Translations under genes and position numbers: made by a program
Shown here: piece by piece, positions 1 to 53,436 of the stretch
Position numbering within the stretch: the stretch's first letter is position 1
Layout: each line of letters begins with the position of its first letter
Notes under the pieces: model-generated
Told to the model about the DNA's origin: nothing
Databases searched by the model: none
The model's input: only the letters and a program-made list of their open reading frames with translations
NCBI GenBank assembly: GCA_016872215.1
Contig: VHAX01000012.1
Span: 1-53,436 of the forward strand
DNA from: Sphingomonadales bacterium
Lineage (GTDB): Bacteria > Bacteroidota > Bacteroidia > UBA7662
Length of the DNA: 53,436 bases
Direction of reading: 5' to 3'

Positions 1-81
1 AGCGCCTTGAATGTAAATCGCTTTGAAAAAAAGTGTGTGCAAACTTGACACGATACACCTTCGGACGGACAAAAGGGCATC

Positions 82-214
82 CGGTAACACACGTCTTGCG
101 CCATTGCCGGTGACGTTCTAAAAATGAGCTTTTATGTACGCAAAAATATTTTATATTGGTTGACAGTTTCTGGTACGCAATCGGCAACGAGCGCAAGGCG
201 TGGGAACGTTATGC
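82..214 (+). other. Candidate integron attC recombination site (left)
   Basis: The right edge carries the core-like heptamer GTTATGC (208-214). The left edge carries CGGTAAC (82-88), which shares TAAC with its reverse complement GCATAAC. Inside these, GTCTTGCGC (93-101) pairs with GCGCAAGGC (191-199), allowing one G-T pair. Nested core boxes and arms with variable DNA between them are the architecture of attC. The spacer lengths on the two sides differ, and no integrase gene is in the window, so this is only a candidate. Positions 1-81 hold no supportable gene; a short open frame runs to a stop at 46-48. Confidence 0.35.
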
Positions 215-251
215 GGCATGCTAGGACGACCGTAATCACGCCATAATCTAA

Positions 252-281
252 TTGACAGTTAGACCTTTTTGATTATATTTG
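252..281 (+). promoter_or_regulatory. Bacteroidota-type promoter of the PIN gene
   Basis: TTG at 252-254 and TATATTTG at 274-281 are separated by 19 bases. They match the -33 (TTG) and -7 (TAnnTTTG) elements of the Bacteroidota primary sigma factor. Transcription would start near 288, about 11 bases before the ATG at 299. The promoter lies inside the putative cassette, as is usual for toxin-antitoxin cassettes. Confidence 0.6.
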
Positions 282-298
282 TAATGACAAAAGAGTAA

Positions 299-763
299 AT
301 GAAACAGAGAATTTACATAGACACATCGGTAGTTGGCGGTTACTTTGACGAAGAGTTTAAAGAGGCTACAACTATGCTGTTTGACAGGCTCAATAAAAAC
401 GAAATAATCTTTGTAGTTTCTGACCTACTTGACCTTGAATTATTAAACGCACCACAACATGTTCGACAACTTTTACATAATTATACGACGGACAAATTTC
501 ATCGAATAGAATTGACAGAAGAAGCAATAAAATTGGCTGAAACTTATATCAACGAAAAAGTAGTTGGTAAAACAAGTTTGGAAGACTGCCGACACATTGC
601 CTTAGCGACCATTCACAAAGTGGACGTTTTAGCAAGTTGGAATTTTAAACATATCGTAAACCTTGACAGAATTAAGGGCTACAATTCTGTAAATATGCGA
701 CTTGGTTATTCAATTATAGAAATCAGAAGCCCAAAAGACCTTGTAAATTATGGAAACGACTAA
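299..763 (+). CDS. PIN-domain ribonuclease toxin (VapC-like)
   Basis: This 154-residue protein has the PIN-domain layout of a metal-dependent RNase toxin. The opening strand is IYIDTSVVGGYFD with Asp8; an acidic helix carries Glu47 (DLELLNAP); DCRHIALAT carries Asp96; and LASWNFKHIVN supplies the last polar site (Asn115). These match the usual D-E-D-(D/N) metal-binding set. Length is normal for the family. The gene is AT-rich compared with the downstream core. Its last 14 bases overlap the next small gene, which is probably the antitoxin. It has its own promoter at 252-281. The fold is clear; toxicity and RNA target are inferred. Confidence 0.8.
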   Translation: MKQRIYIDTSVVGGYFDEEFKEATTMLFDRLNKNEIIFVVSDLLDLELLNAPQHVRQLLHNYTTDKFHRIELTEEAIKLAETYINEKVVGKTSLEDCRHIALATIHKVDVLASWNFKHIVNLDRIKGYNSVNMRLGYSIIEIRSPKDLVNYGND

Positions 764-911
764 AAAAGAAAAACAGTTTGACGCAGTAAAAATGATGAGA
801 GACATCAGAGATAAAATAAGCTCTGAAACTCAAAATATGACTTTTGACGAGTTGAAAGCATATATCAAACAAAAACTTGCAGACAGTAAAACTAAACTCG
901 TTGGACAGTAG
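750..911 (+). CDS. Small antitoxin-like partner of the PIN toxin
   Basis: This 53-residue ORF starts at the ATG at 750, inside the end of the PIN gene (14-base overlap, different frame), and stops at the TAG at 909-911. The product is charged and probably helical: a lysine-rich start, then FDAVKMMRDIRDKISSET, then a TFDELKAYIKQKL segment. Small proteins of this kind accompany PIN genes in Bacteroidota, from memory. It has no obvious DNA-binding fold. The overlap implies translational coupling. Toxin-first order is the reverse of classical vapBC. The antitoxin role is inferred from size, position and overlap. Confidence 0.6.
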   Translation: METTKKEKQFDAVKMMRDIRDKISSETQNMTFDELKAYIKQKLADSKTKLVGQ

Positions 912-934
912 CAAAGACAAAAGAAAGCACGGTC

Positions 935-1013
935 GCATAACAGCGTGCAAGCGCCATAGCCTTGCCGCAGGCGCAGCACAAGGCTACGATCGCCTCCAAG
1001 CCTACCGTTGGGT
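935..1013 (+). other. Candidate integron attC recombination site (right)
   Basis: GCATAAC (935-941) matches the reverse complement of the GTTATGC box at 208-214, and GTTGGGT (1007-1013) fits the GTTRRRY consensus. Between them TAGCCTTG (957-964) pairs exactly with CAAGGCTA (979-986), forming an imperfect hairpin element of about 79 bases. It begins 23 bases after the antitoxin stop, where a cassette attC should lie. Together with the left candidate it would delimit one toxin-antitoxin cassette. Confidence 0.45.
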
Positions 1014-1111
1014 GCAAGTGTAAAAAAGACAACCCAACAAGCGACTAACTAGCTGACAAATAAGGAATTTAGAAGCAAAAAATTGTTTTGCGGTGTAAAA
1101 GCCGTATTTTT

Positions 1112-1128
1112 ACCGCATGCTATGCGGT
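1112..1128. other. Hairpin just upstream of the fic start
   Basis: ACCGCAT (1112-1118) and ATGCGGT (1122-1128) are perfect inverted arms around a 3-base loop, 8 bases before the ATG at 1136. The hairpin could block or regulate translation or bind a protein. The rest of 1014-1135 shows nothing I can name. Confidence 0.4.
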
Positions 1129-1135
1129 GCTAATT

Positions 1136-2254
1136 ATGTACATGCACGAAAGAAAAAATTGGACAAACTTCTTTTGGGATAACGATAAGTTATCACCTAT
1201 CTTGGCTTCTGTAAGGCATTTACAAGGACGTTTATTGGGCCGTATGGAAACTTTAGGTTTCGATTTTATAGAAAGTGCCACTTTGGAATCGCTTATATTG
1301 GATGTTGTAGACACATCAAGAATTGAAGGTGAATTTTTAAATCCCGAACTTGTTCGCTCGTCTATCGCCCGAAAATGAGGTATTGAAAATGCTGATTTTA
1401 CAAGGACACCGCGAAACATTGAAGGAATTGTTGATGTCATTTTAGATGCTACACAAAACTTCGAAAAACCACTCTCAGAAACACGCCTTTTAGGTTGGCA
1501 TAATTCACTTTTTCAAACAGGTTTTAGTGGTTATCAGCAAATAGATGTTGCCAAATATCGTTCTGGCGGTATGAAGGTAGTTTCGGGCAATTTTGGTAAA
1601 GAAAAAATACATTTTGAAGCACCATCAGCCGACAGGGTTCCGCACGAAACAGAACAATTTTTAAATTGGTTGAATAGTGATACAAGTTTGGATTTAGTTC
1701 TAAAATCTATCATTGCGCACTTTTGGTTTGTTACAATTCACCCTTTTGATGATGGCAATGGACGAATAGCGAGAGCGATTTTAGATATGTGGTTAGCAAA
1801 AAGCGATAATAGTAAAATTCGTTTTTACAGCTTATCAAACCAAATCTTCAAAGAGCATAAACACTATAACAACATTATTGAAGAAGCACAAAAAGGAACA
1901 TCGGACATCACAAAATATTTAGAATGGTTTCTTGGTTGTTTTGAAAGAGCCTTAATAGCAAGTGAACAAAATTTGGAAATCATTTTGGATAAAGCACACT
2001 TTTGGGAAAGACACAAGTCAACAAACATTAATGAAAGACAACGGCTTGTAATTAATTATCTTTATGACAATTACAGTAAAGAAGTGGGATTTTTACGAAC
2101 ATCAACCTACGCTAAACTTACCAAATGTTCGACAGATACAGCTTTGCGAGATTTGCAAGATTTAGTTGCAAAGGAAATGTTGAAAGCAGAAGACAGTGGA
2201 AAGAAAACAAATTACGTTGTTATAAGTCCGAAAAAAATAAAAATCCCTAAATGA
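1136..2254 (+). pseudogene. Fic family protein (DUF4172 plus Fic), broken by one in-frame TGA
   Basis: Read through a single TGA at 1376-1378, this is a continuous 372-codon frame. It has an N-terminal DUF4172-like domain (WDNDKLSPILASVRHLQGRL) and the Fic active-site motif HPFDDGNGRIAR at residues 202-213, with catalytic His202. Fic enzymes usually transfer AMP from ATP onto target proteins. TSRIEG at 60-65 fits the inhibitory (S/T)xxxE(G/N) motif, so this would be a self-inhibited class II Fic. The TGA is codon 81, directly after RSSIARK, where relatives usually have Leu, so one substitution (for example TTA to TGA) explains it. A fragment starting at 1571 would keep the catalytic motif but lose the inhibitory helix. 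I chose ATG 1136; ATG 1142 is also possible. Confidence 0.8.
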
Positions 2255-2312
2255 AGTTTGGTCTCTTTGGCTCATTCGGGGATTGAGTTTTATTGGGGTA
2301 CTTTCAAGAGGA

Positions 2313-3308
2313 TTAAAAAGGCGATTCATTCGTATCGCTTTCGGCATCCGTTGCCGATTTCCATATCGTCCAGGCTTCTTCGGCTTGGTGTTCGAGCATA
2401 CCGATTCCCCCGCATACGTGTAGGCCGCAATCGAGTGCATATTGCATGAGTGGGGTGATTTCTGGGGTATACACCAGATCAAACAGCAGGGTGGATGCCC
2501 GACAATGGCTTAGGTCGATGGGTAGTCGTTGACCAGCGAAACCGGGGTCCATTCCCAAGGGGGTGCAGTGTACCAGTAAATCGTAGTCCTCCCATGGCAC
2601 CGAACCAAGCGCATCGTAGGTGAACCGCCGGGCACCGGCGAAAGCACCTGGAATGGGCGGTGATCCTTGCAGGCTCGCGGGGTCACCCCATGCCTGCGTT
2701 AAATCAGTGCTGTCCACCGCCTCAGGTGTAGCGCGAACCAACTGGTCAAATGAAATCCCCAAATCCCTCAATGCCCAGGCAACGGCACGCGCCGACCCAC
2801 CTGAGCCCAAAATAAGGGCTCTGCGGTGCTTCAAAATCCTAGCCGGCCCGGGAGCAGCCGGCCCGGGAGCAGCCTGCCCGGGAGCGGCCGGCATAGAATC
2901 AGCCGGTCCTCGAGTAGCCGGCACAGCTGCAGCCAACTCAGAATCGACCTCCGCCATGGCCCGACACAAAGCAGCGGCGAACCCCCCCACATCGGTGTTG
3001 TAGCCGGTGATTTGCATGCCATCGCCATAACGATCATTTCTTCGGATCAACAGCGTATTTGCCGCGCCAATGCGTGAAGCGGACGGGTGCAAGGCATCAC
3101 ACAAGGATAAAACAGCGGTTTTGTGGGGAATCGTTGCATTCAAACCCACGATATCGGGGTTCGCGAGCAAAAAAGAACGCAAAACCGAAACATTGGGCAT
3201 GGGAAATAAGTCGTAGCGCACGGGAATGCCGTCGCGTTCAGCAAAGCGGGCAAAGAGGCGGGGCGACCACGAGTGCGAAACCGGAAAGCCAATCAGCCCC
3301 AACCGCAT
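2313..3308 (-). CDS. aroE: Shikimate dehydrogenase with a PAAPG repeat insertion
   Basis: AroE reduces 3-dehydroshikimate to shikimate with NADPH. Visible hallmarks are the shikimate-binding SHSWSP (11-16), NATIPHK with catalytic Lys63, GYNTD with Asp106, the nucleotide-binding LGSGGSARAVAWAL (from about 168) and the late LEHQAEEAW motif. At 331 residues it is longer than the usual 250-290. The excess sits at about 124-158 between the two domains and consists of degenerate PAAPG pentapeptides encoded by 15-bp tandem repeats. The ATG shares one base with the stop of the upstream DUF368 gene, so it is translationally coupled. It is the last gene of the run from tatA. aroK lies separately at 42262. 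Confidence 0.93.
   Translation of the reverse strand: MRLGLIGFPVSHSWSPRLFARFAERDGIPVRYDLFPMPNVSVLRSFLLANPDIVGLNATIPHKTAVLSLCDALHPSASRIGAANTLLIRRNDRYGDGMQITGYNTDVGGFAAALCRAMAEVDSELAAAVPATRGPADSMPAAPGQAAPGPAAPGPARILKHRRALILGSGGSARAVAWALRDLGISFDQLVRATPEAVDSTDLTQAWGDPASLQGSPPIPGAFAGARRFTYDALGSVPWEDYDLLVHCTPLGMDPGFAGQRLPIDLSHCRASTLLFDLVYTPEITPLMQYALDCGLHVCGGIGMLEHQAEEAWTIWKSATDAESDTNESPF
2843..2932. repeat. 15-bp tandem repeat inside aroE (6 units)
   Basis: Six contiguous 15-base units begin at 2843, 2858, 2873, 2888, 2903 and 2918. The first two are identical (CCGGCCCGGGAGCAG), the third nearly so, and the last three are diverged but keep the CC(G/T)G start and AG end. They encode about six PAAPG-like pentapeptides in AroE, so any change in copy number keeps the frame. 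Confidence 0.9.
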
Positions 3309-4249
3309 TAGGCCGATTTACGGCTCCCCATTCGCTCCAGGAGAAAGACCAATGCAGCACCCATCAACGCCACCAACAACGCCATACCCCATTCCGCAGA
3401 GAAGCCAGTAATCTCCTCATATCGGGTAGGCCATAAATTGCGTTCGGTCAAAGCATGCACCTTTCCCTTCGAATCGAGGTAGGTTTGAATCGGCACCTTC
3501 CACGGCCAAACTTTGTTGAGCGAGCCCAACATGAAGCCCGCCAAAACAGCAATGGTGAAGTTACGGTAGCGTTGAAGCAGCCAATGCAGCAAATGAGAGA
3601 ATGAAGTAATCCCCACCACCATCCCTACGCTAAAGAGCAATATTACCTCCAATCGGAACTCATTGAGGGATTCCAAAATAAAGCGGTATTTCCCCAAAAG
3701 CAACAAGATAAAACTCCCACTTATCCCAGGCAGAATCATGGCACAAATGGCGATGGCACCACTCAACATGATGAACCACCAGGTCTCCGGGCTTTGAGAC
3801 GGACTCACGGTAGTGATCCAAAAGGCCACAGCTGCACCCAACACAAACAAACTCACCATTCCAGGTCCAAAACGTTCGATCTGTTTACCAACCGACCAAA
3901 TAGAGGCCAAAACCAGTCCAAAAAAGAAAGACCACAACAAAATGGGTTGGTGCTCCATCAGGTACAAAACCAATTTGGAGAGGCTCAACAGACTCAAGGC
4001 AATCCCCGACCCCAATACCAATATAAAGGCCAGGTTCATATGGGCCCATAAATCAGCGAAACGACCCTTCAGCAGCAACTGCAAGGCCGTCAAATTCGCC
4101 GAACGTATGCTGTTCAATAACTCATCATAAATACCAGTGATGAATGCTATGGTGCCGCCCGATACGCCCGGTACCACATCGGCAGCACCCATGGCCACAC
4201 CTTTTAAAAACAAGATCAGTCGATCCATCAGCGCAGTTGGGGCACTCAT
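3308..4249 (-). CDS. DUF368 membrane protein, putative undecaprenyl-phosphate transporter
   Basis: This 313-residue polytopic membrane protein has the two DUF368 signatures: GAADVVPGVSGGT near residue 21 and ILPGISGSF in the second half. The paired motifs suggest an inverted-repeat transporter fold. DUF368 proteins (PopT group) were reported to return undecaprenyl phosphate, the lipid carrier of peptidoglycan and other envelope polymers, to the cytoplasmic face. Hydrophobic segments run nearly end to end, with a polar loop near residues 255-280. The gene begins 3 bases beyond the end of the ComA-like gene and its stop shares a base with the aroE start. Confidence 0.85.
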   Translation of the reverse strand: MSAPTALMDRLILFLKGVAMGAADVVPGVSGGTIAFITGIYDELLNSIRSANLTALQLLLKGRFADLWAHMNLAFILVLGSGIALSLLSLSKLVLYLMEHQPILLWSFFFGLVLASIWSVGKQIERFGPGMVSLFVLGAAVAFWITTVSPSQSPETWWFIMLSGAIAICAMILPGISGSFILLLLGKYRFILESLNEFRLEVILLFSVGMVVGITSFSHLLHWLLQRYRNFTIAVLAGFMLGSLNKVWPWKVPIQTYLDSKGKVHALTERNLWPTRYEEITGFSAEWGMALLVALMGAALVFLLERMGSRKSA

Positions 4250-5007
4250 TTGGGCAAGAAATGATGGAAGGTGTCGCTTCGAAGGCCCAAACGAAGGGTC
4301 TCAAGAGGAATGACGTCATTCGATGCGATGTTGCCTAAATTCACATTGCAACCAATTAATTTGATGAACCAGGTTTGCTGCGCCTTATGCGGTGCCTCCC
4401 ACAATATTTTCTCAGCGGGGATTTGGGTGAGGATTTCATCCACCAAACCCGAACGAACCTCACCTGTGGAACGGAAAATACCGACATTACCGGCCTCCCG
4501 GGCTTCGGCAATCACCCGCTCCGAACCGGCCTCCAATTCGGCCTTCATCATGGCAATCCACTTGTAGGGTGCAATAATTTTTTCGGCATCTTTGGAGCCA
4601 ACCTCCGACAACACCCGGAAATCCTGCGCGAAAGAGCGGATGTGGGCGCATTTGTCCTCGTGGGCCATCTCAAGAGAACCATCCGAGATCTCTACATACT
4701 CCATGTTGAAGCGCTGAAGAATGCGCCGGAACTCACCGATTTGGTTGCGGATTAAAAACAGCTCAAAGAGAGTGCCACCAAAATAGCAGGGTACGCCCGC
4801 CGAGCGGTACAATTCCAGTTTTTCGGTCATATTAGGCGATAAATACGAGGTGGCCCACCCCAGTTTCACGAAGTCGATGTAAGCGGCCGAAGTGCTTAGC
4901 AGGTCTTCAGCCTCGCGGGTACTCAGGCCTTTGTCCATGACCATTGTGAGGCCCGATGTGCGTGGTTTCTCTGATCGCGGTGGAATATGGGATAAATGAT
5001 AATGCAT
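4246..5007 (-). CDS. comA: Phosphosulfolactate synthase (ComA family)
   Basis: This 253-residue TIM-barrel protein resembles ComA, which adds sulfite to phosphoenolpyruvate to give (R)-phosphosulfolactate. Family hallmarks are KPRTSGLTMVMDKGLS near residue 14, DFVKLGWATSYL, YVEISDGSLEM, LSEVGSKDAEKI and EAREAGNVGIFRSTGEVR. In methanogens the reaction opens coenzyme M synthesis, and in Bacillus it serves spore sulfolactate. A bacteroidotal use is unclear. No comB, comC or sulfolactate-cleaving gene is in the window. It starts 3 bases after the TPR gene stop and overlaps the DUF368 start by 4 bases, so the genes are co-transcribed. Family is confident; the in vivo product is not. Confidence 0.82.
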   Translation of the reverse strand: MHYHLSHIPPRSEKPRTSGLTMVMDKGLSTREAEDLLSTSAAYIDFVKLGWATSYLSPNMTEKLELYRSAGVPCYFGGTLFELFLIRNQIGEFRRILQRFNMEYVEISDGSLEMAHEDKCAHIRSFAQDFRVLSEVGSKDAEKIIAPYKWIAMMKAELEAGSERVIAEAREAGNVGIFRSTGEVRSGLVDEILTQIPAEKILWEAPHKAQQTWFIKLIGCNVNLGNIASNDVIPLETLRLGLRSDTFHHFLPK

Positions 5008-5010
5008 AGG

Positions 5011-6438
5011 TTAGCGGTACTTGTTGATCAATGAAACAAAACTCTTCAGTCGCCGGGCCTCGGGCGCGGCATCCAAAAAAGCATCAAAGCCCCCGGGCTC
5101 CAAATCTAGGGCAGTTTGCAGGGTTTGCAGCGCATCCGTTCGCATACCATTGTTGAGGTAACAGGCCGCCTGCAAAAAGAAAAAGAGTCCGTTTTGGGCG
5201 TGCATCTCTTCCCCTTCAGCCAGGACGACTTGCGCCTTGATGGGTTCACCGGTATCGAAATACAATTCGGCCATAAGGAGCCGCCCCCCGAGTGAGGCGG
5301 GATTCAGCGATAGTACTTTCGCCAGGGCCGATTCGGCCTCCTGTAAATTGCGGAGTTCCATGCAAACCTCCGCCAGGCAAAACCAGTAGTTCTCCTCCGA
5401 AGGATCCAGATCGGCTGCCTTGCGGAAATGGTCGGCCGCCTGCATGAACTGTCGGGCGTTTCGTTCGCAGTTGCCGAGTCCATACCAGGCATCAGCGTAA
5501 TCTGGCTCGATCGACAGGGTTTCTCCGAAAAATTTACGTGCCTGGGGGAATTCGCCTTTTTTTTCGTGACATATGCCGACGCCACACAGGAGAATGGGGT
5601 CGGTCGGATTGAGTTTAAGTCCCTCGCACATCGACTCATACGCCTTGTCGACCTGCTTGAGGTTCAGGTAGGTCAGTCCCTGGTGATAATGGGCCAGAGC
5701 AATGGACGGGTCGATGGTGATCGAGTAGTCGAAGGCCTTCAGCGCCCGCTCGAAGAGTCCCGTGTCGTTGTAGAACGTGCCCAAATATTGCCAGGCGTGG
5801 GCGTTGTAGGGTTCCTCATCGATGATCTTCTGGTAGCGGTTGATGGCTCCATCGATGTCCTCCAGTTCCTGATAGGCCATGGCCATATCCAGCATGGCCC
5901 TTTCCCGGATTTCATTATCCTCTGTGGGCTCCAGGAGCACCTGGTTAGCCATATTCAGGGCTTCTTGGTAATTGCCCAGAGTGTTGTAGATCCCCGCGAG
6001 TATTCCCATCGTGAGCACATCTGTGTTTCCCGATAGTTCCAAAGTGGTTTTCAGATAACTCTCGGCCTTCTCCCATTCGCCCTTGAGCAGGTTAATGCGT
6101 CCGTACACACGGTAGTATTCCATTTCCTGCTCCCCTGTGTCCCTCACCTGCGTCATCAATTCCTCAGCCTCGTCCAGCATATCTTTGTCGAGCAGCAGAT
6201 TAGCCTGACGAATCAAAAAAAAGTTGGATTCGGGATACATGCGCCGGCCCATTTCAGCCACAACCTCTTCCTGCTCCAGATCCTGCATTTCGAGGAAATA
6301 ATCACAAAGGCTGCTCAGTTCGTCCTCCATAAAAAAGGCGGATTCCCCGTTTGCGACCGATGACTGATAGCGTTCCAGCAGTTCTAAAATATACTCATTG
6401 GAAGCGGAGTCATCGTCATCTTCGTCGTCGTTAAACAT
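5011..6438 (-). CDS. Tetratricopeptide-repeat protein
   Basis: This 475-residue, mostly soluble and acidic protein consists of about ten TPR units from about residue 60 to 450. Repeated signatures include AWQYLGTFYNDTGLFERALKA, ALAHYHQGLTYLNLKQVDKA and ADAWYGLGNCERNARQFMQA. The N-terminus is strongly acidic (DDEDDDDS). There is no signal peptide, so it is probably a cytoplasmic scaffold. It lies between gatA and comA on the same strand with 3 bases to comA. Binding partners cannot be told from the sequence. Confidence 0.88.
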   Translation of the reverse strand: MFNDDEDDDDSASNEYILELLERYQSSVANGESAFFMEDELSSLCDYFLEMQDLEQEEVVAEMGRRMYPESNFFLIRQANLLLDKDMLDEAEELMTQVRDTGEQEMEYYRVYGRINLLKGEWEKAESYLKTTLELSGNTDVLTMGILAGIYNTLGNYQEALNMANQVLLEPTEDNEIRERAMLDMAMAYQELEDIDGAINRYQKIIDEEPYNAHAWQYLGTFYNDTGLFERALKAFDYSITIDPSIALAHYHQGLTYLNLKQVDKAYESMCEGLKLNPTDPILLCGVGICHEKKGEFPQARKFFGETLSIEPDYADAWYGLGNCERNARQFMQAADHFRKAADLDPSEENYWFCLAEVCMELRNLQEAESALAKVLSLNPASLGGRLLMAELYFDTGEPIKAQVVLAEGEEMHAQNGLFFFLQAACYLNNGMRTDALQTLQTALDLEPGGFDAFLDAAPEARRLKSFVSLINKYR

Positions 6439-6523
6439 AGGCGCAATTAGGCAGGAGGAGTGGGATAATCAGGAAATAAATATAGGTGACGCACGCTGCT
6501 TCACCAACTTCAGGTCGTAAAAG

Positions 6524-7978
6524 TTATGCATCTAATGGTGTTGAAACAGCTCGGTGGGGATGGAGTATGGCCGCCATTCTCAAAAGTTGGCCTTCTTCCC
6601 AGGGCCTGCCCATCAACTGTATGCCCAGCGGCAATCGCTCCCTGTTAAGCGCAAAAGGAACGGAAACGGCGGGGAAGCCGTTCAAATTGGCCAATACGGT
6701 AAACATGTCCTCCTTGTACATTTGCAGCGGGTCGTCCGATTTCTCGCCAAAACGAAAAGCAGCCCCCGTGGTGGTGGGCAACAGCAGTGCGTCGGCGCCC
6801 TCCAGAAGCGCATAGGATTTGTCACGCAGCAAGCGCCGTACCTTTTGGCCCTTGCTATAATACGCGTCGTAATATGCCTCACTGAGCACAAAAGTGCCCA
6901 GCATAATTCGCCGGCGCACCTCCTTGCCGAAGGCTTCCGTACGCGATTTTTTGTAGGTCTCCTCGAGGGTGGTGGCATCCGGATTTCGGTAGCCGTAATG
7001 GACACCGCTGTAGCGCGACAAATTCGAGCTGGCTTCGGCGGTAGCCAATATATAATAGGTGGGGATACTGTATTTGAGTTCGGGTAGGCTCCGGGTGATG
7101 ATTTGATGGCCCTCTGCTTTTAACCGCACCAATAGATTTTGGTAGGCCTCAAACATCTGTGGATCGAGTCCGCCCGAATCTTCCAGATCCTCCAACACCA
7201 CCAGTTTGAGTCGGCCGTTGCCTTTTGGCTCCGTCGGCATTCGGCATTCGGAGGCAGGGCGTCGACTACAAGTACCGTCGTAGTCGTCGGCCCCTGCCAT
7301 TATTTCGGTGAGCAGGGCTGCATCCTCCAGACTGTGGGTGATCGGACCAATCTGATCGAAAGACGAACCAAAAGCGATCAATCCGTGTCTCGAAATCCGG
7401 CCGTAAGTCGGTTTGAGTCCCACCACCCCACAATAGGCAGAGGGTTGACGAATCGATCCGCCAGTATCGCTGCCCAGAGCGGCGTGACAAAACCCAGCGG
7501 CTACGGCGGCTGCCGAACCACCCGACGAGCCTCCCGGAACCCGCTGTGAGTCGAGGGGGTTCAGAACCGGACCAAAGGCAGAGTTTTCGTTGGAGGAGCC
7601 CATGGCAAACTCATCGCAATTCACCCGACCTATGAAAATGGCTCCGGCATCGAAAAGTCGCTGTGTAGCCGTGGCAGAAAAAAGCGATTCAAAACCCTCC
7701 AGTATTTTCGATGAGGCACTAAATCGATGACCTTTGTAGGCGATGTTGTCCTTTAATGCCATCACCATCCCGCTCAGAGGATACCAGCGCCCCGCAACAT
7801 GCTCTGCATCCAACCAGGCAGCCCGCTCTATGGCCTCCTCGTCATAAACCTCCAAGAAAGCATTGATTTCAGGACGTTCCCTGATTCGCTTCAAAAAGGC
7901 CTGCACCATGTCAACACAGCACAACTCATCCGCCTTCAGCGCGCGTTGAAGGTCCGACAATTGGTGATAGGCGCTCAA
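6524..7978 (-). CDS. gatA: Asp/Glu-tRNA amidotransferase subunit A
   Basis: GatA is the glutaminase-amidase subunit of GatCAB, which converts misacylated Glu-tRNA(Gln) (and/or Asp-tRNA(Asn)) to the amide form. The amidase signature is intact: ALKDNIAYKG with Lys76, RVPGGSSGGSAAAVAAG with cis-Ser151, and GSDTGGSIRQPSAYCG with nucleophile Ser175. These keep the spacing of characterised GatA proteins. LKPTYGRISRHGL and SFDQIGPIT follow. At 484 residues the length is normal. The start overlaps the tatA stop by 4 bases. gatB and gatC are not in the window. Confidence 0.95.
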   Translation of the reverse strand: MSAYHQLSDLQRALKADELCCVDMVQAFLKRIRERPEINAFLEVYDEEAIERAAWLDAEHVAGRWYPLSGMVMALKDNIAYKGHRFSASSKILEGFESLFSATATQRLFDAGAIFIGRVNCDEFAMGSSNENSAFGPVLNPLDSQRVPGGSSGGSAAAVAAGFCHAALGSDTGGSIRQPSAYCGVVGLKPTYGRISRHGLIAFGSSFDQIGPITHSLEDAALLTEIMAGADDYDGTCSRRPASECRMPTEPKGNGRLKLVVLEDLEDSGGLDPQMFEAYQNLLVRLKAEGHQIITRSLPELKYSIPTYYILATAEASSNLSRYSGVHYGYRNPDATTLEETYKKSRTEAFGKEVRRRIMLGTFVLSEAYYDAYYSKGQKVRRLLRDKSYALLEGADALLLPTTTGAAFRFGEKSDDPLQMYKEDMFTVLANLNGFPAVSVPFALNRERLPLGIQLMGRPWEEGQLLRMAAILHPHRAVSTPLDA

Positions 7979-8196
7979 GGGCGACGCTCTTTGGGATCGT
8001 CGGGCGTGGTGTGCATGCCCTCTTCAATCTCGCGGCGCACTCCCGATGAGGCATCTTTAAACTCCCTGATGCCCTTCCCCAGACCCCTGGCCAGTTCGGG
8101 GATTCGTTTGGCACCGAAAAATATAAGAATCACTGAAAGGATCAGAATGAGCTCCGTCCCACCAATATTTCCGAGCAGTAAAAACATAGGGTTCAT
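7975..8196 (-). CDS. tatA: Twin-arginine translocase subunit TatA/TatE
   Basis: This 73-residue protein has the TatA layout: a short N-terminus, one transmembrane helix (about 12-27), the hinge FFGAKRIPELARGLGKGIREF with the conserved Phe-Gly, an amphipathic helix, and a charged tail ending in KERRP. TatA assembles around TatBC to move folded proteins across the inner membrane. The gene is translationally coupled to gatA (4-base overlap) and heads the run down to aroE. A good -7 element lies at 8217-8224. Confidence 0.92.
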   Translation of the reverse strand: MNPMFLLLGNIGGTELILILSVILIFFGAKRIPELARGLGKGIREFKDASSGVRREIEEGMHTTPDDPKERRP

Positions 8197-8216
8197 ATTC
8201 GAATCGGATTATCCTG

Positions 8217-8224
8217 CAAAAGTA
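8217..8224 (-). promoter_or_regulatory. -7 promoter element of the tatA-gatA run
   Basis: On the minus strand this reads TACTTTTG, continuing as CA, an exact match to TAnnTTTG with the commonly seen trailing GCA-type extension. Transcription would begin about 10-15 bases before the tatA ATG. No clear -33 TTG is found at the usual distance; the region upstream holds the direct repeat at 8235-8294. Confidence 0.5.
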
Positions 8225-8234
8225 CGATATTTAT

Positions 8235-8294
8235 GGGCCATTTTTGAAATAATCTCTCACGCACGTGGGCTATTGTTGAAATAATCTGTCACGC
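8235..8294. repeat. 28-bp direct repeat between the divergent tatA and AGMO-like genes
   Basis: Copies at 8235-8262 and 8267-8294 match at 25 of 28 positions and share the core TTGAAATAATCT. The second copy ends 2 bases before the ATG at 8297, and the first abuts the tatA promoter. This could be a paired operator for the divergent genes or just a local tandem duplication. Confidence 0.7.
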
Positions 8295-8296
8295 TT

Positions 8297-9454
8297 ATGA
8301 GTCTCAATCCGATAGTGCTCTCCATCCCCGTTTTTTTCATCCTCATCGGAATAGAAGTGGCGTGGGACCGCTTCCGCAAGGGGGGCGTTTACCGCCTGGC
8401 AGACGCCCTCACCAACATCAGTTGTGGGGTCACAGAACAGGTATTCGGTGTGTTCTCAAAGGTGGTGAGCGTGGCCCTCTATTACTGGGTCTATGAGTAT
8501 TTTCGCCTCACCACCCTTCCCATCAAAGGGTGGACCCTTCTCGGGCTCTTCCTGCTGGTCGACTTCTGCTACTACTGGGCGCACCGCTGGAGCCACGAGG
8601 TGAACCTCTTATGGGCTGGCCACGTGGTGCACCACCAGAGCGAACACTATAATCTATCGGTCGCCCTTCGTCAGGGGGCATTACACAAAATATTCACCGC
8701 CGCCGTATATGCTCCTCTCGCCCTTCTGGGCTTCAACCCCTATTGGTTCTTGTTGTTGATGGCCTACAATACCCTTTACCAATTTTGGATTCATACGCAG
8801 TACATTGGCAAAATGGGATGGCTCGAATACGTATTCAACACGCCCTCCCACCATCGGGTGCACCACGGTCGCAATCCGGAGTATATCGATAAGAACCACG
8901 CGGGCGTTTTGATTATTTGGGACAAGCTCTTCGGTACTTTCGAGCCTGAACGTGCCCCGGTCGTTTATGGCATCACCACGCCTATCAATTCCTGGAATCC
9001 GGTCTATGCTCAGGTGGCTCACTTCGGTACGATCGGGAAGGACCTGACGTCCGCCCGCGGATGGCGTGAGGTCGTTCGTGTGCTCTTCGGCCGTCCTGGT
9101 TGGCATCCGGAAGGGAATAAGATGATGAGCCAAACGGGTCATGGGGGGCACTGCACAGACCAAATTGTCGTTGGTTCCACCCAGTCGCGCTCACTGGTCG
9201 ATCAAGTAGTGGTGGGCACGGGGCTGAATGTGTATGTGCTCGCTCAGCATTTGCTTTTGCTCGGGGTGACCACCTTTTTTCTGTTTAGACATGAGCAAAC
9301 GAGCGTGAATGAAAAGGGTATGCTTGCCCTTTGGATTTTCGTAACCTCCGCCACTCTGGGGATGCTGCTCGAAAAGCAGGCATCTGCACGCATTTGGGAG
9401 ATTTTTCGCTTGATTTTGACGATTATGGGCATAATTTATTTAATGTTTATATGA
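8297..9454 (+). CDS. Alkylglycerol monooxygenase-like fatty acid hydroxylase
   Basis: This 385-residue membrane di-iron hydroxylase has the eight-His set: HRWSH (96-100), HVVHH (109-113), His166 in QFWIHT, and HHRVHH (185-190). Beyond the generic superfamily motifs, EHYNLSVALRQ, LYQFWIHT, NTPSHHRVHHGRN and DKNHAGVLIIWDKLFGTF match animal alkylglycerol monooxygenase (AGMO/TMEM195) closely. AGMO hydroxylates the ether-bound carbon of alkylglycerols so that the ether falls apart. Several hydrophobic segments flank the His motifs and continue to the C-terminus. The last bases overlap the next gene in an ATGA junction. The superfamily is certain; an ether-lipid substrate is inferred. A sterol or carotenoid hydroxylase is the alternative. 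Confidence 0.85.
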   Translation: MSLNPIVLSIPVFFILIGIEVAWDRFRKGGVYRLADALTNISCGVTEQVFGVFSKVVSVALYYWVYEYFRLTTLPIKGWTLLGLFLLVDFCYYWAHRWSHEVNLLWAGHVVHHQSEHYNLSVALRQGALHKIFTAAVYAPLALLGFNPYWFLLLMAYNTLYQFWIHTQYIGKMGWLEYVFNTPSHHRVHHGRNPEYIDKNHAGVLIIWDKLFGTFEPERAPVVYGITTPINSWNPVYAQVAHFGTIGKDLTSARGWREVVRVLFGRPGWHPEGNKMMSQTGHGGHCTDQIVVGSTQSRSLVDQVVVGTGLNVYVLAQHLLLLGVTTFFLFRHEQTSVNEKGMLALWIFVTSATLGMLLEKQASARIWEIFRLILTIMGIIYLMFI

Positions 9455-10191
9455 ATATGATGACTCCAAAAAAGGAAGCGAGTGTTTCGGATTATTGGAG
9501 CTATGCCTTCATGGGCTTCCTGCATTTGGTGTTCCTGCGGTTCCTCCCAGGGCAATGGGTGCCCCTCAGCAAGGTGATGCTGATGCCGCTGCTGATCCTT
9601 GCAGTTTACCGCCAAACGACGGCCGGGGAGCGACAAACATCAGGGGTTCGGATCCTTATCGGGGCATTGTTTTTGTCGGGCCTTGGCGATACGCTCCTGA
9701 TTGGGAAAGATGAAGGTTATTTTGTGGGTGGACTCACCGCATTCCTTTGCGCAAACCTATTGTATATTGTTTTGTTTGTGAAAGCACACAGGAGGCATTC
9801 TGGAGGGGTTGCTTCGACATGGATCGACCAAAGGGCATGGCCGGCCGTGCTGATTCCCCTTTCACTGTTGTATGTGTTGTATTCTGGATTGGGTGAACTG
9901 ATCCTACCCGTGGTGGTTTACATGGCGGTGATCACCCTGATGTGGCTACTGGCATTGTCGAACTATATCCGGAAAAGGAATACGCATTCCGGCGGCGAGG
10001 GATGGGGATCGGCCACTCTTCTTGCCCTGGGCGCTACTTTGTTTGTGGCCTCCGATGCCACCCTGGCCTGCGATAAGTTCATGGCACCCTTCCCCGGGGC
10101 GCAACTCACTGTCATGGGCACCTATATATTGGCGCAATTGGCGATGGTTAGGGGGTTCCTGGGGGTCGCAGAACTCAGAAATCAAAATTGA
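9451..10191 (+). CDS. Lysoplasmalogenase-family membrane protein (YhhN/TMEM86)
   Basis: This 246-residue protein has about eight transmembrane segments. Family hallmarks are PLSKVMLMPLLIL, the acidic LSGLGDTLLIG, GGLTAFLCANLLYIVLF, and late LFVASDATLACDKF with TYILAQLAMVRG. TMEM86B hydrolyses the vinyl-ether bond of lysoplasmalogens; most bacterial YhhN members are untested. I place the start at ATG 9451, where it overlaps the preceding stop (TGA 9452-9454). An upstream in-frame ATG would lie deep in the AGMO-like gene. The 3' end overlaps the end of the convergent outer-membrane protein gene by 17 bases. Confidence 0.82.
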   Translation: MNMMTPKKEASVSDYWSYAFMGFLHLVFLRFLPGQWVPLSKVMLMPLLILAVYRQTTAGERQTSGVRILIGALFLSGLGDTLLIGKDEGYFVGGLTAFLCANLLYIVLFVKAHRRHSGGVASTWIDQRAWPAVLIPLSLLYVLYSGLGELILPVVVYMAVITLMWLLALSNYIRKRNTHSGGEGWGSATLLALGATLFVASDATLACDKFMAPFPGAQLTVMGTYILAQLAMVRGFLGVAELRNQN

Positions 10192-13100
10192 GCGAGAAAT
10201 GCCACAAGCGGCGCAGACGCTGCCCATCGTCGATGCCCTGTGCGCGATCAATGCGTAGGTAGTAACCCAACACCCGCATTCTCACACCGTAACCATAGCC
10301 CATCAGGATGGGGTCGCGACTGGTGATGACCTTTACCCGCACCGGGCCGTTTTCATAAAATCGTACATTTAAAGGGTTCTCTTCGGCGAATGGGTTTACG
10401 CCACTCCAGGACGTGCCCATATCGAAGAAAGAGATGACGGAAAAGTTCCTCCAAAATTCTGATGCCACCGGTGTGCGCGAAAGGACCTGCACGATGGGAC
10501 ACCGGATCTCGGTGTTGAATAGGGCTAGGTTGGATCCATTCCGGCTGTTTTGCCAGAACCCTCGCATGGGTGCTGCCAGGGCCTCATAGGCATACGAAAC
10601 ATTGGCCGGCGGCGGAAGAAGATTGTCGCGCTTTGGAAGCAGCCAATTCTCCACACCCCCCAGCAAAAAGAGGGTTTTTTGTCCACCCAAACCTGCCGCC
10701 AAATGCGTACGGCCCGTCCAGATCATGTTTTTGTAGAGGCGTATGTATCGCCGGTAGTCGAGCTGCAATAAGTTCATCGATGCGTCTCGGGGTGACAACA
10801 AAGCATAGGATTCGAGCGACAATTTCCAGCGGGTTCCGCTCAACAGGTTGGGACCCAGATCGCGTGTGTTGTCATAAACAAACTCGGCCTTGAGGGCAGC
10901 CAGATGGTTCAAAATACCCTGACGATAAATGCTGTATAGGTCGGTAGAAAGCGGCAAGAGACGTTCCGTACGGTACATGCCCGATACGCGCAGACTGGAG
11001 TAGCGGTGAAAGGGAAAGGAAAACTGACTCAAACCCTCGAGCACATTACGGCGGTAAGCGGTGGGACCAAAAACCGTGATAGGGTCGCCCTCATAGGTGG
11101 AACGCCCCTGCACCAGCATGAACTTACGGTCGATTCGCTTCTTGAGCGACTCATACATCACGAAATACTGGTTGCCACTCGAACCTCCTGCCATCATGGC
11201 ACCAGCACTGATGCGGTAATCTTCTAAGAGGTCGGAGGCGCTGCCTTTGAAAATGAAACCACCACCCAAACCCTGCAGGTTGCTAATGGTTGAGATGGTG
11301 AACGAGGGCATATCGGGCTGAAACAGCGTGTTGCCTGCCTGCGACACCATAAACTCAATGCCCATAGCGGGCACGTAAGGCTGAATCCTCCTCTGTTTAT
11401 TGCGCTCCGCTCGCTCCAACGGGTCTTCCTTCATCGCAAATTCAGGCTCCTGAATGAAAATATACGGAGGAAGGCTGTCGCCCCCCGACCCTTCAACCTC
11501 GAGCAGCGGATAACGAGCAGGCGGAAGATATCTATAGGCCGAGGCTGAGTCGCCCGTGGCATCGAGATGGGCCGTGGCTCCAAACTGACGGTTGTCGATG
11601 AGTCCCGACCCCTGCAAACCCACCGCAGGGTTTTGTCCGAATACCCGATTCGACGGCCTACTCTGGGTAGCCAAAGCACTAGGTACGGGTAGGCCACTTG
11701 CATATCCCCCCCGCTCTGCGCGTAACCGAGTGGGGGGCGCTGGGGTTGGGTTCAAATCCGCTTGAGTTGGCTCAAGAAGTTGTATATTGACTACACTGCC
11801 TGTACGCGGGCTCTGGATTTCATCCATACAAAAGTTGCCGGGCAGTCCTGAGTGCAGGCGTACGATCGGATCGGGGGCGCGTCCACAATCTAATAATGTA
11901 AGGGAGGGTATGACCTTTGCGAAACCTACGAGATCTTGGTTATCGGTTGAATCTGTGAAATTTGTTTTTTTTGTGGTATCCGCAAAAAAATCTATACGGG
12001 CTAGGTGACGCGAAGGAATACCAGATGCATCGGAAAGAAAAACAAATCGTTCGCTGTCGATTCGTCGGGGTGACAGCTCTGAGACGCCAATGGAGCGCGT
12101 AAGGTTCACCATGGTGTCGATGCGGAGCTCCCTCACCATGGCTGCAAACAGATCGGGATGTAGATTTGGATTGAGGGAATCTCCGCAGGGCACGGCAGAA
12201 AAGAGCAGCCATTCATTGGTGAGGAACCGGGGCGACAACTCATCGCAGAGGTCGAGGGTGAGCGGCTGAAAAGTGCGTGATTTTGGGAAAAAGGCCATCA
12301 GGTCATTTTGCCCATTTTTTCGGGCCGACAAAACCAGATATCGCCCGGATGGGTGCATATCGAGGCCGTTGATCTGGTCCACCCCGGTCAACAGTATGTC
12401 CATAAGTTCTCTCTCCCCCGAGGCCTTCCAACTCAGCTGTCCATATCGAATCCGCCCCTTTACCTCATAGAAATAATGCAGCAACTCGGTGCCGGGCTGC
12501 CAGGCAAACAAGGGCTCCGCTGCACCGGGTGGTGAGGCCTGCCACTTCACCCCGCTGCACTGCTTAAACAGGATTCTACCGGTGCTCACCTCTTCAACCG
12601 TTAGCCGGCGCTCCCCGTTTTTCTGTTCCATGCGTGCCAGTAACCGGCCCTTGGGGTGCATGGCCAAACCCATTGTTTCAGCACGGCGCCAAAGCGGACG
12701 AAGGATGCTATCGACCTTGGGTGCTAGTCGACCCGAGTCGTCTTGCGCAAATCGATCCGTATAATAGTTCAACCAGTCCTTGCCGATGGCCTTCATCTTG
12801 GTCCCTGTCACATAGGCCATTCCACTGCGGAAATCACGGTTCACCCGTGTCAGGTAGAGGGCGTTGGAGAGCGAAGATGCCCCATACCGCTCAGTAATAT
12901 AGTGCCAAAAACTCACCCCGGCGAGTTCCGGGTCGCAGTTGATGAGTTGACTAAACCGACGGATGCCACCCACCTTCAATTGCTGCCTGAGGCGGTTGTC
13001 GCGCTCGAAATTCCAACCCGATTGGATGTAGGCGAGAAGGCCCTGTTCATACCAATCGGGCAAATAAATCAGGGCAGAATTTTGTACCCGCTCGGTGAGT

Positions 13101-13567
13101 CTGCCCCCGTAGAGCATCTCTTCTATCAGCACCCGCGCCACCCCGCGGCGCAGCTCCTCATGAAATTTCTCGCGCTCCTGGTGGTAGTAGACCACAACCT
13201 TATTGCCCCCCAACCGGGTCAGACCCCCACGATTATATTGGTCGAGGTCGAATCCCAAATTTGATTGCTTGAGGTCGTTGTGGGTTTGGTAGACAATGAC
13301 CTGGTAGGGGTCGTCGGAATGGTAGCCGAGCAACTCCTCCATCTCACGGATTTGTTCGGGCACTATGGCCAGGGTATAACGGCCCAGTTCATCGGCTTCC
13401 ATGTGGAAATAGACCTGAACGTTGTCCTTTTCCAGCATCGACCATTCATAAAACTTGAACTGGATGCGGTTTTTGCCGAAATAGGTCTGGGAGGCCTGGC
13501 TTTGTCCGGCCACACGCGCCGTGCTGCAGGCGAGGAGCAGAAGGATAATCAGGCGGTCGACCGGCAT
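10175..13567 (-). CDS. Large outer-membrane protein: peptidase-MA-like domain, propeller, C-terminal barrel
   Basis: This 1130-residue exported protein has a signal peptide ending around GQSQA (residues 1-25). Residues 45-290 resemble a peptidase-MA/gluzincin domain: QVIVYQTHNDLKQSN, then LPDWYEQGLLAYI (169-181). Where the zinc motif HExxH belongs it has GVARVLIEEM (142-151), so catalysis is doubtful. Residues 290-640 look like a TolB/WD40-type propeller (GLAMHPKGRLLARM, DMHPSGRYLVLSARKNGQNDL). The last 350 or so residues are alternating strands ending in MGYGYGVRMRVLGYYLRIDR and a terminal Phe, as in Omp85-type barrels. It is the last gene after porU-porV and the MBL-fold gene. Function is unknown; an envelope assembly or export role is a guess. 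Confidence 0.7.
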   Translation of the reverse strand: MPVDRLIILLLLACSTARVAGQSQASQTYFGKNRIQFKFYEWSMLEKDNVQVYFHMEADELGRYTLAIVPEQIREMEELLGYHSDDPYQVIVYQTHNDLKQSNLGFDLDQYNRGGLTRLGGNKVVVYYHQEREKFHEELRRGVARVLIEEMLYGGRLTERVQNSALIYLPDWYEQGLLAYIQSGWNFERDNRLRQQLKVGGIRRFSQLINCDPELAGVSFWHYITERYGASSLSNALYLTRVNRDFRSGMAYVTGTKMKAIGKDWLNYYTDRFAQDDSGRLAPKVDSILRPLWRRAETMGLAMHPKGRLLARMEQKNGERRLTVEEVSTGRILFKQCSGVKWQASPPGAAEPLFAWQPGTELLHYFYEVKGRIRYGQLSWKASGERELMDILLTGVDQINGLDMHPSGRYLVLSARKNGQNDLMAFFPKSRTFQPLTLDLCDELSPRFLTNEWLLFSAVPCGDSLNPNLHPDLFAAMVRELRIDTMVNLTRSIGVSELSPRRIDSERFVFLSDASGIPSRHLARIDFFADTTKKTNFTDSTDNQDLVGFAKVIPSLTLLDCGRAPDPIVRLHSGLPGNFCMDEIQSPRTGSVVNIQLLEPTQADLNPTPAPPTRLRAERGGYASGLPVPSALATQSRPSNRVFGQNPAVGLQGSGLIDNRQFGATAHLDATGDSASAYRYLPPARYPLLEVEGSGGDSLPPYIFIQEPEFAMKEDPLERAERNKQRRIQPYVPAMGIEFMVSQAGNTLFQPDMPSFTISTISNLQGLGGGFIFKGSASDLLEDYRISAGAMMAGGSSGNQYFVMYESLKKRIDRKFMLVQGRSTYEGDPITVFGPTAYRRNVLEGLSQFSFPFHRYSSLRVSGMYRTERLLPLSTDLYSIYRQGILNHLAALKAEFVYDNTRDLGPNLLSGTRWKLSLESYALLSPRDASMNLLQLDYRRYIRLYKNMIWTGRTHLAAGLGGQKTLFLLGGVENWLLPKRDNLLPPPANVSYAYEALAAPMRGFWQNSRNGSNLALFNTEIRCPIVQVLSRTPVASEFWRNFSVISFFDMGTSWSGVNPFAEENPLNVRFYENGPVRVKVITSRDPILMGYGYGVRMRVLGYYLRIDRAQGIDDGQRLRRLWHFSLNFDF

Positions 13568-13598
13568 CTCTGTATGGGTTGATGGGTGATAATAAGGA

Positions 13599-14249
13599 TC
13601 AGCCTTCCTTCATTACGCCGTTGATGAATGGGTTGTACCGCCGCTCTTGGCCGATGCGGGTGGCGGGACCGTGGCCGGAGTAAACAGAATAGGCATCGGG
13701 TAGCGTCATCAGGCAGCGGTGGATAGACGCGATGAGGGTGTTGTATTCACCCCCCGGCAGGTCGGTTCTACCGATACTGCCCTGAAAGAGCACATCACCG
13801 CCCAGCACCCATTCCTCGGCGTCATTAATGAACACCAGACTGCCCAACGAGTGTCCGGGCGCCTCGCGTACTTTCAGGGTAATTTCTCCCAGATGAATTT
13901 CATCGCCCTCCGACAGGTAGCCTTCTGGGGGAGGAGAGGCGGTTGCCTGTATCCCAAATACGGGTGCATAGGCCGTAAGTCGATTCAAATCGGTCTCATC
14001 GTCACGGTGGATCCAGGGCCGGAGGCCGTAGGTCCGGTTCACAAAGTCGTTTCCTAAGATGTGGTCGATGTGGCAGTGGGTATTGAGCAGGCGGACGGGA
14101 TGAAGTCCTTGGTCTTCAATGTAATCCTTGAGGGCCTGTTGTTCCTCGGGGTACTGACAACCCGGGTCTACTATCAGCGTGTTTCCGTTTGCATCATACA
14201 CCAAATAGGTGTTTTCCTGGAATACGCCGAATTCAAACCCGTGGATCAT
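13599..14249 (-). CDS. Metallo-beta-lactamase-fold hydrolase (glyoxalase II-like)
   Basis: This 216-residue protein has the complete MBL zinc set: THCHIDH (57-63), then a His in EAPGHSLGSL, an Asp in LGGDVLFQGSIGRTDL, and a final His in YSGHGPATRIG. QENTYLVYDANGNTLIVDPG is the typical first strand pair. It belongs to the short hydroxyacylglutathione-hydrolase-like group, which lacks the C-terminal substrate domain of true glyoxalase II, so the substrate is uncertain. There is no signal peptide. It lies 8 bases after porV and 31 bases before the large outer-membrane gene, on the same strand. Confidence 0.88.
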   Translation of the reverse strand: MIHGFEFGVFQENTYLVYDANGNTLIVDPGCQYPEEQQALKDYIEDQGLHPVRLLNTHCHIDHILGNDFVNRTYGLRPWIHRDDETDLNRLTAYAPVFGIQATASPPPEGYLSEGDEIHLGEITLKVREAPGHSLGSLVFINDAEEWVLGGDVLFQGSIGRTDLPGGEYNTLIASIHRCLMTLPDAYSVYSGHGPATRIGQERRYNPFINGVMKEG

Positions 14250-14257
14250 TATATGTT

Positions 14258-15490
14258 TTATTCGCCACCTGCTGCAAAGGCCGCCAAATCGAAGTTGAGG
14301 CCAAAGCGCAGGGTATTCTCCAAAGGATGCCCGCCCTGTAAGCGGGTGGTGGGAACGAGATAGGCAAAGTTAATGTGGAACACCTGGTAGTGGAGACCCG
14401 CTCCCATGGTCACAAATTGACGGCCACCTTTGGTCGGGTGCTCATAGAAATAGCCCCCCCTCAGCGAGAAGACATTGTTGTACCAGTATTCGAGACCAAG
14501 CGATAAATTAATCTCACGCAATTCCTCTAAACTGCCATCCGGAGCGTCGCCAAATGAGGAAAATACCCCTTCCAAAACCGATTTTTTGTTGGGGTCTTCG
14601 CCCTTTTCAATCACATAACCCCCTTGAGGATCGGGAATCAACCGACCGCTGGTGTCGCGGGCGTAGATAGGGTTGGTGGGCACGAGGAGCTTGTTGAGGT
14701 CGAGCGAAACGCTGAGGCGGTTGAAGGCATCGATTTGCGCTGTGGCGGTGGTGCCCAAACGCAGGTTTGTAGGCAGGAAATTTGTGTTTCCAGATTCCGA
14801 GTAGGCGATTTTGGCACCCAGATTGGTGATGCTCGCGCCAAATGCGATTTCACCATCTTTCCCCATTACCGTGGCGGGGGTGCGGTAGTAGGCAGATAAA
14901 TCCCCCGCGAAGGATTGACCCGGTATGGTTTGTTGGTTTTGGTCGAGGCCGGCTGCCAAATTCGAGTAGATATAGCGCAAACCAATGCCCATACTGAATT
15001 TATCGCCCAATTTGCGCGAATAAACCCCGTCTACCGCAAACTCATTGGGTTTGAAAGTGGCGATCTGTTGACCAGTGATGTCGGTGAAGGTGATGTCGCC
15101 CAGTGAAAAGTAACGCAGCGAGCCGCCAATCGTCTGCATATTGTCGAGGCGCTTGTAGAAACTCACATACGACAGGCTGATATCGGGCACCAGGTTGCGC
15201 AACCAAGGATTGTAGTTGATGCCGATCCCCAAATTATCTTCTGCGAATGCCAATTTGGCACCGTTCCAATGTATGCTATTGACATCCGGCAGGGTGGCCG
15301 CACCCACTTCTCCCATGGCACCGGCGCGTGCATCGGGCGAAATCAGCAGGAAGGGCACGGCGGTCGTGATGGTATTTAGGTTGCCCCCGCCCAATTGTCC
15401 GGGTGTAATCTGCGCCCGAACGGGGGGTGTGTGGAACAAAAACGTGGCAGTGATCAGGGTCGGAATCAGGAATCCGGCGAATATTTTCAT
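14258..15490 (-). CDS. porV: Type IX secretion outer-membrane protein PorV
   Basis: This 410-residue barrel protein has a signal peptide cut near VRAQ. The PorV N-terminal block is ITTAVPFLLISPDARAGAMG followed by EVGAATLPDVNSIHWNGAKL; then come many short strands (YVSFYKRLDNMQTIGGSLRYF, GIGLRYIYSNLA) and the ending LRFGLNFDLAAF. PorV (LptO) takes cargo released from the SprA translocon and delivers it to the PorU sortase. It lies 57 bases after porU, the usual arrangement. Confidence 0.93.
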   Translation of the reverse strand: MKIFAGFLIPTLITATFLFHTPPVRAQITPGQLGGGNLNTITTAVPFLLISPDARAGAMGEVGAATLPDVNSIHWNGAKLAFAEDNLGIGINYNPWLRNLVPDISLSYVSFYKRLDNMQTIGGSLRYFSLGDITFTDITGQQIATFKPNEFAVDGVYSRKLGDKFSMGIGLRYIYSNLAAGLDQNQQTIPGQSFAGDLSAYYRTPATVMGKDGEIAFGASITNLGAKIAYSESGNTNFLPTNLRLGTTATAQIDAFNRLSVSLDLNKLLVPTNPIYARDTSGRLIPDPQGGYVIEKGEDPNKKSVLEGVFSSFGDAPDGSLEELREINLSLGLEYWYNNVFSLRGGYFYEHPTKGGRQFVTMGAGLHYQVFHINFAYLVPTTRLQGGHPLENTLRFGLNFDLAAFAAGGE

Positions 15491-15547
15491 GGAGTGGGGG
15501 TTCGGTGTACTAAAAACAAGGGGGTATCATAGGATGAAAAAAGACAA

Positions 15548-18500
15548 TTAACGCAAAATTACGAGTTTTTGGGACTCGGAGGCCGACTCCCCGGTGGCGG
15601 TGCGCAGCCATAGGTGATAGACATAAATGCCGTTGCCCATATAGTTGCCCCGATCATCGAGGCCATCCCAGGTCAGGCTGTTGTTGGTATACCCCTCCGT
15701 TTGGATGTTGCTGCGCATGGATTTCACCAGGCGCCCCAGGGTATTGTAAATCTCTAAACCCACTTCCAGGGGCTGGTCGGGCCGGTTGTGGTCGAATTGG
15801 AAGGTGGTCTGGCCGGAGAATGGATTCGGGTAGTTTATGAGGCGCGAAACGAGCAGCCGGGCGCCGTCGACCACCACAAACGAAAGGTCGCGGGTCGATG
15901 AGTTGTTGTGCACATCCCATACCTTCATATTGAGCTGATAACGCCCAGGATCCAGACGAAAGAATGGGTAGCGAATCTCGCCCCGGGTGTAGTCGTCGAG
16001 CGCCGACTCGTAAAACTGGTTGAGTATAATCGGACTGTTCACCTCATCGTTACGTATGAGGGTGATGTCGCGACCAATACCAGCGCCAGTGGTATTGATA
16101 CCGCTGCTGTCGAAGAGATCTGCCAGAAAGAGCGGGTTGGCATCTGTAATTCCACCATCTCTGAAACTGCGGTCGTTCATGTAGAGGCGGATTTCAGGCT
16201 CTCGGTTGTCGGGGGCCACGGTGGTGGCGGTGCCACCCACAATCACCTCGCGGTAGTCGCCCGCTGCATCACCCGTTGGGCCTTTTGCATAGAGGTTAAT
16301 TCGCCCGGATCCATATTGGTAAGCGATATCGCGGGGCACTACAAAACTGAACGACCAGTCACCATTCTGAATGCTGGCCCGGCCCCGGTAGAGCAGGTTG
16401 CGGCATTCGGGGTAGGAAGTGGGGGGAGAATCGCTGCTGTTCCCCAGGGTGCGCACGGTCGTGGTTTTGTCGAAGACCGATGGCACCAATTCGCCCTGAA
16501 AGTTCGTGCGCTTGAGACCGCTCTGTGCATCCACCACTTCTCCGTCTATGCGCATGAGTGCAAGGGCTTTTAAGGTGTCGCCGTAGGGGGTCACCTGAAC
16601 GTTGTTGATGCGGCTCACGTCAATTCCATCGTTTGGATAGGCCAATCGCAAAGCGGGGTCGCCCAGGAGGGTGAAGTTGCGGGTGTTGATCGAGCCCAGG
16701 TCGGAATTAGACACGCGCATGAACACCTCACCCATGGTGGGGTATTGTCCATTCGATCCCACGCGAAACAACTCATCTCTGTAGAGGCGCGTACTGAGCA
16801 TTTTGTTACCGAAGGTAAAAGTGATCCGTGTGGTGGTCATCAGTGCGATGGCTCCCCCAAGAGGGTTGAGCATAACGGCCTCTCCGGCACTCAGTCCACC
16901 CGGGTTGTCGAAACGGGTGAATTCACAAGTGGCGGTTACCATAAGGGGAAGGCGCCCCTCTGATTTCCATTCCCGGATTTCGGGCAAGGTGATGATGCGT
17001 TCTTCGGCCCAGCCATTCACTCCGCCGTGTCCCATATAACCTACCACGAGTGCGCCGCGGTTCATTCGGGCGTTGATGTCGCGGTTCACTTCGGGGTATC
17101 GGTTGCCGCCGGGCCTCGACTCACGAGAATAGGAATCCAAATACACTTTCTGCACGATAGCCGGGGTGTAGGTGGTGTCCCAGATTCTGGCCATATCCTC
17201 CATATCGCTGAGGTGCAGATTTCCGTCGCCATCATCGGCCACCAGCATCACCCGGTTTTGCCAATCACCCCGCGAATCTGGGTGGATGTAGCGGTTGATT
17301 TTATCGACCATTTCCTTGGCTTGTTGAACCGTGCGTGCCGGTAGTCGACCCACAGCCACATCCATACGGTCGCCACCACCTTCGACAAAACTACCTTCCC
17401 AATCATCGAGCAGGGCCAGGTAGGCGTCTGAACAGTAGCTGTTCACCGGACTACTACTGTTTCGGCTTTGGTAGGTGGGCACTAAATTGGTGTTGCCCGC
17501 CACCCTGTTTTTGTAGTCGTAGGAGGCCGATCCAAACAAGAGCAGGTAACGTGGGGCGGTGGCAGTACTTCCGGCAGCACGGGCATAGAGCATCCGCATA
17601 AAACTGCGTAACGCCACGAGGTCCTGACGGCCACATGAAAATTCATTGTAAAGTTCAGCGGGCGTCACCACCATCACGGAAAGCTGGTCTTTTTGACGGT
17701 GGATCTCAGCGATTTGTTCGGCCTGCATCCGGAACTCAGGTGCCGCGACCACCACCATATCCGTGGGTGGTGTGCCGTGCAGGTTTTGGTTGGCTACAGC
17801 ACCTGCTGCCACCGGAAGGGGTAATGAGTTGCCTTGGAAGACAGCAAACTGTCTCAGCGATTCACTATTAGCGGTAAATAACCGCGCTCCGTTCCCATCA
17901 TCCACATGCTGTAGGAATCGGATTGAATCGACACGGGTCACGTCCCACACCTGTGCATCGGGCGACAATCCTGTCACCTTGTAGGCGGTAACGCTCCCTG
18001 CCGACACCCCTGCCGGGTAGTGGACCCAGGTCACCTGTCCGGCCGGAGGAGCTGTAAGAGGACGCTTTCCCACCACTTCGATGCGGTCGAGCCATCCAAT
18101 CGCGCTACTATTAGGCTTATTGTACTGTAGGGTGAGGCTAAGGCTGCTGCCCGTTAAACTGGTCTGGGTGCTCAAAACGCTCTCTGACATATAGGGCGTT
18201 GTGTAGTCGGGCGACACCTGCGGTAGATTCAGACTTCCGAGCACGGTTCCAGTCTGACTCAAATTAAAGGTGGAAGAGGTGCCAAAGCAGCGGGCTGCCA
18301 GGTGGGTGCGGATGGTGACGGGTCCTATGGGCGTTGTGGGAATGATGAAGGGAAATGTACGTTGTGTGGTGAGGTCGAACTCCTCGCCATACCAGGTGCG
18401 GCCGCTTCTGATGAGGTTTTTGAGGTTTTGTTCGTAGGCCAGCATAAAATCACCCTCTGAGGTAGTTTGTGTGGCCGCCGAAGTAGGGATTTCTTGCGTG

Positions 18501-19414
18501 ATTCGTGATCCGCTGCTGCCACCGAAGGTCAGGAAACAAAAGCTGGTGTCGGCATAAATGTTGTTTTGGTAGCGCCAGGTTTGGGCCGCAGCATCATGCG
18601 ACCACACATGCGCGCCACCCGCATAAAACAGAATGAAGTCGCCCGGGTCCAAACGTCCGTCTTGTTCACCCACCGCATAAACCGGTGTTTCCACGAGATC
18701 GTCATACCTAAACTGGGCATTGTTTTCGGGGAGCATCCCCCCACCATCCCCATACACTTTTACGGTGCGCGGGTCGATGTTGTTGGCGGGTTCGCCGGTG
18801 AGTTGCGACAAAAATTCCGGGGTTAGGCGGTAGATTCCTGTGGCTGGGATGCCCAGGCGGTACCACCGACCCTGGGCGAGTTTCGATTGGCTGGCGAAGT
18901 TTGTCACGCTCCGTTCTGCCGTGGGGTTTAAGGGCAACGCCGCTGGTTTCTGCGCGAGGCGATACTGCGTGATACGCTCGGTATTGCCCGAGGCTAGTCG
19001 ACGCAGGGGGCGTATGCTGTAGTGGGTGTGGGCCTCACCCCGCTCAAATGCATACACTTGTTCGATGGTGAATTCTGCGGGCAAGACTAAAGATCCGACA
19101 GCCGCGGCGTCGGCGTCCCCAAGGCTTTCGAAGCGCAGGTCGGTGAGTAACAAATCAAATATGCCCGGAACGCTGCCTTTGATCAATGGCTCTCCGGGTT
19201 GTTGATCCGAATAGGAACAGGTGGCGCACTGAAGCACCCGTGTGAGTCCGGCCCAGGCCGAGTCGGGTTGAATCGATTTCTGCCAGATTACCCGTGTCGA
19301 CCCGGCAGTGTCGGTTGTCTGGGCCATGAGGCAGGTTTGGACGAACATGAACAAGCTGAGTGCCAATATGTAGGCCAACCGTGTGCAAGTGGAGGTGCTT
19401 TCGATGGTGCGCAT
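15548..19414 (-). CDS. porU: Type IX secretion sortase PorU (C25 peptidase)
   Basis: This protein of 1288 residues (from the chosen start) is the gingipain-family sortase that removes the C-terminal sorting domain of secreted cargo and couples the cargo to a surface lipid. Catalytic candidates are His796 in YMGHGGVNGW and Cys830 in MVTATCEFTRF, 34 residues apart. TDMVVVAAPEFRMQAEQIAEIH and YLLLFGSASYDYKN belong to the same domain. The C-terminus keeps its own sorting-domain-like module (LINYPNPFSGQTTFQF to the final SQKLVILR). I chose ATG 19414 because it gives a normal signal peptide ending LMAQ; ATG 19453 would add 13 residues. It diverges from porP/sprF. Confidence 0.93.
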   Translation of the reverse strand: MRTIESTSTCTRLAYILALSLFMFVQTCLMAQTTDTAGSTRVIWQKSIQPDSAWAGLTRVLQCATCSYSDQQPGEPLIKGSVPGIFDLLLTDLRFESLGDADAAAVGSLVLPAEFTIEQVYAFERGEAHTHYSIRPLRRLASGNTERITQYRLAQKPAALPLNPTAERSVTNFASQSKLAQGRWYRLGIPATGIYRLTPEFLSQLTGEPANNIDPRTVKVYGDGGGMLPENNAQFRYDDLVETPVYAVGEQDGRLDPGDFILFYAGGAHVWSHDAAAQTWRYQNNIYADTSFCFLTFGGSSGSRITQEIPTSAATQTTSEGDFMLAYEQNLKNLIRSGRTWYGEEFDLTTQRTFPFIIPTTPIGPVTIRTHLAARCFGTSSTFNLSQTGTVLGSLNLPQVSPDYTTPYMSESVLSTQTSLTGSSLSLTLQYNKPNSSAIGWLDRIEVVGKRPLTAPPAGQVTWVHYPAGVSAGSVTAYKVTGLSPDAQVWDVTRVDSIRFLQHVDDGNGARLFTANSESLRQFAVFQGNSLPLPVAAGAVANQNLHGTPPTDMVVVAAPEFRMQAEQIAEIHRQKDQLSVMVVTPAELYNEFSCGRQDLVALRSFMRMLYARAAGSTATAPRYLLLFGSASYDYKNRVAGNTNLVPTYQSRNSSSPVNSYCSDAYLALLDDWEGSFVEGGGDRMDVAVGRLPARTVQQAKEMVDKINRYIHPDSRGDWQNRVMLVADDGDGNLHLSDMEDMARIWDTTYTPAIVQKVYLDSYSRESRPGGNRYPEVNRDINARMNRGALVVGYMGHGGVNGWAEERIITLPEIREWKSEGRLPLMVTATCEFTRFDNPGGLSAGEAVMLNPLGGAIALMTTTRITFTFGNKMLSTRLYRDELFRVGSNGQYPTMGEVFMRVSNSDLGSINTRNFTLLGDPALRLAYPNDGIDVSRINNVQVTPYGDTLKALALMRIDGEVVDAQSGLKRTNFQGELVPSVFDKTTTVRTLGNSSDSPPTSYPECRNLLYRGRASIQNGDWSFSFVVPRDIAYQYGSGRINLYAKGPTGDAAGDYREVIVGGTATTVAPDNREPEIRLYMNDRSFRDGGITDANPLFLADLFDSSGINTTGAGIGRDITLIRNDEVNSPIILNQFYESALDDYTRGEIRYPFFRLDPGRYQLNMKVWDVHNNSSTRDLSFVVVDGARLLVSRLINYPNPFSGQTTFQFDHNRPDQPLEVGLEIYNTLGRLVKSMRSNIQTEGYTNNSLTWDGLDDRGNYMGNGIYVYHLWLRTATGESASESQKLVILR

Positions 19415-19558
19415 GGAAGTGAAAAGAAAAAGTGAAAAGAAAAGTTCGTTCATTCAGGTGAGAATAAAACAAACCAACAAAAAGCTAAGAGTCACAATAA
19501 ACGAAAAAACAGGGGGTTATTGTTTGGCTGGGTCGGCCAACATTTTTTTTCTGAAGTA

Positions 19559-19589
19559 TTGGTAATCTCAGGAAAATAAACAATTTTTG
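19559..19589 (+). promoter_or_regulatory. Possible promoter of porP/sprF-gldJ
   Basis: TTG at 19559-19561 and AATTTTTG at 19582-19589 are 20 bases apart, fitting Bacteroidota -33/-7 spacing with one mismatch in the -7 box (A for the first T). The start would fall a few bases before the ATG at 19605. I see no convincing counterpart for divergent porU in this intergenic region. Confidence 0.35.
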
Positions 19590-19604
19590 CCGTTCGACTA
19601 ATTT

Positions 19605-20636
19605 ATGCAACTTCGTCCCCTGCCTTCTGTCCTCCTGTTCGCCCTGCTCTACCCTCTGGGATCGGTGGCTCAGGATGTTGCATTCTCTCAATTCTATGCG
19701 AATCCAATCTATCTGAATCCGGCTTTTGCGGGTTCGTCGATTGGACCGCGGGTGACCATGAACTACCGCAACCAGTGGCCATCGCTGGCGGGTGATTTTG
19801 TTACCTATTCCGCTTCCTACGATCAATTTGTACCCTCTTTGTATGGTGGCGTAGGTATTCAGGTTATGTCAGATCGTATGGGTGCGGGCAGCTTTAAATC
19901 GACACATTTGGCCTTGGTTTATTCCAATCATTTGAAATTGTCGCGCTCACTTGCCCTCAAGACGGGTTTTCAGTACCAATATGCACAGCGCAGCCTCAAC
20001 TGGCAGTCGCTCATTTTCCCCGATCAGATTGATGCGAGGACGGGGGTAATTTCAGGAGTGACGTCTGAAATATTGCCCAATCAGGGCTTGTCGAATGCCA
20101 ACATGCACGATTTCAGCGCTGGCATGATGCTTCACTCGGAAAAGGTGTTTTTTGGCGGATCGGTGCATCACCTCACCGAGCCGAATCAGTCGCTGATTCC
20201 AGATGCTGAGGTGAAATGGGCTAGGCGTTACACAGCACATGCAGGATTGAATATTGAGCTTCCGAAAACATCTTACAGGTCTCCCGCCACAATTATTTCG
20301 CCCAACATCATTTACATGGCTCAAGGGCCTTCCAATCAATTGAATGTGGGTGCTTATGTAAATAAAGGGCCATTGGTTGGCGGATTGTGGTTTAGGGCTG
20401 TCCAGCAATATCAAACACGTACAACAACTTCAACGGGTTTAGAGTCGATGATTTTTCTGCTTGGACTTCAGCAAGGGGTTTTCCGGTTTGGTTATAGCTA
20501 CGATATGACGACCTCAGCGTTGAAAGCGGCTGCGCTCGGTTCCCACGAGATTTCACTGGGCATACAACTCGAACCCTATGATCGGGGCAGGGGGCCGAAG
20601 AGAGTCCTTCAAGCTATTCCGTGTCCCAAATTTTAA
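19605..20636 (+). CDS. PorP/SprF family outer-membrane protein
   Basis: This 343-residue protein has a signal peptide ending VAQ and then the family signature DVAFSQFYANPIYLNPAFAGS and RVTMNYRNQWPSL. Beta strands continue to EISLGIQLEP. PorP/SprF proteins are type IX secretion membrane proteins that help anchor or secrete surface filaments such as SprB adhesins. A genome usually carries many. This copy is paired with gldJ and faces porU, so a core role is plausible. It ends within the extended upstream frame of gldJ but 23 bases before the chosen gldJ start. Confidence 0.88.
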   Translation: MQLRPLPSVLLFALLYPLGSVAQDVAFSQFYANPIYLNPAFAGSSIGPRVTMNYRNQWPSLAGDFVTYSASYDQFVPSLYGGVGIQVMSDRMGAGSFKSTHLALVYSNHLKLSRSLALKTGFQYQYAQRSLNWQSLIFPDQIDARTGVISGVTSEILPNQGLSNANMHDFSAGMMLHSEKVFFGGSVHHLTEPNQSLIPDAEVKWARRYTAHAGLNIELPKTSYRSPATIISPNIIYMAQGPSNQLNVGAYVNKGPLVGGLWFRAVQQYQTRTTTSTGLESMIFLLGLQQGVFRFGYSYDMTTSALKAAALGSHEISLGIQLEPYDRGRGPKRVLQAIPCPKF

Positions 20637-20659
20637 TTCTATATTCATATTTTAAGATT

Positions 20660-22105
20660 ATGTTAAAAAATAGTTTTGCGCTGCTCAGTATTGCCCTGAC
20701 CCTGTTTTCTTGTTCGAAGCAACGATCAAGCACCACAGGATGGAATCTGAATGATCCTGTTAATGGAGGTTTTGAGGTGGTGACCCAAGAGCAAATTACC
20801 GGACCTGGATTGGTCTTGATTGAAGGCGGCCGCTTTTCTATGGGAATGGCACCTCAGGCAAGTACGCTTGACCATGATCAAAATATGCGAAATGTTTCTT
20901 TGCCTTCATTTTATATCGATCAAACAGAGGTATCCAACCAGTCTTATTTGGAGTATCTATTTTGGGTTTATCGCGTTTTTGAAGAAACCAATCCTGAAAT
21001 ATACGATGCAGCACTCCCCGATACCAATGTTTGGAAGAGTGAGGTCGACTTCAACGAGCAGTATGTGAGTACATATCTTCGTCACCCCGCATTCTCAAAC
21101 TATCCTGTTGTAGGTGTGAGTTGGCGGCAGGCCATGGATTTTTGTGCATGGCGCACCGATCGGGTGAATGAACAGATCCTGATCGATTATGGTTACATAA
21201 AACACAGTCCAAGGCAGAAAGCTGATGACAACTTTACCACAGATGCCTATTTGGCTGGTTTGTACAAGCCGGCAAATGTCAAGTTGAGGCCCAATTTGGC
21301 TCAGGGTTCTGAAACCCGTAACATCCGATGGGAAGATGGATTGCTGTTGCCCCCATACAGGCTACCTACAGAGACAGAATGGGAATATGCGGCATTTGGT
21401 CACATTGGTAATTCCATTGCGGAGAATGTGGTTGAATACAGAAATTACCCTTGGAATGGGAACCAGTTGCGTTTCCCCTACGGCAAAAAGCAAGGAGTGA
21501 TGTTGGCCAATTATCGTCGCGATAAGGGTGATTATATGGGTGTTGCCGGTCGTCTCAACGACAACGCCGCTCCTGTTGGTCCGGTTAATGCCTACTGGCC
21601 TAATGATTTTGGTCTGTACAACATGGCAGGTAACGTAAATGAGTGGGTTGCTGATGAATTCCGTTCTGCAATACCTGAAGAAACTGATGAATTTAACGGC
21701 GCTTATGGTCACGCCCTTTTGTTGACAAAGCGTGATGTGGAAACACGTCAGTTCAGCAAAGACAGCACGGGTCGATTGATTAAGGAGCGTGATCCTAAGC
21801 GTTACACTATACCTGGTCCGTTAGATTTGATTGCGGAGGATGGCGTAGAAGGCAGCGAATTGCCTGTAGACGAAGGCGATGGTGTGATAATCGAGGGAGT
21901 AGATGAGTTTGGCAGAAATACTGAGAACATCGATGTCGACCGCAGCAGTATGGTTAATGCTCGTCGCCGGGTTTATAAGGGAGGTTCGTGGAAGGATATG
22001 CCACATTGGCTCAATCCATCGACACGACGCTACCTCGATGAAGATATGAGCCGCAGCGATATCGGATTTCGCTGCGCCATGACCCGAATGGGCGCACCGA
22101 GATAA
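20660..22105 (+). CDS. gldJ: Gliding motility lipoprotein GldJ
   Basis: This 481-residue lipoprotein starts at ATG 20660, giving a compact signal peptide with lipobox LFSC and Cys18; ATG 20621 adds 13 unlikely residues. The body is a formylglycine-generating-enzyme-like (sulfatase-modifying) fold: GRFSMGMAPQ, YIDQTEVSNQSYLEYL, PVVGVSWRQAMDFCAWRTDR, YRLPTETEWEYAAFG, NMAGNVNEWVAD and GGSWKDMPHWLNPSTRRYLD. AALPDTNVWKSE and FNEQYVSTYLRHPAF favour GldJ over the paralog GldK. GldJ forms helical structures in the envelope, is needed for gliding and stabilises GldK. It probably lacks catalysis. A hairpin terminator follows at 22130. Confidence 0.88.
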   Translation: MLKNSFALLSIALTLFSCSKQRSSTTGWNLNDPVNGGFEVVTQEQITGPGLVLIEGGRFSMGMAPQASTLDHDQNMRNVSLPSFYIDQTEVSNQSYLEYLFWVYRVFEETNPEIYDAALPDTNVWKSEVDFNEQYVSTYLRHPAFSNYPVVGVSWRQAMDFCAWRTDRVNEQILIDYGYIKHSPRQKADDNFTTDAYLAGLYKPANVKLRPNLAQGSETRNIRWEDGLLLPPYRLPTETEWEYAAFGHIGNSIAENVVEYRNYPWNGNQLRFPYGKKQGVMLANYRRDKGDYMGVAGRLNDNAAPVGPVNAYWPNDFGLYNMAGNVNEWVADEFRSAIPEETDEFNGAYGHALLLTKRDVETRQFSKDSTGRLIKERDPKRYTIPGPLDLIAEDGVEGSELPVDEGDGVIIEGVDEFGRNTENIDVDRSSMVNARRRVYKGGSWKDMPHWLNPSTRRYLDEDMSRSDIGFRCAMTRMGAPR

Positions 22106-22129
22106 TCTGTTCCACCGGAGTAATAAATT

Positions 22130-22163
22130 ACAGGCCGTTCCTTTTGGGGCAGCCTGTTTTATT
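22130..22163 (+). terminator. Intrinsic terminator after gldJ
   Basis: ACAGGC (22130-22135) pairs with GCCTGT (22152-22157) around a 16-base loop, followed by a T-rich tract TTTATTTT. It begins 24 bases after the gldJ stop. Confidence 0.65.
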
Positions 22164-22267
22164 TTAGGGTAGGGGTGTTTTTCTGAAGAGCACTTCTGCA
22201 ATGACCTAAGCGCTCTTCATCTGTAAACGGTTGGAGAATATGGATTGATTTTAATTTTGTGGATTGA

Positions 22268-22317
22268 TGAGGCTTCGCTGGATTTATGAGGCTTCGCTGG
22301 ATTTATGAGGCTTCGCT
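22268..22317. repeat. 19-bp tandem repeat, 2.6 copies
   Basis: Unit TGAGGCTTCGCTGGATTTA occurs at 22268-22286 and 22287-22305, with a partial third copy from 22306 to 22317. It lies in the 240-base gap between convergent gldJ and the biotinyl protein gene. Apart from this and the terminator, the gap shows nothing recognisable. Confidence 0.9.
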
Positions 22318-22345
22318 ACTTTAATATAGGCGATATAGACTCAGA

Positions 22346-22849
22346 CTACTGCCGATAGAGGAGCAGCAGCTGATTTTTTTCAACGGAGGCTCCTTCCTGG
22401 GCTGCGATTTCGGAAATGGTGCCGTTTTTTACTGCCTTCAGTACGTTTTCCATCTTCATAGATTCCAATACGAGCAGGGGATCACCCTTCGAAACGCTAT
22501 CTCCTGGCTTGACCAAAATTTTAAGCACCATACCGGGCATGGGTGATTTCAATTCCGGCTTTTGAGCTGATGATTGTCCCGCATGGCCCATCCGGGCCAA
22601 TAATCGATCGCGTTCCGTTACCATCCGCAAGGGAATGGGGATGCCGTCTATTTCCACCAGAAATGATCCATTTTCTGACTTCAGGACTCGGACCTTGTAG
22701 TTTATGCCCTGTAAATTCAAATGAACCGCACCATCGCATTGCAGCATTTCGCAGATGCGATCTTTGCCGTTCACCCTCCAACCGGCTGCTGTACGTTCGA
22801 GTTTCAGGGTGGAGGTGTTCGGAAGGTCGTCAAATTGGATTTCCAGCAT
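22346..22849 (-). CDS. Biotin carboxyl carrier domain protein
   Basis: The 167-residue product ends in a biotinyl domain: KSPMPGMVLKILVKPGDSV (101-119) and LVLESMKMENVLKA with biotin acceptor Lys132 between two Met. The first 80 residues form a small beta domain typical of Bacteroidota carrier subunits of acyl-CoA (for example propionyl-CoA) carboxylases, and 85-100 is a flexible linker. No carboxylase or carboxyltransferase subunit is nearby, so the partner enzyme must lie elsewhere. It is divergent from rimP across about 110 bases. Confidence 0.88.
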   Translation of the reverse strand: MLEIQFDDLPNTSTLKLERTAAGWRVNGKDRICEMLQCDGAVHLNLQGINYKVRVLKSENGSFLVEIDGIPIPLRMVTERDRLLARMGHAGQSSAQKPELKSPMPGMVLKILVKPGDSVSKGDPLLVLESMKMENVLKAVKNGTISEIAAQEGASVEKNQLLLLYRQ

Positions 22850-22902
22850 CAGGTTTTAGGCAGCAAACACAAAAATAGTTCGTAATTGCGATTATTATGC
22901 TA

Positions 22903-22910
22903 TATATTTG
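22903..22910 (+). promoter_or_regulatory. -7 element of the rimP-nusA-infB promoter
   Basis: TATATTTG exactly fits TAnnTTTG and is followed by CG. The transcript would start near 22917, just ahead of the leader hairpin at 22925. A -33 TTG is not well placed. Confidence 0.55.
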
Positions 22911-22924
22911 CGGCAGTTTTGATA

Positions 22925-22950
22925 GGGGGGCTTCGGTCCCCCTTCTTTTT
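22925..22950 (+). terminator. Leader hairpin with UUCG loop and T-tract upstream of rimP
   Basis: GGGGGGC (22925-22931) and GTCCCCC (22936-22942) form a 7-bp stem, one pair being G-T, closed by the exceptionally stable C(TTCG)G tetraloop. TTCTTTTT follows at 22943-22950. This is the form of an intrinsic terminator, but it lies between the promoter and the first codon of rimP (22959), with no plus-strand gene behind it. It may therefore act as an attenuator of the operon encoding NusA. Confidence 0.6.
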
Positions 22951-22958
22951 CTGCCCAA

Positions 22959-23444
22959 ATGAACAGCCCTCAATTAACTGAATTGATTTCTTCGTTTGTG
23001 AACAACCGATTATCCGGCGAGTCTCATTTTCTTGTTGGGGTGAGGGTGAGTTCCGATTTGCGGTGTGTGACCATATTGCTGGATGGTGACAGCGGAGTGG
23101 ATGTTGATTTTTGCGCCAGAATGAGTCGCGAGATCGGTGAGCAACTGGAGGGACTGGAAGAGGTGCCGGCCTATGTGTTGGAGGTGAGCTCACCTGGCGC
23201 CGACACCCCGATGAAATTATTGAGGCAGTTCCCAAAGCACATCGGACGCACTTTGCTGGTTCGACTAAAGGGGGGCGTCGGGGAAGTGAAAGGCGAGTTG
23301 AAGAAGGTGAATGATGAGAACCTCTATATTCGTGAATCGGTTGCGGGTAAAAAGAATAATAAAACCAGGTCTCCGTTTGGGGAAGAGGTTAAAGTAATAC
23401 CTTTTATACAGATAGAATATGCACGTGTTATCATTCAGATGTAA
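22959..23444 (+). CDS. rimP: Ribosome maturation factor RimP
   Basis: This 161-residue protein has the RimP layout. An N-terminal alpha/beta domain carries DGDSGVDVDFCARMSREIGEQLE, followed by YVLEVSSPGADTPMKLLRQF, equivalent to the family's LEVSSPG motif. The C-terminal SH3-like domain has LVRLKGGVGEVKGELKKVND and ends at IPFIQIEYARVII. RimP assists 30S subunit maturation. It is first in rimP-nusA-infB and lies 12 bases before nusA. Confidence 0.93.
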   Translation: MNSPQLTELISSFVNNRLSGESHFLVGVRVSSDLRCVTILLDGDSGVDVDFCARMSREIGEQLEGLEEVPAYVLEVSSPGADTPMKLLRQFPKHIGRTLLVRLKGGVGEVKGELKKVNDENLYIRESVAGKKNNKTRSPFGEEVKVIPFIQIEYARVIIQM

Positions 23445-23456
23445 TTCATAAAAACC

Positions 23457-24695
23457 ATGATGAATATCAATTTAACCAGTTCATTTAGCGAGTTCAAGGA
23501 GCTGAAGAACATTGACAGGACCACCATGATGCGGGTTATGGACGATGTGTTTCGTACCATGGTGAAAAGGAAGTATGGGACCGATGAGAATTTCGATATT
23601 ATTCTGAACGTGGAAAAAGGCGATTTGGAGATCTGGCGCAACCGTGAGGTGGTGGAGGACGACTCAGAAGAGGTGGGCGAATTCGATAAAATTTCTCTAT
23701 CTGAAGCCCGCCTGATTGAGCCCGATTTTGAGGTTGGAGAAGAAGTTTCCGAAGAAATCAAATTGGTTGATTTTGGGCGGAGAGCTGTGCTGGCCGCTCG
23801 CCAAATTTTGGCACAGCGTCTACAAGAATTTGAAAGTGATAAGCTTTTTGCGCGCTACCAAGACCGGGTGGGGGAAATCATAACCGGGGAAGTCTACCAG
23901 ATCTGGAAAAGAGAAATTATGGTGCTCGACGACGAGGGAAATGAATTGATTTTGCCCAAGTCGGAGCAGATTCCGGGTGACTTCTACAACAAGGGCGAAA
24001 CCATCCGTGCTGTAATTCTGAAAGTGGAGGCTCAGGGCAGCCAACCCCGTATCATCATTTCCAGGACCGATCCCAGCTTTTTGACGCGTCTTATGGAACT
24101 GGAGGTGCCGGAAATTTTCGACGGACTAATCACGATTCGCAACATCGTTCGTGAGCCGGGTGAGCGGGCCAAAGTGGCTGTAGAGAGTTACGACGACCGC
24201 GTAGATCCGGTGGGTGCCTGTGTGGGCATGAAGGGATCCCGTATCCACAGCATTGTCAGAGAGCTGCGAAACGAGAGCATAGACATCATCAACTATACCA
24301 ATAACATTCAACTATATATTCAGCGGTCGCTGAGTCCCGCCAAAATCACCTATATGGAAGTGTTGGCGGATCAGAAAAAGGCCAAGGTGTTCTTGAAACC
24401 CGATCAGGTTGCCTTGGCCATCGGTAAGTCGGGTCACAACATCCGTCTGGCGGGAAAGCTCACAGGCTTCGAAATCGATGTATTCCGCGACGAGGTGGAG
24501 GAGCAGGACGATGTGAACCTGGATGAATTTGCCGATGAAATCGAGGGTTGGGTGTTGGATGAATTGAAGGCGATTGGCTTAGATACAGCCCGTGCCGTTA
24601 TGGCGCTGGATGCCCAGGATTTGGTACGCAGGACCGATCTGGAGGAAGAAACAATTAACCATGTATTGGCTGTATTGAAAGCAGAATTTGAATAG
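23457..24695 (+). CDS. nusA: Transcription termination/antitermination factor NusA
   Basis: This 412-residue protein has the NusA domain order: the polymerase-binding N-terminal domain (1-130), S1 domain ([20 protein letters not shown]), then KH1 ([20 protein letters not shown]) and KH2 ([20 protein letters not shown]). A helix-hairpin-helix-like tail ends at LAVLKAEFE. An acidic linker ([18 protein letters not shown]) follows KH2. NusA binds RNA polymerase and modulates pausing and termination, which makes the terminator-like hairpin in its own leader notable. ATG 23460 is an equally possible start. Confidence 0.95.
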
Positions 24696-24745
24696 ATAGG
24701 ACCCAAGCATCGAACTGCACAGTACATCCATCCCAAACCAACCGA

Positions 24746-27739
24746 ATGTCAGAAGGAACCATCCGAATTAAAAAGGCCGCCACTGAGTGTAACATCAGCG
24801 TTTCGCACGTGGTGGAACACCTGTCAAAAGCCGGCTACACGGTTGAGGCAAATCCCAATGCCAAAATCACGGAAGAGATGTATCAGCGTCTCCTTAAAGA
24901 TTTTGGTCAGGATATCAAGGTGAAGGAGCAGGCCGCCTCTTTGAATATTGGTCGACCCGCACGGGAAGAGGTGTCAGCAGCCAGGCCAGAATTTGTTCCC
25001 ACCTCTCCGGCTGAACCCGAGCTGAATGAAGTATTGGTGAAAGGTCTTTCGACCCCTACAGCACGGCCGACACGTTTAAGCGCCGAAAAGCAGGAATTGA
25101 AGGTGGTGGGCAAGATATCGTTGGATGAGAAGGGAAGGCCTCAGGGTACAGGAAAGGCGGCAGTACCGGGCTTGTCGAAAACGGATGGTATTCATGGAGA
25201 ATCCAAACCGGGCGCGGCAAGTGGAGCGAAAAAGACCGATTCCAAAGCTGGAGAGGCCGTTCAAAGGCCAGAAACTGCAGCGGGTAAATCAAAGGAAACG
25301 GCCAAACAGGCAGAATCTAAAGCGGAAGGAACAAGGGCAGCTGCAACAGAAAAGACAGGAGAGGGTTCAGGAGAATCGGTTAGCGGTTTGGGTGTGCGTG
25401 AAAAGTCAAAGAAAGCGACGGGTGCTGCGTCAAATGAACAAAAGCAACCTGCTGGGACAACGAAAATTGAACCGCTTTCGGAAGCAATTCAGCCTTTAAC
25501 AGCAGACACTGAACCTGCCGCATCTGAGGGCGACGAGGATGTCATTCGGGCAAAGGCCGACAAATTGCAGGGGACCCGGATTTTGGGAAAAATTGATCTC
25601 GCGCAGTTCGAAAGGAAAAAGCCGGTTGCCAGTTCGGGCGAATCCAACCCGACCAAGAGGAAGCGCATGAGAACCGAAGTGAACCCTCCTGTCCGTCCGG
25701 CCACCCCAAGCACGGTGCCAAACCGAACGAACACGGGTACAGGCGGCGCTCAGGGAGACAGGAGACCAGGGGGTCGTCCTGGAGGCCCCTCCCTCCGCCC
25801 CGCTGGCGGTAGTCGTAAACGCCCTGCCATGCCGCCGCGTCCGGAGCATACCGAAAAGGACATTCAGGATCAGATCAAGGCCACGATGGCACGCCTTCAG
25901 GGTGTGGGAAAGGTCGGTGCCAAGGCACGAATGAAGCAGAAGAGACGCGGTGACGGTGGTGCCGATGAGGTACAGGCCGATGGAGAAAAAATCAAGCTGC
26001 AGGTAACCGAATTCCTCACAACCGGCGATCTGGCTCATTTGATGGATGTTTCGGTTGCGGAGATCATTCAGAACTGCTTTATGCTCGGACTGGTGGTCAC
26101 CATCAACCAGCGTCTCGATGCGGAGACCATAGCCGTGGTTGCCGACGAATTTGGCTACGAAGCCGAGTTCATTTCGGCCGACGCCGGTGAACCAGAATTG
26201 ATCGATGAGGACCAGCCAGACCGGATGACCGGTCGTCCGCCAATCGTAACGATCATGGGTCACGTCGACCACGGAAAAACTTCGTTGCTCGACTACATCC
26301 GCAAGGAGAATGTTATTGCGGGCGAGGCCGGGGGTATCACGCAGCACATAGGTGCCTATGCCGTACAGCTCTCCGATGGACGCCATATTACGTTCCTCGA
26401 CACGCCCGGTCACGAGGCCTTTACCGCCATGCGTGCGCGTGGAGCCAAGGTAACCGATATAGTGGTGGTGGTGATCGCCGCCGATGATCATGTTATGCCC
26501 CAAACAAGAGAGGCTATCAGCCACGCCCAGGCCGCTGGGGTGCCGATTATTTTTGCGTTCAACAAAATGGACAAGCCTACGGCCGACGCGGAGAAAATCA
26601 AGGATCAACTCTCACAGCTGAATATTTTGGTAGAGTCGTGGGGTGGAAAATACCAGGATCAGGAGATTTCTGCGAAAAAGGGGACAAACGTCGATCTTTT
26701 GCTCGAGAAAATTCTGCTTGAAGCTGAGATTCTGGAGTTGAAGGCCGACCCTGAGAAAAGGGCGGCGGGAACGGTAATTGAGGCCAGCCTCGACAAAGGG
26801 CGCGGGGTGGTTACTACCATTCTGGTTCAGGGCGGTACACTCAGCGTGAGCGACCCTATTCTGGCGGGTGCCAATTTTGGTAAGGTAAAGGCGATGCTCA
26901 ACGAACGCGGACAGCGTATTCGTGAAGCGGGCCCCTCCACTCCTGTGCAGTTGCTTGGGTTTAACAGTGCCCCTACGGCTGGCGACATCCTGATCGTGCC
27001 GGAATCTGAGGCCGTAGCCCGTGATATAAGCAGCAAGCGGCAGCAATTGCTGCGCGAGCAGGGAATTCGCACCCGCAAACACATCACTCTGGATGAAATT
27101 GGTCGACGTCTGGCCATCGGTAACTTCAAGGAGTTGAAATTGGTGGTGAAGGGCGATGTGGATGGATCGGTAGAGGCTCTCAGCGATTCGCTGATGAAAC
27201 TGAGTACGGAGCAGATTATGGTAACCGTCATTCACAAGGGGGTGGGACAGATCACTGAGTCGGATGTTTTGCTGGCTTCGGCTTCGGATGCCATTATTGT
27301 GGGCTTTCAGGTGCGGCCACTGGCTTCCGTGCGTAAGTTGGCCGAACGGGAGCAGATCGATGTACGGACCTACTCGGTGATTTATGATGCGATAGAGGAG
27401 GTTAAATCAGCCATGGAAGGCATGTTGGCCCCCATTTTTGAGGAAAAGGTACTGGGTACAGTGGAAATCCGTGAGGTCTTTAAGATTACCCGGGTGGGCA
27501 ACATCGCAGGTTGTATGGTTCTTGAGGGTAAGGTTACCCGCAACTCTAAGATTCGTTTGCTCCGCGAGGGGGTTATCGTGCACACAGGTGAGCTGGCGTC
27601 GCTGCGTCGCTTTAAGGATGACGTGAAGGAGGTGAACCATGGTTATGAGTGTGGATTGAACCTCACTGGCTACCAGGATATACGCATAGGGGATATCATT
27701 GAGGCCTTTGAGCGGGTTGAGGTGAAGGCTCGATTGTAG
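24746..27739 (+). CDS. infB: Translation initiation factor IF-2
   Basis: This 997-residue GTPase delivers initiator tRNA to the ribosome. G motifs are GHVDHGKTS (505-513), [15 protein letters not shown] and a [11 protein letters not shown] stretch. The IF2_N module is at the start ([20 protein letters not shown]), and domains II and IV follow, ending VEVKARL. Residues about 80-410 are a low-complexity linker rich in Lys, Ala, Glu, Gly and Pro ([20 protein letters not shown]), common in Bacteroidota IF-2. It lies 50 bases after nusA. Confidence 0.96.
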
Positions 27740-27751
27740 TACAGACACGGG

Positions 27752-28321
27752 GTGACAGCGGAGAGTGGCATAGAGCTGTTGGCTACCCTTGCGGGACTGC
27801 TTAGCGTTTGGTTGGCGCGTCGCGCCCATGTGTGCCTCTATCCGATCGGGTTTGTGAGTACGGTCCTCCTGGTCGGTTTGAGTCTCCGACAATCGCTCTA
27901 CGCCCATGCGGGCATCAATGTTTGGTATAGCATCATGGGACTCTATGGGTGGTGGCGCTGGTCATCGGCCCGAAGCGAGGGCCAAATCGGACGGGCAACC
28001 ATTAAAGCGTGGCGCATCACCATTGTTTTGATGGCCGCTGCCTGGTTTTTGTTCACCTACGCCCCCCACTGGCTTGGTGTTCCCACATTGAATGTTCTTG
28101 ATGTACTGAGCTCATCCATCGCGGTGGGCGCGATGTATCTGATGGCCGCCCGCCACACAGAGCACTGGCTGCTTTGGATCGTTGCCAATTCCATGTTCGC
28201 CTATCTGTTTTACTCCACGGGTTACCCCCTGATCGTGGCCCAGTATCTGATTTTCATCCTCCTTGCCGCCTGGGGATGGCTCACTTGGGTGCGCAAGGAA
28301 TCGGAACAACGGTCTCTGTGA
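27752..28321 (+). CDS. pnuC: PnuC-type nicotinamide riboside transporter
   Basis: This 189-residue protein has about seven transmembrane helices. PnuC hallmarks are a Trp/Asn-rich pair of segments, NVWYSIMGLYGWWRW and HWLLWIVANSMFAYLFY, and a late YLIFILLAAWGWLTW. PnuC proteins carry nicotinamide riboside inward by facilitated diffusion for NAD synthesis. It starts with GTG 12 bases after the infB stop and is probably co-transcribed, though functionally unrelated. No NadR-like kinase or NAD riboswitch is visible. Confidence 0.85.
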   Translation: MTAESGIELLATLAGLLSVWLARRAHVCLYPIGFVSTVLLVGLSLRQSLYAHAGINVWYSIMGLYGWWRWSSARSEGQIGRATIKAWRITIVLMAAAWFLFTYAPHWLGVPTLNVLDVLSSSIAVGAMYLMAARHTEHWLLWIVANSMFAYLFYSTGYPLIVAQYLIFILLAAWGWLTWVRKESEQRSL

Positions 28322-28365
28322 GAAGCGTTCCCGCTGAGTGAGGCGGACAGGTTGTTTTGGGGCGA

Positions 28366-29527
28366 CTACCTGAGAAAATACTGGTAAAACGGCCTTACTT
28401 CAATCCTTACCCCCTTGATGGCCAAGTCCTCTTCTTCATCACTGGTGATAATCATGCCTTTCCGGACATTCAGATGCTGACAAGCTTCCAGCAGGCCTTC
28501 GACCCCTCTTTGTTTTGTTTTCCCATCTGTAAGTTCAAAGGCTTCTTGAACTGGCAAGAGTTCTTTGCCATCGGCCACAATAAAGTCACATTCACAGTTC
28601 TTCTTAAAATAATACACAGTCTTTTTGGCCTGTTTGATTTCGGAATAATCAAATCGCGGGATGGGCTGGCACAGGAAGATATCTATATAGTAGGTTTTAA
28701 GCGAAGAGATAATTGTTGCTTGTTGCTGATTTTGTATCCCATAGACTTCATATCGTTATAGGCGCTGTTAATGGATGGCGGTTTGGTGACGGAGGCGAAT
28801 ACCTTTTTGATAAAAAATTTGAGGTGGTCGATTTTCCCGATTTTGTATCGTTTCACGATACCTCTGAAAATCATCACATTAAAGTAATCCTGAAGCAATT
28901 TAACTCGGATGTGGGTTCCATTCCTGTTGTTTCCGGGAAGCCTCCGTTTTTCAGGAATTCCTTGGCCAAGTGGATGATGTGGTGTCTGTTTTTTTGGGGA
29001 TGAAGAACCTTAGGAGTCTGATGAAAATCGAGGTATTCACTGAATGAAAGTGGATACACGGTGTAGGTCATGGTTCGTCCAAGCGGTTCAGTGGCGATTT
29101 CCTTGCTGAGAAATCGGGAGTTGGAACTGGTGATGTAGATTTTACGAATTTGGGTATCGAACATTCTTCTGACGAAGCGCCCCCAACCGGCGACGTTTTG
29201 AATTTCATCGAAAAAATAGTAGACCTGACGGGGGTCTACGTTGGGATATAACTCACCGTAGACCTGAAGGATCAGGTCGAGTGTGGATGTGTCAAAATTT
29301 AGGTGCTCATCTTCGAAATTCAGATACAGAATTTGTTCCTTTGCAACGCCCGATTTTAGGAGTGCACGTATGTTATCGATTAAAATCTAGGTTTTCCCGC
29401 TTTTGCGGGCACCAATGAGTGTCACAATGACGCCAGGATTGTTGGGTAACTACAGTTTCCGCGAAAACATGTTGGGCCACTGAAGTGTCTAATTGTCAAG
29501 GATGATGCTTTTTAATAGACTTTTCAT
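28366..29527 (-). pseudogene. Decayed AAA ATPase with DUF4143 domain
   Basis: Read on the minus strand from ATG 29527, the frame encodes a P-loop (GARKSGKT), ILYLNFEDEHLNFD, YYFFDEIQNVAGWGRFVRRM and YPLSFSEYLDFHQTPKVL, typical of bacterial AAA proteins with a C-terminal DUF4143 region. It is interrupted by TAG codons at 29489-29491, 29450-29452 and 29387-29389. Frameshifts near 28890 and 28700 follow. EIKQAKKTVYYFKKNCECDF joins two parts normally further apart, so the middle of DUF4143 is deleted. The sequence is AT-rich against its neighbours. The intact C-terminal piece (28366-28617) should not be taken as a gene. Confidence 0.88.
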
Positions 29528-29548
29528 CGCACAAATAAACAAGTTCCG

Positions 29549-29600
29549 TAGAATATACGAAAAATATCGTTTTTATTTCATAGAATATACGAAAAATGTC
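29549..29600. repeat. 20-bp direct repeat upstream of the AAA pseudogene
   Basis: TAGAATATACGAAAAATATC (29549-29568) and a copy with one change (29581-29600) are spaced 32 bases apart. They sit 22 bases upstream of the pseudogene start on its strand. Each contains CGTATATTCTACG-like dyad character, so they may be the remaining operators of the ATPase gene. Confidence 0.7.
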
Positions 29601-29627
29601 AGCGTGTAAAGAAAACACCTTGGCATT

Positions 29628-29843
29628 GCGTGGATTGCTCCGCGAGGCAGCGGTGGCCTTCTTTGATTGACAGTGCGTGGATTACTCCGCGAGGCAGCGG
29701 TGGCCTTCTTTGATTGACAGTGCGTGGATTACTCCGCGAGGCAGCGGTGGCCTTCTTTGATTGACAGTACGTGGATTGCTCCGCGAGGCGGCGTGTGACC
29801 TGCTCTGATTGACAGTACGTGAATCGCTCTGACCTGAGGCGAA
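29628..29843. repeat. 47-bp tandem repeat, about 4.5 copies
   Basis: Units start at 29628, 29675, 29722 and 29769, with a diverged partial copy from 29817. Units 2 and 3 are identical; unit 4 and the fifth are drifting. Each contains TTGACAGT, GTGGATT and CCGCGAGGCAGCGG, whose ends can pair (CCGC/GCGG). The array fills the gap between dnaN and the AAA pseudogene and runs up to the dnaN stop codon. There are no unique spacers, so it is not CRISPR. Confidence 0.92.
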
Positions 29844-30971
29844 TTAGTCGTAAAATGCCATGATCACAGGCATGATCAGCATCATGACAGTGTAGGAGGG
29901 GTCCGGTTCCGCCGGCGATATGAGTCCGGGTTTGTTGGGGCTATTCAGCTTCACCACGATCTGATCGGCCGAAAGGTTCGACAGCATTTCGATGAATGTA
30001 CGGCCGTTGAAGCCAATCGACATATCCGGACCATCCCAGGAGCAGGCAATCGACTCCTGAGCGTGACTCGACAAATCGGCATCCTCCGACACCACCTTCA
30101 GTTCGCTGCCAGACAGGGTCACCCGAATGAGGTAGGTCGATTTGTTGGCATAAAGGGAGGTTCTCCTAAGGCAGGCCAGTAAATTTTGGCGGGAAACAGT
30201 CAGGCTGTAGTCGTTGCCTACCGGAATTACGCTTTTGTAGTCGGGGAACCGCGCGTCGATCAGGCGGCACGTCAATTCCGTTTCCCCAAAATTGAAGTAG
30301 GCATTGGAGCGGTCGAAGCGAAGGGCAATATCGCCGCTGATCTCAGGTAAGAGGTTCCGAAGCAGCTGCACTGCTTTGCGGGGCAGGATAAACTTGCCGG
30401 AAAGTTCCGGTCCCGGTATGTGGCAGCTGTGGGTCGCCAGTTTATGTCCGTCGGTGGCCGCGAAACGCACACCAGTGGTGTCCATTTCCACCAATACACC
30501 CACCATCGACAGGCGGAGCTCGTCGGTACTCACCGCAAATAGTGTGTGGTTGAGTCCCTCCAGAAAAGTATGCGCGGGCATGGTAAACTGTTGATGCACT
30601 TCATCCGGCCCTGTGAGCACCGGAAATGCGGCGGGATCCTCGCCAAGCAGTTGGTATTCGCCCGAATCAGTGCTCATCGCAATGCTGTAGGTGGTCTCGT
30701 CCATATTGAGCGTAACCGGCTGCTCCCCCAATGATTTCAACGTCTCCAGGAGAAACCGGCTCGGCACGGCAATGCGCATCGACCCCTTGGCCTCCACACC
30801 CATCTGGGTTGTGAGGGTAGTATTCAGATCAGTGGCCAAAATGGCGAGGTTGCGGTCTTGGATATCAAAGAGAAAATTCTCGATGATGGGCGACAAAGGG
30901 TTGGCCTGGATCACACCCTGTAACTTTTGTAGATTTTTAAACAGCGTCTGGGCCGAAACAATACATCTCAT
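29844..30971 (-). CDS. dnaN: DNA polymerase III sliding clamp subunit beta
   Basis: This 375-residue protein has the three-domain clamp layout. MRCIVSAQTLFKNLQKLQGVI opens domain 1; NFLFDIQDRNLAILATDLNTTL, FAATDGHKLATHSC and LVEMDTTGVRF are typical; and the C-terminal part carries SIGFNGRTFIEMLSNL and YTVMMLIMPV. I chose ATG 30971, since the 17 extra residues from 31022 have no family similarity. It lies 78 bases downstream of the DUF4340 gene on the same strand, ending the gldA-gldFG run. Confidence 0.95.
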   Translation of the reverse strand: MRCIVSAQTLFKNLQKLQGVIQANPLSPIIENFLFDIQDRNLAILATDLNTTLTTQMGVEAKGSMRIAVPSRFLLETLKSLGEQPVTLNMDETTYSIAMSTDSGEYQLLGEDPAAFPVLTGPDEVHQQFTMPAHTFLEGLNHTLFAVSTDELRLSMVGVLVEMDTTGVRFAATDGHKLATHSCHIPGPELSGKFILPRKAVQLLRNLLPEISGDIALRFDRSNAYFNFGETELTCRLIDARFPDYKSVIPVGNDYSLTVSRQNLLACLRRTSLYANKSTYLIRVTLSGSELKVVSEDADLSSHAQESIACSWDGPDMSIGFNGRTFIEMLSNLSADQIVVKLNSPNKPGLISPAEPDPSYTVMMLIMPVIMAFYD

Positions 30972-31049
30972 AGAAATGGGGAAAAAGGTTAACTCGGAAC
31001 AAATGATTACCTGCAAAGCCAATCAACCCGTAAAGATAGGGAGACAACA

Positions 31050-32075
31050 TCAATCTCGTGAAGTCGTGGAACGCCCGTTTATTGCGATCAGGTCGCGAAG
31101 GGTAAAATACATCCAGGGCACACTGCGCTTTTGAATAAAACCGAAGTCATTGCCCTCCTTGTAATAGAAATAATCGCGGTCGAGGTCAGGCATAACGCCG
31201 AGTAAAACCACATCCAACTGGTTGAGTTGACTTTTGGGATAAAAATTCAATTGATGCGATTTGCCGTTACGTAGTGTGATGCCGAGGCTGTGCCGCAGCG
31301 GGGCCATTTCCACTATACTATCTTTCATAACCCCTTGGTTGTCGTAGCCCTCCACCGGAATCTGCGCAGGACCCCCAAAGAGCGCTGTCAGTTTTTCGGT
31401 CGAAAAGGGGGCTACAGGACGTCCTTTACCATCGTACAGAGCAAAACGCCGAGGGCCGAGGAGCTCAGCACGGTACGAATACGCCGGTGTGTCGGGGAAA
31501 CGGGCCTCGATCGCGAGGATGCTGTCGGGGTGAATCCGCAACAAAATGCGCTCCCGCCATTCTTCTTCATCGATGAAAAAGCGAGGCGTGAGGTAGCCTT
31601 CCGTACCCGGAACATGCAGGATGTAGGGCAGGTCGGCTCCCTCGCGAATGGCATAGGTGCCCCGTGAGTCGATCGTTGAATAGCCAATGTACAAAACTGA
31701 CAGTTTTTTACCCTTACTATACACCTCAACTTTGCGTCCGAGGCTGGCCAGCTGCTTACGTATGTTGTCGACCGCTGGTCGGGGCACAGGCGATTTCACT
31801 TGCATACGCAGGAGTGCGTCGAGAAGGGCTGCCATGGCATCGGGGCGGGCTGTGTAAGTGCCGTTGACCCGCCACTGGCCGGGACCGGTCTTTTTAAGTA
31901 GTACCTGACCGCCGGTTTTATCGGCCATAAAAATCTGGTCTACCACCGAAGTATCCGCAATCGAAAACTCCGATTCCTCACGATCCAATGTAGTCGACAT
32001 CCTTTTTTGGTAGACCCACCAGGTAAGCACCAGCAGCAACAACAGGATGCCTAGGTATATTAAATTCTTACGCAT
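31050..32075 (-). CDS. DUF4340 membrane-anchored protein
   Basis: This 341-residue protein has one N-terminal transmembrane helix (about 5-22) and an exported remainder. The DUF4340 features are DTSVVDQIFMADKTGGQVLLKK, WRVNGTYTARPDAMAALLDALLRM and YIGYSTIDSRGTYAIREG, which belong to two repeats of a small alpha/beta module. The gene overlaps the end of gldFG by 8 bases. DUF4340 proteins often follow GldG-type genes, so a part in the same ABC complex is likely. No catalytic residues are evident. Confidence 0.85.
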   Translation of the reverse strand: MRKNLIYLGILLLLLVLTWWVYQKRMSTTLDREESEFSIADTSVVDQIFMADKTGGQVLLKKTGPGQWRVNGTYTARPDAMAALLDALLRMQVKSPVPRPAVDNIRKQLASLGRKVEVYSKGKKLSVLYIGYSTIDSRGTYAIREGADLPYILHVPGTEGYLTPRFFIDEEEWRERILLRIHPDSILAIEARFPDTPAYSYRAELLGPRRFALYDGKGRPVAPFSTEKLTALFGGPAQIPVEGYDNQGVMKDSIVEMAPLRHSLGITLRNGKSHQLNFYPKSQLNQLDVVLLGVMPDLDRDYFYYKEGNDFGFIQKRSVPWMYFTLRDLIAINGRSTTSRD

Positions 32076-34485
32076 AGTTGGGGTGTTTTTGTCCGTATTT
32101 GTGCACCCTCAGGCGATACCGTATGCCTCCAAATAGCAGGAGCAGTGTGATGGGGAGGCCTAGGTTGAACAGTTGCCAAAGCAACTTCTGGCTCTTAACC
32201 TTTTCCCCGTCGAGCAGGCGAAGTCGGATCTGCCGGGAACGGATGTTCAGCAAACCTTCCTGATCAACCAAATAGTCGATGGCATTATGTAGGAAAACCT
32301 TGTTGCCGTAGATCTGGCGGCTGTAGCGGTCGTAACCGAGGGGAAAGATGTCGCCCGAACGTTTACTCACATCATTGCGGATAATGTCGCCGTCGGCCAC
32401 CACCACCATGCGTGTGGGGACGCTTTCCCTGATTGGTTTCATGTTCAGTGAATCGCTCGCGTGCAGGGCAAAATCGTTGAGGTATCGGTTGTGTAGGGCT
32501 GAAGGGAAGCTACCTTCCAGAAGCACGGCGAGGGGCTGACCCGGACGATTATAAGCAGCGGGGTCGTTGGGTTCGATGGCCAGGTTGAGGTTGACCCTGG
32601 CGGGCGACATCATCCGGCGGCTCTGGCTGCCCGATTGCAGAAGAACGGTACGTTGAAGTTGCTCGGTCCCTACATAGTCGATCGTCCCCGCAAATCGAAG
32701 GTATACCGGGTCGATGTTGCGTGTGATGGGGTGGCCCTGATTGCCGTTCACCAATGGGTAATAGGGCCAGGGGAACAACTTCTGCTGTGGTTGACCAGCG
32801 AGCATGCCGTACACTACAGGAATGGGTCCGCAGCGTACGTCCTGCACCAGATCAGGATTGATGCGGATGCCGTAGCGGAACATCATATCATCGAGGTTCA
32901 GGCTGCGGTCCATGGCCATGAAGTAGTTTTCTGGTGTCATGCTGTCCATTTCCGCTGCCACTGCATCCACCAGCCACAAAATCCGTCCGCCACGCATCAG
33001 GAAGTGATCGATTTTATAGCGACTCCAGTCGGTGAGTGGCTCCGTGGGCTTGGCCACCACCAGAACATCCACATCGGAGGGAATGGGCTCGATTGTTTTG
33101 ATGTTGTAGCGTGTGAGTTTGTATTGATCGGATAGGGCTGCGGCCATATCGCTCACCGAACGGCCATCGAGTTCACCGTGGCCCTCGCTGAAGGCGATGG
33201 TGGGCTGTTTCTTTTGGGTGGCGTTACGGATCGCACGCACCAAAGCATATTCGAGGCCTTCTTCTGAGGCATTCAGGATCTCCTGAGGGCTGTTACCCGC
33301 GCCCGAACCGAGCAGAAAATTGGTGGCTATTTCTTTGTTGCGGTAGTAGACCACGGCCCCGGGCCACACTACTTTGCGGGTAATCCCTTCCGCGGTTCTG
33401 TTTTCCAGATCGGTGGGTTGCAGCCCCAGCTTGTAGAGCTGCTCATAGAGTTGGTTGGCAGTCTTTTCGTCGGGTTGATCTGATGGATCGGTAAAGGTAA
33501 ACTCGAGTTTCCCACCCGATAATCGGCGCATTTCCGTAAGTTGGTCGCGCACAGCATCCCGCAGTTTGCGAAATCCAGGGGGAAACTCACCTTCCAGGTA
33601 CACATGCACATACACTACATCGTCGAGTGATTTGAGCAGGCGCGTCGTGGATGGGGAAACAGTGTAGCGCTGCTCGCGGGTGAGGTCGATTCGGGTGTAG
33701 AGAAAGCTGGCCAGCACATTCGCCGAAATCAGAATGCCGATCCAGAGAAACAGGCGGATCCACTTCTTTTTGTCGAGCGCCTGACGGGTGAGCGCGAGAA
33801 ATAACCCGATGAAGCTCAGGAAATAAACTAAATCGCGGGTGTCGATTACCCCCTTACTCAAAGCGTAATAGTGCGCGCCCAGTCCGAGTTGTTCTACTAT
33901 ATGCTGGATGCGCCCGTCGATTGGCAGGAGATAGAGGCTGTCGAAGGCCGAATAGCTGAAAAAACAGAAGAAAACGCCCAGGATAAAGGCCACAAGCTGG
34001 TTTTCGGTAAGGGCGGATGCCAGCAGGCCAAGGGAAACAAAGGCCGCACCGAGCAAAAGCAAGCCCATATACGAGCCGGCGATGCCTCCGGTGTCGATGT
34101 TGCCTATGGGATCGGCCAGGAACCACAGCGAAACCGCGTAGAATAAGGTGGGGAGTAGGGCAAAGGCCACCAATGCTGTGGCCGCGAGGTATTTGCCGAG
34201 AATAATTTGGTTGTCAGTGATGGGTGAGGTGTAAAGGAGTTCCAGGGTGCCGCTGCGGCGTTCCTCCGAAAAGAAGCGCATTGTGATGGCCGGAATGAGG
34301 AACATCAGGATCCACGGCCCCATGCTGAAAAGCTGGTCAAGGTGTGCATAACCATACTGCAGGAGGCTGTAGTCGGGGAACACCCACATGATGAGGCCGG
34401 TCACGAGCAGGAACACCAGAATCACCACATAGGCCATCAGGCTGTTGAGATAGGCCGACCATTCTCTCAGAAACAGGGCGCGCAT
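32068..34485 (-). CDS. GldF-GldG fusion (ABC permease plus exported domain)
   Basis: This 805-residue protein joins two genes that are separate in Flavobacterium. Residues 1-235 are GldF, an ABC-2 permease with six helices (MAYVVILVFLLVTG, AITMRFFSEERRSGTLELLY, YALSKGVIDTRDLVYFLSF). From about 240, KKKWIRLFLWIGILISANVL starts GldG: a helix, then TREQRYTVSPSTTRLLKSLD, VVYVHVYLEGEFPPGF and AFSEGHGELDGR, and a final helix near 775-790. With GldA they form an ABC transporter needed for gliding in Flavobacterium johnsoniae; its substrate is unknown. It starts 1 base after the gldA stop. Confidence 0.9.
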   Translation of the reverse strand: MRALFLREWSAYLNSLMAYVVILVFLLVTGLIMWVFPDYSLLQYGYAHLDQLFSMGPWILMFLIPAITMRFFSEERRSGTLELLYTSPITDNQIILGKYLAATALVAFALLPTLFYAVSLWFLADPIGNIDTGGIAGSYMGLLLLGAAFVSLGLLASALTENQLVAFILGVFFCFFSYSAFDSLYLLPIDGRIQHIVEQLGLGAHYYALSKGVIDTRDLVYFLSFIGLFLALTRQALDKKKWIRLFLWIGILISANVLASFLYTRIDLTREQRYTVSPSTTRLLKSLDDVVYVHVYLEGEFPPGFRKLRDAVRDQLTEMRRLSGGKLEFTFTDPSDQPDEKTANQLYEQLYKLGLQPTDLENRTAEGITRKVVWPGAVVYYRNKEIATNFLLGSGAGNSPQEILNASEEGLEYALVRAIRNATQKKQPTIAFSEGHGELDGRSVSDMAAALSDQYKLTRYNIKTIEPIPSDVDVLVVAKPTEPLTDWSRYKIDHFLMRGGRILWLVDAVAAEMDSMTPENYFMAMDRSLNLDDMMFRYGIRINPDLVQDVRCGPIPVVYGMLAGQPQQKLFPWPYYPLVNGNQGHPITRNIDPVYLRFAGTIDYVGTEQLQRTVLLQSGSQSRRMMSPARVNLNLAIEPNDPAAYNRPGQPLAVLLEGSFPSALHNRYLNDFALHASDSLNMKPIRESVPTRMVVVADGDIIRNDVSKRSGDIFPLGYDRYSRQIYGNKVFLHNAIDYLVDQEGLLNIRSRQIRLRLLDGEKVKSQKLLWQLFNLGLPITLLLLFGGIRYRLRVHKYGQKHPNYA

Positions 34486-34486
34486 A

Positions 34487-35200
34487 TCAGGACTGTAGGG
34501 TTAATGTGCGGAAAATATCTTCGAGTGATGAACCAGGGTGTGCCGCGCGCAGCGACTGGAAGTCGGAGTCGGCCACAAGCTGGCCGTGGGCGAGCATCAG
34601 AACATGCGTGCAGAGGGTTTCGACCTCCTGCATGATGTGTGTACTCAGTAATATGGTTTTATCGCGACCCGTTTCACGGATGAGGGAACGGATTTCGGTC
34701 AACTGATTGGGGTCGAGACCGGAGGTGGGTTCATCGAGAATGAGCACCGGCGGGTCGGGCGCCAGTGCCTGGGCGAGTCCAACACGCTGACGGTATCCTC
34801 GCGACAACTGCCCGATTTTTTTGTGCTGTTCGGGATGTAGGCTGGTCATTTCGAGTAGCTGATCCACACGTTTCTTAAGTTGAGCTACTTGGTAGATGCG
34901 GCATACATAGTTCAAGTACTCCTGAACATACATATCGGTATACAGGGGATTGTGTTCGGGAAGATAACCGACCTGCCGTTTGATTTCGATAGGGTTTTGT
35001 TCCACCTCGAGTCCCATAACCAGAGCCTTGCCGGCATCTTGGCGGAGATAGCCGCTCAGAATTTTCATGGTTGTGCTCTTTCCGGCACCGTTAGGACCCA
35101 GCAGGCCCACGACTCCCGGACCGTTGATGCGGAAGCTCAGTGAGTCGATAGCTTTTTGCTTGCCGTATAGTTTGGTGAGCCCTTCTACCTGTACAGACAT
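34487..35200 (-). CDS. gldA: Gliding ABC transporter ATP-binding protein GldA
   Basis: This 237-residue ATPase has Walker A GPNGAGKST (35-43), a Q-loop in RQVGYLPEHNPLY, signature LSRGYRQRVGLAQAL, Walker B VLILDEPTSGLD and the switch His in LLSTHIMQEVE. These match GldA, partner of the adjacent GldF-GldG fusion. I chose ATG 35200 (MSVQVEGLTKLYGKQKAIDS); the extension to 35254 is not family-like. A weak -7-like box (TATCTTCG, minus strand, 35294-35287) lies upstream. Confidence 0.9.
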   Translation of the reverse strand: MSVQVEGLTKLYGKQKAIDSLSFRINGPGVVGLLGPNGAGKSTTMKILSGYLRQDAGKALVMGLEVEQNPIEIKRQVGYLPEHNPLYTDMYVQEYLNYVCRIYQVAQLKKRVDQLLEMTSLHPEQHKKIGQLSRGYRQRVGLAQALAPDPPVLILDEPTSGLDPNQLTEIRSLIRETGRDKTILLSTHIMQEVETLCTHVLMLAHGQLVADSDFQSLRAAHPGSSLEDIFRTLTLQS

Positions 35201-35324
35201 GTATGTGCGTGCATTTCCTTGGGGTTGCGTAGCCGGAATATTCCAGGAATGCAATGAGGTTGCGCTGCTGGATTACTACAGGGATGCGAAGATACCGTAA
35301 GGCGACGAAAGTTGTTGCCTTTCG

Positions 35325-37595
35325 CTAACGAAGTAGCAGTCGACCCCGGCTCATCCGACCGTCGGTCCATTGAACCTCAACCCACAACAAGCCTTCGCCA
35401 TCTAAGTTGAGTGAATGTTGGCCCTCTGAACCCTCCATATAGTCTATATAAACCGTTTTGCCCGTGGAGTCAGTCAACCTGAGGGCGTGCTTCCCAGGAG
35501 GCACTCGTTCAGAATCCCAGACGAGTGTGCTCTGACCCGAATGGGCCGGATTAGGGATCAGGTTGATGGCTATGTTCGGATTCATCGCTCGGGGTGATTC
35601 GACACCCAGCGAGGCCCCCTGGTTGTGCAGGGTCATTACCCCTCCGCGAAAGCTGCCCACCAGTAGGTCGGGTAGACTGTCGCCATTGAGGTGGGCTGGG
35701 GCGGGACAAACAAAACGACCCAAGCGGGTGCTGTCGGTTGTTCCACGGATGCTGCTGTAGATCGATCGGGGCGATTCGGTCCAGATTGCCCCGGCCTGTA
35801 GGGACACATCCGGGAAGAAAAACAGCCGCCCCCTTTCGCTGCCCACCACCAGGTCTATTTGTCCGTTTCTGTTAAGGTCCGTTACCCTTGGCACGGCATA
35901 TCCCGTGAAAAACTCGGTGGTGTTGACTTGCCCCCACGTGGGATCAGTGAGGGTGAATTGAGGAAGTTGGCTACTCCCCTGATTGAGGTAGAGCCGTAGT
36001 CGACCGTCACGCGTGCCCAGAATCAGGTCGTTTTTTCCATCAGCATTCAAGTCATAGAGTTCCGGGGCCACTGCGGGGCCGGCGTCGGTCGGGCCATAGG
36101 CAGTGCTCTGCAAACTAAAGGCGTAGCTCCCGGGGCCAACCGATTCGTTGCGGTAGAGGTGCAATGGCCCGTCTTCATGACCGAGCAAAAGGTCTGCCTT
36201 GCCGTCGCCATTGAGGTCGCCCGAAGCCATCCGAATTCTGCGAAGGGATAGGGTATCTGTCCGTAAAAACAGGGTGTCGTGAGCCTCCCAAACGGGTTGA
36301 AGCACATTTCCTGAGTTCCTGTAAAGATGAATCACACCATATTGTAGGGTGCTTTCGTGTGCAATGAGCAGTTCTGGGTTGACATCGCCGTCGATGTCGG
36401 CCACCAATGGGGCGGAGCCTGTGCCGAAGTGAATCTGATCGCCCGTGAGGTAGTCGGTCCGCTGCAGCCGAAAGCTATCGCGTGCGTTGGCGCTTTGGTT
36501 TTTGTAGTACCACAGGTGGTTTTTGAGTCGACTATAATAATAATCGCCGGGGGCCACCAGCAGGTCTTTTCGTCCGTCCAGGTTCACATCCACCAGAAAT
36601 CCTGCGCAAAAGCTGGGGACGTTACTCACGATGTCGTAGGCCGGGAAGCTGTCGAACACCTGGGTGATGCGCGCGGTGTCGCGACTACCGCCGTTGCGCA
36701 GGTATTTGAGGAAACGGGATTCCACATCACCCAGGAGGATGTCGACCAAACTATCTCCATCGGCGTTGATGGGGGTTATGGTGGAGCCCATGTGGAGGGG
36801 TCGGGCCAGTACTCCGGGCACTGGGAGGGGGGGGAAGCAGGTTCCGGTGAGCCCCGTTTGAATGCTGGAGTTGGGCTGGTTCTCTTCAAATCGTCCCCAG
36901 CAACGCGAAACCACCAGGTAATCTAGCGAATCGCGGTGGCCGTAGCGTTCCACCGACATATTCCGGTAGTAGGTGGCCTTCCCAATATCGAAATTATCGA
37001 ACGAGATGATGTCGAGGTCGCCATCCCCGTCCAAATCAGCGATGCCGGGCAGGTCGGAGTTGAGTACGAGCATACCCGCCCGAAAGCCGAAGTCCCACAT
37101 CGTCTCGAGGTTAGCCACCCGCAGACGGAATTGCGGTTGTCCGGGCAAACCGATGTTTTCATAGACCCGAACCCCCCCGTTTGAGCTGGTGAACAGATCG
37201 GGGTTGCCATCGCCCTCCAGATCGCCCAGCACCATCCAGTACCAGATGGGAGGGAAGAGATCTGCATACTCGGGCGCGGGGGTGAGCACCACTTCCCCTG
37301 ATGGCAATCGCGTTCGCAACACCACCATCAGGTGATTCTCAGTTTTGTCGAAGACCAGCAGATCCGCCGTTCCGTCGCCATTCACATCCAATTCAGCGAT
37401 TTGACTGGCGGTCATGCCTCCCATCCAAGGTATTTTGAGCGCTTGAGAACCGACGCGCACCACCGGTCCGCCACCGGTACGCACCATGCGGAAGGCCTGT
37501 GCAGCGCTTTCGTCAATCCCCCCCAAACAGCCAAACAACAAGATAACGAACAGGATACTACGGATGGAATCAAAATTCCAGAGGGTCGGGCGCAT
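35325..37595 (-). CDS. Secreted FG-GAP/VCBS propeller protein with type IX sorting domain
   Basis: This 756-residue exported protein has a signal peptide ending near ESAAQA. The body carries repeated DxDGDGxxD calcium-type loops of integrin-like propellers: DVNGDGTADLLVFD, DLEGDGNPDLFTSS, DLDGDGDLDIISFD, DLNGDGKADLLLG and DLNADGKNDLILG. The tail (INLIPNPAHSGQSTLVW to SRGRLLLR) fits a type A type IX sorting domain, so it should be a PorU/PorV client displayed at the surface. I chose ATG 37595; the longer frame to 37643 would overlap murF. TAATTTTG at 37611-37604 (minus) could be its -7 box, leaving almost no leader. Confidence 0.85.
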   Translation of the reverse strand: MRPTLWNFDSIRSILFVILLFGCLGGIDESAAQAFRMVRTGGGPVVRVGSQALKIPWMGGMTASQIAELDVNGDGTADLLVFDKTENHLMVVLRTRLPSGEVVLTPAPEYADLFPPIWYWMVLGDLEGDGNPDLFTSSNGGVRVYENIGLPGQPQFRLRVANLETMWDFGFRAGMLVLNSDLPGIADLDGDGDLDIISFDNFDIGKATYYRNMSVERYGHRDSLDYLVVSRCWGRFEENQPNSSIQTGLTGTCFPPLPVPGVLARPLHMGSTITPINADGDSLVDILLGDVESRFLKYLRNGGSRDTARITQVFDSFPAYDIVSNVPSFCAGFLVDVNLDGRKDLLVAPGDYYYSRLKNHLWYYKNQSANARDSFRLQRTDYLTGDQIHFGTGSAPLVADIDGDVNPELLIAHESTLQYGVIHLYRNSGNVLQPVWEAHDTLFLRTDTLSLRRIRMASGDLNGDGKADLLLGHEDGPLHLYRNESVGPGSYAFSLQSTAYGPTDAGPAVAPELYDLNADGKNDLILGTRDGRLRLYLNQGSSQLPQFTLTDPTWGQVNTTEFFTGYAVPRVTDLNRNGQIDLVVGSERGRLFFFPDVSLQAGAIWTESPRSIYSSIRGTTDSTRLGRFVCPAPAHLNGDSLPDLLVGSFRGGVMTLHNQGASLGVESPRAMNPNIAINLIPNPAHSGQSTLVWDSERVPPGKHALRLTDSTGKTVYIDYMEGSEGQHSLNLDGEGLLWVEVQWTDGRMSRGRLLLR

Positions 37596-37610
37596 GGTAT
37601 CTACAAAATT

Positions 37611-37627
37611 AGGAGGTTTGCAGGGTG
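37611..37627 (+). promoter_or_regulatory. Shine-Dalgarno site and GTG start of murF
   Basis: AGGAGG at 37611-37616 is a full anti-16S match 8 bases before GTG 37625. Strong Shine-Dalgarno sites are unusual in Bacteroidota, and this one decides the start codon. It overlaps the probable -7 box of the divergent FG-GAP gene. Confidence 0.6.
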
Positions 37628-38977
37628 AGTCACCACGCCACAACGGAAGAATTGTTCGACGTCTACCAGCGGGCGGGTCACCGGGTGGCGACTGACAGCC
37701 GTAAGGTGCAGTCGGGTGATCTGTTTTTTGCCCTTAAGGGGGAACGTTTCAACGGGCACGACTTTGTTCAGCAGGCCTTAGAAGTGGGGGTGACCGCGGT
37801 GGTGGTTGACCAAGAAGTAGAGGGGGTCGATCCTGCGCGCTGCCTGAGGGTGAATGATGTGTTGACGGCCCTGCAGGCGCTGGCCCAACAGTACAGAAAA
37901 AGTATAGGAGGATTAACCGTCATCGGTATCACCGGATCGAATGGGAAGACCACCACCAAGGAACTTGTTCATGCTGTGTTAAGTACCCACTACCGCTGCT
38001 ATGCCACCCCTGGAAACCTGAATAATGCCATAGGGGTGCCGCTCACCCTGCTCGGAATGCTGCGCGATACAGAGTTTTGTGTGGTGGAAATGGGGGCTAA
38101 TCATCCCGGAGAGGTGATGCCCCTGTGTGTGATGGCGGATCCCGATGTGGGGGTGGTGACGGCTATTGGGAAGGAACACCTCGAAGGCTTCGGGAGTTTG
38201 CAGGCCATCATTGATACCGAAACGGAGCTCTATGCCTACTTAGGCCAAAGAAACCGACAGGCCTTCACCCCGATGGAAGTGCCCGAGCTCATGGAAGCCG
38301 CGCGCATCCACTGTGTGGCGCCTGCGCCCATCTATTACGGATCCTCGGCCGAAGCTGATTGTGTGGGGCGACTTCTTCCGGGCGATTGGGCGGTTCGCCT
38401 GCAGTGGGAGAACAGCTACCGATTAATGCTGAGGGCCCCTCAGCTCGAAACCCAACTGTTTGGGGCCTATAACTTCAATAACATCATGGCCGCTGCTTGT
38501 TTGGGTCGCTATTTCAGCGTGCCGTATCAAAAAATCAACCAGGCACTGACCAATTATGTACCATCCATGAATCGCTCTCAGTTGTTGTGCAAAGGCGATC
38601 GCAAGATCATCCTCGATGCCTACAACGCAAATCCCCACAGCATGCAGCTGGCTGTGGCCGGATTGGCTGCGCTCACAAACGTCAAGCGTGTTGCTCTCTT
38701 GGGTGATATGATGGAATTGGGGGCTGCTGCTGATGAGGAACATGAGGCCCTGCTGCAGCAACTCAAATCTGTTGAGCTTGAAGCCGCCTGTTTGTGCGGG
38801 CCTTTGTTTATGAAGCATAAGGAGGCCTTTCCCGGCTTTGATTTCTACCAAAATGTAGGCGCATTGCTCGAATCGGGCCGACTCAGGGGGCTATCTACTC
38901 ACTGTGCGGTGTTGGTGAAAGGTTCCCGTTCGATGGGCATGGAACGATGCCTCGAAGGCATGGGTGTCGAGTTGTAG
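37625..38977 (+). CDS. murF: UDP-MurNAc-tripeptide--D-Ala-D-Ala ligase
   Basis: MurF adds D-Ala-D-Ala to the peptidoglycan precursor. The 450-residue protein shows the Mur ligase pattern: ATDSRKVQSGDLFFALKGERFNGHDFV, P-loop GITGSNGKTTT (101-111), CYATPGNLNNAIGVPLTLL, VVEMGANHPGEV, NFNNIMAAACLGRYF, LDAYNANPHSM and LGDMMELG. It begins with GTG behind a clear AGGAGG. Its stop codon lies inside the first copy of a 40-bp tandem repeat. Confidence 0.95.
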   Translation: MSHHATTEELFDVYQRAGHRVATDSRKVQSGDLFFALKGERFNGHDFVQQALEVGVTAVVVDQEVEGVDPARCLRVNDVLTALQALAQQYRKSIGGLTVIGITGSNGKTTTKELVHAVLSTHYRCYATPGNLNNAIGVPLTLLGMLRDTEFCVVEMGANHPGEVMPLCVMADPDVGVVTAIGKEHLEGFGSLQAIIDTETELYAYLGQRNRQAFTPMEVPELMEAARIHCVAPAPIYYGSSAEADCVGRLLPGDWAVRLQWENSYRLMLRAPQLETQLFGAYNFNNIMAAACLGRYFSVPYQKINQALTNYVPSMNRSQLLCKGDRKIILDAYNANPHSMQLAVAGLAALTNVKRVALLGDMMELGAAADEEHEALLQQLKSVELEAACLCGPLFMKHKEAFPGFDFYQNVGALLESGRLRGLSTHCAVLVKGSRSMGMERCLEGMGVEL

Positions 38978-39050
38978 AGAAGGGATAAACCATATGGGTT
39001 TGAACGAAAAGTTGTAGAGAAGGGATAAACCACAAGGGCTTGAACGAAAA
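38971..39050. repeat. 40-bp tandem duplication covering the murF stop
   Basis: Copies at 38971-39010 and 39011-39050 differ at a few positions only; both start GTTGTAGAGAAGGGATAAAC and end TTGAACGAAAA. The first copy contains the murF TAG (38975-38977), so the second repeats the gene end outside the gene. Between here and the receptor remnant (39051-39145) I see nothing else. Confidence 0.92.
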
Positions 39051-39145
39051 TTGACTCGGGATGACAAGCAGGCTTTATGAATAGCGTAACGTTGGCTTAA
39101 CATCCCCGGGCAGTGGGCGCACTACTTTTGGGTGTTTTTATAACT

Positions 39146-39848
39146 ATGGCCCATACCTACAAAGCTCAACGGCATTTTTTGTCTTCCATTTTGCACATTT
39201 GGTTGACGTTTGTCGCCCTCAATCTGATTTCGACCCTGTCATTTGCACAGCTGGGGTCGATCACGGTTAAATCTGCGACAAAGGCAGTAATGAAACGCTC
39301 ATCGGCATGGCGGTGGTCATCAAAGACACCCTATCCGGTGCCTCGGCCGACCTCGATGGTCGATACACCATAGCGAAAGACACCCCCGGCACCCACACCC
39401 TAACCATACAGTACTTGGGCTACCAGTGTCTTTGGAAGTTTCGGTCGTGGTGGTAACTTGCTGGAGGCAGTACACGGGTCAACCTCTACCTTGAGCAGGA
39501 GTCGACCAGCCTCTCCGAGGTGAAGGTGACGGCCGTGGCACTGAAAACATCTATCAGCACCATACAGATGATCCAAAAAAATAGTTTGCACGTGATGGAT
39601 AGCTTGTCGGCTGATCAGATTAAAAAATCACCGGACCGCAACACGGACGATGTGCTGAAGCGCACCAATGGCACCAACATCCAGGATGGTAAATATGTGG
39701 TGGTGCGGGGATTGAACGAGTGCTACAATCTGGCACTGGTGAACGGAGCTATGATGCTTGACCTCATTATCATCAAAAGTGCCCAAATTTTTTCCCCTCC
39801 GGGCTCCCCGGTACAGAGCCCGACAAAAAGGCCTTTTCCATTGAATGA
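39146..39848 (+). pseudogene. TonB-dependent receptor remnant (signal peptide, carboxypeptidase-like domain, plug)
   Basis: The signal peptide frame (ATG 39146, ending STLSFAQ) breaks after about 40 codons. From 39271 another frame encodes a carboxypeptidase-regulatory-like domain: ETLIGMAVVIKDTLSGASA, LDGRYTIAKDTPGTHTLTI. Near 39430 the frame shifts and shifts back (LEVSVVVV lies one frame over), then RVNLYLEQESTSLSEVKVTA and a plug with QIKKSPDRNTDDVLKR and YVVVRGLNECYNLALVNGA. LDLIIIKSA now comes before TEPDKKAFS, which is in yet another frame; normal order is the reverse. No barrel follows. Confidence 0.82.
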
Positions 39849-40410
39849 AACCGCCGATGCGCAAACAGCGATCCAGGGCGAGGCGGCGGCACCAGCCATT
39901 AAGTCGGTCGAGCAAGGGTGGTTGCCCGAACAGTATTGGGATGAAGCTACACGCAACGCTGTCAAGAAGCAGATTATGCCATATCTTCATAGACTGGCAC
40001 CAAATGCAACACACGAGAATAAGTTTGACGAGCGATATGCTGAGTTCTACCGAACAGTGGGTGAAACCTACCGTTGGCGCTACATCAAGCCCGATGAAAA
40101 GGGGGGGTGTTATTGGATGATTGACCGACCCGCTGCGAGTTTTGACCAGAGCCGAACGGCTATTGCAGGTCATGTGAAGTTTCGAAAAAAGGATTTTTTC
40201 ATTGAAGACTATGAAGAAGCTTTTTGGATGTTCAAAATGCCTGAAGAGGAACTCCAGGTTAAATCCCTTTATCTTTTCAATTTATACACGCGTGGCGAGG
40301 CCTTGGAGCCATTTTACCATATGAACCGTGGAGCCGATTACATCGAGTTTCCGGATAATCAGGTCTACTACAACAAGATAACGCGTAAATGGGAGCCCAT
40401 AGCCCAATAA
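39520..40410 (+). CDS. Chimeric ORF: receptor plug debris joined to an unknown domain
   Basis: One open frame of 296 residues runs from the receptor plug remnant (residues 1-90) straight into a different sequence. Residues about 125-296 look like a real soluble protein rich in aromatic and charged residues: GWLPEQYWDEATRNAV, TVGETYRWRYIKPDEKGG, YWMIDRPAASFDQSRT and FPDNQVYYNKITRKWEPIAQ. I do not recognise this family. The GTG start at 39520 is arbitrary because the frame is open further upstream. Either the unknown gene lost its own start, or its start is an unidentified codon after 39848. Expression is doubtful, so treat it as a probable truncated gene. Confidence 0.5.
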   Translation: MKVTAVALKTSISTIQMIQKNSLHVMDSLSADQIKKSPDRNTDDVLKRTNGTNIQDGKYVVVRGLNECYNLALVNGAMMLDLIIIKSAQIFSPPGSPVQSPTKRPFPLNETADAQTAIQGEAAAPAIKSVEQGWLPEQYWDEATRNAVKKQIMPYLHRLAPNATHENKFDERYAEFYRTVGETYRWRYIKPDEKGGCYWMIDRPAASFDQSRTAIAGHVKFRKKDFFIEDYEEAFWMFKMPEEELQVKSLYLFNLYTRGEALEPFYHMNRGADYIEFPDNQVYYNKITRKWEPIAQ

Positions 40411-40450
40411 TTACGTCGATCGTAGTGAACTACCCCACCATTGTAGTGAG

Positions 40451-41647
40451 CTAATCTACCTTTCCGTGCTTTTGGTGGTAGCGCCACCAACGGTCGGGCA
40501 TCTCACCTCGGGTGGCGGTCCGGTAGTCGGCATACGAGCACGGAATGAGCATGCCCCTTTCTTTATTGCTACCGGGCTGTGCGGGAGAGGCAATTTCCAT
40601 CCACCAGCGACCGGTCTTTCGGCTTTTGTAGAAAACAATGCTGTGGTTGCCCGAATTGAGGGTTGTTACATACCGGATGTGGTGCATTTGGTTTTTGCGC
40701 GGCACATCGAATGAACGATGGGCATGTCCCTCCAGGAAATACCATATGGCCTGCGCAAGCGTTTCCGCGCCCAGTAGTTGTTTGTCGCACAACGGGTCGT
40801 AGCTATAGAAGCCGATCGATTTGAGCTTTTCATTCAATCCGGCGTAGCGGGTAAGCTGACAAAGTTCATGGCTGAAGAGGCCGCTTGGGGTGGAATCGGG
40901 ATTACCGGGCATATCACTTAAACGAATGCAAGAGGCATCGACATACATCAGGTCGGCAATCCGAATGGCGGGTTCCGCTTCTTCGGGTGCAGCACGCAAG
41001 TCGCCCAACCGCATCGCATCAAACAACAGCCGCCCGATCATTTGAACCTCATCTGGATTGTTCAGATAGGTCTGGTAGCCGAGGTTGGTGTAGTTGAACA
41101 GATGCGTCGGTTTGTGGGTGATAATGCGCATGAGTACACTGCGTGGGTCAACGGCCGCTTCATCTTCTGGCGGCGATTCGCCCAAATGAAAACGAGCATC
41201 GAGGGCGAGCAGCTCGATGGGCTGCAGGCTTTTTTCAAAGGCGAGGTATTGCCCGTAGAGGAGGTCGCGACTACCGCCGAGCACAACGGGGGTAATCCCC
41301 TTAGATTGCAACTCAGCACACACTTCGGCCATAGCTGAATAGGTATCTTCTGTTGTTTTGCCGGGAATGAGATTGCCAAGGTCCACCGCCTGAAGGTCGC
41401 CCGATATTCGGTAGAGACGGTAAAGACATCTTCTTAGTACATCCGGGGCTGAATGTATGCCGGTTTGGGGAAAGTACTCACTTTCAGGTACTCCGAAGAG
41501 CGCGAGGGTTTTTCCCTCCAAGTCCGGAAATTGTTGCCGGTGGGTGACAACAACCGAAGCAAGGTAGCTGGAGTCGGCCGTGAAAAACGATTCTTCGAGC
41601 CAATCGGTGTCGACCGGCGAGAAGTAGGCATCAAAAGCGAAAGACAT
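40451..41647 (-). CDS. Arginase-fold protein with degenerate metal site
   Basis: This 398-residue protein has the arginase/formimidoylglutamase fold, but the metal motifs are altered. GGDHS is GGSRD (124-128), DAHxD is DARFH (150-154), and SxDxD is YVDAS (235-239), so at least four of six ligands are missing. The flanking MPGNPDSTPSGL corresponds to the normal APGTGTPxPGG region. Automatic annotation would probably say formimidoylglutamase; hydrolysis with a dinuclear manganese site seems unlikely. Similar GGSQD-type relatives exist in Bacteroidota from memory. There is no signal peptide, so it is cytoplasmic. A binding or scaffold role is possible. Downstream of its stop, 40411-40450 holds GTAGTGA(A/G)CTA twice. 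Confidence 0.75.
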   Translation of the reverse strand: MSFAFDAYFSPVDTDWLEESFFTADSSYLASVVVTHRQQFPDLEGKTLALFGVPESEYFPQTGIHSAPDVLRRCLYRLYRISGDLQAVDLGNLIPGKTTEDTYSAMAEVCAELQSKGITPVVLGGSRDLLYGQYLAFEKSLQPIELLALDARFHLGESPPEDEAAVDPRSVLMRIITHKPTHLFNYTNLGYQTYLNNPDEVQMIGRLLFDAMRLGDLRAAPEEAEPAIRIADLMYVDASCIRLSDMPGNPDSTPSGLFSHELCQLTRYAGLNEKLKSIGFYSYDPLCDKQLLGAETLAQAIWYFLEGHAHRSFDVPRKNQMHHIRYVTTLNSGNHSIVFYKSRKTGRWWMEIASPAQPGSNKERGMLIPCSYADYRTATRGEMPDRWWRYHQKHGKVD

Positions 41648-41697
41648 GCCGTTCGAAGCGCCGCAATATTATAGTTTGGGCGTGATGAGGTTGTCGA

Positions 41698-42183
41698 TTA
41701 TCGGCGTGTGAGGCTTATGTTTAGGTTTACAGGTATGCTCTGTCCCAGTACCGCATAATTGGCGATAGTGGTCACCTGCTGGAAATTTTCCTCGTTTTTA
41801 ACAACATTAAAGGTAAGGGTTCCGGCAGAGTCTGTCAGGGTGATTTGGCTGGTGGTGTTGGTGAAAGTGCCCGTGCCGAAGAACCTTACCGAATCTGGCG
41901 GAGGAAAACCGGGTATCGAAAGGTTGGGTAAAAAACGAATGTCGTAGACGGCTGTGCGGGCAGGGGTATTGAACGAAATGGTACCAGCATTGTTGGCCGT
42001 TCCATTCACAGGTATTGGGCCGATAATAGGTACCGTAATGTTGGCGGAATAGGTGAGTGTGCTCACAGTCCAATCGCCATTGAGACGATCGGCATAGATT
42101 TCTTCCGGGGTCTTTTCGGGATCTTTTTTGCAGGCAACAAAGCTAATCAGCAACAGTAGGGCAAGTAGACGAGAAGTTTTCAT
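41698..42183 (-). CDS. Lipocalin-like lipoprotein
   Basis: This 161-residue lipoprotein has lipobox SFVAC followed by KKDPEKTPEEIYADRLNGDW. The rest is beta-rich and low in charge (TYSANITVPIIGPIPVNGTA, GTGTFTNTTSQITLTD), as in the small lipocalin-like lipoproteins of Bacteroidota. I chose ATG 42183, which gives a clean signal peptide; ATG 42234 adds 17 residues. It lies 78 bases after aroK on the same strand. The function is unknown. Confidence 0.75.
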   Translation of the reverse strand: MKTSRLLALLLLISFVACKKDPEKTPEEIYADRLNGDWTVSTLTYSANITVPIIGPIPVNGTANNAGTISFNTPARTAVYDIRFLPNLSIPGFPPPDSVRFFGTGTFTNTTSQITLTDSAGTLTFNVVKNEENFQQVTTIANYAVLGQSIPVNLNISLTRR

Positions 42184-42261
42184 AGTTAAGTATTTTGTGA
42201 TGGCTAAAGTAAAGAAGAATAATGAAGAAACCACAAAAAAAATGCATAAGTTTAATGGGCG

Positions 42262-42810
42262 TTAGAGTTTCAGTCTTTTGATGATCTGATGTGCAATCTC
42301 CTCGGGAGATCCAGTAGCCGCTATGTGTATATGGGCTTTTGAATAAATGGGGTATCGAGCATCGTGTAGCGCTTGCATTCGTTTGAGACTTTCTTTAGTC
42401 GACTTAGATGATGCTGTTGAAGTTTGGGAGGCGATTAATGGACGAATCTCTGGGTTTTGGTCCAATCGTCGGCATAGTTCACCGAGATCCACATCGAGCC
42501 AAACGACCCGGGTACTTTTCAGCAAATCGTTCATTTGATTGCGCCAAATGGGGGTTCCCCCGCCGGTGGCAAGCACGTAGGGACCCACTCGATTCAGGTG
42601 ATGTTGTAAGCCATCCTGTTCCCGTTCCCTAAATGTGTCTTCTCCCCATGCGCTGAACTGCTCTGCGATGGAAAGCGACCAGCGATTGATCAACCAATCG
42701 TCTAAGTCATGGAAAGGCCAGCCGGTGAGGGCAGCCAAAGCGTGCCCCACTGTGCTCTTGCCCGACCCCGGCATTCCCACCAATCCGATTCTGTTTTCGT
42801 TCATAGGCAT
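42262..42810 (-). CDS. aroK: Shikimate kinase
   Basis: This 182-residue kinase phosphorylates shikimate at O3. It shows Walker A GMPGSGKST (12-20), the shikimate-binding DLDDWLINRW, FREREQDGL with the conserved Arg-Glu, and LATGGGTPIW. Adenine-end residues are around LDQNPEIRPLI. I chose ATG 42810; ATG 42804 is also possible. The frame is open to 42909 but that region is inside the permease gene tail. It works downstream of AroE (2313-3308). Confidence 0.92.
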   Translation of the reverse strand: MPMNENRIGLVGMPGSGKSTVGHALAALTGWPFHDLDDWLINRWSLSIAEQFSAWGEDTFREREQDGLQHHLNRVGPYVLATGGGTPIWRNQMNDLLKSTRVVWLDVDLGELCRRLDQNPEIRPLIASQTSTASSKSTKESLKRMQALHDARYPIYSKAHIHIAATGSPEEIAHQIIKRLKL

Positions 42811-42905
42811 ATGGGATGTGTGAACATTTGATGGCCTGTTTCGGTTCGTAAGGGCATGAAGATAACGCGGTGCTTTTAACTGAAGGATGAGTGAATCGAA
42901 AAGAC

Positions 42906-43967
42906 TCATTGCAGGCGGATTCGCGGGTCCAGCCAGGCATGTATGAGGTCCACCAGCACATTTATGAGTACAAAAAACAGGGCAACCAAAAGAACACAGC
43001 CCATAACAACAGGCATGTCGAAGTTCATAAGGGCATCAACCGTCACCTTCCCCAGTCCATGCCATCCGAACACGTATTCCACGAATACCGAGCCCGCCAG
43101 AAGCGAGGCCAACCAACCCGAAATGGCGGTCACCACCGGGGGCAGCGCATTGGGTAGAATGTGGCGAAGGTACACCTCTCGCTCACGCAGACCCTTGGCG
43201 CGGGCTGTACGGATGAAATCGCGGTTCAGGATGTCGAGCACGGAGCTGCGGGTGAGTTGTACAATAATGGCCAGGGGTCTGATTCCTAATGTTATGGCTG
43301 GCAGGATGAGATGGGTGGGCGCCGGTCTCGGTCCCTCAAAGGGATCGGTCAGCAGCCAACTGCCGGTCATCGGCAGCCCTGTCCACTCGCGCCAGAGGTG
43401 GCCAAACAAAAAAGAGATGAGGATGGCTGCGAAAAAGGACGGCACCGAAATACCGAGTACCGATACCGTTTGTATTCCCCTGTCGATCGATGTACCGGCA
43501 TGTTTGGCGGCCAGGCTACCGAGGGTTATGCCGAGTAATCCGGCTATCAACATGGCACTGAGGGCCAGCAGGAGTGTGCCGGGTAGGGCGGAGGATAGGA
43601 TTTCCGTGACGGGTTGCCGCGACTGATACGAACGGCGGAGGTTGGGGTGTTTCAGTAGCAAGATTTTGTCTTTCGTATTCAATAGTAAGATTCCACCATG
43701 CTCCTGCGCATAAGCCTGACCTTCCACGGCTTGATGGATCGAAATCGGTGATAAGTCGTTCATGTAGAGCAGATACCGCTGCAAGGGAGGTAGGTCTAGT
43801 CCCAACTCGCGACGAACAGATTGAAGGGAGGCGAGATCGGAGCGCTGACCCAGGGTCATTTGAGCGCCATCGCCCGGGAGTACCTGGAAGAGGTAAAAAA
43901 CCAGGCTCACCACCCCCAGTAGTACAGCTAGGCCGTTGAGTAAGCGGCTGAGGATGAATCGGGCCAT
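42906..43967 (-). CDS. Peptide-type ABC transporter permease (DppB/OppB family)
   Basis: This 353-residue permease opens with the family signature FILSRLLNGLAVLLGVVSLVF and LPGDGAQMTLGQ, has six helices, and carries the ATPase-coupling segment RDFIRTARAKGLREREVYLRHILPNAL. It ends GSVFVEYVFGWHGLGKVTVDALM and DPRIRLQ. No partner permease, binding protein or ATPase lies next to it, so it is a single orphan component; Bacteroidota often encode such parts apart. The cargo, peptide or other, is unknown. Confidence 0.88.
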   Translation of the reverse strand: MARFILSRLLNGLAVLLGVVSLVFYLFQVLPGDGAQMTLGQRSDLASLQSVRRELGLDLPPLQRYLLYMNDLSPISIHQAVEGQAYAQEHGGILLLNTKDKILLLKHPNLRRSYQSRQPVTEILSSALPGTLLLALSAMLIAGLLGITLGSLAAKHAGTSIDRGIQTVSVLGISVPSFFAAILISFLFGHLWREWTGLPMTGSWLLTDPFEGPRPAPTHLILPAITLGIRPLAIIVQLTRSSVLDILNRDFIRTARAKGLREREVYLRHILPNALPPVVTAISGWLASLLAGSVFVEYVFGWHGLGKVTVDALMNFDMPVVMGCVLLVALFFVLINVLVDLIHAWLDPRIRLQ

Positions 43968-44035
43968 GTTTAAGGTCGGGGGGGCGCTACTACAAAGGAA
44001 CTTATTGTGACCGGGGGAAGTGTTATAAGTCGATT

Positions 44036-44074
44036 GGGTTCAATTACAACAGAATGAGTTAATCGGGTTCAATT
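44036..44074. repeat. Short tandem repeat in the permease upstream gap
   Basis: GGGTTCAATT occurs at 44036-44045 and 44065-44074, each followed by an AATGAGT or ATGAGT block, giving an imperfect tandem unit of about 29 bases. The 140-base gap holds nothing else recognisable. Confidence 0.6.
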
Positions 44075-44107
44075 GAAATGAGTCGAACGGAATCGGTGGG
44101 CATTGAA

Positions 44108-45250
44108 TTAAAAAACTGGGTTGGACTGCAACAAAAAATCGGGTTTGGGCAGGGCTCCCGCCGGCCACTTGTTCACTACTGTTCCCTTTTTGAGGTGCAT
44201 AAGGCCCGGACTGGAACGAAGCATGGTCTTGAGGGTGGTGCCGTCGGTGATATACAATGGCCAGCCTATGCCGTGCGCGGTTTCGAAGGCTTTAATTTCC
44301 TCAGGCGTGGAGGCGGTGAGGATGGCAAACCGAACACCTAGGGAGTCGGCGGTAGACCGCAGCGCGCGCAATTGTTCCCAAGCATCGGCGGGACCATCAC
44401 GCAATACGCGGGCGGTAACCAACAGGCATCGGCCGGCGAGTAAAAAGTCTTCTGTATAATCTTCGCCGTCTATGTTGGAAATGCTGAAGTCGTGCACCGG
44501 AGGTTGATATCCCTTGCTCACCAGTACCGATTTGCGATCCACAAACTCAGCACCGGTTATATCCCACGGAGCCTGTTCGGTGGTGAATTCTTGTACCGTT
44601 CCATTCACTTTATAGTACCAGGTGTCGCGGTACACATCCTGAGGCGCTCCTTCGGGTACCTTCATACCCTCTGGAATGCTTTTGCCAACGGCATACGGCA
44701 GAAAATCAAACAGGGGTAGGTTTTGGTAGGTGTAAACCCCCACACCCAAACTTAAAAGACTGAAGACGGCAAAAATGGGTGCTAGAACCCGACCCGGACC
44801 CAATGGCACCAGGTTATGCTGGCGCCAAAACAACCATCCAACCAGCACAAGCAACACCACGTCTTTCGAAAAGGATTGCCATGGGGTGAGCTTCAGGAAA
44901 TCGCCAAAGCAACCGCAATCGGTGACCTTATTAAACCAGGCCGAATAAAAAGTAAGGAAGGTGAAAAACACCATCATCAGCAAAAGCGACCAGAGGGTGA
45001 AGCGTTTTTGCCAGCCCAACAATAGGGCAATGCCCAGCGCCATTTCAGCCACACAGATGGAGATGGCCAATCCGGTGGCGATCGGATTCAGGAAGTCGAT
45101 GCCGAACACACCGAAGTACTCCTCGAGTTTGTAGCCAAAGCCTTTGGGGTCATTGACTTTAATGAAACCTGAGAAAATAAATAAGAGGGAGGTGAGAACC
45201 CTAAAAAAATGGGTTTTGAGGATGATGACCGATTCAATAAATGACTTCAT
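44108..45250 (-). CDS. MauE/DoxX-type membrane protein with a thioredoxin-like tail
   Basis: This 380-residue protein has four to five helices in the first 190 residues (FRVLTSLLFIFSGFIKVNDP, CVAEMALGIALLLGWQKRF, LLLMMVFFTFLTFYSAW). A CGCFGDFLKLTPW motif typical of MauE/DoxX proteins provides a Cys pair. The region from about 265 resembles a thioredoxin fold without CxxC (FAILTASTPEEIKAFET, WPLYITDGTTLKTML). Such proteins are thought to handle disulphides or quinone-linked redox. It lies 6 bases after the DUF1599 gene, a pairing common in Bacteroidota. Confidence 0.75.
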   Translation of the reverse strand: MKSFIESVIILKTHFFRVLTSLLFIFSGFIKVNDPKGFGYKLEEYFGVFGIDFLNPIATGLAISICVAEMALGIALLLGWQKRFTLWSLLLMMVFFTFLTFYSAWFNKVTDCGCFGDFLKLTPWQSFSKDVVLLVLVGWLFWRQHNLVPLGPGRVLAPIFAVFSLLSLGVGVYTYQNLPLFDFLPYAVGKSIPEGMKVPEGAPQDVYRDTWYYKVNGTVQEFTTEQAPWDITGAEFVDRKSVLVSKGYQPPVHDFSISNIDGEDYTEDFLLAGRCLLVTARVLRDGPADAWEQLRALRSTADSLGVRFAILTASTPEEIKAFETAHGIGWPLYITDGTTLKTMLRSSPGLMHLKKGTVVNKWPAGALPKPDFLLQSNPVF

Positions 45251-45256
45251 GATGGT

Positions 45257-45874
45257 TTATATGATGTTCCGGGTCCCCTCTACGGTTGTTGATGGCTCCA
45301 ATTGAATGAGTGCGAAAACGGAATAGTTAATGATATCGCGGTAGCCAGGTCCCACTCCTTCAGAGATGGAGGTTTGGCCCCCGTTGTCTTCAATTTGTTT
45401 GATGCGCAACAGTTTCATCAGGATCAAATCCGTAAAAGAGGTATCGCGCATGCTGCGCCAGGCCTCTCCGTAATCGTGGTTTTTATCCGACAACAGGGAT
45501 CTGTTGAGCGAAATGTGGTGGTCGTAGGCCTTCAACAGATCAGCGGTGGACGAATTTGCCGTGAAGGCGCTGCTTTTTTCAACAACAGAGGTTGCCTCGA
45601 TGGGATGTGCGTATGCGATGGGCTCATCTAATTGAATCAGGGCCATTAAACAGTAGTTGATGATGCCCAGGTATTCTTCGGAGATGCCGTCGCTCACTTT
45701 TTGGGCTTTTTTCTCCTGAATGCTGCGGATGCGAGCCGCTTTGATGAAAATCTGGTCGGTGAGAGAGGGGGTTCTGAGGATGCACCAGGAAACACCATAA
45801 TCACGATTTTTGGCCTCGAAAAGCAAACGGCATTGGCCTAGAATCGCATCAAACGCAGGCAAAGTATCTGTCAC
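45257..45874 (-). CDS. DUF1599 protein, two repeats
   Basis: The 205-residue product has two homologous halves: QCRLLFEAKNRDYGVSWCIL with DQIFIKAARIRSIQEKK, and NRSLLSDKNHDYGEAWRSM with DLILMKLLRIKQIEDNG. Each ends with IINYxxxALIQL. These look like all-alpha nucleotide-pyrophosphohydrolase-type repeats; the function is unknown. I chose GTG 45874 (MTDTLPAFDAILGQCR) because family members begin close to the first repeat. The alternative ATG 45952 would overlap the divergent folP start. It is coupled to the MauE/DoxX gene. Confidence 0.75.
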   Translation of the reverse strand: MTDTLPAFDAILGQCRLLFEAKNRDYGVSWCILRTPSLTDQIFIKAARIRSIQEKKAQKVSDGISEEYLGIINYCLMALIQLDEPIAYAHPIEATSVVEKSSAFTANSSTADLLKAYDHHISLNRSLLSDKNHDYGEAWRSMRDTSFTDLILMKLLRIKQIEDNGGQTSISEGVGPGYRDIINYSVFALIQLEPSTTVEGTRNII

Positions 45875-45923
45875 GGCTGATTTGTATCGTAATTTGCTGT
45901 ATTTTGTTGTGCCCCCTATTGGA

Positions 45924-46943
45924 ATGTCCAAAAATACGCTATTCCCGAACAAATCAAGTCTTCAGTTTCGGGGTAAACTTCTGTTCATCGATCGGCCTCT
46001 GGTGATGGGGATTCTGAATGTAACCCCAGATTCTTTCTATCCCGATAGCCGGGTGGGTTTTTCGGCCGTGAGTGAAGGGTGTTCCAAAGAGGCAAGCATA
46101 GCAGAAGCTACGCGCAATGATGTGGTGGAATCTCGTTCTTATGTTCCTGTGGGGCGTAGCGGGACGGTTTTGGCGGTGGTTGACCGTGCGCGCAGGATGA
46201 TGGAGGAGGGGGTCGACATCCTCGACATCGGTGGATGTAGTACCCGCCCAGGAGCCGCGGCCGTTCCGGAGCAAGAGGAGCTGGAGCGGGTTATACCTTC
46301 TGTGCGCGCTATTAAAGGGGCCTTCCCCGAACTGTTGGTTTCGGTCGATACGTGGCGTGCGTCGGTGGCCGAACAAGCAGTTGGAGAGGGAGCCGATCTC
46401 ATCAATGACGTTTCAGGGGGGCGAATCGACCCCAAGTTAATCGAAACCGTCATCCGACTTCGGGTGCCCTACGTACTGATGCACAGTCGCGGTACGCCCG
46501 AAAACATGGCAGGACTCACGCAATACGAGGATGTGGTGACCGAAGTGGTGCGTGAGTTGTCGGAGCGCGCCCAAATCTTACTCGACGCCGGATGCTCAGA
46601 TCTCATCATAGACCCGGGCTTTGGTTTTGCCAAAACACCAGTCCAGGGATTTCGCCTGTTGAATCACCTCGATGCGCTGGTGCGGATGGGCTTCCCGGTT
46701 CTGGCCGGAGTTTCCCGAAAATCGATGATTACCCGCACCCTATCGGTGCAGGTCGACTCCAGCGATGCGCTTTGGGGAACCCTGGTACTGAATACACTCG
46801 CATTAGATCGCGGTGCACAAATATTAAGGGTACACGATGTGGCACCTGCAGTTCAGGCCGTCCGCCTATGGCAAAAAGTACGGGATAATGAATTTATTTC
46901 TAATCCTGAGCGTTCTGCTGCATCAACCAATTCTATAAAATGA
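45924..46943 (+). CDS. folP: Dihydropteroate synthase with an extended loop
   Basis: FolP joins p-aminobenzoate to the pterin diphosphate in folate synthesis. Motifs are VMGILNVTPDSF (27-38), VDILDIGGCSTRPGA (98-111), ELLVSVDTWRASVAE, GADLINDVSGG, LIIDPGFGFAKT and GVSRKSMI. At 339 residues it exceeds the usual 270-290. About 35 extra residues at 45-82 (polar, serine- and glutamate-rich) lie in the loop just after NVTPDSF, which borders the active site. I chose ATG 45924. The stop overlaps cdaA by 4 bases. Confidence 0.94.
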   Translation: MSKNTLFPNKSSLQFRGKLLFIDRPLVMGILNVTPDSFYPDSRVGFSAVSEGCSKEASIAEATRNDVVESRSYVPVGRSGTVLAVVDRARRMMEEGVDILDIGGCSTRPGAAAVPEQEELERVIPSVRAIKGAFPELLVSVDTWRASVAEQAVGEGADLINDVSGGRIDPKLIETVIRLRVPYVLMHSRGTPENMAGLTQYEDVVTEVVRELSERAQILLDAGCSDLIIDPGFGFAKTPVQGFRLLNHLDALVRMGFPVLAGVSRKSMITRTLSVQVDSSDALWGTLVLNTLALDRGAQILRVHDVAPAVQAVRLWQKVRDNEFISNPERSAASTNSIK

Positions 46944-47740
46944 AAGAACTGATTGACGCTATGGGGTACCCTTCACAATGGCTGTTTGGGCTGGATTTGC
47001 TGCTGGTACTGGTGTTCCTGTACCTCGTATTCATGCTGGTCAGGGGGAGTCTGGCCCCCGCCATCTTGTTGGGATTGGGCATACTCTATATAATGTATCT
47101 TTTGGTGAACTGGGCGGGACTAGTACTGCTGAGCACGCTCCTCGGGCAGTTTCTCGGATTGGGAGTGGTGCTGCTGATCGTGTTGTTCCAGCCCGAAATC
47201 AGACAGTTTTTGTTGCAATTGGGCGGGAATACTGGGGTGGGCCCCCAAAGATGGTTTCGCAAGATGATTAGGGGTAGCGAGCAGCGCGCAGATGAAGATT
47301 ATGTGATGACTGAATTGTTGCCCCTGTTTAAAGAGGCTATGGATATACGTTTGGGTATGTTGATTGTGGTGAGCCGACAAGAACTACAGCCTCCGATATT
47401 GTCACGCGGCACCCCCATTGACGCCAGGGTGGGTCGGGCCCTACTCCTTTCGGTATTTCAACGGGAATCGCCCATTCACGACGGCGCCGTGTGGATCATG
47501 GACGGAAGGGTGCAGTCGGTGGCCTGCGTCCTCCCGGTCTCTGAAAGCGTCGAGTTGCGGGCGGGACTCGGACTCCGGCATCGGGCGGCACTTGGGGTGT
47601 CGGAATTGGCCGATGTGATGGCCCTAGTGGTTTCAGAAGAAGGAGGCACCCTCTCAGTGGCTCGCGAAGGCAAATTAAGGGAAAGTGTATCGCCCGAACA
47701 GGCGGCTTTGGAATTGGCAGCTTATCTACGGGTGGAGTGA
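46940..47740 (+). CDS. cdaA: Diadenylate cyclase CdaA
   Basis: This 266-residue enzyme makes cyclic di-AMP. Three N-terminal helices (about 17-85) anchor it in the membrane. The DAC domain has the metal-binding DGA (181-183) in SPIHDGAVWI and the RHRAA motif (213-217) in GLGLRHRAALG. c-di-AMP controls osmolyte transport and wall homeostasis in other bacteria. It is translationally coupled to folP (ATGA overlap), a frequent pairing in Bacteroidota. No CdaR or phosphodiesterase gene is nearby. Confidence 0.93.
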   Translation: MKELIDAMGYPSQWLFGLDLLLVLVFLYLVFMLVRGSLAPAILLGLGILYIMYLLVNWAGLVLLSTLLGQFLGLGVVLLIVLFQPEIRQFLLQLGGNTGVGPQRWFRKMIRGSEQRADEDYVMTELLPLFKEAMDIRLGMLIVVSRQELQPPILSRGTPIDARVGRALLLSVFQRESPIHDGAVWIMDGRVQSVACVLPVSESVELRAGLGLRHRAALGVSELADVMALVVSEEGGTLSVAREGKLRESVSPEQAALELAAYLRVE

Positions 47741-47824
47741 TATGAACATTAATTCCAATAACCCACACAACGTTTAGTTCTGAAGAATGAACAAACCTCC
47801 CAAATCAATTTAAACGGAAAAGGC

Positions 47825-48451
47825 ATGGGAAAAGGATTATGTAAGGCAGTCGGACTGCTGTTGCTTTTCTTGGCTTTGACGGCGTTGAGGCCTGTTTGGG
47901 CCCAATATAAAGTGGGTGATCGGGCACGCGATTTTCGATTGCGCAACGAGGGGACGGGACGAACATTCGTTTCCCTCAGCTCCGATCCATCTGCCGCGGG
48001 CTATGTGTTGGTGTTTATGGGACTGCAATGCCCATGGTCGAAGGCCTATTTCGATCGCTTGATCCGCATCGACCGCCGATACCGCCCTTTGGGTTACCCC
48101 GTTCTGCTCATCAACCCCAATGATCCCAACCAAATCCCGGCCGATTCGCCCGAGGAAATGCAGCGCGCCGCCCGCGAACAGGCATTCCCATTTCCGTATT
48201 TGTTCGACGAGGTTCAGGATGTGACCCGCGATTACGGCGCTAGTCGCACCCCGCATGTTTTCATCCTGTGTAAGGAAAAGGAGGGATGGATGGTGCGTTA
48301 TTCGGGGGCAATCGACGACAACACTGAGTTTCCGGAAAAGGTAACGGTTCATTATTTGGAGGATGCGCTGGAATCCCTTATGAGGGGTAGTTTTGTGCGG
48401 CAGGAATCTACCCCCACGGTGGGTTGTCCGATCGCATGGAAAAAGAGATAG
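47825..48451 (+). CDS. Exported redoxin (thioredoxin/AhpC-like)
   Basis: This 208-residue exported protein has a signal peptide ending VWAQ. The thioredoxin fold starts at KVGDRARDFRLRNEG, with VLVFMGLQCPWSKAYFDRL giving a single active-site Cys69 (CPWS, no second Cys) and YGASRTPHVFIL as the cis-Pro element. A further Cys (201) sits in the C-terminal TVGCPIAWK, which could be the resolving Cys. It is probably a periplasmic thiol reductase or peroxidase. It lies 84 bases after cdaA. Confidence 0.82.
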   Translation: MGKGLCKAVGLLLLFLALTALRPVWAQYKVGDRARDFRLRNEGTGRTFVSLSSDPSAAGYVLVFMGLQCPWSKAYFDRLIRIDRRYRPLGYPVLLINPNDPNQIPADSPEEMQRAAREQAFPFPYLFDEVQDVTRDYGASRTPHVFILCKEKEGWMVRYSGAIDDNTEFPEKVTVHYLEDALESLMRGSFVRQESTPTVGCPIAWKKR

Positions 48452-48453
48452 AA

Positions 48454-49245
48454 ATGAAACAAAGTGTGGGTGTTGACTTGCACTTCCGGACCTTCGGAAG
48501 CGGCCCCCCGCTCGTTATTCTGCACGGTTTATTTGGTTCGGGCGACAACTGGATGACCCTGGCCCGGGAGTTGTCGGCGGACTTCACGATTTACCTCCCT
48601 GACCTCAGAAATCACGGCCGGTCTGTGTGGACCGAAACCATGGATTATCGCTCGATGGCCGAAGATGTGCTAAGGCTGATGGACCACTTCCAGTTGTCGC
48701 GCGCACACATCATGGGCCATTCCATGGGCGGGAAGGTGGTCATGACCCTTGCGCTGCATGCCCCTCAGCGGGTGTCGACCCTGGTGGTGGTCGACATCGC
48801 CCCGAGAATCTACCGACTCGAAGAGCACCACCGCCTGCTCACGACTCTCGCGGCGGTCAATCTGACCGCTTTTCAAAACCGCACCCAATTGGATGCGTAC
48901 CTCGCCCCCGCCATCCCGCAAATGGATACGCGGCAGTTGATTCTTAAGAACATCTACCGATCGGATCAGGGCGATTTTGCGTGGCGGATGAATGTCGGAG
49001 GACTGTTATCTAACCTGAATGCGGTGGGTGACGACACGACATTCGTGGGTTGCCCCCCCGTTGATCTTCCTGCATTGTTCATCGCTGGAGGTGCATCCAC
49101 CTACATCCACGATGCGGATGAAGAACCGATTAGAAAGTTATTTCAGACTGCCAAGGTGGTCCGAATTCCAGGTGCTGGCCATTGGGTGCACAGCGACGCC
49201 CCCGATGTTCTGCTAGCTCAGGTTCGTGCATTTCTTTTATCATGA
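48454..49245 (+). CDS. Alpha/beta hydrolase (YbfF-like esterase)
   Basis: This 263-residue hydrolase has oxyanion segment ILHGLFGSGDNW, DLRNHGRS, nucleophile elbow GHSMGGKVV, and the late catalytic His in IPGAGHWVHSDAP. These match the YbfF group of short-chain esterases. I chose ATG 48454, 2 bases after the redoxin stop; ATG 48436 or 48424 would overlap the redoxin gene. The substrate is unknown. The gap after it (49246-49393) has an imperfect GC-rich hairpin near 49270-49300 but no T-tract. Confidence 0.82.
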   Translation: MKQSVGVDLHFRTFGSGPPLVILHGLFGSGDNWMTLARELSADFTIYLPDLRNHGRSVWTETMDYRSMAEDVLRLMDHFQLSRAHIMGHSMGGKVVMTLALHAPQRVSTLVVVDIAPRIYRLEEHHRLLTTLAAVNLTAFQNRTQLDAYLAPAIPQMDTRQLILKNIYRSDQGDFAWRMNVGGLLSNLNAVGDDTTFVGCPPVDLPALFIAGGASTYIHDADEEPIRKLFQTAKVVRIPGAGHWVHSDAPDVLLAQVRAFLLS

Positions 49246-49393
49246 AGTGTGAGGATACTTTCCAGTCTTCGGGGGGATGTAATTGTCCCCGACTTGAAGT
49301 GTCCGAGGTAAATTTTCCCCCTTGTTCCCAATAATCCGCCAGCACCGTTAAGTCGTGGTAAACGTAATAAGATAGATCCCAATCCATGCCCAA

Positions 49394-51064
49394 ATGAAAG
49401 AGAGAAGGCAAAAACTGCCCCTTCAGCGGATCGATCGACTTGTGATTACGGATATGGCCGAAGAGGGACGGGCATTGGGAAGGGCGGGCGAAAAAGTATG
49501 CTTTGTGGAGGGGGCTGTTCCCGGCGATATAGTTGATGTTGAAGTCTACCGCAACAAGCATCGATATATGTTTGCCCGAGTTGTACACATTCATGTGCCG
49601 GCCGAGACCCGTATAGCACCGCGGTGCGTTCATTTTGGATTGTGTGGCGGATGCAAATGGCAACATCTGGATTACAACGCGCAATTGTATTGGAAGGGAA
49701 AGCAGGTGCACGATGCGCTCGTGCGACTCGGGAAAGTTGAATGCACAGAGGTTCGTCACGCTCTGCCGGCACCGGAGCCCTATGCTTATAGAAATAAGTT
49801 GGAGTTTACGGCGACCGGACAGCGTTGGTTGACTTTTGAGGAAATGAGAGCCGGGGTGCGGTCAGAAGATGCGATGGTGGATGGGATGGAGGCGGGGGAT
49901 ACCCGGGTGGACGGTTCGGGGGATGTGGACTCGAATAAGTATAGGTCACGGGATGTAACACGGGATGGGTTAAATCAGGAGGAGGGTTTAACTAACGCAA
50001 TCAAGCACAAGTCGAGGGATAGGGCGATAGAGGTGATAGGAGCTGAGTTAAAGTCCATGCCGTTGGAAGGAATAGAAGCCGGGTTGGTGGATGTCCCAAA
50101 GGAGTGGCCGAATGAAATCACTAAGCGGGCGGGACTCGGATTTCACCTACCCGGACGCTTTGATAAGGTGATGCACGTACAAGAATGCCACCTGATGGAC
50201 CAAAAGTCGGATGCAATTCGGAATTTTATACATCAATATGCGGAGGAACATCGCTGGACGCGCTACAACCAGCAGACGCATGAGGGATTCCTGCGTACAG
50301 TAACCCTACGCAACAGCAGTCTCGGGCAGTGGATGGTATTGGTTATGGTGACCGACAATAACCAGGAGGCTATTTTTGGCCTGATGACGGCCCTGACCAA
50401 TAGCTTCCCCTGGATCACAAGTTTGCAGTATGTTATCAACCCTAAGAAAAACGACACCCTACAAGGTTTGTTACCCCGGGTTTGGAAGGGGCCAGCCCAC
50501 ATAGAAGAGCGATTGGGTGATCTCAACTTCCACATTTCGCCGGAGTCGTTTTTTCAGACCAACAGCCGGCAGGCGCAGCGTCTATATGATCTGGTGGCGG
50601 AATGGGCAGCCCCGTCGCTAACCGATGGGGTGTTTGATTTATATAGTGGCACAGGCACGATCGGGTTGTTTCTGGCCCGGAAGGCATCGTGGGTGGTGGG
50701 ACTAGAATACACTGAGGCGGCAGTGGAGGATGCCCGCCGGAATGCAGAGCGAAATGGCATATACAACGTGCACTTTGTGGCGGGTGATCTCAAGAACCTG
50801 TTGACCGAGGAGTTTTTGTCGCAACACGGCCGCCCTTCGGTCCTTATCACCGACCCACCCCGCTCGGGCATGCACCCCGACGTTGTGGCCATGCTTTGCC
50901 GCATGCGCGTGCCCCGTTTGGTCTACGTGAGTTGTAACCCCGCAACCCAAGCCCGCGACTTGGAGATGATGCGCGACACCTATCGTGTGGAGCGCTACCA
51001 GCCGATAGACATGTTCCCTCAAACCCATCATGTGGAGAATGTGGTACTGTTGGCATGCATTTAG
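49394..51064 (+). CDS. rlmD: 23S rRNA (uracil-C5)-methyltransferase with a long insertion
   Basis: This 556-residue RumA-type enzyme has an N-terminal TRAM domain, the iron-sulfur cluster Cys set C78, C84, C87 (PRCVHFGLCGGCKWQH) and C265 (HVQECHL), the SAM site DLYSGTGTIGLFLA, LITDPPRSGMHPDV, and the catalytic Cys in YVSCNPATQARDL. In E. coli RumA the third and fourth cluster Cys are 72 residues apart; here they are 178 apart. The extra sequence (about 151-243) is low-complexity and Gly/Asp/Glu/Arg-rich (MVDGMEAGDTRVDGSGDVDS) and does not look like a domain. The exact target uridine, and whether this is RlmD or RlmC-like, is inferred. Confidence 0.88.
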   Translation: MKERRQKLPLQRIDRLVITDMAEEGRALGRAGEKVCFVEGAVPGDIVDVEVYRNKHRYMFARVVHIHVPAETRIAPRCVHFGLCGGCKWQHLDYNAQLYWKGKQVHDALVRLGKVECTEVRHALPAPEPYAYRNKLEFTATGQRWLTFEEMRAGVRSEDAMVDGMEAGDTRVDGSGDVDSNKYRSRDVTRDGLNQEEGLTNAIKHKSRDRAIEVIGAELKSMPLEGIEAGLVDVPKEWPNEITKRAGLGFHLPGRFDKVMHVQECHLMDQKSDAIRNFIHQYAEEHRWTRYNQQTHEGFLRTVTLRNSSLGQWMVLVMVTDNNQEAIFGLMTALTNSFPWITSLQYVINPKKNDTLQGLLPRVWKGPAHIEERLGDLNFHISPESFFQTNSRQAQRLYDLVAEWAAPSLTDGVFDLYSGTGTIGLFLARKASWVVGLEYTEAAVEDARRNAERNGIYNVHFVAGDLKNLLTEEFLSQHGRPSVLITDPPRSGMHPDVVAMLCRMRVPRLVYVSCNPATQARDLEMMRDTYRVERYQPIDMFPQTHHVENVVLLACI

Positions 51065-51133
51065 GTGGTACTTTTGTACGTTTAGGGCAAATCGCAGTTC
51101 GTTTACTTTATTTGTTATTACTGTAATATATAA

Positions 51134-51523
51134 ATGTTGGGTGACCTTCATTGGCTTGAGTCGGTAGAATCGGATCTGCGCTATTATGCCGACTACCTGA
51201 GAGGCTTGTCACGCGAGCTGCTCGACACAGGGATCAGTAAGTACCCTGTATTTGTGGCCTATCACGAGCACATGCCCACCCCTATGGGCCGACCGGTTCT
51301 GATCCACCAGCACCTCGACACGCATTGGAGCGTGAATCTGACGGTTATGGAGGATTTTGTTTCCCGTGAGATTGTGACCCGCGCAGCCTTCCCCGAATTC
51401 CGCAACAGTTGGAAAGACCCGGAGTTTTTTATGTGTGTGTTCGTCTATACCCCTTCTAAATGCGTGTTTTTGTATATGCCCTACGATCCTCTGTCGGGGG
51501 AGGGCGATGAGAATCCGGTATGA
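51134..51523 (+). CDS. Conserved-looking hypothetical protein
   Basis: I do not recognise this 129-residue soluble protein. It has a helical start (LHWLESVESDLRYYADYLRGL), a strand-rich middle (FVAYHEHMPTPMGRPVLIHQ) and a C-terminal FFMCVFVYTPSKCVFLYMPY. No signal peptide or catalytic motif is visible. The gene ends in a 4-base overlap with gluQ, so the two are translationally coupled. The composition matches the neighbours. Confidence 0.7.
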   Translation: MLGDLHWLESVESDLRYYADYLRGLSRELLDTGISKYPVFVAYHEHMPTPMGRPVLIHQHLDTHWSVNLTVMEDFVSREIVTRAAFPEFRNSWKDPEFFMCVFVYTPSKCVFLYMPYDPLSGEGDENPV

Positions 51524-52389
51524 CGGGTTGCACGCGGTTTGCCCCCACACCCAGTGGCTACCTGCATGAGGGCAATGCGGCCAATTTTATGTTGATTGCG
51601 CGGTTGGCCCGTATCGAAGGCTTGCGCATCCGGTTGCGAATCGACGATCTCGACCGCAGTCGCTTTCGCGAGGCATACCTCCAAGACATTTTTGCGGTCC
51701 TGAATTGGATGGGGCTCGGTTGGGATGAGGGTCCACGCGACATCGACGATTTTCTCAGAAATTATAGTCAGCACCACCGATTGGAATCCTACGAGAACCT
51801 ATTGTCTGAATTGCGTGCACGGGGGGCGGTTTATGCGTGTAGGTGCACAAGAAGCGCACGAGGTTCGGCCCTTTCATTCTGTTCATCGGATTGTGCCGTT
51901 CGTGGGTATTCACTCGATGACCCGGATCGGGTCTGGCTCTGCCGGGTGAATCCGGGTTTTGAGACTGTGATGAACGATTTTGAAGGCGATCCTTTAACGA
52001 TTCGCTTTTCAGAGCGGGGTATTGGGGATTTTGTTGTGAGGCGACGGCGGGAGTCGACCTCCAATCGGCGTCTTCCTTCGTATCAGTTGGCTTGCGTGGT
52101 CGACGATGTGCTGGATGGCACGACCCTGATTGTTCGGGGTGCCGATTTATTTGATAGCAGCTTGAGGCAATTATATCTGGCACACTGTTTGGATTTGAGG
52201 TCATTTACTGCGGTGCGCTTCATTCACCATGAGTTGTTGTTGGACCCGCGTCAACAAAAACTCAGCAAGTCGGCCGGGAATTCGGGGGGATTTGAAAGCT
52301 CTCTGTTGAAAAAATGGGCTACTGCCGGGGCATTGGAAGCGGCGCTTCCCATCCATGAATGGGGGCGAAACTTAGGATTGTCACCTTAA
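51520..52389 (+). CDS. gluQ: Glutamyl-Q tRNA(Asp) synthetase
   Basis: This 289-residue protein is a truncated GluRS-like class I synthetase lacking the anticodon-binding domain. It has RFAPTPSGYLHEGNA (HIGH-like HEGN 16-19), the RIDDLDRSRF segment, a zinc-type Cys set (YACRCTR and FCSSDC), LPSYQLACVVDDVLDGTTLIVRGADL, and KLSKSAG as the KMSKS equivalent. Such proteins load glutamate onto queuosine of tRNA(Asp) rather than onto tRNA(Glu). It is coupled to the hypothetical gene and its stop abuts the convergent msrB stop. Confidence 0.9.
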   Translation: MTGCTRFAPTPSGYLHEGNAANFMLIARLARIEGLRIRLRIDDLDRSRFREAYLQDIFAVLNWMGLGWDEGPRDIDDFLRNYSQHHRLESYENLLSELRARGAVYACRCTRSARGSALSFCSSDCAVRGYSLDDPDRVWLCRVNPGFETVMNDFEGDPLTIRFSERGIGDFVVRRRRESTSNRRLPSYQLACVVDDVLDGTTLIVRGADLFDSSLRQLYLAHCLDLRSFTAVRFIHHELLLDPRQQKLSKSAGNSGGFESSLLKKWATAGALEAALPIHEWGRNLGLSP

Positions 52390-52968
52390 TCATCGGCTAT
52401 CTCGGCGATTAATCCGAATGGGTGGAGTCATTTTATTTTTGTCGGCATCTTTTTCTTTCGGTTCAAAATTCAGGCATACAGAATTGATGCAATAACGTAA
52501 GCCTGTGGGGCGCGGACCATCGGGGAAGAGATGTCCGAGGTGGCCATGACAACGGGCGCACAGCACTTCGGTTCGGATCATACCGAAGCTGTGATCGGTG
52601 CGCTCTATGACAGCCTCCGGATTGACTTTTTCGCTGAAGCTGGGCCAGCCACATCCGGCGTCAAATTTAGTTTCGGATTCGAACAAGGGGTTGCCGCAAC
52701 CCACGCAGTGGTATTGCCCGGGTTCCCAATGCTGTTCATATTTTCCGGTGTAGGGACGCTCGGTTCCGTGTTGTCGTAGCACCCGAAAGGCTTCCGGATC
52801 AAGAATTTCTTTCCATTTTTCCTCGGTTAATGAGTAATCGGGTGTGCCCGTAGAGTGAAGAGAAGTAGAGGGTTTCATAGTTTGGGGGTTTGGATTTTTA
52901 TGAAATGTCTGGGCTGGGGGGAGGTGACTGCAGGCGGCCATAAGGCACAGCAATAGAACCTCAGCCAT
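52390..52968 (-). CDS. msrB: Peptide methionine-R-sulfoxide reductase MsrB, lipoprotein form
   Basis: This 192-residue protein has the SelR domain from about residue 45: ERPYTGKYEQHWEPGQYHC, zinc Cys pairs C88/C91 and C137/C140, AGCGWPSF, and catalytic Cys160 in LRYCINSVCLNF. Starting at ATG 52968 gives a short lipoprotein-type signal (LMAACSHLPP), so the enzyme probably protects envelope proteins. ATG 53037 adds 23 residues that disturb the signal. The N-terminal 45 residues form a linker. Confidence 0.9.
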   Translation of the reverse strand: MAEVLLLCLMAACSHLPPAQTFHKNPNPQTMKPSTSLHSTGTPDYSLTEEKWKEILDPEAFRVLRQHGTERPYTGKYEQHWEPGQYHCVGCGNPLFESETKFDAGCGWPSFSEKVNPEAVIERTDHSFGMIRTEVLCARCHGHLGHLFPDGPRPTGLRYCINSVCLNFEPKEKDADKNKMTPPIRINRRDSR

Positions 52969-53228
52969 GTTTTGATTTTGTAAAGTGATTTGAGCGTTTT
53001 CCTTGCACATGTTGTTGGAGTTATTCGAAATCAACAAACCAAAGGCGAAACGGATTGAATTTTCTGTTTGTGGAGGTGATTTTTTTTTGATGTTGATGAA
53101 GGTTCCTTCGGGAAGTCCCGTTTGATCAACTCGATTTTGGTGGCTGACCCGAAATTAACTATCTTCACGAATTTCAGGTTCCATGCCTTTACTTTCTATC
53201 TACTATCTATGAATTCAAATTAAATTCT

Positions 53229-53436
53229 ATGCGTTCACGTTTATCAATGATTTTCACCTTACTGGCCTGTTTGTTTTGTTCGGTTGTGGCATTTGCCCAG
53301 CCTGCCAATCAGGTAGCGATCAGGATCACGAACCAGGTTGCGGTATCGCCGACGGTATATGAGTTTGATGTGTATTTGCAGAACACGGGCACGAATGTGG
53401 CGCGTTCTGCGGGTCTGCAATTTGGGTTGGGTATAG
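53229..53436 (+). CDS. Secreted protein, N-terminal part (cut by the window end)
   Basis: The first 69 codons encode a signal peptide (MRSRLSMIFTLLACLFCSVV, then AFAQ) and the start of a beta-rich domain: QVAIRITNQVAVSPTVYEFD and VYLQNTGTNVARSAGLQFG. This resembles the first domain of many large type IX secretion clients in Bacteroidota, but the sorting domain would lie beyond the window. The start is the first ATG with a good signal peptide. Upstream (52969-53228) I see no confident promoter. Confidence 0.75.
   Translation, partial: MRSRLSMIFTLLACLFCSVVAFAQPANQVAIRITNQVAVSPTVYEFDVYLQNTGTNVARSAGLQFGLGI

What the first reader, a model, noticed from the sequence alone, without database searches (positions are those of the whole stretch)
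8297..10191. Translationally coupled AGMO homolog and lysoplasmalogenase homolog: a possible bacterial ether-lipid breakdown pair
The first gene matches animal alkylglycerol monooxygenase well beyond the shared His boxes (YNLSVALRQ, NTPSHHRVHHGRN, AGVLIIWDKLFGTF). The second is a YhhN/TMEM86 protein, the lysoplasmalogenase family. In animals both enzymes cleave ether bonds of glycerolipids, one alkyl and one vinyl. An ATGA junction links them here, which points to a shared pathway. As far as I know AGMO-type ether cleavage is not an established bacterial pathway.
Basis: partly seen in the sequence, partly recalled or inferred. Interest (0 to 1): 0.72.

Follow-up and report, generated by a model that had tools for sequence, protein, structure and literature searches.

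The report
Bacterial AGMO–lysoplasmalogenase gene pair
Two neighbouring bacterial genes encode close relatives of two animal enzymes that cut ether bonds in membrane lipids. The same pair recurs side by side across the Bacteroidota, sometimes with a fatty-aldehyde dehydrogenase gene behind it, which points to an undescribed bacterial route for breaking down ether lipids.

Summary
ORF 8297-9454 is a full-length AGMO homologue: about 40% identical to human AGMO over 374 residues, C-terminal part included, with 14 of 15 published essential residues. ORF 9451-10191 is a YhhN protein with 7 of 8 proposed lysoplasmalogenase residues.

The pairing is not local. Of 296 Bacteroidota genomes, 44 carry full-length AGMO; 33 of these carry YhhN, against 20 of 252 others (Fisher 1e-20; by genus 1e-9). 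In 15 of the 44, YhhN lies immediately downstream on the same strand. Among 80 named loci, 27 show it in many different surroundings. In three related loci the third gene is a class-3 aldehyde dehydrogenase (a fatty aldehyde dehydrogenase structure matches at 2e-116), the step that handles the aldehyde both enzymes would release.

The best reading is an aerobic module that breaks down lyso-ether lipids; no held paper describes it. Substrate, activity and cofactor are not shown. Tyr236 is His here, and the BH4-recycling enzyme PCD is missing from 9 of 15 paired genomes. The ATGA overlap is real, but the YhhN start is ambiguous and the spacing is not conserved.

The parts
8297..9454 (+). AGMO-like membrane di-iron monooxygenase (385 aa). 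Equivalents of the nine catalytic His: H96, H100, H109, H112, H113, H166, H186, H189, H190. Other essential equivalents: Q126, D198, N200, W208, D209; human Y236 is H201. AGMO C-terminal domain-like region at residues 310-376.
9451..10191 (+). YhhN/TMEM86-family lysoplasmalogenase homologue (246 aa, 8 predicted TM helices). Keeps K41, G79, D80, G194, S201, D202, Y225; human H104 position is N102. Start may be 9460.
9451..9454 (+). ATGA overlap of the AGMO stop and the first possible YhhN start; not conserved in relatives

Best explanation
The pair is a two-enzyme membrane module for the aerobic breakdown of ether lipids. The AGMO-like protein hydroxylates the carbon next to the ether oxygen of alkylglycerols or lyso-alkyl-phospholipids, and the hemiacetal collapses to a fatty aldehyde and a glycerol product. 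The YhhN protein hydrolyses the vinyl-ether bond of lysoplasmalogens to a fatty aldehyde and a glycerophospho-base. The two act in parallel on sister substrates and feed one aldehyde pool, which an ALDH3-type fatty aldehyde dehydrogenase oxidises; this gene is encoded elsewhere in the genome here and directly behind the pair in three relatives. Shown: the genes, the homology, the conserved catalytic residues and the recurrent linkage. Inferred: reactions, order, shared pool. Not known: whether the ether lipids are exogenous (favoured, because the known aerobic plasmalogen desaturase gene is absent) or endogenous.
For: 40% identity to human AGMO over 374 aa; 14 of 15 essential residues, with 13 of these 14 invariant in 44 homologues; AGMO C-terminal Pfam domain at 19.5 bits in the window protein but 33.9-36.8 bits (cut-off 28.3) in relatives; human AGMO groups with the long bacterial clade. 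YhhN keeps the residues needed in TMEM86A/B, and the key ones are invariant in 26 mostly AGMO-linked YhhN proteins; purified bacterial YhhN proteins are lysoplasmalogenases (PMC9052158). Co-occurrence 33/44 against 20/252, by genus p=1e-9. Adjacency in 15/44 genomes (about 0.02 expected) and 27/80 named loci, always same strand and YhhN downstream, with flanking genes that differ. Pairing needs at least 6 changes on the AGMO tree. AGMO-YhhN-ALDH3 order in L043, L052, L060; solved relatives include a fatty aldehyde dehydrogenase at 2e-116. ALDH3 occurs in 46 of 51 AGMO genomes, this one included. The genome also has PCD and two PTPS genes, one of them beside a folE-like gene.
Against: No activity data. 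Y236, reported essential in human AGMO, is His here. PCD is missing from 9 of 15 paired genomes, so BH4 dependence of the animal kind is doubtful in some. The known plasmalogen desaturase family passes its cut-off in 1 of 296 genomes, so the organisms are not known to make the YhhN substrate. An AGMO-like enzyme in Pseudoalteromonas acts on prodigiosin (PMC7484904). ALDH3 adjacency is seen only in one small clade.
Confidence: 0.62

Rival explanations
1. The AGMO-like enzyme oxidises a different lipid or secondary metabolite of the bacterium (as PRUB680 does with prodigiosin), and YhhN hydrolyses a matching enol-ether or related product. The pair works together, but not on classical ether phospholipids.
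For: Published AGMO-like enzyme with a non-ether substrate; Y236H in every paired protein sampled; PCD absent from 9 of 15 paired genomes; no plasmalogen desaturase.
Against: Full-length similarity to AGMO including the C-terminal part, conserved Q126/D198/N200/W208/D209, YhhN catalytic set intact, ALDH3 next to the pair in three loci. No recurrent biosynthetic genes nearby.
Confidence: 0.22
2. The two enzymes act independently for membrane hygiene or detoxification of host- or environment-derived lysolipids; adjacency only reflects co-regulation, without a joint pathway.
For: M. tuberculosis YhhN protects against toxic lysolipids (PMC9052158). 18 of 33 genomes with both genes have them apart, and 11 of 44 AGMO genomes lack YhhN.
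Against: Adjacency and co-occurrence far above chance; multiple independent contexts.
Confidence: 0.12
3. Chance neighbours kept by general synteny of one lineage.
For: Within the window's own family the whole block gatA-AGMO-YhhN-Omp85 is syntenic.
Against: Flanking genes differ in Pedobacter, Flavobacteriales, Cytophagales-type and other loci while YhhN stays; at least 6 changes on the tree.
Confidence: 0.02

Closest known systems
Animal alkylglycerol monooxygenase (AGMO/TMEM195, EC 1.14.16.5)
   Same: About 40% identity over nearly the whole length, nine catalytic His, five of six other essential residues, C-terminal membrane region
   Different: Y236 is His; window C-terminal domain below the Pfam cut-off; BH4 use and substrate untested; genetically linked to YhhN, which is not known for the animal gene
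YhhN/TMEM86 lysoplasmalogenases (human TMEM86A/B, Legionella Lpg1991, M. tuberculosis Rv1401)
   Same: PF07947 at 131 bits, 8 TM helices in the model, Lys/Gly-Asp/Ser-Asp/Tyr set
   Different: Asn at the TMEM86A H104 position (H104 can be lost in TMEM86A, PMC11994398); paired with an AGMO-like gene
PRUB680 of Pseudoalteromonas rubra (AGMO-like oxidase, cycloprodigiosin)
   Same: Described in the literature as alkylglycerol monooxygenase-like (PMC7484904)
Fatty aldehyde dehydrogenase (ALDH3A2 type)
   Same: Third gene of L043/L052/L060; best PDB matches 6k0z and 4qgk (fatty aldehyde dehydrogenase)
   Different: In the window genome the ALDH3 homologue lies on another contig (G000:C1:141532-142881)

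Membership tests
Alkylglycerol monooxygenase (AGMO) | FA_hydroxylase domain with the eight-plus-one catalytic histidines | tested here: met
   PF04116 101 bits; all nine His invariant in 44 homologues
Alkylglycerol monooxygenase (AGMO) | Further essential residues Q162, D233, N235, Y236, W243, D244 | tested here: inconclusive
   Five of six present; Y236 is His201 in the window protein and in 34 of 44 homologues
Alkylglycerol monooxygenase (AGMO) | AGMO C-terminal domain (PF24858) | tested here: inconclusive
   19.5 bits in the window protein (cut-off 28.3); 36.8 and 33.9 bits in relatives L046 and L085
Alkylglycerol monooxygenase (AGMO) | Groups with animal AGMO rather than other FA_hydroxylase proteins | tested here: met
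   (human sequence recalled from memory, checked by length and 15 positions); branch support 94, human branch long
Alkylglycerol monooxygenase (AGMO) | Tetrahydrobiopterin dependence | not testable with these tools
   Genome holds PCD, PTPS twice and a folE-like gene, but 9 of 15 paired genomes lack PCD
Alkylglycerol monooxygenase (AGMO) | O-dealkylation of alkylglycerols | not testable with these tools
   Needs an enzyme assay
YhhN lysoplasmalogenase | PF07947 domain above cut-off | tested here: met
   130.8 bits, cut-off 25.6
YhhN lysoplasmalogenase | Conserved catalytic residues (K43, G81, D82, H104, G182, S189, D190, Y213 of TMEM86A) | tested here: met
   Seven of eight; H104 is Asn, a position whose loss TMEM86A tolerates
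YhhN lysoplasmalogenase | Hydrolysis of lysoplasmalogen | not testable with these tools
   Needs an enzyme assay

The most novel reading that the evidence does not exclude
Bacteroidota carry a dedicated aerobic ether-lipid catabolic operon (alkyl-ether monooxygenase, lysoplasmalogenase, fatty aldehyde dehydrogenase), with a His-variant AGMO active site that may not need the animal-type BH4/PCD cycle.
Probability: 0.45. Interest if true: 0.75.

Novelty: new variant of a known kind. Interest (0 to 1): 0.62.

Why it matters
AGMO has been treated as the only enzyme that cleaves alkyl-ether glycerolipids (PMC7911779) and is so unstable that attempts to repeat its purification failed; no solved relative was found. 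A bacterial homologue about 40% identical, genetically tied to a lysoplasmalogenase, would give a tractable protein for structure and mechanism. It would also reveal a bacterial route for consuming ether lipids of animals, protists and other microbes, and a genomic marker for it.

Tried and rejected
PcrB/GGGP synthase as a universal source of an endogenous ether substrate: absent from the window genome, rejected as a general explanation. Plasmalogen desaturase (PF10520) as an endogenous vinyl-ether source: over cut-off in 1 of 296 genomes. PCD as a positive co-marker of BH4 dependence: not associated with pairing, and rarer in paired genomes. Fold search of the AGMO model against the PDB: no match at E<=0.001, so uninformative, although the model is confident (pLDDT 90, pTM 0.88). 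Apparent 881-aa 'fusion' in L073: a spurious in-frame 5' extension.

Full report
WHAT IS THERE. The window is contig C12 of a 2.09 Mb, 99% complete Bacteroidota genome. Two co-directional ORFs lie at 8297-9454 and 9451-10191 on the + strand. A gatA-type amidase (6524-7978, -) and a TatA-like ORF (7979-8196, -) are divergent on the left; an Omp85-like gene (10175-13567, -) converges on the right. The ATGA overlap exists, but YhhN may start at 9451, 9457 or 9460. Relatives of the same genus start at the residue encoded at 9460 and show gaps from 12 to about 97 bp. So the close co-directional arrangement is conserved, while ATGA coupling is not.

PROTEIN 1. Pfam gives FA_hydroxylase (101 bits) and, below its cut-off, the AGMO C-terminal domain (19.5 bits against 28.3). 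Among 44 homologues, 22 match that domain at E<=0.01, and L046 and L085 exceed the cut-off with 36.8 and 33.9 bits. Published essential residues of human AGMO are nine His plus Q162, D233, N235, Y236, W243 and D244 (PMC7911779). By spacing and alignment the window protein has all nine His and five of the six others; Y236 is His201. Thirteen of these positions are invariant in all 44 homologues, W243 in 39; the Y236 position is His in 34, Tyr in 8, Phe in 1, Leu in 1. Its length (445) and all 15 published positions agree, so I trust it for similarity but flag its origin. P0001 matches it at 40% over 374 aa, E 4e-83. In a tree of 69 proteins, human AGMO groups with the long bacterial AGMO-type proteins (94 SH-aLRT), apart from short paralogues and distant FA_hydroxylases. 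The human branch is long and the tree was a quick search.

PROTEIN 2. YhhN PF07947, 131 bits. Residues proposed as catalytic in TMEM86A/B (K43, G81, D82, H104, G182, S189, D190, Y213; PMC11994398) correspond to K41, G79, D80, N102, G194, S201, D202 and Y225. K41, G79, D80, S201, D202 and Y225 are invariant in 26 YhhN proteins, nearly all of them AGMO neighbours. The H104 position varies, and its mutation left more than 10% activity in TMEM86A. Bacterial YhhN proteins of Legionella and M. tuberculosis were purified as lysoplasmalogenases (PMC9052158). The AlphaFold model has eight long helices (pLDDT 91).

RECURRENCE. In 296 Bacteroidota genomes, 44 (27 genera) have an AGMO match above 370 bits. 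YhhN occurs in 33 of these 44 and in 20 of the other 252 (strong YhhN matches; Fisher 1e-20). By genus the table is 19/8/12/101, p=1e-9. In 15 genomes YhhN is the next gene downstream on the same strand; about 0.02 would be expected by chance. These cover five genera in this sample, one of which (g11) supplies ten, so the effective number is smaller than 15. Of 80 named loci, 26 have YhhN within 100 bp downstream and one (L067) within 1.5 kb, always on the same strand. Neighbour clustering shows YhhN as the gene that stays while both flanks change: amidase/Omp85 in the window family; adenine deaminase or UvrA-like genes upstream and ALDH downstream in L043/L052/L060; RNA-binding protein upstream and a penicillin-binding-protein-like gene downstream in many Pedobacter; others in Flavobacteriales-type loci (gene names here are my reading of the sequences unless a family search is cited). 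In contrast, a Cyclobacteriaceae-type group has conserved surroundings without YhhN. Pair presence needs at least 6 changes on the AGMO tree. Two AGMO subfamilies only about 33% identical (window type; L115/L118 type) both carry YhhN downstream. Among the rows listed, PCD, PcrB and ALDH3 matches are not within 10 kb of AGMO in these genomes.

A THIRD GENE. In L043, L052 and L060 the pair is followed on the same strand by a 466-485 aa protein of the aldehyde dehydrogenase class 3 type. Its best solved relatives are 6k0z, 4qgk (fatty aldehyde dehydrogenase, 2e-116) and class 3 ALDH. In animals, AGMO and lysoplasmalogenase both release fatty aldehydes (PMC9131029; PMC9052158), so this is the expected next step. 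The three loci form one clade, so this counts once. An ALDH3 homologue exists in 46 of 51 AGMO genomes, this one included at G000:C1:141532-142881, not linked to AGMO; its wide presence makes it compatible rather than diagnostic.

COFACTOR AND SUBSTRATE. The window genome has pterin-4a-carbinolamine dehydratase and two PTPS genes, one beside a folE-like ORF and an SDR, so a tetrahydropterin is plausible; PTPS and folE also serve queuosine and folate. PCD is found in 29 of 29 unpaired but only 6 of 15 paired AGMO genomes, mostly because of one or two genera. All 20 paired proteins in the 44-member set carry His at the Y236 position, and the ten exceptions are all unpaired (not corrected for kinship). 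Together these leave open a different pterin or reductant. The known aerobic plasmalogen desaturase family passes its cut-off in only 1 of 296 genomes, and PcrB is absent here. So no endogenous source of ether lipid is evident, and scavenging of exogenous ether lipids is favoured by default. Endogenous ether lipids made by unknown enzymes are not excluded.

WHAT IS KNOWN. No held paper links AGMO with YhhN genes in bacteria. A bacterial AGMO-like enzyme is known for prodigiosin cyclisation (PMC7484904). I therefore call this a new variant of a known kind: known enzyme families in a new, recurrent bacterial partnership whose function is inferred.

Noticed in passing
window 8234-8262 and 8266-8294: A 29-nt direct repeat at 32-bp spacing (90% identical) lies directly upstream of the AGMO start; three same-genus relatives have a single copy.
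   Followed up: partly
AGMO column H201 (human Y236) in alignment A3: All YhhN-paired AGMO proteins sampled have His where human AGMO has an essential Tyr; Tyr, Phe and Leu occur only in unpaired ones.
   Followed up: partly
Paired genomes G045, G077, G100, G158, G194, G226, G242, G265, G305: They carry AGMO and YhhN but no pterin-4a-carbinolamine dehydratase, whereas all 29 unpaired AGMO genomes have it.
   Followed up: partly
G178 (C1, C32, C38): One Bacteroidota genome carries AGMO, YhhN and a plasmalogen-desaturase (PF10520) homologue together.
   Followed up: no
L067 5980-9496: Gene order AGMO, second AGMO-like, small lipoprotein-like ORF, YhhN on one strand.
   Followed up: no
L036 and L047: Tandem duplicated full-length AGMO genes without YhhN.
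   Followed up: no
L146 2701-4343 (G230): A short AGMO-like paralogue has YhhN immediately upstream on the same strand, the reverse order.
   Followed up: no
L159 3836-5716 (G000:C10): PTPS, folE-like and SDR genes lie together beside a photolyase-like gene, a possible tetrahydropterin locus.
   Followed up: no
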